The translations under genes and the position numbers were made by a program. Under the pieces are notes generated by a model that saw nothing but the letters and a program-made list of their open reading frames with translations, was not told where the DNA came from and made no database searches. A stretch of DNA of 34,900 nt from an uncultured Verrucomicrobia subdivision 3 bacterium (GTDB lineage Bacteria > Verrucomicrobiota > Verrucomicrobiia > Limisphaerales > UBA11358), in NCBI GenBank assembly GCA_903944085.1, contig CAJAQO010000052.1, positions 1 through 34,900 of the forward strand, read 5' to 3'. The number at the start of each line of letters is the position of its first letter. The stretch's first letter is position 1. Below are positions 1-34,900 of the stretch, piece after piece.

Positions 1-107
1 AAGTCACAGAAATCGATGCGGATTTTTTTCATGTGGAGTTGACAGTCGGTTCCAATTCAAAATACAAAAATCCAGACGACCGGGCAAGGCGGCAATGCCG
101 GGCCGGT

Positions 108-1292
108 TCATGGTTTTACGGCGGCGGCGCTTTCCACGGCGGCGATTAGCGCGGAACGAAACGCGCCGCGCGAACAGGTTTTACCGTAGGCTTCCGCGCC
201 GGCCTGCCATTGCAGAAGCTCTTCGTGGTTCGCGGACGCCATGCGAGCAATGGCGGCTTGCAACTGCGCCACGTTGCCGGATTCAAAGGGTATTCCCATT
301 TTATATTGGCGCACGACCCGGCCGATGTAGTGCTCGTCCGAAGCGATGACCGGCCGGCCCGCGCCAGCGGAGCAGGAAAGCACGCCGCTGGTGCCTTGGT
401 GATTGATGTAAGGCAGCAGCACGGCGTCGCTGGCGGCGAATAACTGTTTCTCTTCCTCGGCGGAGACGTAGCGGTTCACGATTTCCGCGCGACCCCGCGC
501 GCGCAGCGCTTCGAGGTCGCGGGCCAGCTGTTCGTTTTTCGGCTGCAAGCCGGCGCAGAGTATGAAGGCCTTGCCGGGCGCGGACAGCTTGAGCATCGCC
601 TCCACGGCGAGATGCAATCCTTTGCGCTTGTAGCCGCCCCCATAAAAAAGCAGGACAAACTTGTTGTCGGGCAGATTAAACTGTTTGCGTGCAGCGGCGC
701 GGTCGGCGAAAAAATTTTCCGGATACGGATCGGCCAGAAATGAGATTGGGGCGAGCGGATATTTTTTCCGGGCCACAGCACAAAGCTCTGAATCGAGGAA
801 CAGCAATGGATTCAGCCAGCCATTTTGGATGAGCCGGTGGAAGCCCAGTTTTTTTACCGCCTGGTTGGGCGACAGCGCGCTGGCGGTGAGAAATTGGGGG
901 CGCAAATAAATGCCACCGAGCCGTCCGCGCAAGCTCGCATCCGGCATTAGTCCAAAGGCCGCGCGGCGCAATAGTGTCGAGGCGATGTCGTTGAAATGGG
1001 CCAGGAACACGCGCGCCGCCCCGGATTTTTTCAGGCAGGCGGCGACGTGGGCCGGCGAAGCAGTTTTGGTCTCGTCCGATTTTTCGGCAATGGCGGGAAT
1101 GATTTTCAACTGCGGCAAGCAGTCGGCCATCTGGCCTTCGATGCGTTTCATCGCCGCCGGCCGAGTGTCGAGCGCGAGAGTTAGTTGAAACCCGGCGTTC
1201 AGCAAATCGTCGGTGATGAAGCGCAGCCAGCCGACGTGATGGCCTTCCACACTCGGCTCGTAAATCAAAACATGGCGGTTATTGAGGGACAT
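108..1292 (-). CDS. Glycosyltransferase, GT4-like (GT-B fold)
   Basis: This 394-residue protein is probably a cytoplasmic sugar transferase acting on a surface glycan. The N-terminus has a GT-B opening with an EGHHVGW motif near residue 15. The C-terminal half has the usual GT4 donor-binding layout: a YGGGYKRKG segment near residue 220, then GTSGVLSCSAGAGRPVIAS near residue 310 and an IPFESGN segment. No membrane segment or signal peptide is visible. It is the last gene of a leftward run (GT9, GT2, GT4) with only 15 bp between it and the GT2 gene, so co-transcription is likely. Sugar and acceptor cannot be read from sequence. The family call is firm and the substrate is unknown. Positions 1-107 downstream hold no gene. 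Confidence 0.85.
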   Translation of the reverse strand: MSLNNRHVLIYEPSVEGHHVGWLRFITDDLLNAGFQLTLALDTRPAAMKRIEGQMADCLPQLKIIPAIAEKSDETKTASPAHVAACLKKSGAARVFLAHFNDIASTLLRRAAFGLMPDASLRGRLGGIYLRPQFLTASALSPNQAVKKLGFHRLIQNGWLNPLLFLDSELCAVARKKYPLAPISFLADPYPENFFADRAAARKQFNLPDNKFVLLFYGGGYKRKGLHLAVEAMLKLSAPGKAFILCAGLQPKNEQLARDLEALRARGRAEIVNRYVSAEEEKQLFAASDAVLLPYINHQGTSGVLSCSAGAGRPVIASDEHYIGRVVRQYKMGIPFESGNVAQLQAAIARMASANHEELLQWQAGAEAYGKTCSRGAFRSALIAAVESAAAVKP

Positions 1293-1307
1293 TTTGAAGC
1301 GGAAAGT

Positions 1308-2096
1308 TCAATCCGGTTTGGTTTCCTGTTGCCTTTGATAGGCTTTGAGGTAGCGCAGGAAAGTATAGACTGCGGCCATGCGCGCAATGGCAAAGCCTTG
1401 CCAGCCGTCAAGCAAACCCAGTCGGAGCAAATACGCACGGCCAAAGCGCCAAGCTGGTCGCAGCCAGAGATCCAGGAAGCTCACCGTTTTCTTTTGCTCC
1501 GCGCAATGGCGGGCGAAATCATTCGCGTAGGCGACGGTCTTTTTCATTTGCTGCTCCAAAGATTCCATCGTGTAGTGTCGCAGCTCGCCCTTTAGGCGGG
1601 CGACACTTCCCTGCACCAATAATTTATCGTGCGGATCAATGCCGCCCCATTTCGCCGCGCCGTGCCGCCACAGGCGCGTCTGCCGGTCGGGATACCAGTC
1701 GCCGTGCCGGATCCAGCGCCCGCAATACCACGAGCACCGGGGAAAACAAAATGCGGCGAACGGTTTCAATTTTTCCGGAACCGCAAACAACTGTTCCAGT
1801 TCCGTTCGCAGTTCGGCAGAAACCACTTCGTCGGCATCCAGGCCCAAAAGCCATTCACTGCCGGCTTTTTGGGCGGCGGAATTTTTCTGGGCGATGTGGC
1901 CCTTCCACGGTTCGCGAAAAACTTTGGCGCCAAATTCGGCGGCGATTTGATCCGTGCCATCGTTCACGTCGGCGTTGAGGACGACGATGATTTCGCTCGT
2001 CCAGCCCGCCACGCTTTCGAGCGCGCGGCGGATGCGCGCGGCCTCATTGCCGGCGATCATGCAGACGGCGATGGGCAGGCGTTGTTCGTTGGCCAT
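1308..2096 (-). CDS. Glycosyltransferase family 2, WaaE/KdtX-like
   Basis: This 262-residue GT-A transferase resembles the LPS-core WaaE/KdtX group, which adds a hexose to the inner core. The N-terminus has the GT2 start (PIAVCMIAGNEA), a donor-binding LGLDADEVV segment carrying the DxD-type acid pair near residue 87, and the group-typical WYCGRWIRHGDWYPDRQTRL stretch around residue 125. Its start lies 4 bp after the stop of the upstream GT9 gene and its stop lies 15 bp before the GT4 gene, which indicates one operon. The length matches the family. WaaE-like assignment rests on recalled motifs, so the exact acceptor sugar is inferred only. Confidence 0.87.
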   Translation of the reverse strand: MANEQRLPIAVCMIAGNEAARIRRALESVAGWTSEIIVVLNADVNDGTDQIAAEFGAKVFREPWKGHIAQKNSAAQKAGSEWLLGLDADEVVSAELRTELEQLFAVPEKLKPFAAFCFPRCSWYCGRWIRHGDWYPDRQTRLWRHGAAKWGGIDPHDKLLVQGSVARLKGELRHYTMESLEQQMKKTVAYANDFARHCAEQKKTVSFLDLWLRPAWRFGRAYLLRLGLLDGWQGFAIARMAAVYTFLRYLKAYQRQQETKPD

Positions 2097-2100
2097 AGTT

Positions 2101-3180
2101 TCAGGTGTTTCCGGTTTTGCCCAAGCTTAACACGGATTGAGCGGCGCGAACCAGTCCGGCGGTTTCCACGCGGCATAAATATTTTGCCGCCGGTTCATTG
2201 GTCCCGACCAGCAGCCGGTAATTTTCACCGGCGGGAAACCATTCCTTCCGTCCCGGATTCGGCCAGAACCAGGATACTGCCGGCGTGCCGGTCATCAACG
2301 CCAGATGCAGCGTGCCGGTGTCGCCGCAAAAATGCAACGCGCTCTGTTGGATGACCGCCGCCAGTTGGATCAAATTCAGATTGCCGGCGAAAACCCGCCA
2401 GGGCTGGAACGGCAGCAACGGGAGCAGGTTTTTCATTTTTTCCAGTTCGCGCGGCGTCGGGGCGCAGGACAAAACCAGTTTTTTTTCGGGAAAGTTTTTT
2501 TGCAGCGCGCCGGCCAATTCGGCGATTTGCTCCGGCGGCAGTTCCTTGTAATCGGCGGTGGTGAACGGGCTGAGGTGCAAATAAGTTCCCCGATCGGCCG
2601 CAGAGATTTGCGCCGCGTTCAAATGCTTCGGAGCGATTTGCACCCGAAATTCCGGCGGCGCGGCCGGGAAACCCGCCTGCTCGAGACAATGGCAGCGTTG
2701 CCAATAAACCGGCTCACCGCCAAACGGATGCTGGACGTGCGCGGTGAACATTTTTTTCCAGAATGGCGGGCCGCCGTCGTCGGGCAGCCGGCCAAGGCGT
2801 TCCCGCGCGCCGCTCAAAAACGTCAGCCAACTGGAGCGGTCCGAGCCGTTGAGATTGATGAGCACGTCAAATTTTTCCCGGCGCAGGCGTGCAACCACTT
2901 CCAAATTTTCGCGCAGCGTGGCGTGCCGCGGATAGCGCATGTAGCCCCAAACGCGGTTCACCCACGGCACACATTCCAGCAGCGAGGTCACATGCGCGGC
3001 CACGGTCACGTGCAGTTCGGCCTGCGGATACGCCTGCCGGATCATCCAGAGCGACGGCAGCAAATGCACGGTATCGCCGAGGAAGCCAAGGTCGAGCACC
3101 ATGACTTTTTTGGCGTTGCGGGTGCGGGGCAGAAATGTGCCGAGATTCGGCGAAGACTGGGCGTTGGCGGTTGCGCGCAT
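2101..3180 (-). CDS. Glycosyltransferase family 9 (heptosyltransferase-like)
   Basis: This is an ADP-heptose:LPS heptosyltransferase-type protein (GT9, GT-B fold). The family start KKVMVLDLGFLGDTVHLLPS is clear. An internal FDVLINLNGSDRSSWL segment and the C-terminal HFCGDTGTLHLALMTGTPAV donor-site segment are also diagnostic. It opens the leftward GT9-GT2-GT4 operon, facing the ABC exporter across about 135 bp that presumably hold two divergent promoters. The start is uncertain: ATG at 3180 is used here, while a GTG at 3213 would add 11 residues with no better ribosome-binding site. A second GT9 gene lies at 5174, so the locus has two heptosyltransferase-like enzymes. Confidence 0.87.
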   Translation of the reverse strand: MRATANAQSSPNLGTFLPRTRNAKKVMVLDLGFLGDTVHLLPSLWMIRQAYPQAELHVTVAAHVTSLLECVPWVNRVWGYMRYPRHATLRENLEVVARLRREKFDVLINLNGSDRSSWLTFLSGARERLGRLPDDGGPPFWKKMFTAHVQHPFGGEPVYWQRCHCLEQAGFPAAPPEFRVQIAPKHLNAAQISAADRGTYLHLSPFTTADYKELPPEQIAELAGALQKNFPEKKLVLSCAPTPRELEKMKNLLPLLPFQPWRVFAGNLNLIQLAAVIQQSALHFCGDTGTLHLALMTGTPAVSWFWPNPGRKEWFPAGENYRLLVGTNEPAAKYLCRVETAGLVRAAQSVLSLGKTGNT

Positions 3181-3347
3181 GGCTGCTGTTGCTGGGCGGA
3201 CTGGTGGTGACACAACGGTAATTCGCGAGGTTCAAACCGCCCGCCCGCCGGTGCTGGCGACGGGCCAGATGGGATGAGGCTAAAGAACCCGGTGCCCGTC
3301 GGGCAAGGCCAAAACAAAAACTTTCGCTTTGCGCAGCATTTGTAAAC

Positions 3348-5177
3348 ATGCTGGCGATGTCCGACTTCTTAAAAAAACTTTGGCAGTTTGCCCGGCCCTA
3401 TCGCGTGCGGCTGTTTCTCGGCGTGTTGACCGGTATTCTGGCCGGCATCATGACGCCGCTGCTGATGGTTGCCATCTGGCTGGTTTCCACGCTGGTGTTT
3501 GAACCGGCCGGTGGCCCCGTCAAACAAATCATCAAGCTGCCAGACTATCTTCAATTTATCCAAAATTGGCTGGACAACGCCCGCGCCGGCATGGGCAGCG
3601 GTTTGCGGGAACATTTCGCCGCGGTGTTGCTGCTGGTCGCCACCATTCCCCTCGTCATGCTGCTCTCCAAAATAATGGGTTACCTGAATACCTATTTTCT
3701 CCAATGGTCGGCCATTCGCACGATCACCGATCTGCGAACAAAATTATTCAGCCATCTGCTCGGCTTGTCCGCCGGTTTTTTCAACGCCAGCCGCAGCGGC
3801 GATCTCATTTCCCGCATCATGAACGACACCGGCCAACTGCAAACGGTCATCAGTGGGGCCACGTCGGTCATTGTCCGCGACCCGGTCATTCTCCTCTTCA
3901 CGCTGGGGGTGTTGCTCTGGCGGCAGCCGATGATGACGTTGATTTCTCTGGTCGTCTTGCCGGTTTGCATGATTCCACTTTCCATTTACAGCCGCAAAAT
4001 CCGCCGGGCCAGCCGGGAAATGCAAAACCAGAACGCCGAACTCGTGCAGGTCATGAGCGAATCTTTCTCCGGTCAGCGCGTCATCAAAGCTTACAACCTC
4101 GAAAACATCGTCACGGACGAGTTTCGCCAGACCGCGCGCAAATCCATCAGCAACTACATGCGCATCGTCCGGGCCAATGAAATCACCAGTCCGCTCATTG
4201 ATTTTCTGGCCGCCTGTGGCGTGGCGCTGGCGCTGCTTTACATGGTTTATCTCGCGCGGGCCAATCCGAATCCCGGAGATTTTATTTTATTTGCCGGCAG
4301 CATTTTTCAAATGTATGGCCCGATGAAAAATCTGACGCGCCTGCACCAGCAGCTCACCCAGGCCCGGGCCGCCAGCGAACGCGTCTTCGAACTGCTCGCC
4401 ACCCAGAACTCCGTGCCGGAACCCGCCGCGCCGAAAATGCTCCACGCTTCCAAGGCCGACATCGTCCTGGAAAATGTTTCGTTTAATTACGGGGACAAAC
4501 CGGTGCTCCAAAACATCCACTTCACCGTCAAGGCCGGCCAGTTGGTCGCGCTCGTCGGGGCCAGCGGTTCCGGCAAAACCACGCTGGCCAATCTGCTCCT
4601 GCGTTTTTACGACCCCGCGCGCGGCGCGATAAAAATCGGCGGCGTGGATTTGCGCGACGTTTCCACGCGCGACTTGCGCAATCAAATCGCCGTCGTCGCG
4701 CAGGAAAATATTTTGTTCAACGATTCGATCCGCCGGAACATCGAATTGGGCCGCTTGGGCGCGTCGAATGAAGAAATTATTGCCGCTGCCAAATACGCGC
4801 ATGCCTACGAATTCATCATGCAAAAGCCGGAAGGCTTCGAGGCGGTCATCGGCGAAAAAGGCGTCTCGCTTTCCGGCGGCCAGCGCCAGCGCCTCGCCAT
4901 TGCCCGCGCGGTTCTGAAGGACGCGCCGATTCTGATTCTTGACGAGGCCACGAGCGCGCTGGATACCGAATCCGAACGTGCCGTGCAGAGCGCGCTGGAC
5001 GAACTGATGGAAGGCCGCACCACCATTTGCATCGCGCACCGGCTCTCGACGATTCTCCACGCCGACGTGATTGTCGTGCTCGATCAGGGCAAAATCATTG
5101 AGACCGGCACCCACGCCGAGCTGGTCCAGCGCGGCGGCGTTTATCAGAAACTTTACGAACTTCAATTCGCGTCGTGA
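3348..5177 (+). CDS. ABC exporter, MsbA-like (lipid/LPS flippase type)
   Basis: This 609-residue half-transporter has a type IV exporter membrane domain fused to an ATPase domain. Residues about 20-320 hold some six hydrophobic segments, with a TLG/QLQTVISGA-like coupling region. The nucleotide-binding domain shows Walker A GASGSGKT with Lys410, signature LSGGQ at 508-512 and Walker B ILILDE with Asp532/Glu533, followed by the His switch in CIAHRLST. All catalytic residues are present. It likely flips a lipid-linked glycan or lipid A-core across the inner membrane. It opens the rightward operon and overlaps the next GT9 gene by 4 bp (GTGA), which implies translational coupling. A drug substrate cannot be excluded, but the context favours a glycolipid. 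Confidence 0.9.
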   Translation: MLAMSDFLKKLWQFARPYRVRLFLGVLTGILAGIMTPLLMVAIWLVSTLVFEPAGGPVKQIIKLPDYLQFIQNWLDNARAGMGSGLREHFAAVLLLVATIPLVMLLSKIMGYLNTYFLQWSAIRTITDLRTKLFSHLLGLSAGFFNASRSGDLISRIMNDTGQLQTVISGATSVIVRDPVILLFTLGVLLWRQPMMTLISLVVLPVCMIPLSIYSRKIRRASREMQNQNAELVQVMSESFSGQRVIKAYNLENIVTDEFRQTARKSISNYMRIVRANEITSPLIDFLAACGVALALLYMVYLARANPNPGDFILFAGSIFQMYGPMKNLTRLHQQLTQARAASERVFELLATQNSVPEPAAPKMLHASKADIVLENVSFNYGDKPVLQNIHFTVKAGQLVALVGASGSGKTTLANLLLRFYDPARGAIKIGGVDLRDVSTRDLRNQIAVVAQENILFNDSIRRNIELGRLGASNEEIIAAAKYAHAYEFIMQKPEGFEAVIGEKGVSLSGGQRQRLAIARAVLKDAPILILDEATSALDTESERAVQSALDELMEGRTTICIAHRLSTILHADVIVVLDQGKIIETGTHAELVQRGGVYQKLYELQFAS

Positions 5178-6196
5178 GCGGCCGGCCGGAAAAAATTCTC
5201 GCGCTGCAATTCAAATACCTCGGCGACGCCGTCTTCATCACCCCGGCGCTGCGGGCGCTGCGAGCGCATTGGCCGGACGCCGAATTGCACGTGCTGGTCG
5301 CCGCCGAGGTCGCGCCGCTGCTGGAAAATCTGCCATGGATTAAAAAAATCTGGCCGCTCCCGCGCACGCGCGGGCGGGCACGGCTGCGCGAAACGTGGCC
5401 GGTCATTCGCGCCTTGCGCCGCGAGCAATTTGCCCGGTCGGTGGATTTCGGCGGCAACGACCGCGGCGCGATCTTGAGTTTCCTCTCCGGCGCGAAAATT
5501 CGCTTAGGCGAGGCATCGTGCCGCCCCAAGCTGCTCAAACGGATTGCCTACACCGACAAATTTCCGGCAGAGCAGCTGCCGGAATCGTGGGTGCAGCGAC
5601 ATCTGAAATTATTGTCCGCCTGGCAGGTTCCGCCGCCCAAGTCCGCCCATTTGGAAATCGCCGCCGATCCAAAACTGGCAAATGAGGCGGCAAAATTGTT
5701 GCCGGGCAAATGTGTTCTTTGCCACCTCGCCACGTCGCAGCCCAAAAAAGAATGGCCGCCGCCGCGGTGGGCGGAATTTTACCGGCTCGCCAAAGCGGCG
5801 GGCGTGGCGCTCGCCTTTTCCTCCGGCACGAACGCGCGCGAACGCGCCTTGCTGGCCGAACTTAAAAAACTGGAGCCGGAAATTTTTGCGCTGCCGCCGG
5901 TGCCGGATTTGCGGCTGTTTCTGGCGGTGCTGCGGCGGGCGCAGACGGTGATTTCCGGCGACACCGGGCCGCTGCATTTCGCCGCCGGGCTGGGCGTGCC
6001 GGTCATCGGACTGTTCGCCACCGGCGATTCGCTCTGTCGCGCGGCACCGATTTACCGGCCCGACCAAATCGTGGCCGCGACGGCTTGTGCCTGCGACCGG
6101 CGTTTGCTAAATGATGCGGTCTGTCACGAGGCCAATCCATGCATGGCGACGATTTTGCCGGCAACGGTTTTCGCAGCATTGCCAAAACTCATTTGA
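5174..6196 (+). CDS. Glycosyltransferase family 9 (heptosyltransferase-like)
   Basis: This 340-residue GT9 protein has the family opening KILALQFKYLGDAVFITPAL, a central VDFGGNDRGAILSFLSGA segment and the donor-site motif VISGDTGPLHFAAGLGVPVI near residue 270. It starts on a GTG whose bases overlap the TGA stop of the ABC exporter, so the two are probably translated together. It differs in sequence from the GT9 at 2101-3180 but shares its fold. A cysteine-rich tail (CACDRRLLNDAVCHEANPC) is seen near the C-terminus and is typical of some members. Predicted role: transfer of heptose or a related sugar to a growing LPS core or surface glycan. Confidence 0.87.
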   Translation: MSGRPEKILALQFKYLGDAVFITPALRALRAHWPDAELHVLVAAEVAPLLENLPWIKKIWPLPRTRGRARLRETWPVIRALRREQFARSVDFGGNDRGAILSFLSGAKIRLGEASCRPKLLKRIAYTDKFPAEQLPESWVQRHLKLLSAWQVPPPKSAHLEIAADPKLANEAAKLLPGKCVLCHLATSQPKKEWPPPRWAEFYRLAKAAGVALAFSSGTNARERALLAELKKLEPEIFALPPVPDLRLFLAVLRRAQTVISGDTGPLHFAAGLGVPVIGLFATGDSLCRAAPIYRPDQIVAATACACDRRLLNDAVCHEANPCMATILPATVFAALPKLI

Positions 6197-6200
6197 AGCC

Positions 6201-7382
6201 GTGACGTCCGTCGCCAACATCCTTTCGCCGCGCAAGCCTTGGGCCGACTGGGGGCTGATTGTTTTTTTCGCGGCGCTGCTTTGGCTGCCGACCGTGGATT
6301 TTTTCACTGGCGTGGATCGCACCGAGCCGCCGGGGGAAAACCGGATGCCCGCGCCCAAGCCGCGGCTGGCGCAGTGGAATTTGTCTGGCGTGCAGGCTTA
6401 TTTCGCCGCGGCGGAAACGTATTTCAACGATTATTTTGGTTTTCGCAAACGACTGATCCGCTGGTTTCAGCAATGGAAGATGCGGCTGTATCACGACCTG
6501 AGCGGTTACAGCGTGGTGCCGGGCCAAAACGGCTGGCTGTTCCGGGGCGAAGACCAGATGGTGGATCATTATCTGGGCCTGGCCAAGTTCACGCCGGCGC
6601 AATTGAAAAGCTGGCAGACGCTGTTGGAAAAGCGGCGCGACTGGCTGGCGGCGCGCGGCATCAAATATCTTTTTGTCATCCCGCCGAACAAGCAGGTGGT
6701 GTATCCGGAATTTCTGCCGGTCTGGCTGCAACAAGCCACGCCCGCCCGGCGCGAGACCAAGCTCGACCAGTTTCTGCAATACATGAAGGCGCATTCCACC
6801 GTGGAAATCCTCGACTTGCGCCCGGTGCTGCTGGCGGCGAAAACCTATGCGCCGACTTATCTCCAGAATGACATGCACTGGAATGCCTACGGTAGCTTCG
6901 TCGCCTGTCAGGAAGTGATCAAAACATTGACGAAACAATTTCCAGATTTGCCGCCGTTGCGCCGCGAAGATTTCATCTGGACCAATCCGCCCGCCACCGG
7001 CGGCGATCTGGCCCGGATCCTTGGCTGGAACGTGGCGGAAAAAAATTATTTTCCCTATCAGCCCGGCCCGACATTGCCCGTGCTGCGCACGAATGAAAAT
7101 CGCGCCTTCAAATCCAACTGGGGCAGCAAGCCGCTTTCCATCGTGGAAAATCCCGGGCCCGTGCGGCGGAAAGTGGTGCTGTTCAACGATTCCTTTGGCG
7201 GCTCATGGCTGCAATTTTTGGGGCAGAGTTTTCAGCGGTCGGTGTTTGAATGGGAAAGCCGGGAATTCTACACGCCGCTGATTTCATCGAACGCTCCGGA
7301 CGTGGTGATCAACGAGATTCTAGAGGGATTTTTTTATATCCGGGACCCGCAGGAAATGCTCGTCAAGGATGCGCTGCCATGA
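6201..7382 (+). CDS. AlgJ/AlgX-like SGNH O-acetyltransferase protein (copy 1)
   Basis: This protein is predicted to acetylate an exported polysaccharide together with the adjacent MBOAT protein. It has one N-terminal hydrophobic anchor (about residues 17-30) and a large extracytoplasmic domain. SGNH-type catalytic residues are visible: Asp224 and His226 in DMHW and Ser331 in NDSFGG. The start is set to GTG at 6201, 4 bp after the preceding stop. From this start it aligns from residue 1 with the paralogue at 8895 (shared SPR..WxDW at residues 9-17), and the catalytic Asp and His fall at the same residue numbers, 224 and 226. A longer upstream frame from 6111 lies inside the GT9 gene. Stretches such as RRDWLAARGIKYLFVIPP are identical in the two copies. 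Confidence 0.85.
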   Translation: MTSVANILSPRKPWADWGLIVFFAALLWLPTVDFFTGVDRTEPPGENRMPAPKPRLAQWNLSGVQAYFAAAETYFNDYFGFRKRLIRWFQQWKMRLYHDLSGYSVVPGQNGWLFRGEDQMVDHYLGLAKFTPAQLKSWQTLLEKRRDWLAARGIKYLFVIPPNKQVVYPEFLPVWLQQATPARRETKLDQFLQYMKAHSTVEILDLRPVLLAAKTYAPTYLQNDMHWNAYGSFVACQEVIKTLTKQFPDLPPLRREDFIWTNPPATGGDLARILGWNVAEKNYFPYQPGPTLPVLRTNENRAFKSNWGSKPLSIVENPGPVRRKVVLFNDSFGGSWLQFLGQSFQRSVFEWESREFYTPLISSNAPDVVINEILEGFFYIRDPQEMLVKDALP

Positions 7383-7439
7383 AAAAATGTGCCCCCCGAA
7401 ACCCCGTGCCGCCAACTGCTCAAACCGCTTTGACCTGAC

Positions 7440-8891
7440 ATGGTTTTCAGCTCACCCTTGTTTTTATTCCTGTTCCTGCCCGTCGTCCTGACGGTTTATT
7501 TTTTGCTGCCCGGATTGCGCGCGCGCAACACCTGGCTGCTGCTGGTCAGCCTCCTTTTTTACGCGTGGGGCGAAATCGGTTTTATCCTGCTGCTGCTCGT
7601 TTCCACGCTCATCAACTTTGAGCTGGGTAAATGGGTGGAACGCAGCGAGGAAATTTCCAAACGCAAAAAAGCTGTCGCCGTCGCCGTCATCGTCAACGTG
7701 GGCTTTCTCGCGTTTTTCAAATACGCCGGGCTGGCGGTGGCTTCGCTCAATATGCCGCTGAAGTTTTTCGGCCTCGCCGCCGTGCCGGTGCCGCACATCG
7801 CGCTGCCCATCGGCATTTCGTTTTTCACCTTCCACGCGCTGTCTTACATCATTGACATTTATCGGCGCAAATGGCGCGCGGCCCGCGACCCGCGCGACGT
7901 GGCGCTTTACATTTTCTTTTTTCCGCAGCTCATCGCCGGGCCGATTCTGCGCTGGAACGCCATCGCGCCGCAGTTGGCGCAGCGGAATTCCAACCGCGCC
8001 AATTTCGCGGAAGGCGTGCGCCGGTTTGTCGGCGGCTTCGCCAAGAAAATGATTGTCGCCAACGCCGTGGCGTTGCCGGCCGACCAGATTTTCGCACTGC
8101 CCGCTGGCGAGCTTTCCGCGCCGGTCGCGTGGCTGGGCATTGCGTGCTACACCATCCAAATCTACTTCGATTTTTCCGGCTACTCGGACATGGCAGTCGG
8201 CCTCGGAAAAATGTTCGGCTTCCAGTTCATCGAGAATTTCAATTTTCCTTACACCGCGCAATCCATCAAAGATTTCTGGCGGCGCTGGCACATTTCGCTG
8301 TCCAGTTGGTTTCGCGACTACGTTTATATTCCGCTCGGCGGCAACCGAGTTTCCTCCATGCGCACCCACGTCAATCTCGTCGCGGTTTTTTTCCTGTGCG
8401 GCCTGTGGCACGGCGCGAACTGGACCTTTGTGGCGTGGGGCTTGTTTCACGGCATTTTTCTCGTGGTGGAAAAAACGCCCTGGGGCGGCGCGCTGGAACG
8501 GCTGCCGCGCGCGCTGCGGCATTGTTACGCCATCTTCGTCGTGATGATGGGCTGGGTGCTGTTCCGGGCGGACACTTTTGCCGGCGCGGCAAATTTCTTC
8601 GCCGCGCTGTTTGGGCTCGGCCACGTCACGCAGGCGCAGCCGCTGCATCGCTACACCAGCCGCGAAGTCATCTGGGCGTTGTGTCTCGGTGCGGCCTTCA
8701 GTCTGCCGCTGTGGGATGCGGTGAAAAACGTCGGGACGAAAATCAGCGGCCGGATCCCGGCGGCGGGACGCGAAGTTTATTTTGGTGTCGGGCAGGTCCT
8801 CGAAATTTTTTTCGTGGTGGCCTTGCTGCTGATTTCGGCGGCGTGGCTCGCGGGCGGCACTTACAATCCGTTCATCTATTTCCGCTTTTGA
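7440..8891 (+). CDS. MBOAT O-acyltransferase, AlgI-like
   Basis: This 483-residue polytopic inner-membrane protein of the MBOAT family moves acetyl groups across the membrane for O-acetylation of a polysaccharide. The hallmark region is clear: FWRRWHISLSSWFRDYVYIP (His284 inside) and, downstream, FFLCGLWHGANW with the conserved catalytic His324. About ten or more hydrophobic segments cover the length. It is flanked by two AlgJ/AlgX-like partners, with 57 bp before it and 3 bp after it, so the three genes form one module. AlgI/DltB/PatA families share this signature. The SGNH partners point to AlgI/PatA-type polysaccharide acetylation and not to D-alanylation. Confidence 0.9.
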   Translation: MVFSSPLFLFLFLPVVLTVYFLLPGLRARNTWLLLVSLLFYAWGEIGFILLLLVSTLINFELGKWVERSEEISKRKKAVAVAVIVNVGFLAFFKYAGLAVASLNMPLKFFGLAAVPVPHIALPIGISFFTFHALSYIIDIYRRKWRAARDPRDVALYIFFFPQLIAGPILRWNAIAPQLAQRNSNRANFAEGVRRFVGGFAKKMIVANAVALPADQIFALPAGELSAPVAWLGIACYTIQIYFDFSGYSDMAVGLGKMFGFQFIENFNFPYTAQSIKDFWRRWHISLSSWFRDYVYIPLGGNRVSSMRTHVNLVAVFFLCGLWHGANWTFVAWGLFHGIFLVVEKTPWGGALERLPRALRHCYAIFVVMMGWVLFRADTFAGAANFFAALFGLGHVTQAQPLHRYTSREVIWALCLGAAFSLPLWDAVKNVGTKISGRIPAAGREVYFGVGQVLEIFFVVALLLISAAWLAGGTYNPFIYFRF

Positions 8892-8894
8892 CGA

Positions 8895-10082
8895 ATGAAT
8901 TCCGCTCCCGCCTGTTCCTCACCGCGCCGCACCTGGTCTGACTGGATTGTGATCGCCATTTTTTTGTTGCTGCTTTGGGCGCCAATGGCGGACAAGTTTT
9001 TCCATTTCGACCGCGCGCGCACGGCTGGCGAAAACCGGCTGCCGGCCCCGCGCCCGCAGCTCCGCGAATTGCGCGCCGGCCAGGTGCCGAAATTCCTGGC
9101 CGCCAGCGAAGCTTACTTCAACGATCATTTCGGATTTCGCAGCCAGCTCATCGGCTGGTTTCAAAGCTGGAAGCTGGCCGTTTATCACGATCGCGGCGTC
9201 AACCAAGTCGTCACCGGGCGGGATCATTGGCTGTTCATCGCCGAGGAGCAAATGGTTGAGCATTATCTCGGCCTGTTGAAATTGCCGCCGCAGAAATTAC
9301 AAGCCTGGCAGAGCCTGCTGGAACAGCGCCGCGACTGGCTGGCGGCTCGCGGCATCAAATATCTCTTCGTCATTCCGCCGGACAAGCAGACGATTTATCC
9401 CGAAGAACTGCCCGGCTGGCTCGTCAACGCCGCGCCCGCCGGCCGCGAAACCAAGCTCGACCAGTTTCTGAAATACATGCAGGCGCATTCCACCGTTGAA
9501 ATTCTCGACTTGCGCGCGCCGCTGCTGGCCGCGAAACAAACCGCCCCGACTTATCTGCAAAACGACACGCACTGGAATCGGTTTGGCGGCTTCGTGGCGT
9601 GTCAGGAAGTGATCAAGAAATTGTCGCCGTTCATGCCGGATTTGCCGCCGCTGCGCCTGGCAGATTTCAGTTGGACGAATATTCCCGCGACCGGCGGCGA
9701 TTTGGCGCAAATGCTCGGCGCGGAGGACGCCATTGAAAAAAATTATTTTCAATTCACGCCCGGCTCCGGTTTGCCGGCGCTGAAAATCGAGGACGCGACC
9801 AACCTGGTCTCGCGGTGGGATGCGCACAAGTCGAGCCGGATCGTGGAAAATCCCGGCCGCGCGACCAAAACCGCCGTGGTGTTTCACGACTCGTTCGGCC
9901 TGGCGTGGCCGGAATTCCTCGGTTACAGCTTCAAGAAAATGGTGTTCATGGCCGACAACCGCGAATTCAATCCGGCATTGATTTTGGAAAACCACCCGGA
10001 CATCGTCATCAACGAAATGCTGGAGCGCTATTTTAACGTGCAGTATCCGGAAGAGCTGATGGCCAAAGAACCGCTGCCTTGA
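8895..10082 (+). CDS. AlgJ/AlgX-like SGNH O-acetyltransferase protein (copy 2)
   Basis: This 395-residue paralogue of the protein at 6201 starts at an ATG 3 bp after the MBOAT stop. It has a short cytoplasmic head, one hydrophobic anchor (about residues 18-31), and an SGNH-like domain with Asp224 and His226 in DTHW and Ser333 in HDSFG. Conserved blocks shared with copy 1 include GENRxPAPxPxL, YFNDxFGFR, AHSTVEILDLR and the C-terminal VINEx-LE. Both copies keep every catalytic residue, so neither looks decayed. Two partners for one MBOAT protein suggests either two acceptor positions or a heteromeric complex; this is an inference. It is the last gene of the glycan operon. Confidence 0.85.
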   Translation: MNSAPACSSPRRTWSDWIVIAIFLLLLWAPMADKFFHFDRARTAGENRLPAPRPQLRELRAGQVPKFLAASEAYFNDHFGFRSQLIGWFQSWKLAVYHDRGVNQVVTGRDHWLFIAEEQMVEHYLGLLKLPPQKLQAWQSLLEQRRDWLAARGIKYLFVIPPDKQTIYPEELPGWLVNAAPAGRETKLDQFLKYMQAHSTVEILDLRAPLLAAKQTAPTYLQNDTHWNRFGGFVACQEVIKKLSPFMPDLPPLRLADFSWTNIPATGGDLAQMLGAEDAIEKNYFQFTPGSGLPALKIEDATNLVSRWDAHKSSRIVENPGRATKTAVVFHDSFGLAWPEFLGYSFKKMVFMADNREFNPALILENHPDIVINEMLERYFNVQYPEELMAKEPLP

Positions 10083-10085
10083 GGC

Positions 10086-10112
10086 CCGCGCGGCGCGCGG
10101 CCGGCTTTTCTT
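10086..10112 (+). terminator. Possible intrinsic terminator after the glycan operon
   Basis: A short GC stem (CCGCGC at 10086-10091 with GCGCGG at 10095-10100, loop GGC) begins 3 bp after the last stop codon of the operon and is followed by CCGGCTTTTCTT. The T-run is interrupted and the loop is only 3 nt, so this is a weak call. Confidence 0.35.
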
Positions 10113-10223
10113 GTCCTCGGCCGGAACAAAATATGTCGCATCTTTCAGCCAGTTTATTCTGTCCCTTCACGCGGGTTTTCAGGAATAATTGCCTTTCGCC
10201 AAAAATAATTATTTGTCAAAAAC

Positions 10224-11231
10224 ATGAAAGCTGCCAAACCTGCCAAAGACAACGCCACCAGCCGCTGGCTCTCCTTCCGCCCCGAAATCAAAGTCGTGGA
10301 CTGCACCATCCGCGACGGCGGCCTGATGAACAACCACCATTTCGAGGACAAAACCGTCAAGCTGGTTTATGAAACCTGTCTCGCCGCCGGCGTGGATTAC
10401 ATGGAGATCGGCTACAAGTCTTCGCGCAAAGGCATCAAGGTCGGCGAGCATGGCGATTGGAAATACTGCACCGAGGAAACCATCCGCCGCATTGTCGGTG
10501 ACAATAAGACCACTTTGAAATTGTGCGTCATGGCCGATGCCGAGCGTTGCGATTACAAGGAAGACATTTTGCCGAAGAAGGATTCCGTCCTCGACATGAT
10601 CCGCGTGGCGACTTACATCCACCAGATTCCGACCGCGCTGGACATGGTCAAGGACGCGCACGACAAAGGCTACGAAACCACCGTCAACCTCATGGCCGCC
10701 TCGACCATTCCCGACCGCGAATTGAACGATGGCTTGGAAATGCTCGCCAAATCCGAAGCCAAGGCGATTTACGTCGTGGACAGCTTTGGCGCGTTTTACA
10801 GCGAACAGGTTCACGCGCTGGTGAAAAAATATCTCGGCTACTGCAAATCGTCCGGCAAGGAAGTGGGCGTCCACATGCACAACAACATGCAACTCGCGTT
10901 TGCCAATACGATTGACGGCATCATCGAGGGCGCGAATTTTCTCGATGCCACCGTCGCCGGCCTCGGCCGTGGCGCGGGCAATTGCCCGATGGAACTGCTC
11001 CTCGCGTTTTTGCACAACCCGAAATACGAGCTGCGCCCGGTGCTCGACCTCGTGCAGAACCACATCGAGCCGATGCGCGCGAAACTGCTCTGGGGCTACG
11101 ACCTGCCGTATCTGCTCACCGGTATGTTGAACCAGCATCCGCGCACCGCCATCAAATTCAAGGAAGCCGAACTCAAGGGCGAAAAAGGCGACATCCTGAA
11201 ATTCCACGACACGGTCACGGATCAGGAATAG
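10224..11231 (+). CDS. DRE-TIM aldolase-like metalloenzyme (HMGL/HOA aldolase family)
   Basis: This 335-residue TIM-barrel enzyme belongs to the HMG-CoA lyase / isopropylmalate synthase / 4-hydroxy-2-oxovalerate aldolase superfamily. It has the family-defining VVDCTIRDGGL at about residues 24-34 (the DRE-like loop, here RDGG), the metal-binding HMHNNMQLAFAN motif (HxH) near residue 215, and GLGRGAGNCPMELL near residue 245. The expected length and fold are complete. Members bind a divalent metal and make or break a C-C bond at a 2-oxo acid or acyl-CoA. The substrate cannot be assigned, because this subgroup includes uncharacterised stand-alone aldolase domains. It is separated from the glycan operon by 141 bp and is probably transcribed alone. 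Confidence 0.85.
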   Translation: MKAAKPAKDNATSRWLSFRPEIKVVDCTIRDGGLMNNHHFEDKTVKLVYETCLAAGVDYMEIGYKSSRKGIKVGEHGDWKYCTEETIRRIVGDNKTTLKLCVMADAERCDYKEDILPKKDSVLDMIRVATYIHQIPTALDMVKDAHDKGYETTVNLMAASTIPDRELNDGLEMLAKSEAKAIYVVDSFGAFYSEQVHALVKKYLGYCKSSGKEVGVHMHNNMQLAFANTIDGIIEGANFLDATVAGLGRGAGNCPMELLLAFLHNPKYELRPVLDLVQNHIEPMRAKLLWGYDLPYLLTGMLNQHPRTAIKFKEAELKGEKGDILKFHDTVTDQE

Positions 11232-11314
11232 TTCCGCAGGACAATCCCGCAATGTCCGCCCGCCAGCCGGCACAGTCGCAGCCTTGACCCCCGACGGTTT
11301 AGCCTTGTCCCTCG

Positions 11315-11440
11315 ATGTCGCGACCAAAACATTCAATGTCGGGACGAAAAACGGCGATGTCGGAGCTTTGACCCTTGATGTCGGGACGAAAACTTTCAAT
11401 GTCGCGGGCAAAACTTTTGATGTCGCGAGGAAAACTTTTG
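11315..11440. repeat. Six tandem 21-bp units
   Basis: Six head-to-tail units start at 11315, 11336, 11357, 11378, 11399 and 11420. Each begins ATGTCG, and most match ATGTCGnGAnnAAAACTTTn. The third unit is the most diverged, and a seventh degenerate unit follows at 11441. Because 21 is a multiple of three, every frame encodes a seven-residue repeat; the frame from 11284 reads (D/N)V(A/G)xKTF. There are no unique spacers, so it is not CRISPR. Confidence 0.85.
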
Positions 11441-11841
11441 AAGTTTTCGGCCTAAAAATCAGTGGCAAAAGGCTCATTTTCAGCCATTTGCGCGAAAACA
11501 GCCCGAACCAGGCAAAATCTGCCGATTTCCGCTTCCAACCCGTTGGCAACGCCTGCATGTGGCATGCGGCGACACGTCGCCGCTTTCCGATTGGGAGCCA
11601 TGTTTCCCAGTTCCCAAGCGCGGATCTGGCAGGGCTGTTTTCAGGTGAAGCGGCGCGACGCCGGAAACGGCCACCGGGACGGGCGCACTCCGGGCGTAGC
11701 GGCAGGCATCCCTGCCTGACGTAGAGGGCGGGCATCCTTGCCGCCCGGAAAAAGACGGACGGGTTTTACCGCGTTGTCAAATGTTCGGGGACGTGTGGCT
11801 GGCCGACGATTTTTTCCGCCGGGCTGGAAGCCACGGCTCTA

Positions 11842-11862
11842 CGGCAGGCAGGATGCCTGCCG
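11842..11862. repeat. GGCAGGCA-type hairpin element
   Basis: A perfect 9-bp inverted repeat, CGGCAGGCA at 11842-11850 and TGCCTGCCG at 11854-11862, has a 3-nt loop. Related GGCAGGCATCCCTGCC and GGGCGGGCATCCTTGCCGCCC hairpins lie near 11702-11757, so at least three members of this type cluster upstream of dnaE. Confidence 0.6.
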
Positions 11863-12200
11863 CTACATCCAGAAACGGTTTTTGGCGCGGCGCCGAAAGC
11901 GCCCACCGGGACGGGCGCGCTCCCCGGCAATGTCCCAGCCGGGCGGCCAATGGGAGTTTGGCGTGGACGAACGGGGCAAAGGGCACGGCGCGGAATATCC
12001 CAACGGGATTTCATCATTCAGCAGGAGGCGGCCGTTCTTGTCCTCGTTTATTGAACAATGAAGGAACCAAGTTTTCCCGGCTTCGTTACTTGGTTGCTTG
12101 GTGGTTAAACCACCGTTCTCGTTTTGGTTTATTGAGGGGGCATCGGAAATGGAAAACTTTGCAGCTTGGTGTCGTGGCGGCAGGGCGCTAAAATGTTCCC

Positions 12201-15200
12201 ATGTCGCACGCCGATTTTGTCCATTTGCATTTGCACACCGAGTATTCCCTGCTCGATGGCGCGTGCCGCTTGGACAAATTGATGGACCGGGCGCATGAAC
12301 TGAAATTCCCCGCGCTCGCCATTACCGACCACGGCGCGATGCACGGCGCGATTGAGTTTTATCAGGCCGCTCGCGCGAAAGGCATCAAGCCGATCATCGG
12401 GTGCGAAGTTTACGTCGCGCCGGGTTCGCGGTTGGAACGCAAGCAGAGCAACGGTGAGAAATATCATCACCTCGGCCTGCTCGCCAAGGACAACATCGGC
12501 TACAAAAATCTCATCCGGCTCACGACCGCCGCGCATCTGGAGGGCTATTATTACAAGCCGCGCATTGATAAAGAAATTCTCGCGGCGCACAGCGAAGGCT
12601 TGATCGCGATGTCCGGCTGCCTCGCCAGCGAAATTCCCGACTGGATCATGAAAGACCAGTTGGACCAGGCGCGCGACGCGGTGGATTTTTTCAAGCAGAC
12701 GCTCGGCGCGGAGAATTTTTTCCTGGAACTGCAAAACCACGGCATCCCGGATCAGGCCAAGGTCAACAGCCACCTGATCAAATGGTCCAAGGAATTCGGC
12801 CTGAAACTCGTCGCGACGAACGACGTGCATTACATCGAGAAAAGCCATTCGCACGCGCACGACTGCCTGGTCTGCATCGGCACGCAGACGCTGTTGAGCG
12901 ATCCGAAGCGCATGAGCGCGGGCTATGTGCCGGAGCAGTTTTATCTGCGCAGCGCGGAGGAAATGAAGGCGCGTTTCGCCGAGGTGCCGGAGGCGGTGCA
13001 AAACACTTTGGAGGTGGCGGAGAAATGCAACCTGGAGATCAAGTTCGGCGAAAACAAATATCCGGTGTTCACTCCGCCGGAACATTTCACGCGGGAAGGA
13101 TATTTGCGCCAGCAGGTCGCGGAAGGCTTGTTTCGCCGCTACACCATTCACGCGAAGGCCGAGGGGAAAGAATTTATCGTCACGGGCATTGACGAGCCGA
13201 AGCGGCTGCCGACGTATCAAGAAGTGGCACGGGCGTCTCGCCCGTGTGATCCAGGCGATGAACACACGGGCGAGACGCCCGTGCCACTAATAAACGATCC
13301 CGCTGTCGCCGCTGCGATCAAAACCGTCATTGACCGTTTGCAGTTGGAACTGACGGTCATCGAAAAGACCGGTTTCATTTCTTATTTTCTCATCGTCGCC
13401 GATTTCATCCGGCACGGGCGGGAAAAGGGAATTTCCTGCGTGGCGCGCGGTAGCGCCGCCGGTTCGATTGTCACCTACCTGCTGGAAATCGCGAACGTGG
13501 ATCCGATCCGCTACGGGCTGCTGTTCGAGCGCTTCCTGAATCCCGAGCGCGTCAATCCGCCGGATATTGACATTGATTTCGCGGACGACCGCCGGGCGGA
13601 CGTCATCGAATATGTCCGCGAAAAATATGGGCGCGATGCCGTGGCGCAAATCATCACGTTCGGCACGATGGGCGCGAAATCCGTGGTGCGCGACGTGGGC
13701 CGCGTGATGGGTTTGCCGTATGGCGATTGCGACCGGCTGGCGAAACTGATTCCCGCCGAATTAAAAATGGATTTGACGAAGGCGCTCAAGCAGGTGCCGG
13801 AACTCAAGGAGGCTTACGACAACGAAGAAGTCACGCGCGAGCTGATTGACACGGCGTTCATTCTCGAAGACCTCACGCGGAACGCCAGTGTTCACGCGGC
13901 GGGCGTCGTCATCGGGCCGGAGCCGCTGGTGAATTTGCTGCCGCTGAAATTGGACGACAGCGGCACGCTCGTGACGCAATACGCGATGAATCCGGTCGGC
14001 GAACTGGGTTTGCTGAAGATGGATTTTCTCGGACTGAAAACGCTGACCGTCATCCGCAACACCTGCGAGATGGTCAAGCGCACGGAGGGCGTCACGATTG
14101 ATATTGACCATCTGCCGCTCGATGACAAAAAAACTTACAACCTCCTGAACCGCGCGGAAACGCTCGGCGTATTTCAATTGGAATCCGGCGGCATGCGCGA
14201 CCTGTGCAAAAAATTTCAGATCAGTTCCGTCGAGCACATCACGGCGCTGGTGGCGCTGTATCGGCCCGGACCGATGGATTTGATTCCCGATTTCATCAAG
14301 CGCCGCCATGGCGAAATTGAAATCAAATATGAGCATCCGCTGCTCGAATCCATTTCCAAGGAGACCTACGGCATCCTGATTTATCAGGAGCAGGTGATGC
14401 AGGCGACGCAGTTGCTGGCCGGCTTCACGCTGGGCGCGGCGGATTTGCTGCGCCGCGCGATGGGCAAGAAAAAGGTCGAGGAAATGGCCAAGCAGCGCGA
14501 GAAATTCGTCAAGGGCTGCCACGAGACCAACCAAATTCCCAAGACCAAGGCGAACCAGATTTTCGACTTGCTGGAAAAATTCGCCGGCTACGGTTTCAAC
14601 AAATCGCACGCCGCCGCGTATGCCATCGTCGCGTATCAAACCGCGTATCTGAAGGCGAATTATCCGGTGGAATTTTACTGCGCCATGATGACGAACGACA
14701 TGGCGGCCACGGAAAAATTGAGCGAATACATCGCCGAGGCGCGGGAAGTGGGCATCGAAGTGCTGGGCCCGGATGTGAACGAAAGCAGCGTGTATTTCGC
14801 GCCGGCGCAAAGCCTAGTGGCACGGGCGTCCCGCCCGTGTGAACAAAGCAAGGAACTCACGGGCGAGACGCCCGTGCCACTACCTTTCACACCCTTTGAC
14901 AAGAATCGTCCCGCCAGCATTTACACCCGCAGCCTGCCCCATTGGCAACAAGATGGAGCCACCTATTTCGTTACCTTCCGACTGGCCGATTCATTGCCGA
15001 AGGAAGTATTCAACCGCTGGCGGGAAGAGTTGGACACGGCTTTGCGCGAGGCGGCCCAAGCAGCCGATGCGACTGAAACCGAAAAAGCCGAAGCGGCGGA
15101 AAGAGTTTCCGAAGCCTATCGCGAAAAGCTGGACCGGCAGCTTGACGAAGGCGTGGGCGAGTGCTGGCTTCGCAAGCCCGAAGTCTCGGCGGTGGTGGAA

Positions 15201-16601
15201 AATGCGCTGCATCATTTTGATGGTGCCCGTTACCAATTGGGCAGCTTTGTCATCATGCCCAATCACGTTCATGTGCTGGTGCGCCCGGCGATGGGACACA
15301 AACTGCCGGACATTCTGCAAGCCTGGAAATCTTTCACGGCCAAGGAGGCAAACAAGCTGCTCGGTCGCACCGGCGAGTTCTGGCAGGCGGAATCGTTTGA
15401 TCACATTGTTCGGAACGAAGAGCAGTTGGAAAAATTTGGCCGTTATATTCAGGAAAATCCGATCAAGGCCGGAATAGTAGTGGCACGGGCGTCCCGCCCG
15501 TGTGAACAAAGCAAGGAACTCACGGGCGAGACGCCCGTGCCACTACGCCGCATTCGCTTCGGCCTTGCGGCGATCAAAGGGGTTGGCGAATTGGCGGTCG
15601 AGTCGCTCCTCAAGGCGCGGGACGAGGGCGGAAAATTCAAGTCGCTCGCCGAGATGTGCGAGCGCGTGGACGGCCGCACGGTGAACCGGCGCGTTTTGGA
15701 AGCATTCATCAAAACCGGCGCGTGCGACTGCTTTGGCCAGACGCGCGCGACTTTGACGGCGCAGGTTGAACGCACGCTGGCGCGGGCCGCGAGCATTTTG
15801 TCCGACAAGCAAAAAGGGCAAAGCTCGCTCTTCGGCGCGCTGGAAGAAAAAGCGCCGCCGATGCCGGAAGCCATTTCCAATCTGCCCGAATGGCCGCAGC
15901 ACGAACTGCTCGCGCACGAAAAAGAATTGCTCGGATTTTACGTCACCGGCCATCCGCTGACGCCGCTGGTGCCGCTGCTGGAAAAATTTTCGCTCACCAC
16001 CACCGCCAAGCTCGCCGAACTGCCGAACCGCAGTTTGACGCGCATCGGCGGCATGATCGCGGCGGTGACGCACGGCGTTTCCAAAAAATCCGGCAAGCCG
16101 TATTCCATGGTCACGCTGGAAGATTTGGAAGGCTCGGTGCAATTGCTGGTGATGAACGACTACGACAAGTTTCGTCCGCTGCTGGAAGTGAACAAGGCCA
16201 TTCTCGTCATCGGCGAAATCACCACCGGCGAGGACCGTCCGAAAATTTTTCCGCAGGACATCATGCCGCTCGCCGACGCGGCGAAAAAATACACCAAGCA
16301 GGTGCATCTGCGCCTGCAGATGGCGCATTTGCAGGTGGCGGATTTGACAAAGGTGCAGGAACTCGTCGCCGCGCACGCCGGCAAATGCCCGCTGTTCCTG
16401 TGTTTCATGCGGCCCGAAGGCGGGACGGTTTTTGTCGGCGCGCACGAGCGCTTTGGCGTCATGCCGTCGCTGGAACTCGAACAGGCGGCCAATAAACTTT
16501 TTGGCGAAAAAACTTATTACGCCCGCGTGGACACCAGCCTGCCGGAAAAGCAGCGCCGCAGTTGGGAAAAGAAAAGTGGCAACGGCGGCGGCGACGAATA
16601 A
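12201..16601 (+). CDS. dnaE: DNA polymerase III alpha subunit with in-frame RAYT and hairpin insertions
   Basis: This is the replicative polymerase subunit, 1466 codons, against about 1150-1200 usual. Seen in order: PHP domain from FVHLHLHTEYSLLDG at the N-terminus; palm with PDIDIDF (Asp457, Asp459) and KMDFLGL (Asp608) as the catalytic carboxylates; fingers with GYGFNKSHAAAYA; helix-hairpin-helix GLAAIKGVG from about residue 1121; a clamp-binding motif QSSLF at 1207-1211; then an OB-fold (IGGMIAAVTHGVSKKSGK). The excess length comes from two insertions, both in frame. The first is a 22-residue hairpin-encoded peptide at 342-363. The second covers residues 873-1115: hairpin peptide, a complete Y1 transposase-like domain (about 895-1093), and hairpin peptide again. 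Polymerase sequence resumes at RRIRFGLAAIKG. No stop or frameshift is seen, so a single fused protein is predicted. Confidence 0.95.
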   Translation: MSHADFVHLHLHTEYSLLDGACRLDKLMDRAHELKFPALAITDHGAMHGAIEFYQAARAKGIKPIIGCEVYVAPGSRLERKQSNGEKYHHLGLLAKDNIGYKNLIRLTTAAHLEGYYYKPRIDKEILAAHSEGLIAMSGCLASEIPDWIMKDQLDQARDAVDFFKQTLGAENFFLELQNHGIPDQAKVNSHLIKWSKEFGLKLVATNDVHYIEKSHSHAHDCLVCIGTQTLLSDPKRMSAGYVPEQFYLRSAEEMKARFAEVPEAVQNTLEVAEKCNLEIKFGENKYPVFTPPEHFTREGYLRQQVAEGLFRRYTIHAKAEGKEFIVTGIDEPKRLPTYQEVARASRPCDPGDEHTGETPVPLINDPAVAAAIKTVIDRLQLELTVIEKTGFISYFLIVADFIRHGREKGISCVARGSAAGSIVTYLLEIANVDPIRYGLLFERFLNPERVNPPDIDIDFADDRRADVIEYVREKYGRDAVAQIITFGTMGAKSVVRDVGRVMGLPYGDCDRLAKLIPAELKMDLTKALKQVPELKEAYDNEEVTRELIDTAFILEDLTRNASVHAAGVVIGPEPLVNLLPLKLDDSGTLVTQYAMNPVGELGLLKMDFLGLKTLTVIRNTCEMVKRTEGVTIDIDHLPLDDKKTYNLLNRAETLGVFQLESGGMRDLCKKFQISSVEHITALVALYRPGPMDLIPDFIKRRHGEIEIKYEHPLLESISKETYGILIYQEQVMQATQLLAGFTLGAADLLRRAMGKKKVEEMAKQREKFVKGCHETNQIPKTKANQIFDLLEKFAGYGFNKSHAAAYAIVAYQTAYLKANYPVEFYCAMMTNDMAATEKLSEYIAEAREVGIEVLGPDVNESSVYFAPAQSLVARASRPCEQSKELTGETPVPLPFTPFDKNRPASIYTRSLPHWQQDGATYFVTFRLADSLPKEVFNRWREELDTALREAAQAADATETEKAEAAERVSEAYREKLDRQLDEGVGECWLRKPEVSAVVENALHHFDGARYQLGSFVIMPNHVHVLVRPAMGHKLPDILQAWKSFTAKEANKLLGRTGEFWQAESFDHIVRNEEQLEKFGRYIQENPIKAGIVVARASRPCEQSKELTGETPVPLRRIRFGLAAIKGVGELAVESLLKARDEGGKFKSLAEMCERVDGRTVNRRVLEAFIKTGACDCFGQTRATLTAQVERTLARAASILSDKQKGQSSLFGALEEKAPPMPEAISNLPEWPQHELLAHEKELLGFYVTGHPLTPLVPLLEKFSLTTTAKLAELPNRSLTRIGGMIAAVTHGVSKKSGKPYSMVTLEDLEGSVQLLVMNDYDKFRPLLEVNKAILVIGEITTGEDRPKIFPQDIMPLADAAKKYTKQVHLRLQMAHLQVADLTKVQELVAAHAGKCPLFLCFMRPEGGTVFVGAHERFGVMPSLELEQAANKLFGEKTYYARVDTSLPEKQRRSWEKKSGNGGGDE
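13223..13288. repeat. GTGGCACGGGCG palindromic element inside dnaE (PHP-palm linker)
   Basis: A perfect 25-bp inverted repeat (arms 13223-13247 and 13264-13288, 16-nt loop) makes a 66-bp unit. It adds exactly 22 codons, read as VARASRPC...TGETPVPL, and leaves the polymerase frame open. It belongs to the same family as the copies at 14815, 15478 and 18174, but has a different loop. Confidence 0.9.
14815..14882. repeat. GTGGCACGGGCG palindrome, left flank of RAYT
   Basis: This 68-bp palindrome has 25-bp arms with a single mismatch (CGTCCCG against CGAGACG). It is identical base for base to the copy at 15478-15545. It is read in frame as VARASRPC...TGETPVPL (residues 873-894 of the dnaE product). 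Confidence 0.92.
15478..15545. repeat. GTGGCACGGGCG palindrome, right flank of RAYT
   Basis: This is an identical direct copy of 14815-14882, read in frame as residues 1094-1115 of the dnaE product. Recombination between the two copies would remove 663 bp and keep the frame. Confidence 0.92.
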
Positions 16602-16666
16602 AAACTCGCCTTTGGCGCCGCATTGTCGCAGATTTTGCCGGTCAGTATAAACCAAACCAATCCAAT

Positions 16667-17284
16667 ATGAAAACCGCACTTATCATCGCCGCCACCGGAA
16701 TTGCGGCCCTGCGCCTTTCCGCCGCGACGGTGGACTGGACCAAACTGCCGCCGGCGGCCACCACCACCGGCGTCACGTTCGACAAAGACATCCAACCAAT
16801 CTTCAAAACCGCGTGCGTGCGCTGCCACGGCGCGGAACGTCCGCGCGCCCAGCTCCGCCTCGACACGCTGGAAGGCGTTTTAAAAGGCACCAAGCAGGGT
16901 TCGATCCTCACCGCCGGCGACAGCGCCAACAGCCTGCTCGTTAAAGCCGTTTCGCAGCTTGATCCGGAAACCGCCATGCCGCCCAAACCGCGCGCCCGGC
17001 GCGGCCCCGGTGGCCCGATGGGCACCAACGCTCCCGCGATGCCGCCGCGTGACGGTGGCCCTGAAGGCGGCGGCCCGCCGCGCTTCGGCGGCGATGGCGA
17101 TCATGGTCCCGGTGGCCCGCCGCCCGGCGTGGGCGAAGGCGACCGTCCGCCCGGCGGCCCGCAAGGCACGAACGGACCCGGCAGCTTCCAACCGCGTCTG
17201 CGCCCGATGGGGCCGCCGCCCAAGCCGCTGACGGCCGAGCAGGTCGGCTTGATCCGCGCGTGGATTGACCAAGGCGCGAAATAA
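16667..17284 (+). CDS. PSCyt1-type cytochrome c domain protein with Gly/Pro-rich insert
   Basis: This 205-residue exported haem protein starts with a signal peptide (MKTALIIAATGIAALRLSAA). The haem-binding motif is CVRCH (Cys50, Cys53, His54) in the setting DIQPIFKTACVRCHG, typical of the Planctomycete/Verrucomicrobia PSCyt1 domain. A likely axial methionine is Met104 in AMPPK. Family members normally pass directly from MPPK to LTxEQ...RAWIDQGA. Here about 80 low-complexity Gly/Pro/Arg residues separate the two halves. ATG at 16667 is chosen because it precedes the signal peptide; an upstream frame from 16562 overlaps dnaE. A strong terminator follows. Role: periplasmic electron transfer or redox sensing, partner unknown. 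Confidence 0.8.
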   Translation: MKTALIIAATGIAALRLSAATVDWTKLPPAATTTGVTFDKDIQPIFKTACVRCHGAERPRAQLRLDTLEGVLKGTKQGSILTAGDSANSLLVKAVSQLDPETAMPPKPRARRGPGGPMGTNAPAMPPRDGGPEGGGPPRFGGDGDHGPGGPPPGVGEGDRPPGGPQGTNGPGSFQPRLRPMGPPPKPLTAEQVGLIRAWIDQGAK

Positions 17285-17302
17285 TTATTATTTCTGAAAA
17301 GC

Positions 17303-17345
17303 AAATCGCCGCGTTGGAAAAATCCAGCGCGGCGATTTTGTTTTG
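17303..17345 (+). terminator. Intrinsic terminator between cytochrome c gene and yebC
   Basis: A 16-bp stem with one G-T pair (17303-17318 with 17323-17338), an AAAA loop and a TTTTGTTTT tract follows the cytochrome stop by 18 bp. The reverse strand has the same stem followed by a weaker T-run, so it may also end the convergent yebC transcript. Confidence 0.85.
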
Positions 17346-17357
17346 CCGGAAATGGTT

Positions 17358-18089
17358 TTACTTCACAGCGGCCCAGACGCGATGCACGTCGTCGTGTTCG
17401 TCCAGCGTCTGCAAGAACTCCCCGACTTCGGCGTGCTGGGTCTCGGTGAGTTCGGGAAATTGTTTGGGCACATAACCGATTTCGCTCGTCACGACCGTCC
17501 AGCCGTTGGCGGAAAGCCATTTGGAAACCGCCGCCACCGCCGTGCGTTCGCAAATGAACTTTGCCCCGGCGGAGCCTTCGGGAATGTCATCGTTTTGTTC
17601 GTGCGTGAGAATTTCCACCTCGTTTGCGCCAGCTTCAATCGCCGCGGTTTCGCGGTCAATGTTTGCGTCGGGATGATGCGCCTCGACGAGGCCGACGTGG
17701 TCGAACAAAAATTTGTTGCTGCCGGTGGTGGCGAGCTGACCCTTTTTGAAAAGCACGCGGATTTCCGGCGCGGTGCGGTTCACGTTGTCGGTGTAAACCT
17801 CAACAATGACGGGCACGTTGTGCGGCGCGCGGCCTTCATACGCGACGTGCTCCATGACCATCTTTTCATCGCCGATGCCCGCGCCTTTGTTAATGGCGCG
17901 CTGGATGGCGTCCTTGGTCACGCTTTCTTTTTTGGCCTTTTCCACGGCGGTGAAAAGGCGCGCGTTCATCGCGGGATCCGCGCCGCCCATTTTGGCGGCG
18001 ACCGAAATTTCGCGAACCAGTTTTCCAGTCGTCCGGCCCTTTTTGAGGCCGGCGACCAATCGTTTGGCATGTAGCCATTGGCGTCCCAT
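17358..18089 (-). CDS. yebC: YebC/PmpR-family DNA-binding or translation-associated protein
   Basis: This 243-residue cytoplasmic protein belongs to the widespread YebC (TACO1) family. The N-terminal helical domain is clear: KMGGADPAMNARLFTAVEKA around residue 33 and SVTKDAIQRAINKG around residue 56. The later YEGRAPHNVPVIVEVYTDNV and NRTAPEIRVLFKKGQL segments match domains 2-3. The usual start MAGHSKWANIKHRK is replaced by MGRQWLHAKRLVAGLKKGR, so the N-terminal basic segment is diverged. Family members have been described as transcription regulators and, more recently, as factors that help ribosomes at proline-rich stretches. It is convergent with the cytochrome gene and apparently monocistronic. 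Confidence 0.9.
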   Translation of the reverse strand: MGRQWLHAKRLVAGLKKGRTTGKLVREISVAAKMGGADPAMNARLFTAVEKAKKESVTKDAIQRAINKGAGIGDEKMVMEHVAYEGRAPHNVPVIVEVYTDNVNRTAPEIRVLFKKGQLATTGSNKFLFDHVGLVEAHHPDANIDRETAAIEAGANEVEILTHEQNDDIPEGSAGAKFICERTAVAAVSKWLSANGWTVVTSEIGYVPKQFPELTETQHAEVGEFLQTLDEHDDVHRVWAAVK

Positions 18090-18173
18090 AGTTCTAAGAT
18101 TTAACCAAAAACGGCGGCGGGATTCAACCGAATCAATTATTTATCAATCTGTGGCCGAAGCGCCATCCAGGTT

Positions 18174-18256
18174 GTGGCACGGGCGTCTCGCCCGTGAGTG
18201 AGCGGCTGTTTGGCGCAGCCGTGACTTGAAACACACGGGCGAGACGCCCGTGCCAC
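18174..18256. repeat. GTGGCACGGGCG palindromic element, intergenic
   Basis: A perfect 23-bp inverted repeat (18174-18196 and 18234-18256) has a 37-nt loop. It lies between the yebC start and the RND pump stop. Position and symmetry would allow it to act as a stem downstream of the RND transcript. It is the only copy of this family in the window outside coding sequence. Confidence 0.88.
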
Positions 18257-18283
18257 TTGCGCCGCCGGAACGGCTCATCCATT

Positions 18284-21200
18284 TCATTTGTTGTTTTTAA
18301 ATTGTCCAAAGCGCAGCGCCAGCGTCGGCAGCACCAGCAGGTTCAGCGCGGTGGAAGTCACCAACCCGCCTAGAATAACAATCGCCATCGGTCCTTCAAT
18401 TTCGCGGCCCGCTTCGCCGCTGCCGAGCGCGAGCGGCAACAAGCCGAGCGCCGTGACGAGCGCGGTCATCAAAATCGGAATGAGTCGTTCCGTCGCGCCG
18501 CGCAACGCGGTTTCAATTCCCCACGGCAGTTTTTCTTCGTTCACCAGATGTTCGAAATGCGAGATCATCATAATGGAATTGCGCATCGTGATACCAAACA
18601 AAGTGACGAAGCCGACCAGCGTGCCGAGCGACAGCGAGCCTTGCCCTTCGCCGAAATATCCGACCAGAAAAATCGCCAGCACGCCGCCGACCAACGCGAA
18701 CGGCAGATTCGCCAGCACCAGCAGCAGATAGCTGGCTTTGCGGAAGACCACGGCGAGCAGCAAAATAATTCCCGCCGTCGCGGCGAGCGAGTGCAGGAGC
18801 AATTCCGTTTGCGCCTGCTTTTGTTCCTGCGCTGCGCCGCTGAATTCGGCATAGACGCCCGCCGGAAATTTCACCTGCGACTCGATTTGCTTTTGCGCAT
18901 CGGCGACAAACGACGCCACGTCGCGGCCTGCTGGATTGCAGGTGATGGTTTGCCGCCGCCGCGCGCCGTCGTGCAAAATCGCGTAGCGCCCGGTGGTGAG
19001 AAAAACGTCGGCCAGTTGTTTCAGCGGCATTCGCGCGCCTTGCGGATTGCTGATGAGCAAATTGCCGATGCTTTCCGGCTGCTGCCGCGCGGCTGGTTCC
19101 AAAATCACCGTCACGTCAAAAACTTTTTCGCCCTCGTAAGTTTGCGCGACAACGTCGCCTTGATACGCGGTGCGAACAGCTTCCAAAACTTCGAGCGGAC
19201 GAAAGCCAAACTGCGTCAGCCGGTCAGGCCGCAGCTTGATCATCACGCGCGGCGCGCCCGGTGGCGCGGAAACCTGCACGTCCGCCGCGCCGGGAACTTT
19301 ATTCAGCGCGGCGGCGACTTCATTGGCCTTTTCGTCGAGCACGTCGAGGTCGTCGCCAAAAATGTTCACCACGACTTGCGCGGTTTCACCGGAAATCGTC
19401 TCGCCGATGCGATCACCGAGAAACGTCAGCACTTCGCTTTCCACGCCGGGAAATTTTTTTAGTGTTTCCCGAATGGCATCCTGCACTTTTTCCTGGTCCT
19501 CGCCGGCAGTCGGTTTCAGCTCGATGTGCATTTCGCCGCGATGCGAGCCCCAAGTATCTTCGCCGCCTTCAGCACGACCGATTTGTTCCTCGAGGCTTTG
19601 AATCTGCGGAATTTTCAGCAACTCCGCCGAAATCTGTGTGCCGAGCCGTTTCATTTCCGGCAGCGAAGTTCCCGGCGCCATCGTGATGCCGACCACAAAA
19701 TGGCCTTCGCGAAAATCCGGCAGAAATTCGCCGCCAAAAAACGGCAGCGTGGCCAGAGCGGCGCTGAAGGCCAGCAACGCGATCACCACAATTGTCTTGG
19801 GTCGGTTGCTGATTTTTTCGAGCGCGCGGCGGTGAACGGATTTTAATTTCCGCAGATAAACCGGTTCCTCGTGCGGCTTGGAACGCGACAGTAGCGCGTA
19901 GCACAGCGCCGGCGTGACCGTGAGCGCGACAAGCAACGACGCGAGATTGGCGAGGATGAAAGCCACGCCGAGCGGCGCAAAAAACTTGCCCTGCAAACCG
20001 CTCATGGTCAGCACCGGCACGAAGACCATCGCGACGACGAACGTGGCATAGACCACCGAGTTCCGCACCTCGAGCGTGGCGTCGAGCACGACGTTGAACA
20101 ATGCGCGCGGCGGCGTGAGCGTCAGATTTTCGCGCAGCCGGCGCAGAATATTTTCCACGGTGATGATCGCGTCGTCCACAACTACGCCCAGCACCGCCGC
20201 AAGTCCGCCGAGCGTCATCGTGTTCAGCGTCACGCCAAAATGATCCAGCACCACGACCGCCGCGAGCAGCGACAGCGGAATGGCCGTAAATGAAATCAGC
20301 GCCGTCCGCAAATCCAGCAAAAACAAAATCAGCACCACCGCCACCAGCACCGCGCCGAGCAGCAGCGACGTTTTCATGTTGCGCAGCGCGATTTCGATGA
20401 ACGTCGCCGGCCGGTGCAGCGCGGGCGTGTATTCGATTCCTTCCGCCGCAAACGCCGGTTTCAAATTCTCCAGCGCCGCCTCGACCGTGCGCGTGACTTC
20501 CAGTGTGTTCGCGCCGTATTGACTGGCCGTCGTGATTAGCACGCCCGGTTTGCCGTTGATGATGGCGTCGCCAAATTTCGGTTCCGCGCCTTCGATGACA
20601 TTCGCCACGTCCTTCAAGCGGATGCTGCGACCGTCGCGCTGCGTCACGACAATTTCGCCGAGTTGTTCCGCCGTGAGCGATTGGCCTTCGGTCTGGAGCA
20701 CGAGCCGTTGCGCCGGCGTTTCGACAAAGCCCGCGCCGCGCACGCCGGTCGCCTCGGCGGCCGCGCTCGAAACATCCTGGACGGAAATTCCGAACGCGAG
20801 CAGACGGTCGGGCCGGATTTGAATCTGCATTTGCCGCACTTCGCCGCCGAAAACTTTCGTCGCCGCCACACCGGGAACGGAAAGCAATCGCGGGCGCACC
20901 GTCCAGTCGGCGAAAGTCCGCAGCTCCATCGGCGAAATTTTTTCCGAGGTCAGCCCAAATTTCAGCAAATCCATTGTGGACGAAGTCAGCGGCTCCATTT
21001 TTGGCGATTGCACGCCGGCGGGCAGATCGCCGCCGAGTTGCGCCAGCCGCTCGGTGAGCATTTGCCGCGCGATGTGGATGTCCGTGCCCTCCTTGAAAAC
21101 AGCCGTGACGACGGACAAACCCTGGATGGATTCCGAGCGAATCGAATCGAGATCGCCCGCGCCATTCAAAGCGCTTTCGACCGGCCGCGTGACGAGCGCC

Positions 21201-21385
21201 TCGACCTGTTCCGGCGCGAGGCCCGGCGCTTCGGTTTGCACGGTGGCCTGCGGCTGGACGAATTCGGGAAACACGTCGAGCTTCGCGTGCGTCGTGACGA
21301 ACAGCCCGTAGCAAATGAAGCCGACCGCCAGCGTGATGACCACGCCGCGCGAGCCCAAAGAAATTTCTACAAGTCGGCGCAACAT
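18284..21385 (-). CDS. RND efflux pump inner-membrane subunit, CzcA/CusA-like
   Basis: This 1033-residue proton-driven pump subunit has the RND topology: a single N-terminal helix, a large periplasmic loop, six helices, a second loop and six more helices. Family motifs include DVFPEFVQPQATVQTEAPGL near residue 37, TMTLGGLAAVLGVVVDDAII near residue 390 with the paired aspartates of transmembrane helix 4, and the repeated second-half motif LVGFVTLFGITMRNSIMMI near residue 930. Length matches the heavy-metal efflux group. It is the last gene of the operon (beta-propeller, TolC-like, fusion protein, pump), with 4 bp between it and the fusion protein. Metal specificity cannot be read; Cu/Ag or Co/Zn/Cd are the likely classes, and a drug substrate is less likely. 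Confidence 0.9.
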   Translation of the reverse strand: MLRRLVEISLGSRGVVITLAVGFICYGLFVTTHAKLDVFPEFVQPQATVQTEAPGLAPEQVEALVTRPVESALNGAGDLDSIRSESIQGLSVVTAVFKEGTDIHIARQMLTERLAQLGGDLPAGVQSPKMEPLTSSTMDLLKFGLTSEKISPMELRTFADWTVRPRLLSVPGVAATKVFGGEVRQMQIQIRPDRLLAFGISVQDVSSAAAEATGVRGAGFVETPAQRLVLQTEGQSLTAEQLGEIVVTQRDGRSIRLKDVANVIEGAEPKFGDAIINGKPGVLITTASQYGANTLEVTRTVEAALENLKPAFAAEGIEYTPALHRPATFIEIALRNMKTSLLLGAVLVAVVLILFLLDLRTALISFTAIPLSLLAAVVVLDHFGVTLNTMTLGGLAAVLGVVVDDAIITVENILRRLRENLTLTPPRALFNVVLDATLEVRNSVVYATFVVAMVFVPVLTMSGLQGKFFAPLGVAFILANLASLLVALTVTPALCYALLSRSKPHEEPVYLRKLKSVHRRALEKISNRPKTIVVIALLAFSAALATLPFFGGEFLPDFREGHFVVGITMAPGTSLPEMKRLGTQISAELLKIPQIQSLEEQIGRAEGGEDTWGSHRGEMHIELKPTAGEDQEKVQDAIRETLKKFPGVESEVLTFLGDRIGETISGETAQVVVNIFGDDLDVLDEKANEVAAALNKVPGAADVQVSAPPGAPRVMIKLRPDRLTQFGFRPLEVLEAVRTAYQGDVVAQTYEGEKVFDVTVILEPAARQQPESIGNLLISNPQGARMPLKQLADVFLTTGRYAILHDGARRRQTITCNPAGRDVASFVADAQKQIESQVKFPAGVYAEFSGAAQEQKQAQTELLLHSLAATAGIILLLAVVFRKASYLLLVLANLPFALVGGVLAIFLVGYFGEGQGSLSLGTLVGFVTLFGITMRNSIMMISHFEHLVNEEKLPWGIETALRGATERLIPILMTALVTALGLLPLALGSGEAGREIEGPMAIVILGGLVTSTALNLLVLPTLALRFGQFKNNK

Positions 21386-21389
21386 TTTT

Positions 21390-22586
21390 TTAATCGCGTG
21401 TGCCCGTGTTAAATCCGCCGCCGCTCAATTCGGCGGACAAAACCGTCTGCGCTCCGGTGACGATGACGTGATTCGTCGCCAACAGATTTTCCGAGACGAA
21501 CCAGCCGTTGTCCGTCAGCCGGTCGAGCGGGATTTCCGTGCGCAAAAATTGATTTGTCTCCGTCTGCACATAAACCCAGCCCTTGCCTTCGTGCCGCAAA
21601 ACGGCGCTCGCCGGCACCACCACGCCGCCGACCGGCTCGCCTGGCATTTTGATGAACGCCGTCACCGCTTCGCCCGGCGTGAGCCGGTTGGTCTGCGACA
21701 GGTCGGCGGAAAATAAAATTCCCTGCTGCTGCGTTTGCGGGTCCATCGCCGGCAGCAAATCAAAACAAGTCGCCGTGACCGGCGCGGCGTTTTCCGCCAG
21801 CGAAACGATGCGCGCCGTCTGCGCGTTATTTTCCAGCCGTTCGCCCGGCGGCAGGTCAATGCGGATCAAAATTGTGTTCTCGCGCAGGCTTTCCAAAAAT
21901 TTGTCCGGTTGCCGTTGCGTGCCGGCAGGAACCTCGACCGGTCCCAGACTTTCCGCGATTTTCCGGCCCCAGCCGGTTTGAACTTTGAGCAGCACGGCCA
22001 GCGCGGCGGCGCGATTTTGTGAAAAAGCCGTTTGCGCATCTTGGAATGCGCGCTCCGAAATGTTGTTGTCCTTTTTCAACTGCTTCGCGCGTTCCAGTTC
22101 CTGCTGCGAGCTGTCCAAGGCGATTTCGGCGCGTCCCAATTCCATCATTGAATCCAGCAGCGGCGCGGGATCGAGCACGCGGCCATAAACTTTCATTTCC
22201 GGCTGCCACTGCGCCGGCGCGGGCGTCTCAATTTTTAAGCCGATGCGTTCCTGCGTCGCCGCGTCAATCGTCACGCCGGCTTTGGCTGGTGCCTCGGCCT
22301 TTTCCGGCGCGTCAGCCGTTTTGTCGCCGGCGGGCTTGGAACAACTGGCCAGCAGCGCGATTGAAAACAACATCGCTAGCGCAAGTGCAAAACTGCAAAC
22401 CCTCACCCTGACCCTCTCCCGTCCGACGGGAGAGGGAACAGCCAGCGATTGGTTTTCGTTTTGCGAATGAGCATCCGGCAAATCCAGTCGCGGCATTTTG
22501 TTGGAGGCGGCGAACGTTTCACCCTCTCCCATCGGATGGGAGAAGGCCAGGGCGAGGGCAATTCCAAAATCCAATTTATTTTTCAT
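21390..22586 (-). CDS. RND membrane-fusion (periplasmic adaptor) lipoprotein with split signal peptide
   Basis: This CusB/CzcB-type adaptor joins the RND pump to the TolC-like channel. Seen: an alpha-hairpin region around residues 140-185 (LGRAEIALDSSQQELERAKQ), beta-barrel segments, and the membrane-proximal GEAVTAFIKMPGEPVGGVVV region near residue 300. The ATG at 22586 overlaps the TolC-like stop (ATGA), which argues for coupled initiation there. The first residues, MKNKLDFGI, look like the start of a signal peptide, but the hydrophobic core and lipobox (LLASC, Cys82) come about 60 residues later. The gap is filled by a 160-bp palindromic repeat. Internal GTG at 22406 (codon 61) would restore a normal 22-residue lipoprotein signal, so the working start is uncertain. 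Confidence 0.85.
   Translation of the reverse strand: MKNKLDFGIALALAFSHPMGEGETFAASNKMPRLDLPDAHSQNENQSLAVPSPVGRERVRVRVCSFALALAMLFSIALLASCSKPAGDKTADAPEKAEAPAKAGVTIDAATQERIGLKIETPAPAQWQPEMKVYGRVLDPAPLLDSMMELGRAEIALDSSQQELERAKQLKKDNNISERAFQDAQTAFSQNRAAALAVLLKVQTGWGRKIAESLGPVEVPAGTQRQPDKFLESLRENTILIRIDLPPGERLENNAQTARIVSLAENAAPVTATCFDLLPAMDPQTQQQGILFSADLSQTNRLTPGEAVTAFIKMPGEPVGGVVVPASAVLRHEGKGWVYVQTETNQFLRTEIPLDRLTDNGWFVSENLLATNHVIVTGAQTVLSAELSGGGFNTGTRD
22400..22559. repeat. 160-bp inverted repeat element inside the fusion-protein signal sequence
   Basis: Two related arms face each other: CCCTCACCCTGACCCTCTCC plus hairpin at 22400-22436, and its diverged complement at about 22521-22559. Each arm contains its own small hairpin: CCCTCTCCCGT/ACGGGAGAGGG with a 3-nt loop (22412-22436), and CTCTCCCAT/ATGGGAGA with a 3-nt loop (22525-22544). 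The element is read through in frame by the adaptor gene and contributes the repeat-derived residues PMGEGE and SPVGRERVRVRV. Confidence 0.8.
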
Positions 22587-23995
22587 GGCTGTTTTGCTTT
22601 CGGATTGTCAGAAGAAATTTTTTGGATGGCGGTGGCCAGCGAATCCGCCGGGCTTTGCAGCGCGTCTTCCAGCGCGCCAATGGCGGATTGCAACTGTGCC
22701 TCACCGTCAAGCTGGGCGAGCCGGACCGTGTTCAATTCAATTTCCGCGCTCGACAAATCCAGCCGTTCGGCGGCACCGGCTTGGACCTGGGCGGCGACAG
22801 ATCTTTGCTGCGCTTCGGCGGTGGCGAGCACCGAGGCTCCGGTCTGTAATTGTTGGCGAGCCGCTGCCAGTCCGGCGACCGCGCGGTCAATCGCGCCGCT
22901 GACCTGCGCCTGCAACGCGACAAATTTTGCGGCGGCCAGTTTGCGCCGCGCCTCGGCTTCGGCAATCGGGCCTTGGTTTTGGTCGAGGATTGGCAATTCG
23001 AGCGTGACGCCGAGACTCCACTGGCTATCGCCGGCGTTGCCGTTGTTCCAAGCGTATGCCGGTCCGAGATGCAGATCGGGATATTGTTTGGCGACCTGCA
23101 AGCGCAAATCAGCTTCCGCCGTCGCGTAATCCGCCAGCGCGCCGAGAATGTCCGCGCGTCCGCGCAATGCGACGCTACGCGCTTCAGCCGTGGTCAAAGC
23201 GGCCGGCACTTTTGTGGAAAAATCAGCTTCCAATTTCACGTCGTCCAGCGCGGCGAGGCTGATGCCGAGTGCCTGCGCCAGCCGCGAACGCGCTTCGGCG
23301 CGCTTGGCCTGCGCGGAAGACAAATCAAGCTGCGACTTGTTCAGCACGATTTGCGCAGTGGTGAGTTCCGGCCGCGCGATGGCGCCGGCGTCGAGGCGCT
23401 GTTGCAACTGTTTCACAATTTCCGTTTGCGCGGCGAACTGCCTTTGCAGCAGCGCGGCGCGACGTCCGCTCATTTGAAAATCGCGCAAGGCGTCGCGGAC
23501 ATCGCTGCGAATTTTCCACGCGGCGGAAATAAAACTCCAGCGCGCGGACTCCGCCACTTTTTCCGCCTCGGCGATGCGCTTGCCACGCTTGCCGGCGGTT
23601 TCAATCGGAATGTCCAGCGTCACCGGAATGAGCCACGGACTGTAATTGCCGGGAATTTGTGTGTCGTAGCCGGGCGAAAAAGAGACAGACGGATTGGGCC
23701 GCGCGCCCGCCGTCAGCGCGCCCGCTTCGGCCACGCGCCATTGCGCGCGGGCGACTTCGAGATCGGGATGAAAATAAAACGCCGCGAGCGTGAGCGAATG
23801 AAGATCCCATTTTTCCAGCGGCCAGTGCGGGGGCGGATTGCCGAATTGCCGCGTGAGAAATTCACCGAGGCCCGCGTTGTCCAGTCGGCGCAGGTCGAAC
23901 TGCAAGGCGGTTTTCTCCGGCGACAACGGCTGCGGCTGAAAATGCGCGCAGCCGGTGACGGCGATGACGCCGCAAACCAGCGGCCAGATTTTCAT
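22583..23995 (-). CDS. TolC/CusC-like outer-membrane efflux lipoprotein
   Basis: This outer-membrane channel protein of the OEP/TolC family is about 470 residues long. ATG at 23995 gives a lipoprotein signal, MKIWPLVCGVIAVTGC, with the lipid-modified Cys at residue 16; a GTG at 24007 would add four residues. Two long coiled-coil repeats are visible, for example AAQTEIVKQLQQRLDAGAI and AAARQQLQTGASVLATAEAQ, each ending in the RP/AE..TAQ type turn typical of OEP repeats. It follows the beta-propeller gene by about 20 bp and overlaps the fusion protein by 4 bp. Together the three form a complete tripartite efflux system. Confidence 0.88.
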   Translation of the reverse strand: MKIWPLVCGVIAVTGCAHFQPQPLSPEKTALQFDLRRLDNAGLGEFLTRQFGNPPPHWPLEKWDLHSLTLAAFYFHPDLEVARAQWRVAEAGALTAGARPNPSVSFSPGYDTQIPGNYSPWLIPVTLDIPIETAGKRGKRIAEAEKVAESARWSFISAAWKIRSDVRDALRDFQMSGRRAALLQRQFAAQTEIVKQLQQRLDAGAIARPELTTAQIVLNKSQLDLSSAQAKRAEARSRLAQALGISLAALDDVKLEADFSTKVPAALTTAEARSVALRGRADILGALADYATAEADLRLQVAKQYPDLHLGPAYAWNNGNAGDSQWSLGVTLELPILDQNQGPIAEAEARRKLAAAKFVALQAQVSGAIDRAVAGLAAARQQLQTGASVLATAEAQQRSVAAQVQAGAAERLDLSSAEIELNTVRLAQLDGEAQLQSAIGALEDALQSPADSLATAIQKISSDNPKAKQP

Positions 23996-24016
23996 GCGGA
24001 CAGACACGCGACCAAC

Positions 24017-25027
24017 TTACTTGGCCAGGCCATAGACCAGAATTTTGAAACTGCCCGCCTGCATCTTGCCGCGCCGCTGGCCTTCCGCCGGGGCGTCAAA
24101 CTTGGCCGAAGCCAAATAGATTTTATGTGTCGCCGGATCAATCGTCATCGTGCGCGCGCCTTTTTCGGTTTTCAAAGTCTGCACGACGGTCAGTTTGTCG
24201 CCGTCTTCCTTGGCAATGGTTGTGGTGCCGTCGCCGCAGGAGGCAAACGCGAGCTGCGTGCCCGGATCAAAGGCGTTGGCGTCCACGCCGTCGCCGATGG
24301 GCACGCTGGCGAGAATTTTCCCGCTGGTGCTGTCCATCATCGCCATCGTCTTACTGCCGCCGCAGCCGATGAACAGGCGATGATTCGCCGCGTCAAACGC
24401 CAGGCCGGAACCTTCTTCATTTGGCGCAATCGGCCAGCGGTTTTTGACCGTGTGCGTTTTGGTGTCAATCACCACGACTTCGCTTTTGTCTTCGAGATTG
24501 TCGAACACCAGGCCGGCTTTGGGATCGGCCTGCGGAAATTCCGGCTTGCCGCCGAGCGCGATCGTGGCAACCACCTTGCCGGACTTGGCGTCAATCACCG
24601 TGGCGGAACTGCCGCGGCCGTTGAACGTGTAAAATTCCTGCTGGCCCGGTTCGTAAAGCATCCCGTCGGGATTTGCACCGGTGTCCACCTTGGAAATCGT
24701 TTCCAGCGTTTTCAAATCCACGATGGCGGCCTTGTTTTCGCGGCCGCAAGTGACCAGGCCGCGGCCGAGTTCCGGCGCAGGCGCGAGGCCGTGGACGCCG
24801 GGTGTGTTGGTGATCTCGCCACACACCGCGTCTTTCGCCAGATCAATGACCACGACTTTCGCGGCGTGCGAAACGTAAAGCCGCTGCGCCGCCGAATCCA
24901 CGGAGAGATAATCCCAGCCGCCGTCGCCGCCGACAGGAATTTCCTTGAGGAGTTGATACGATTCGTCCGCGCGCACGAGCGCCGCGCCGAAAGTGATGAG
25001 GCTGGCCGCCAGCAGAATTGTTTTCAT
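24017..25027 (-). CDS. Secreted YVTN/YncE-like beta-propeller protein
   Basis: This exported seven-bladed beta-propeller has a signal peptide, MKTILLAASLITFGAALVRA. Repeated blade motifs of the YncE type follow, each with a V-V-DxK-(S/T) turn, for example VVVIDLAKDAV, ATVIDAKSGKVVATI, EVVVIDTKTHTV and MAMMDSTSGKILASV. ATG at 25027 is chosen; the in-frame TTG at 25042 adds only five residues. It is the first gene of the leftward efflux operon and shares the 150-bp divergent regulatory region with the PepSY gene. Family members are periplasmic scaffolds or ligand-binding proteins without a conserved reaction. A role in metal binding or delivery to the pump is plausible from context only. Confidence 0.8.
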   Translation of the reverse strand: MKTILLAASLITFGAALVRADESYQLLKEIPVGGDGGWDYLSVDSAAQRLYVSHAAKVVVIDLAKDAVCGEITNTPGVHGLAPAPELGRGLVTCGRENKAAIVDLKTLETISKVDTGANPDGMLYEPGQQEFYTFNGRGSSATVIDAKSGKVVATIALGGKPEFPQADPKAGLVFDNLEDKSEVVVIDTKTHTVKNRWPIAPNEEGSGLAFDAANHRLFIGCGGSKTMAMMDSTSGKILASVPIGDGVDANAFDPGTQLAFASCGDGTTTIAKEDGDKLTVVQTLKTEKGARTMTIDPATHKIYLASAKFDAPAEGQRRGKMQAGSFKILVYGLAK

Positions 25028-25087
25028 GGTTGGTTTATCCAATGGCGGCGGCTGGATTGCCAGAAAAATCGGGCAAATGACAAAAAA

Positions 25088-25115
25088 TTCATTTGGGATT
25101 CAGGCGCGGTTCAGG
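25088..25115. promoter_or_regulatory. Three phased TTCA half-sites: candidate OmpR-type operator
   Basis: TTCATT at 25088, TTCAGG at 25099 and TTCAGG at 25110 are direct repeats at exact 11-bp spacing, about one helical turn. This is the arrangement bound by tandem OmpR/PhoB-family regulators. They lie in the region shared by the leftward efflux operon and the rightward PepSY-regulator-kinase genes, whose response regulator is the natural candidate to bind them. Binding is inferred. Confidence 0.55.
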
Positions 25116-25177
25116 TTGATTTGATTCAATGTCGGGGCTGGCACAACGCCGGCCTCGAAATCAAACATTGGAATAAC

Positions 25178-25513
25178 ATGAAAAATAAAATCATCAGCGC
25201 GGGAATGCTCGCGGCGGCCATCGTCGTGATCGGCGCGGCCGGCTGCGCCTCGGAACAGCAGGCGCAGGCGGAATTGCAGGCGCAGGCCAAGATCACCAAG
25301 GCGCAGGCGCAGCAGACGGCGCTCGCCAAAGCCCCCGGCGGCACCATCAAGGAAGCCGAACTGGAAAAGGAAAAAGGCAAGTTGATCTGGTCATTTGACA
25401 TTGCCACGCCTGGTTCGCCGAACACTACCGAAGTGAATGTGGATGCCATCACTGGCGACGTCGTCGGCGTGGAAACGGAAAAGCCGGAACAGCAGAAGAA
25501 GGAAAAAGATTAA
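25178..25513 (+). CDS. PepSY-domain lipoprotein
   Basis: This 111-residue small lipoprotein has the signal MKNKIISAGMLAAAIVVIGA followed by AGC, with the lipobox Cys at residue 23. After a Gln/Ala-rich helix, residues about 40-100 form a PepSY domain: KITKAQAQQTALAKAPGGTI, then KLIWSFDIATPG and VNVDAITGDVVGVE. The tail is charged (Lys/Glu). ATG at 25178 is clear from the signal peptide; the same frame extends far upstream, but that part is antisense to the efflux operon. PepSY domains commonly sit beside two-component systems and efflux genes and may modulate the sensor or bind a ligand. Gene order PepSY, regulator, kinase supports that here. Confidence 0.85.
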   Translation: MKNKIISAGMLAAAIVVIGAAGCASEQQAQAELQAQAKITKAQAQQTALAKAPGGTIKEAELEKEKGKLIWSFDIATPGSPNTTEVNVDAITGDVVGVETEKPEQQKKEKD

Positions 25514-25589
25514 TCCGCGAACCGGCCACGGCAAATGCACGCGACGAAATTGCATTGCGTTTGCCCGGCGGATTTGACGATGCTCGCCC

Positions 25590-26258
25590 ATGCGTGTGCT
25601 GGTCGTTGAGGACGAAAAGAAAACGGCGTCGTTCGTGCGCAAGGCGCTCGAAAGCGAGGGCTTTGCCGTGGATGTCTGCCCGCGCGGCGATGAGGCGTTG
25701 ATCGCGGCGGGCACCACGCCGTTCGACGGCATCGTGCTGGACATCATGCTGCCGGGGCGCGATGGCTTGAGCGTGCTGCGGCAGTTGCGCGCGCAGGGCA
25801 ACCGCACGCCGGTGCTGCTGCTCTCGGCGCGCGGCGAAGTGAACGAGCGCGTTGAGGGTCTCGACGCCGGCGCGGATGATTATCTGCCGAAGCCGTTCGT
25901 CATCGCCGAACTCGTCGCGCGCGTCCGCGCGCTCGGCCGGCGCGGCGGCGAATCGAAGGCGACGGTCCTGTGCGTCGCCGACTTGTCGCTCGACACGATT
26001 TCGCACCGGGCGCAGCGCGGGGGGAAATTTTTTGACCTGACAGCGCGGGAGTTCCGGCTGCTGGAATTTTTGATGCGTTCCGCCGGGCGCATTTGCGGCC
26101 GCATGAGCATCATTGAAAAAGTCTGGGACTACGATTTCGATCCCGGCACGAACCTTGTGGATGTCTATGTGAAACGGCTGCGCGAAAAAATTGACGACGG
26201 CTTCGAGCCGAAGCTGCTGCAGACGGTGCGCGGCGTCGGCTATGTTCTAAAAGCATGA
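25590..26258 (+). CDS. OmpR/PhoB-family response regulator
   Basis: This 222-residue two-component regulator has a receiver domain with the acidic pocket in VEDE (residues 6-9), phosphorylation site Asp51 in VLDIMLP, conserved Ser79 in LLLSA, and Lys101 in LPKPF. A C-terminal winged-helix DNA-binding domain follows (LTAREFRLLEFLMRSAGRIC, then VDVYVKRLREKID and TVRGVGYVL). All key residues are present. It overlaps the histidine kinase by 4 bp (ATGA), and this forms a coupled pair of the CusRS/CzcRS type. Likely targets are the divergent efflux operon and its own operon, through the phased TTCA sites at 25088-25115. Confidence 0.92.
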   Translation: MRVLVVEDEKKTASFVRKALESEGFAVDVCPRGDEALIAAGTTPFDGIVLDIMLPGRDGLSVLRQLRAQGNRTPVLLLSARGEVNERVEGLDAGADDYLPKPFVIAELVARVRALGRRGGESKATVLCVADLSLDTISHRAQRGGKFFDLTAREFRLLEFLMRSAGRICGRMSIIEKVWDYDFDPGTNLVDVYVKRLREKIDDGFEPKLLQTVRGVGYVLKA

Positions 26259-27316
26259 CCATCCGCACGCGGCTCAATCTTTGGTATTCGATCATCCTCT
26301 GCGGCGTCGCGCTGGCGGTGGTGGCCGCCGCCTGCTATCACGAATTTGTCATCGAAAAGCGCCATCATCACCACGGGATGAAGAGCGAGTCCGAACTGGA
26401 CAGTGAAGACTTGATTGACATCCTGACGTGGACCGTTACGCCGGCCATTGTGCTGGGCTTGGCGGGTGGTTGGTGGCTCACACGCAAGGCGCTGGCACCG
26501 GTGTCCGCGCTGACGCAGGCGGCGGAAAAAATTCACGAGCGCAATCTTTCCGAGCAGCTCCCGCGCTCCGGCAACGGTGATGAACTGGACCGGCTTACGG
26601 AAGTGTTCAACGCCATGACCGCGCGGCTCGACGGCTCGTTTCAGCGCATTCGTGAATTCACCTTGCACGCCTCGCACGAACTCAAGACGCCGCTGACCAT
26701 TTTGCGCGGTGAACTGGAAACGGCCCTGCACGACGAGCATTCCAGCGCCGCGCAAAAAGACCGGCTCGCCAGCCAGATTGACGAGATCGAGCGGTTGACG
26801 AAAATCGTGGACGGACTGACGCTGCTGACCAAGGCCGACGCCGGCCAGATCGCGCTCAAATGCGAACCGCTGCGGCTGGATGAACTGGTGCGCGAAAGTT
26901 TGGCCGACGCGAAAATTCTCGCGTCGCCGCAGAACATCGAAGTGCGGCTCGATCACTGCGACGAAGCAACGGTCGCGGGCGACCGCCACCGGCTGCGCCA
27001 GTTGCTGCTGAACCTGGCCGACAACGCCGTGAAATACAACCGGCCCGGCGGCACGGTGAAATTTTCTTTGCAGCGTGACGGGAAATTCGCCGCGTTGAAA
27101 ATTTCCAACACCGGCGCGGGGATCGCGGCCGAATTGCAGCCGCGCGTGTTTGAACGGTTTTTTCGCGGCGACGCCAGCCACAACAATGCGGTCGAAGGCT
27201 GCGGTCTGGGCTTGAGCATCGCGCAATGGATTGTCACGGCGCATCGCGGCGAAATTTATTTCGCGTCCGCGCCGGACCAGCTCACCACGCTTTCGGTGCG
27301 GCTGCCGCTGGCGTGA
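26255..27316 (+). CDS. Sensor histidine kinase with short His-rich loop
   Basis: This 353-residue membrane kinase has two transmembrane helices (about 9-29 and 58-78) enclosing a loop of only about 28 residues that contains RHHHHG (His37-His40) and several acidic residues, which suggests direct metal sensing. A HAMP-like linker follows, with PVSALTQAAEKI and GDELDRLTEVFNAMTARL. The phosphoacceptor is His141 in HASHELKTPLT. The ATPase domain shows the N box NLADNAVKYN, an F box (FERFFRGD) and the G2 box GCGLGLSIAQWIV. It is complete and coupled to the regulator by a 4-bp overlap. Confidence 0.9.
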   Translation: MTIRTRLNLWYSIILCGVALAVVAAACYHEFVIEKRHHHHGMKSESELDSEDLIDILTWTVTPAIVLGLAGGWWLTRKALAPVSALTQAAEKIHERNLSEQLPRSGNGDELDRLTEVFNAMTARLDGSFQRIREFTLHASHELKTPLTILRGELETALHDEHSSAAQKDRLASQIDEIERLTKIVDGLTLLTKADAGQIALKCEPLRLDELVRESLADAKILASPQNIEVRLDHCDEATVAGDRHRLRQLLLNLADNAVKYNRPGGTVKFSLQRDGKFAALKISNTGAGIAAELQPRVFERFFRGDASHNNAVEGCGLGLSIAQWIVTAHRGEIYFASAPDQLTTLSVRLPLA

Positions 27317-27342
27317 TCCGCCGGCGGGCGTTTTGAATGGAA

Positions 27343-27810
27343 TCAGCGCGTCACCCGCACCCGCAGCAGCAGCGTGGGAATGGCCAGGCCGGTGCCGATG
27401 GCGCCGATGGTGAACGTCACGCGCAAGGCGTATTGCACGGCAGTGATGAGCGTTTCCGCAGCGTCCGTGGTGCTGGCCGAGGTCAGCGCGAACATGGCGA
27501 GAATGGCCTTCGCGGCAAAACTGCCCGGCACCATCGGGATGCAGCCGACCACGTCCAGCGCGTTTTGCGAAAGGTCGGTGCGCGCCCGCAGTTCTTGCAC
27601 GGCCGCGCCCACCGTGAGCGCGGCGGCGAAGGAAGCCGCTTCCAGATTCCAGTGCAATCCGTCGAGGCAGGCCGTGCGCACCGCCAGCGCCAGCGCGCCG
27701 CTGACCGCGCACCATGGCAGCGAGCGGAAACCGATATTGAACAGCACGCCGAAGCCGGCCGCCGCCAGCGCGCCGCAAACCGTTTGATGCAGGAGAAAAG
27801 GAAAGGTCAT
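27343..27810 (-). CDS. ThrE-family exporter, C-terminal half (ThrE_2/DUF3815)
   Basis: This 155-residue, almost wholly hydrophobic protein has about five membrane segments. The VVGCIPMVPGSFAAKAILAM motif near residue 88 is characteristic of the C-terminal half of threonine/serine exporters (ThrE_2). It starts within the stop of the preceding gene (4-bp overlap, ATGA), which carries the N-terminal half, so the exporter is encoded as two chains, as in many bacteria. Predicted to export small amino acids with its partner. It ends 26 bp from the convergent histidine-kinase stop. Confidence 0.82.
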   Translation of the reverse strand: MTFPFLLHQTVCGALAAAGFGVLFNIGFRSLPWCAVSGALALAVRTACLDGLHWNLEAASFAAALTVGAAVQELRARTDLSQNALDVVGCIPMVPGSFAAKAILAMFALTSASTTDAAETLITAVQYALRVTFTIGAIGTGLAIPTLLLRVRVTR

Positions 27811-28619
27811 GTTTCAATCCCCAAATGTGACAGCAGCACCTGTCCCAGCCAGAGGCCGGCGGCGGCGAAAATTAAGATCACCGCCACCGTTACCGCCCGC
27901 GCGCTACCCAGCGTGGGATGGCCTTCCAGAATGTCGTTCTGCGCGTTGACCGATGGAATGCCCGGCACCAGCAGCAAAATCGAGGCGATCATGGCCGTCG
28001 TGATCGTGGTGCTCTGCGCCCAGTGCGCGCCCAGGCCGCCGAGCAAGGAACTTAAAAACGACACCAGCGTGGCGCAGATGAACACGTTCACATGGCGCGT
28101 CAGCAGTTCGCGCCGGACCAACTGGCCGAGGCCGGCGGCGAGAAATACCGGTCCGGTGCCCAGCCAGTCCACTTTCAGCAACCGGCCGAACGCCGCGCAC
28201 GCCAAGCCCACCGCCACCGCCATGACCCAGGCGGAATGGCGCGGCGTTTTTTGCGCGAGCCGGGTGAGTTCCGCGCGCGTCTCCTCCACGGTCAGTTCGC
28301 CGCGCGACACGCGGGCCGCGAGATGCCAGAGTTCCTGGTCCAGCCGCTGGTTCACGCCGAGATGCCCGACCTCGCGCATCCGCGTGATGCCATTCGGGCC
28401 GATGCCGATGGTGACGGCCAGCGACGCGTAGCCGATGCGCAAATCCACGCGGTCCGCGCCGAGGCCGCGCGCGAACTTCGCCACGATCTCGTCCACGCCA
28501 TTGGCGCTCGCGCCGGCTTCCATGAGCATCCGGCCCGCGTCCAGCGCCACCATCGCCAGCGGTTCCAACGCCGGGGCGGAACCGCTGTCTTCGGGAATCA
28601 AACTTTCAATCGCATCCAT
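27807..28619 (-). CDS. ThrE-family exporter, N-terminal half (DUF1212)
   Basis: This protein of about 270 residues has the DUF1212 domain. A soluble head (MVALDAGRMLMEAGASANGV near residue 25) is followed by about five hydrophobic segments, including the pore-type motif LLLVPGIPSVNAQNDILEG near residue 225. ATG at 28619 is used because the longer frame from 28691 starts inside the thrS terminator hairpin. It pairs with the overlapping ThrE_2 gene. It lies directly after thrS, which is at least suggestive of threonine as substrate, although a terminator separates the two. Substrate remains an inference. Confidence 0.82.
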   Translation of the reverse strand: MDAIESLIPEDSGSAPALEPLAMVALDAGRMLMEAGASANGVDEIVAKFARGLGADRVDLRIGYASLAVTIGIGPNGITRMREVGHLGVNQRLDQELWHLAARVSRGELTVEETRAELTRLAQKTPRHSAWVMAVAVGLACAAFGRLLKVDWLGTGPVFLAAGLGQLVRRELLTRHVNVFICATLVSFLSSLLGGLGAHWAQSTTITTAMIASILLLVPGIPSVNAQNDILEGHPTLGSARAVTVAVILIFAAAGLWLGQVLLSHLGIET

Positions 28620-28676
28620 TTTAATTGCGTAAATTGCGGAGGAAAAACCTGCCATTGGGAAACAGGTTAGCAGCAA

Positions 28677-28713
28677 AACGGGCCGTCTCAATTGAATTTT
28701 GAAACGGCCCGTT
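28677..28713 (-). terminator. Intrinsic terminator downstream of thrS
   Basis: A 14-bp stem with one wobble pair (28677-28690 with 28700-28713, containing AACGGGCCGT / ACGGCCCGTT) follows the thrS stop by 34 bp on the minus strand and ends in a short TTTT. It overlaps the longest possible ThrE reading frame, which supports the shorter start for that gene. Confidence 0.7.
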
Positions 28714-28747
28714 GCGAAATTTAATTTTTACTCGGCGCGAAGCAAAA

Positions 28748-30865
28748 TTACGCCCGGCGCTCTTTGATGCTGGCCAAAATATCTGCCACGACTTCCGCCT
28801 TTGGCTTCGCGCCTTGCGGGCCGCCGTGGTGCAAGCGCACGGAAACTTGTCCCGCTTCCATGTCGCGACCGCCAATGACGAGCATCGTATGAACACGGGT
28901 TTTTTCCGCATCTGCAATTTTTGCTTTGAAGGGCGTCGCCGAAAAATCGGATTCCACGCGCACCATGTTTGCGCGTAATTCCGTCACGATGGTTTTCGCA
29001 TACTCAATCAAAGCCGCGTCGTCGTTGAGCGTGATGACGCGCACCTGATCCGGCGCGAGCCAGAGCGGGAAGTTGCCCGCGTAATGCTCGATGAGAAAGC
29101 CGATGAACCGCTCATGCGTGCCGAGCGGCGCGCGATGGATGCACAACGGCGTCTTGTTCGAGTTGTCCTTGTCGCGGTAGGTCAGGCCGAACTTGGCCGG
29201 CACGGCGAAGTCCACCTGGTTGGTGGCGATGGTGAATTCGCGGCCGATGGCGCTCCACACCTGCACGTCAATCTTCGGTCCGTAAAACGCTGCTTCATTC
29301 GCGACCTCGACAAAATTGATTCCGCTCTCGACCAAAACTTTTCGCACCATGTCCTCGGTCTTCTTCCACAACTCCGGTTCGTTGACGTATTTCTTGCCCA
29401 GCCCTTCCGCCGCGTGCGTGCTGAAGCGCATCTGATATTTTTCCAGGCCGAAGATTTTGAAATACTTCAGATACATGTCGTTCACGGCGCGGAACTCGTC
29501 GGCGAACTGCTCCTCGGTGCAATAGATGTGGGCGTCGTTCATGTTGAGCGAACGCACGCGCATGAGGCCGAACAACTCGCCGCTCTGCTCGTAACGATAG
29601 CAAGTGCCGTATTCCGCGAGGCGCAAAGGCAAGTCGCGGTAACTGTGCGGTTCAGCCGCAAAGATGCGGTGATGGTGCGGACAGTTCATGGCTTTGAGGT
29701 AATAACGGTCAACCTTTCTGCCAATACTGGTGAAGAAAGCATCAAGCCCAGAATATGTTTCGAGCCGCGAAAACTGGTCGCGTAAATTTTCGTCGAGGAA
29801 GTCATCAAGAACCTTGCCTTCCTTGGTGTAGGCGTCGTCCAAATACTTCTCGAATTCCCAATCGTCTTTGTCAGCAAAACCAAGTTTCGCTTTTACCTTT
29901 TCTTTGAATCGGCTTGCCTGAATTTCGCGCTCTTGGCGATTTCTCGTGCGCTGAATGTCTTCAGTTGCATCCTCCTTCAATTCAATAGGTGGAAACATGG
30001 ACTCCGCATAATACGGCAGGTGGCCGGAGGTTTTATACATTTTCTCCCGCGCCAGATGCGGCGTGCGGACGCGGACGTAGCCGGCGGCGAATTCGGTTTC
30101 TTTGGCCAGCTTCTCCAGTTCCTCGACCAGCACCGTGCCCTTGGGCAGCCACAGTGGCATGCCCGGCCCGACAAACTCCGTATCAATCGCGAACAGCCCC
30201 ATCTCCGCGCCGATCTTGCGATGGTCGCGGCGCTTGGCCTCCTCGATCATCTTGAAATACTCGTCGAGCGCGGTCTTGTTCTTGAACGCCGTGCCGTAGA
30301 TGCGCTGGAGCTGCGGACCTTTTTCGTCGCCCTTGTAATACGCCGCCGCCACGCTGGTGAGCTTGAACGCGCCGATGTTGCCCGTGCGCATCACGTGCGG
30401 CCCGGCGCACAGGTCAACGAAATCGCCGTTCTTGAAATACGAAATCGGCTCGCCCTCGGGAATGGCCTCGAGATTGCCGAGCTTGAATTTGCTCACATTG
30501 CCCGGCCGTTCGGCGAGTCCGCCCAGCCGACCGCTTTGTGAATCGGCGATGGCCTGCTCGCGCGTGACGATGATTTTCTCGAACGGATGGTTCGCCTTGA
30601 TCTCCTTCTTCATCTCCGCCTCGATTTTCTCAAAATCCTCCGGCGAAATGCGGTGCGGCAAATCCACGTCGTAGTAAAATCCATTTTCGACCGGCGGTCC
30701 GGCGGCGAATTGTGCCTCGGGCCACAAACGCAAAATGGCGGTGGCCAGCACGTGCGCGCACGAGTGGCGGATGCGCTCCAAGTCGGTCATGGCGTTGCGC
30801 TGGTCGAGCGTTTTGCGGTCGGCGTTCGATTGCGGCTGCTGCTGGTCTTTATTTTCTTCGGACAT
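28748..30865 (-). CDS. thrS: Threonyl-tRNA synthetase without TGS domain and with a core insert
   Basis: This 705-residue class II synthetase charges tRNA-Thr. The N-terminal TGS domain is absent; a short polar tail precedes the editing domain, seen by HSCAHVL (His34, His38) and the DLCAGPH segment. Motif 1 is around KTSGHLPYYAESMFPPIEL. Motif 2 contains MNCPHHHR (zinc ligand Cys395) and RYEQSGELFGLMRVR. Motif 3 is HRAPLGTHERFIGFLIEHYA, followed by the anticodon-binding domain. Between MFPPIEL (290-296) and YYLKAMNCP there are about 85 extra residues, charged and predicted helical (KEDATED... to about residue 385), where other ThrRS have only a few. The DNA there (29701-30000) is about 45% GC by hand count. 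Otherwise complete and probably functional. Confidence 0.93.
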   Translation of the reverse strand: MSEENKDQQQPQSNADRKTLDQRNAMTDLERIRHSCAHVLATAILRLWPEAQFAAGPPVENGFYYDVDLPHRISPEDFEKIEAEMKKEIKANHPFEKIIVTREQAIADSQSGRLGGLAERPGNVSKFKLGNLEAIPEGEPISYFKNGDFVDLCAGPHVMRTGNIGAFKLTSVAAAYYKGDEKGPQLQRIYGTAFKNKTALDEYFKMIEEAKRRDHRKIGAEMGLFAIDTEFVGPGMPLWLPKGTVLVEELEKLAKETEFAAGYVRVRTPHLAREKMYKTSGHLPYYAESMFPPIELKEDATEDIQRTRNRQEREIQASRFKEKVKAKLGFADKDDWEFEKYLDDAYTKEGKVLDDFLDENLRDQFSRLETYSGLDAFFTSIGRKVDRYYLKAMNCPHHHRIFAAEPHSYRDLPLRLAEYGTCYRYEQSGELFGLMRVRSLNMNDAHIYCTEEQFADEFRAVNDMYLKYFKIFGLEKYQMRFSTHAAEGLGKKYVNEPELWKKTEDMVRKVLVESGINFVEVANEAAFYGPKIDVQVWSAIGREFTIATNQVDFAVPAKFGLTYRDKDNSNKTPLCIHRAPLGTHERFIGFLIEHYAGNFPLWLAPDQVRVITLNDDAALIEYAKTIVTELRANMVRVESDFSATPFKAKIADAEKTRVHTMLVIGGRDMEAGQVSVRLHHGGPQGAKPKAEVVADILASIKERRA

Positions 30866-30882
30866 AAATTCTAATTTTTATT

Positions 30883-30948
30883 GTAGCAGCCGACCTGAGG
30901 AGGCTCATTATTTCTTTTCAAATGGCACCTCTTTACCTCGGTTGCTAC
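30883..30948. repeat. 66-bp GTAGCAGCCGA palindromic element in the thrS leader
   Basis: Imperfect inverted ends, GTAGCAGCCGACCTGAGGAG at 30883 and its partner ending CCTCGGTTGCTAC at 30948, pair at about 17 of 24 positions. It lies 17 bp upstream of the thrS start codon, so it is probably transcribed as part of the leader or overlaps the promoter. It is a different family from the GTGGCACGGGCG elements. Confidence 0.7.
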
Positions 30949-30965
30949 GAGGGTTTGGCAAACAA

Positions 30966-30996
30966 AAACGCCTCGCACTTTCGGTGTGAGGCGTTT
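30966..30996 (-). terminator. Intrinsic terminator after the GH172 gene
   Basis: A 13-bp stem with one G-T pair (30966-30978 with 30984-30996, core ACGCCTC / GAGGCGT) is followed on the minus strand by TTTTTGTT. A second perfect 9-bp hairpin (GCGTTCGCG at 30997-31005 with CGCGAACGC at 31013-31021) sits immediately before it in the direction of transcription. Confidence 0.85.
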
Positions 30997-31107
30997 GCGT
31001 TCGCGAATTGATCGCGAACGCTAAATCGTAGTCGTAATGTTCGACTTGTCGGACACGCTTCAGACGATATTGGAACCCGGCGATCTTGGCAATTCCGATT
31101 TTCCAGC

Positions 31108-33135
31108 CTATTTCACCGCCACCAGCTTCACGTAATCCAATCCGAACATGAAGCTTTTCACGGCTTTTGGATTTGCGCCGATGATTTCCACCGCCAGCTT
31201 GTGTTCGCCTGCCGACAGCTCGCGCGTGCCCAAATCGAGTTCGCCCGTCGCAATGACGCCTTTGTGAAACAGGTCAACCGGCGGGCCCAGTTTTTCGCCG
31301 TCGAGCGAGAGCTGCACAATGCCGTAATCCACCGCCTTCGTGAGTTGTGCGAGCAACTGGTATTTGCCCGCTTTTGCCACGGGCAGGGCGAGTTCGAGTT
31401 TGTCGCCGGGTTTGGTAGCCGTCCACCAGAGTTGGGCGTCATTGCTCCATTGTCCGGGCCACGCCGTCATGTCCTGCTCCGACGGATTACCGCCGGTCTG
31501 CGAGAGAATTTTCATTTGTTCGCCTTCGGTCACGCCGGGGACTTTCTTCACGGCAGGTTGCGCGTAATAATTGGTGCGCTCCTCGACCGGCACCGGCGAA
31601 TAAGGATCATTGCCGCCGGGCGCGAGATACCAAAAAGCCGTCGAGGCAAACCGCGTCGGGCGGTCGTTGGAAAAGTATTTTTCGAGGTCGCCTTCGAACT
31701 GCTTTTGAAACGGAACCTGATCGGAAATGTGCCAGCGGTTGACTGAGAGGTGGCCCTTGTTGTTCCCATCATTGTGAGTCTGGTTGTGGAACGCATGTTG
31801 AAACAAAACCGGGCTGCCCCAGGCATAGCCGAAATAATCCTCGGAGCCGGTGCCGAAGGTGGAGGGAAATTTCTCGCCGTCCACGAAAAATTTTTCATCG
31901 CCCTCGCCCCACCAGCCGCCGCGCGGATTCCAGACGTGCAACATCACGCCGACGAAACGTCCCGCGCCGGTAGTTTTGAGCAGCGGCCAGTCAATCTGGC
32001 GCTCCGGTTCCGTCGGCAAGAAGGCGTCGCGGTGCCACTTCGCGTGGAAACGGGCGTAGCGCGTCAGGTCGCCGTGGATTTCTTCGCTGTAGATTTCGTA
32101 TGTTAATCTGTGGTTGTTTGAGCCTTCGTTGACAAAATGAATTTTCGCGCCGTTGGTGAACGGCATAAACCAGTTTGCATAAAACCAGCCGTCCTCGGTG
32201 TAGCCGCACGGCAGCGAGCGATAGACATTCGCGCCCGGCGCGGTGCCAAAAAAGTCGCCGAGCGGTGCCCACACCGACGGCGAACCTTCGCCATCCCACT
32301 GCATCTGAAGCGAGATTTCGCGGAGCAAGTCGCGGTCGGTTGCCGTGAGCGGCGGATCGAACCGCACGCGGATGCCAGTGATCGCCTCCGCGCCGCCCGG
32401 CTCCGTTCCCGAACTGCCGTGACCGGCAAGCATTCCCTCGGCGCTGGCGCGCTGGCCGCTCGGAAATTCGCGCGGGCCGCAATGGCCAAGGATTTTATCC
32501 GCCGCATCGAGTGCGGCATTTTCCGCCGGCGACAATTCGCGCTTGAACGTCGGCATTTGCGTGCCCGGCGGAAACGTGGTGTAGCCGAAATGGTAATACG
32601 CGCCCCAATTTTCGTCGGCGACGATTTTGCAGGATTTCTGAAACGGGATCGGCGTGTAATTGTTGCAGCCTTGCGAAACGATGTGAACAATCGCGGGCCG
32701 CGTGAACGGCGCTTGCTTGCCGGAAAAATATTCCGCGAACGGCAAATCCACGGCAGGATTGGCATCGCCATCGAGATAGATGCGCACGTGCCCCTGTTTC
32801 GGCGCGGCGGACCAGATGCGCCAGAGGCAGCCGGGGCCGTTCATTTCCGCGAGCACATATTTGCCGTCTTCCTTGCGGATCACGCCGTTGTTGTCGCCAT
32901 TCGCATCCCAGTGGATGTATTTGCCGGTGGTTTCGTCGTAACGGCTCGCGCGGTCGTAGCTGGAAAATTGCGCGGTCTTTTCGCCCGGCACCGGCAGCGT
33001 GGCGAGATGTTCAAGATCGGTGAGGCGCTGAACCAAGTCAACGTAGGTCAAAGCCGGATTAGCTGTTTCCGCGCTGAAAGCAGACACGGTCGAGACCAGC
33101 AAGGCTGCGAACAGGATTGAAGCAAAGTGTTTCAT
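31108..33135 (-). CDS. Secreted DUF2961/GH172-family protein with C-terminal carbohydrate-binding-like domain
   Basis: This 675-residue exported protein starts with the signal peptide MKHFASILFAALLVSTVSAF. A DUF2961 (now GH172) domain begins at about residue 50: FSSYDRASRYDE, then VLAEMNGPGCLWRIWSAAP and IYLDGDANPAVDLPFAEYFS, with later FPSTFGTGSEDYFGYAWG. Characterised GH172 enzymes act on fructofuranosides and D-arabinofuranosides. A C-terminal beta-sandwich of about 140 residues (GDKLELALPVAKAGKYQLLA onward) looks like a carbohydrate-binding module. ATG at 33135 is chosen for the signal peptide; the longer frame to 33306 reads through a repeat. It stands alone, followed by a strong terminator. 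Likely role: periplasmic or extracellular glycan degradation; substrate not assignable. Confidence 0.85.
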   Translation of the reverse strand: MKHFASILFAALLVSTVSAFSAETANPALTYVDLVQRLTDLEHLATLPVPGEKTAQFSSYDRASRYDETTGKYIHWDANGDNNGVIRKEDGKYVLAEMNGPGCLWRIWSAAPKQGHVRIYLDGDANPAVDLPFAEYFSGKQAPFTRPAIVHIVSQGCNNYTPIPFQKSCKIVADENWGAYYHFGYTTFPPGTQMPTFKRELSPAENAALDAADKILGHCGPREFPSGQRASAEGMLAGHGSSGTEPGGAEAITGIRVRFDPPLTATDRDLLREISLQMQWDGEGSPSVWAPLGDFFGTAPGANVYRSLPCGYTEDGWFYANWFMPFTNGAKIHFVNEGSNNHRLTYEIYSEEIHGDLTRYARFHAKWHRDAFLPTEPERQIDWPLLKTTGAGRFVGVMLHVWNPRGGWWGEGDEKFFVDGEKFPSTFGTGSEDYFGYAWGSPVLFQHAFHNQTHNDGNNKGHLSVNRWHISDQVPFQKQFEGDLEKYFSNDRPTRFASTAFWYLAPGGNDPYSPVPVEERTNYYAQPAVKKVPGVTEGEQMKILSQTGGNPSEQDMTAWPGQWSNDAQLWWTATKPGDKLELALPVAKAGKYQLLAQLTKAVDYGIVQLSLDGEKLGPPVDLFHKGVIATGELDLGTRELSAGEHKLAVEIIGANPKAVKSFMFGLDYVKLVAVK

Positions 33136-33172
33136 AAAATCATGGGTCGGTTTTGCGGCGGATATGAAAAAG

Positions 33173-33205
33173 TTTAACCACAAAGGCACCCAGACACGAA
33201 GGAAG
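33173..33205. repeat. TTTAACCACAAAGG-type dispersed repeat (possible)
   Basis: The stretch TTTAACCACAAAGGCACC followed by CAGACACGAAGG resembles a dispersed intergenic repeat I recall from Verrucomicrobia and other genomes. There is one copy here, so repeat status cannot be shown from this window alone. It lies in the divergent region between the GH172 and SDR genes. Confidence 0.35.
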
Positions 33206-33311
33206 AAATTTGATTCAGAAATCTTGGACTTGGAGTTCTGGTCGGTTCGTCGTTGCGTGGTTTTCATTCGCCCGCCAGCGCCACGCCTGCTATTCTGCGC
33301 GGCCAAATTAA

Positions 33312-34883
33312 ATGCCAGCCGAAAAACACAAGCTGTCCGCGCAACTGCAAGCTGCCGCCGAGATTCTCGAAAAAGCGGCGGCCAATCGCGCGCTGCTTGC
33401 CGAACTTTCGGTCGAGGACCGCACGCGGCTGCTCAAGGCGGCGGGCGACATTTACTGCCCGGACGTGACCCAGCGGCGTCGCCTCGTGAAAGCCAGCGTG
33501 AAGCAGCGCAAGGCCGAAAAAACCTCGCGCGACCAATCCAAGCTCCACGAAACCGGCATCCGCAAATTGCGCCGCGAAAAAGTCTTCACCACGCCGAATG
33601 TGTTTCCGCCGAAGGATTTCATTCAGGAAGAAGTAAAAGACAATCCCGATTTCCGCGAAGTTGTCGAGCCGCAGAACTGCTACATCTGCAAACAGGATTA
33701 TTCGACCATCCACCATTTTTACGACCAGCTTTGCCCGAAGTGCGCGGAGCTGAATTTTTTCAAGCGCACCGAGACGGCGGATTTGCGCGGACGGGTGGCG
33801 CTGCTCACTGGTGGCCGCGTGAAAATCGGTTATCAGGCCGGCATCAAATTGTTGCGGGCCGGCGCGCAGCTCATCGTTTGCACGCGCTTCCCGCGCGACT
33901 CGGCGATGCGCTATGCCGCCGAGCCAGACTTCAAAGAGTGGGGCAGCCGGTTGGAAATATTTGGGCTCGACCTGCGCCACACGCCGAGCGTTGAAGCATT
34001 TTGCAAACATCTGCTCACCACGCGCTCGCGACTGGACTTCATCATCAACAACGCTTGCCAGACCGTGCGCCGTCCGCCGGATTTTTACGAGCACATGATG
34101 GAACGCGAAAACGGGTCGTTGCACGACCTGCCACCAGATGCCGCGAAATTGCTCGGCGCTTACGAAGGGCTGCGCGGTTATCACCTGTTGCCCGACGCTG
34201 GTAGGGCTGACCTGCCGGTCAGCCAGGCCGCGCAGCAGCGCGGCCCTACCAATTCAGTTGCCGCGTCACTCGCCGGCCTCACCCACGCCGCCGCGCTTTC
34301 ACAAGTGCCGTTGCTGCCCGAAGAACTCGAAGCGCAAAAGAGTTTATTCCCTGGAGGCAAACTCGATCAGGATTTGCAGCAGGTGGATTTGCGCGAGCGC
34401 AATTCGTGGCGTTTCCTCATGCACGAAGTCCCGACGGTGGAACTGCTCGAAGTGCAGCTCGTCAATGCCATCGCGCCGTTCATCCTCAACGCGCGGCTCA
34501 AGCCGCTGATGCTCCGCACGCCGGAGCGCGACAAGCACATCGTCAACGTCTCGGCCGTGGAAGGCCAGTTTTACCGGAAGTTCAAGACCACGCGGCATCC
34601 GCACACGAACATGGCCAAGGCCGCGCTCAACATGATGACGCGCACCGCCGCCGCCGATTACCACGCCGACGGCATTCACATGAACGCCGTGGACACCGGC
34701 TGGGTGACGGACGAGGACCCGGCGCACATCGCCGAGCGCAAAGTGGCGGAACATCGCTTCCATCCGCCGCTGGACATCGTGGACGGCGCGGCGCGGATCG
34801 TGGACCCGATTATCGCCGGCATCAACACCGGCGAACATGTCTGGGGGAAATTTCTGAAAGACTACCGCGAGACGGATTGGTGA
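33312..34883 (+). CDS. SDR-like Rossmann protein with N-terminal zinc-ribbon
   Basis: This 523-residue cytoplasmic protein has an N-terminal helical region (1-115) and a CxxC...CxxC cluster (Cys123, Cys126, Cys141, Cys144) that probably binds zinc. A short-chain dehydrogenase domain follows, with the nucleotide motif TGGRVKIG (166-173), IINNACQT and VNVSAVEG. The active-site lysine is Lys436 in HTNMAKAAL. The tyrosine of YxxxK is replaced by Thr432, preceded by His431, so classical SDR chemistry is doubtful; the following [12 protein letters not shown] is well preserved. Residues about 296-314 come from a palindromic element (34199-34251) and look foreign to the fold. It is complete, with its stop 17 bp before the window end. 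The function is not known. Confidence 0.8.
34199..34251. repeat. 53-bp three-way-junction palindrome inside the SDR gene
   Basis: The element folds perfectly: outer stem TGGTAG/CTACCA, then hairpin GGCTGACC-TGCC-GGTCAGCC, one unpaired A, then hairpin GGCCGCGC-AGCA-GCGCGGCC. All 22 pairs are Watson-Crick. It is read in frame as [18 protein letters not shown]. Confidence 0.85.
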
Positions 34884-34900
34884 GGGTGTGTCGCCCGGCC

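Follow-up and report, generated by a model that had tools for sequence, protein, structure and literature searches.

An in-frame paired triplex-motif repeat in the predicted signal peptide of an RND efflux adaptor

Introduction

A predicted RND efflux adaptor gene in the window, by which we mean the whole 34,900-nt stretch of DNA analysed here, begins with the start of a lipoprotein signal peptide, whose hydrophobic core follows only after a palindromic repeat. The locus therefore raises the questions of what the repeat is, where translation starts and what becomes of the residues that the repeat encodes. The original prediction held that a normal lipoprotein signal had been split in frame by a 160-bp inverted repeat, and that either the protein starts internally or an extended signal of about 80 residues is exported.

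The adaptor locus and its repeat

The gene lies in the order OEP–adaptor–RND (Table 1). Its product matches TIGR01730 with E=6e-15 and 55 bits, below the curated cut-off of 94.9, which places it as an RND adaptor at family level only, and MexA in the PDB matches it with E=7e-4. The reading frame is open throughout the insert, as MKNKLDFGI-[insert]-FALALAMLFSIALLASC, and the lipobox, LLAS-C82, resembles those of relatives (LAGC, ISGC and LTGC), so that Cys82 is the predicted site of lipidation and of cleavage by signal peptidase II.

The arms and the open frame bear out an inverted repeat lying in phase between MKNKLDFGI and the signal core, slightly shorter than the predicted 160 bp: it spans 159 bp, or 53 codons, between codons 9 and 66. 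The two arms, 37 nt each and 86% complementary, are 85 nt apart, and each is a near-perfect palindrome by itself. Folded as RNA, the 167-nt strand reaches −98.9 kcal/mol, compared with −57.8 ± 4.2 for shuffled sequences (z=−9.8, none of 200 equal); the DNA fold of the insert strand gives z=−6.9 against shuffles. The predicted overlap of the adaptor ATG with the upstream stop is present as ATGA, and so is the internal GTG at codon 61, followed by the Arg codon AGG.

Table 1 Predicted features of the adaptor locus and in-frame copies of the element by site
Feature	Position or locus	Strand	Reading or remark
RND efflux periplasmic adaptor (predicted lipoprotein)	21390..22586	-	398 codons
OEP gene (outer-membrane efflux protein, PF02321)	22583..24007	-	upstream of adaptor
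RND transporter (PF00873)	18284..21385	-	downstream of adaptor
ATGA, adaptor start overlapping OEP-gene stop	22583..22586	-	ancestral coupled start
Original n-region, codons 1-9	22560..22586	-	MKNKLDFGI
Paired intrastrand-triplex-motif element (inverted pair), 159 bp	22400..22558	-	in-frame insertion
Left end, inverted motif copy	22522..22558	+	gene reading ALALAFSHPMGEG
Right end, coding sense CCCTCTCCC..GGGAGAGGG-TCA-GGGTGAGGG	22400..22436	-	..GRERVRVR
SD-like GGGAGAGGG upstream of GTG61	22412-22420	-	
Internal GTG, codon 61, from element	22404..22406	-	
Hydrophobic core and lipobox, codons 66-82	22341..22391	-	FALALAMLFSIALLAS-C82
Signal peptide, window adaptor			RVRVR
Signal peptide, R.Pab1-domain protein (PF09522)	L089 (G007:C106:627-785)		RVRVR
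Signal peptide, sialidase-like lipoprotein	L114		RVRVR
Signal peptide, MbnP/CCP protein	L172		RVRVR; N-terminus, degenerate copy
Signal peptide, esterase	L179		RVRVR
Signal peptide, gamma-glutamyltranspeptidase	L300		RVRVR
Signal peptide, LolA-like	L308		RVRVR
Signal peptide, OEP lipoprotein	L295		GEGxGE (exception)
Interior, UvrD, window's genome	L020 (G000:C154:1056-1214)		GEGxGE
Interior, UvrD	L266 (G051:C24)		GEGxGE
Interior, AddB-like nuclease	L106		GEGxGE
Interior, RsmB	L160		GEGxGE
Interior, di-haem peroxidase	L172		GEGxGE
Interior, flavodoxin/FAD reductase	L181		GEGxGE
Interior, DsbH-like thioredoxin protein	L184		GEGxGE
Interior, RND	L194		GEGxGE
Interior, DnaE	L195		GEGxGE
Interior, class I tRNA synthetase (ValRS by inspection)	L199		GEGxGE
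Interior, type I restriction subunit	L201		GEGxGE
Interior, metal ATPase	L202		GEGxGE
Interior, helicase	L022		GEGxGE
Interior, NACHT-WD40 protein	L262		GEGxGE
Interior, MetH	L281		GEGxGE
Interior, EamA	L302		GEGxGE
Interior	L301		exception to GEGxGE

The repeat ends carry a known triplex motif

Each end of the element has the layout CCCTCTCCC-loop-GGGAGAGGG-3 nt-GGGTGAGGG, which follows the class II triplex-capable TM/PIT pattern Y9-loop-R9-3nt-R'9. The right end offers nine of nine Watson–Crick pairs and nine of nine possible class II triads, the left end eight pairs and seven triads. By their sequence the ends are the known G/C-rich intrastrand triplex motif TM_ECO/PIT, described by Holder et al. 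2015, citing Hoyne et al. (PMC4666352). For E. coli MG1655 the motif is described as exclusively intergenic, and inverted pairs of its A and B types also occur there (PMC4666352). The copies described here instead lie in frame in the adaptor, UvrD, DnaE, ValRS, MetH and other proteins; intergenic location is a reported habit and no part of the sequence definition, and the sequence match to TM/PIT holds.

The element fits other repeat classes less well. The window copy, flanked by GGAATTG and TTTGCAG, carries no GTAG/CGTC tag of the REP type; ACGTCC-like flanks occur on some short-arm copies. As regards a REP or TIRtron arrangement, none of 30 RAYT loci has a motif end on both sides, and four have a single motif end within ~1.5 kb. 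A RAYT as the element's own transposase was rejected, since the RAYT genes of the genus are not flanked by the element. The 37-nt arms, with similar ends in other copies, are terminal inverted repeats like those of a MITE; among 35 copies compared, no target-site duplication rose above chance beyond 2 nt, and the apparent 2-nt duplications are extensions of the inverted ends. Because target-site duplication, tag and flanked RAYT are all lacking, we classify the element neither as a REP nor as a MITE with a known transposase. Like RPEs, it is found as an open, in-frame insertion in unrelated protein genes, with 17 interior and 8 signal-peptide cases. A search of Rfam gave only chance-level matches on four element loci. 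Nor do we claim selection on the left arm, where ALTLTLS has become the more hydrophobic ALALAFS in the window; other copies show comparable base changes.

A dispersed family and a recent insertion

At E<=0.001 the element was matched in 38 of 49 genomes of the genus, the relatives' genomes being draft MAGs; family-level scope equals genus scope, as the family has one genus in the collection. Further copies are present in the window's genome, among them those at C154:1056-1214 and C110:19664-19814. Full-length copies mostly measure 147-160 bp, with 130-133-bp forms in some genomes, and the spacer is partly conserved among them. Across the class, the exact right end was found in 19 of 286 genomes, representing 14 of 137 genera. 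In the plasmid collection, matches were confined to motif ends of 40-50 bp (Azospirillum, Pantoea, E. coli and others), with no whole element. Another arrangement of the motif was seen in one genome, with five ends in tandem ~325 bp apart (L286, G291:C1:3665500-3668900).

Comparison with relatives lacking the repeat, as the original prediction had proposed, supports its view of a normal signal that has been split. The adaptor genes of 16 other loci (L028-L043) are without the element, and their signals are short, mostly 20-30 residues (for example MKTKIHFTLLVTTALFAGC and MKIVPKNLFLFALLAAVALTGC). By this comparison the element in the window's adaptor is a recent insertion. A different repeat (HPTSNIQ), encoding KEHPTSNIQRSTSN, stands at the same n-region/core junction in the adaptors of two genomes, G027 and G038, which contain 6 and 10 matching sites, respectively; the window's genome has none.

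Reading frame depends on insertion site

The sequence GAGAGGGTCAGGGTGAGGG can be read in two ways, as ..RVRVR or as ..EGQGE, and the third frame meets TGA. Among the motif ends examined (148 distinct ends from the genus and 128 from a class-level sample), copies in protein interiors use GEGxGE (GEGQGE or GEGRGE) in 16 of 17 cases and RVRVR in one, whereas copies before export cores use RVRVR in 7 of 8 and GEGxGE in one. This association of frame with site has a Fisher p=1.3e-4, on small numbers and with site classes taken from Pfam, codon scores, hydropathy and inspection, partly by eye. Copies outside the genic list provide a baseline, with 103 open in GEGxGE, 72 in RVRVR and none in the third frame; against it, interiors give p=0.0016 and signal peptides p=0.010. 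The link between frame and site is a strong tendency; an absolute rule is rejected, L295 and L301 being exceptions. It is most simply explained by protein-level selection after insertion in any frame, such that the surviving frame would be set by the site: flexible GEGxGE in folded proteins, cationic RVRVR before export cores.

The element also occurs in frame in UvrD-type helicases of three genomes (L020, L266 and L162 at G010:C84, the last assigned by sequence similarity only). The insertion site is the same in G000, the window's genome, and G010, and lies elsewhere in G051.

Signal peptides as recurrent insertion sites

Signal peptides, called by hydropathy and inspection, account for 8 of the 25 in-ORF cases, with p from 2e-9 to 2e-5 if they make up 1.5-5% of coding sequence. 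This enrichment is indicative only, because that share is our own estimate and the N-terminal cases come from a hydropathy scan made separately for them. Two of the genes deserve mention. The MbnP/cytochrome c peroxidase gene L172 (G015:C362) holds two copies, one in the RER-type frame before the signal core and one read as GEGQGE inside the protein. In L089, the protein whose apparent export signal is split by the element has an R.Pab1 restriction-endonuclease-like domain, which is unusual for an exported product.

Two starts and one mature protein

ATGA overlaps with the stop of the upstream gene are found at 14 of the 19 adaptor loci listed, the window's included (L018 and L019 duplicate L031 and L039), which indicates that the coupled ATG is ancestral and has been retained. 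As the insert keeps the frame of this ATG open, a long precursor with 81 residues before Cys82 is the default expectation. GTG61 lies in a context provided by the element, GGGAGAGGG-TCAGG-GTG-AGG, and every copy of the right-end sequence supplies the SD-like GGGAGAGGG, the GTG and the Arg codon; GTG61 is a built-in feature of the repeat end and no chance event. The predicted choice between an internal start and a signal of ~80 residues can be sharpened: the conserved, in-phase coupled ATG favours the long form as the default, and the two starts need not be mutually exclusive. Either start would lead to an identical mature lipoprotein. In the long form, a first hydrophobic stretch, FGIALALAF, and a possible signal peptidase I site, TFA-AS, could lead to wrong processing, and the net charge of the first 65 residues is only +1.

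We consider it probable that the locus arose and works as follows. An element of ~130-160 bp, two inverted TM/PIT motifs around a spacer, would have inserted between the n-region and the hydrophobic core. Ribosomes finishing the OEP gene would still start at the coupled ATG and read through the insert, giving a precursor whose n-region is ~55 residues longer and ends in the basic GRERVRVRV next to the core. Signal peptidase II would then cut before Cys82, and because it cuts there, all insert-encoded residues would be discarded and the mature adaptor left unchanged. The element end would add a back-up start, with its SD-like GGGAGAGGG, GTG and Arg. Established in this account are the lack of the element in the other adaptor genes compared, the preserved and open frame, and the retention of the ancestral ATGA-coupled start. 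Since insert-encoded residues are cut off along with the signal, we infer that signal peptides are a protein-level safe harbour for repeats.

Translation could instead begin solely at GTG61, with the element as a new 5' leader carrying its own SD and MKNKLDFGI as a relic. Such a start would yield a compact signal, MRVCSFALALAMLFSIALLASC, and GTG61 has the strongest SD-like sequence among the window starts tested, its anti-SD duplex reaching −12.2 kcal/mol compared with −0.4 for the ATG and −6.0 to +0.6 for the others. The esterase gene L179 has no open frame upstream of the element, whose GTG is the sole start before the core; since this gene apparently has no better start, the element's GTG is probably usable. 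Many N-terminal REPs have likewise been argued to be extragenic (Di Nocera et al. 2013, PMC3733652). A dead leader would, however, be free to drift, yet the ATGA-coupled start and the n-region are retained in phase, and a native-looking n-region is in phase through an open element in four of the eight signal-peptide cases (~18% expected each, p~0.04). The SD-like sequence and GTG61 are moreover paired within a very stable hairpin, and L295 uses the GEGxGE frame, without the element's GTG. We therefore regard exclusive use of GTG61 as unlikely, about one chance in a few.

Far less plausible is that the insertion disabled the adaptor and left the gene to decay. A signal of 81 residues that contains two hydrophobic stretches might be inefficient in export, but all 398 codons are open, the insertion preserved the frame, the coding potential of 0.20 per codon lies within the 0.11-0.44 of known genes, and the flanking OEP and RND genes are intact. 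An assembly artefact joining unrelated MAG pieces at repeats is the least credible explanation, for although the genome is a draft of 335 contigs and the repeat is dispersed, both flanks belong to the same operon in the order of relatives, with the end of the OEP gene and the n-region to one side of the repeat and the core with the mature adaptor to the other, and the copy's interior is unlike other copies in the genome.

We suggest tentatively, and with rather more doubt than belief, that the triplex element is a two-way coding adaptor, offering either a flexible Gly/Glu linker frame or a basic n-region frame with its own SD and GTG, so that a functional signal sequence can arise when the element inserts ahead of an export core, and signal peptides become recurrent safe harbours.

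Other in-frame repeats

The window's dnaE (12201-16601) contains three GTAG-type REP dimers in frame. Two of them, identical and 69 nt long, surround a RAYT/Y1_Tnp ORF as a REPtron at 14815-15546, and the third lies at 13222-13290. The RAYT gene is itself in frame inside DnaE, at residues ~872-1115, with its HUH motif (PNHVH) intact; no second dnaE turned up when this genome was searched with DnaE residues 1-865. In-frame RAYT domains (PF01797) occur in relatives from the genus (L246-L251), in ClpB, alanyl-tRNA synthetase, PriA and a DEAD/Helicase_C_2 helicase; the ClpB insertion is in the same region in three genomes (L246 by Pfam, L247 and L248 by sequence similarity). In the DnaE of G033:C59 (L195), the triplex element follows a few residues after GIDEPKRLPT, as does the window's REP dimer at 13222-13290, at nearly the same site. 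Unrelated repeats thus share permissive sites.

Elsewhere in the window, two similar predicted proteins (6111-7382 and 8895-10082) flank a predicted MBOAT-type acyltransferase (7440-8891); we take them to resemble alginate O-acetyltransferase accessory proteins.

Discussion

A motif called strictly intergenic in E. coli occurs here repeatedly in frame, in housekeeping and exported proteins, and the link between frame and site shows a way for repeats to enter genes and leave them functional. It leads to testable predictions on where translation starts and on signal peptides of unusual length, and annotators should be warned that some N-termini and inserted linkers of these bacteria may be repeats that are translated. 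In-frame repeats inside genes are already known from Rickettsia RPEs and from REPs; within the literature searched, which included few subscription papers, the genic triplex motif, the frame–site link and repeated entry into signal peptides are new.

RPEs (Ogata et al. 2000, as described in PMC2759123 and PMC3733652) are palindromic and inserted in frame inside unrelated genes, and N-terminally decorated proteins of R. conorii are said there to be expressed. The likeness to our element is one of description, and we found no site-dependent frame or signal-peptide preference for RPEs in these two papers. REPs with GTAG/CGTC tags also lie inside ORFs, often those of DNA repair genes (UvrD, RecBCD, DnaE), and many intragenic REPs are found in another verrucomicrobium, Opitutus terrae (Di Nocera et al. 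2013, PMC3733652). They are, however, 20-40-bp units or dimers with that tag, which the window copy lacks, and the RAYTs here are not flanked by the element. In Yersinia pestis YPO1552, an RU-2/YPAL repeat forms part of the predicted signal (Delihas 2007, PMC2759123); there the repeat lies within the signal itself, whereas our element separates n-region from core, and does so in several unrelated genes. The TM/PIT motif of E. coli shares the sequence and the inverted A/B pairs, but the element described here is longer, has a spacer that is partly conserved and lies within genes and in frame.
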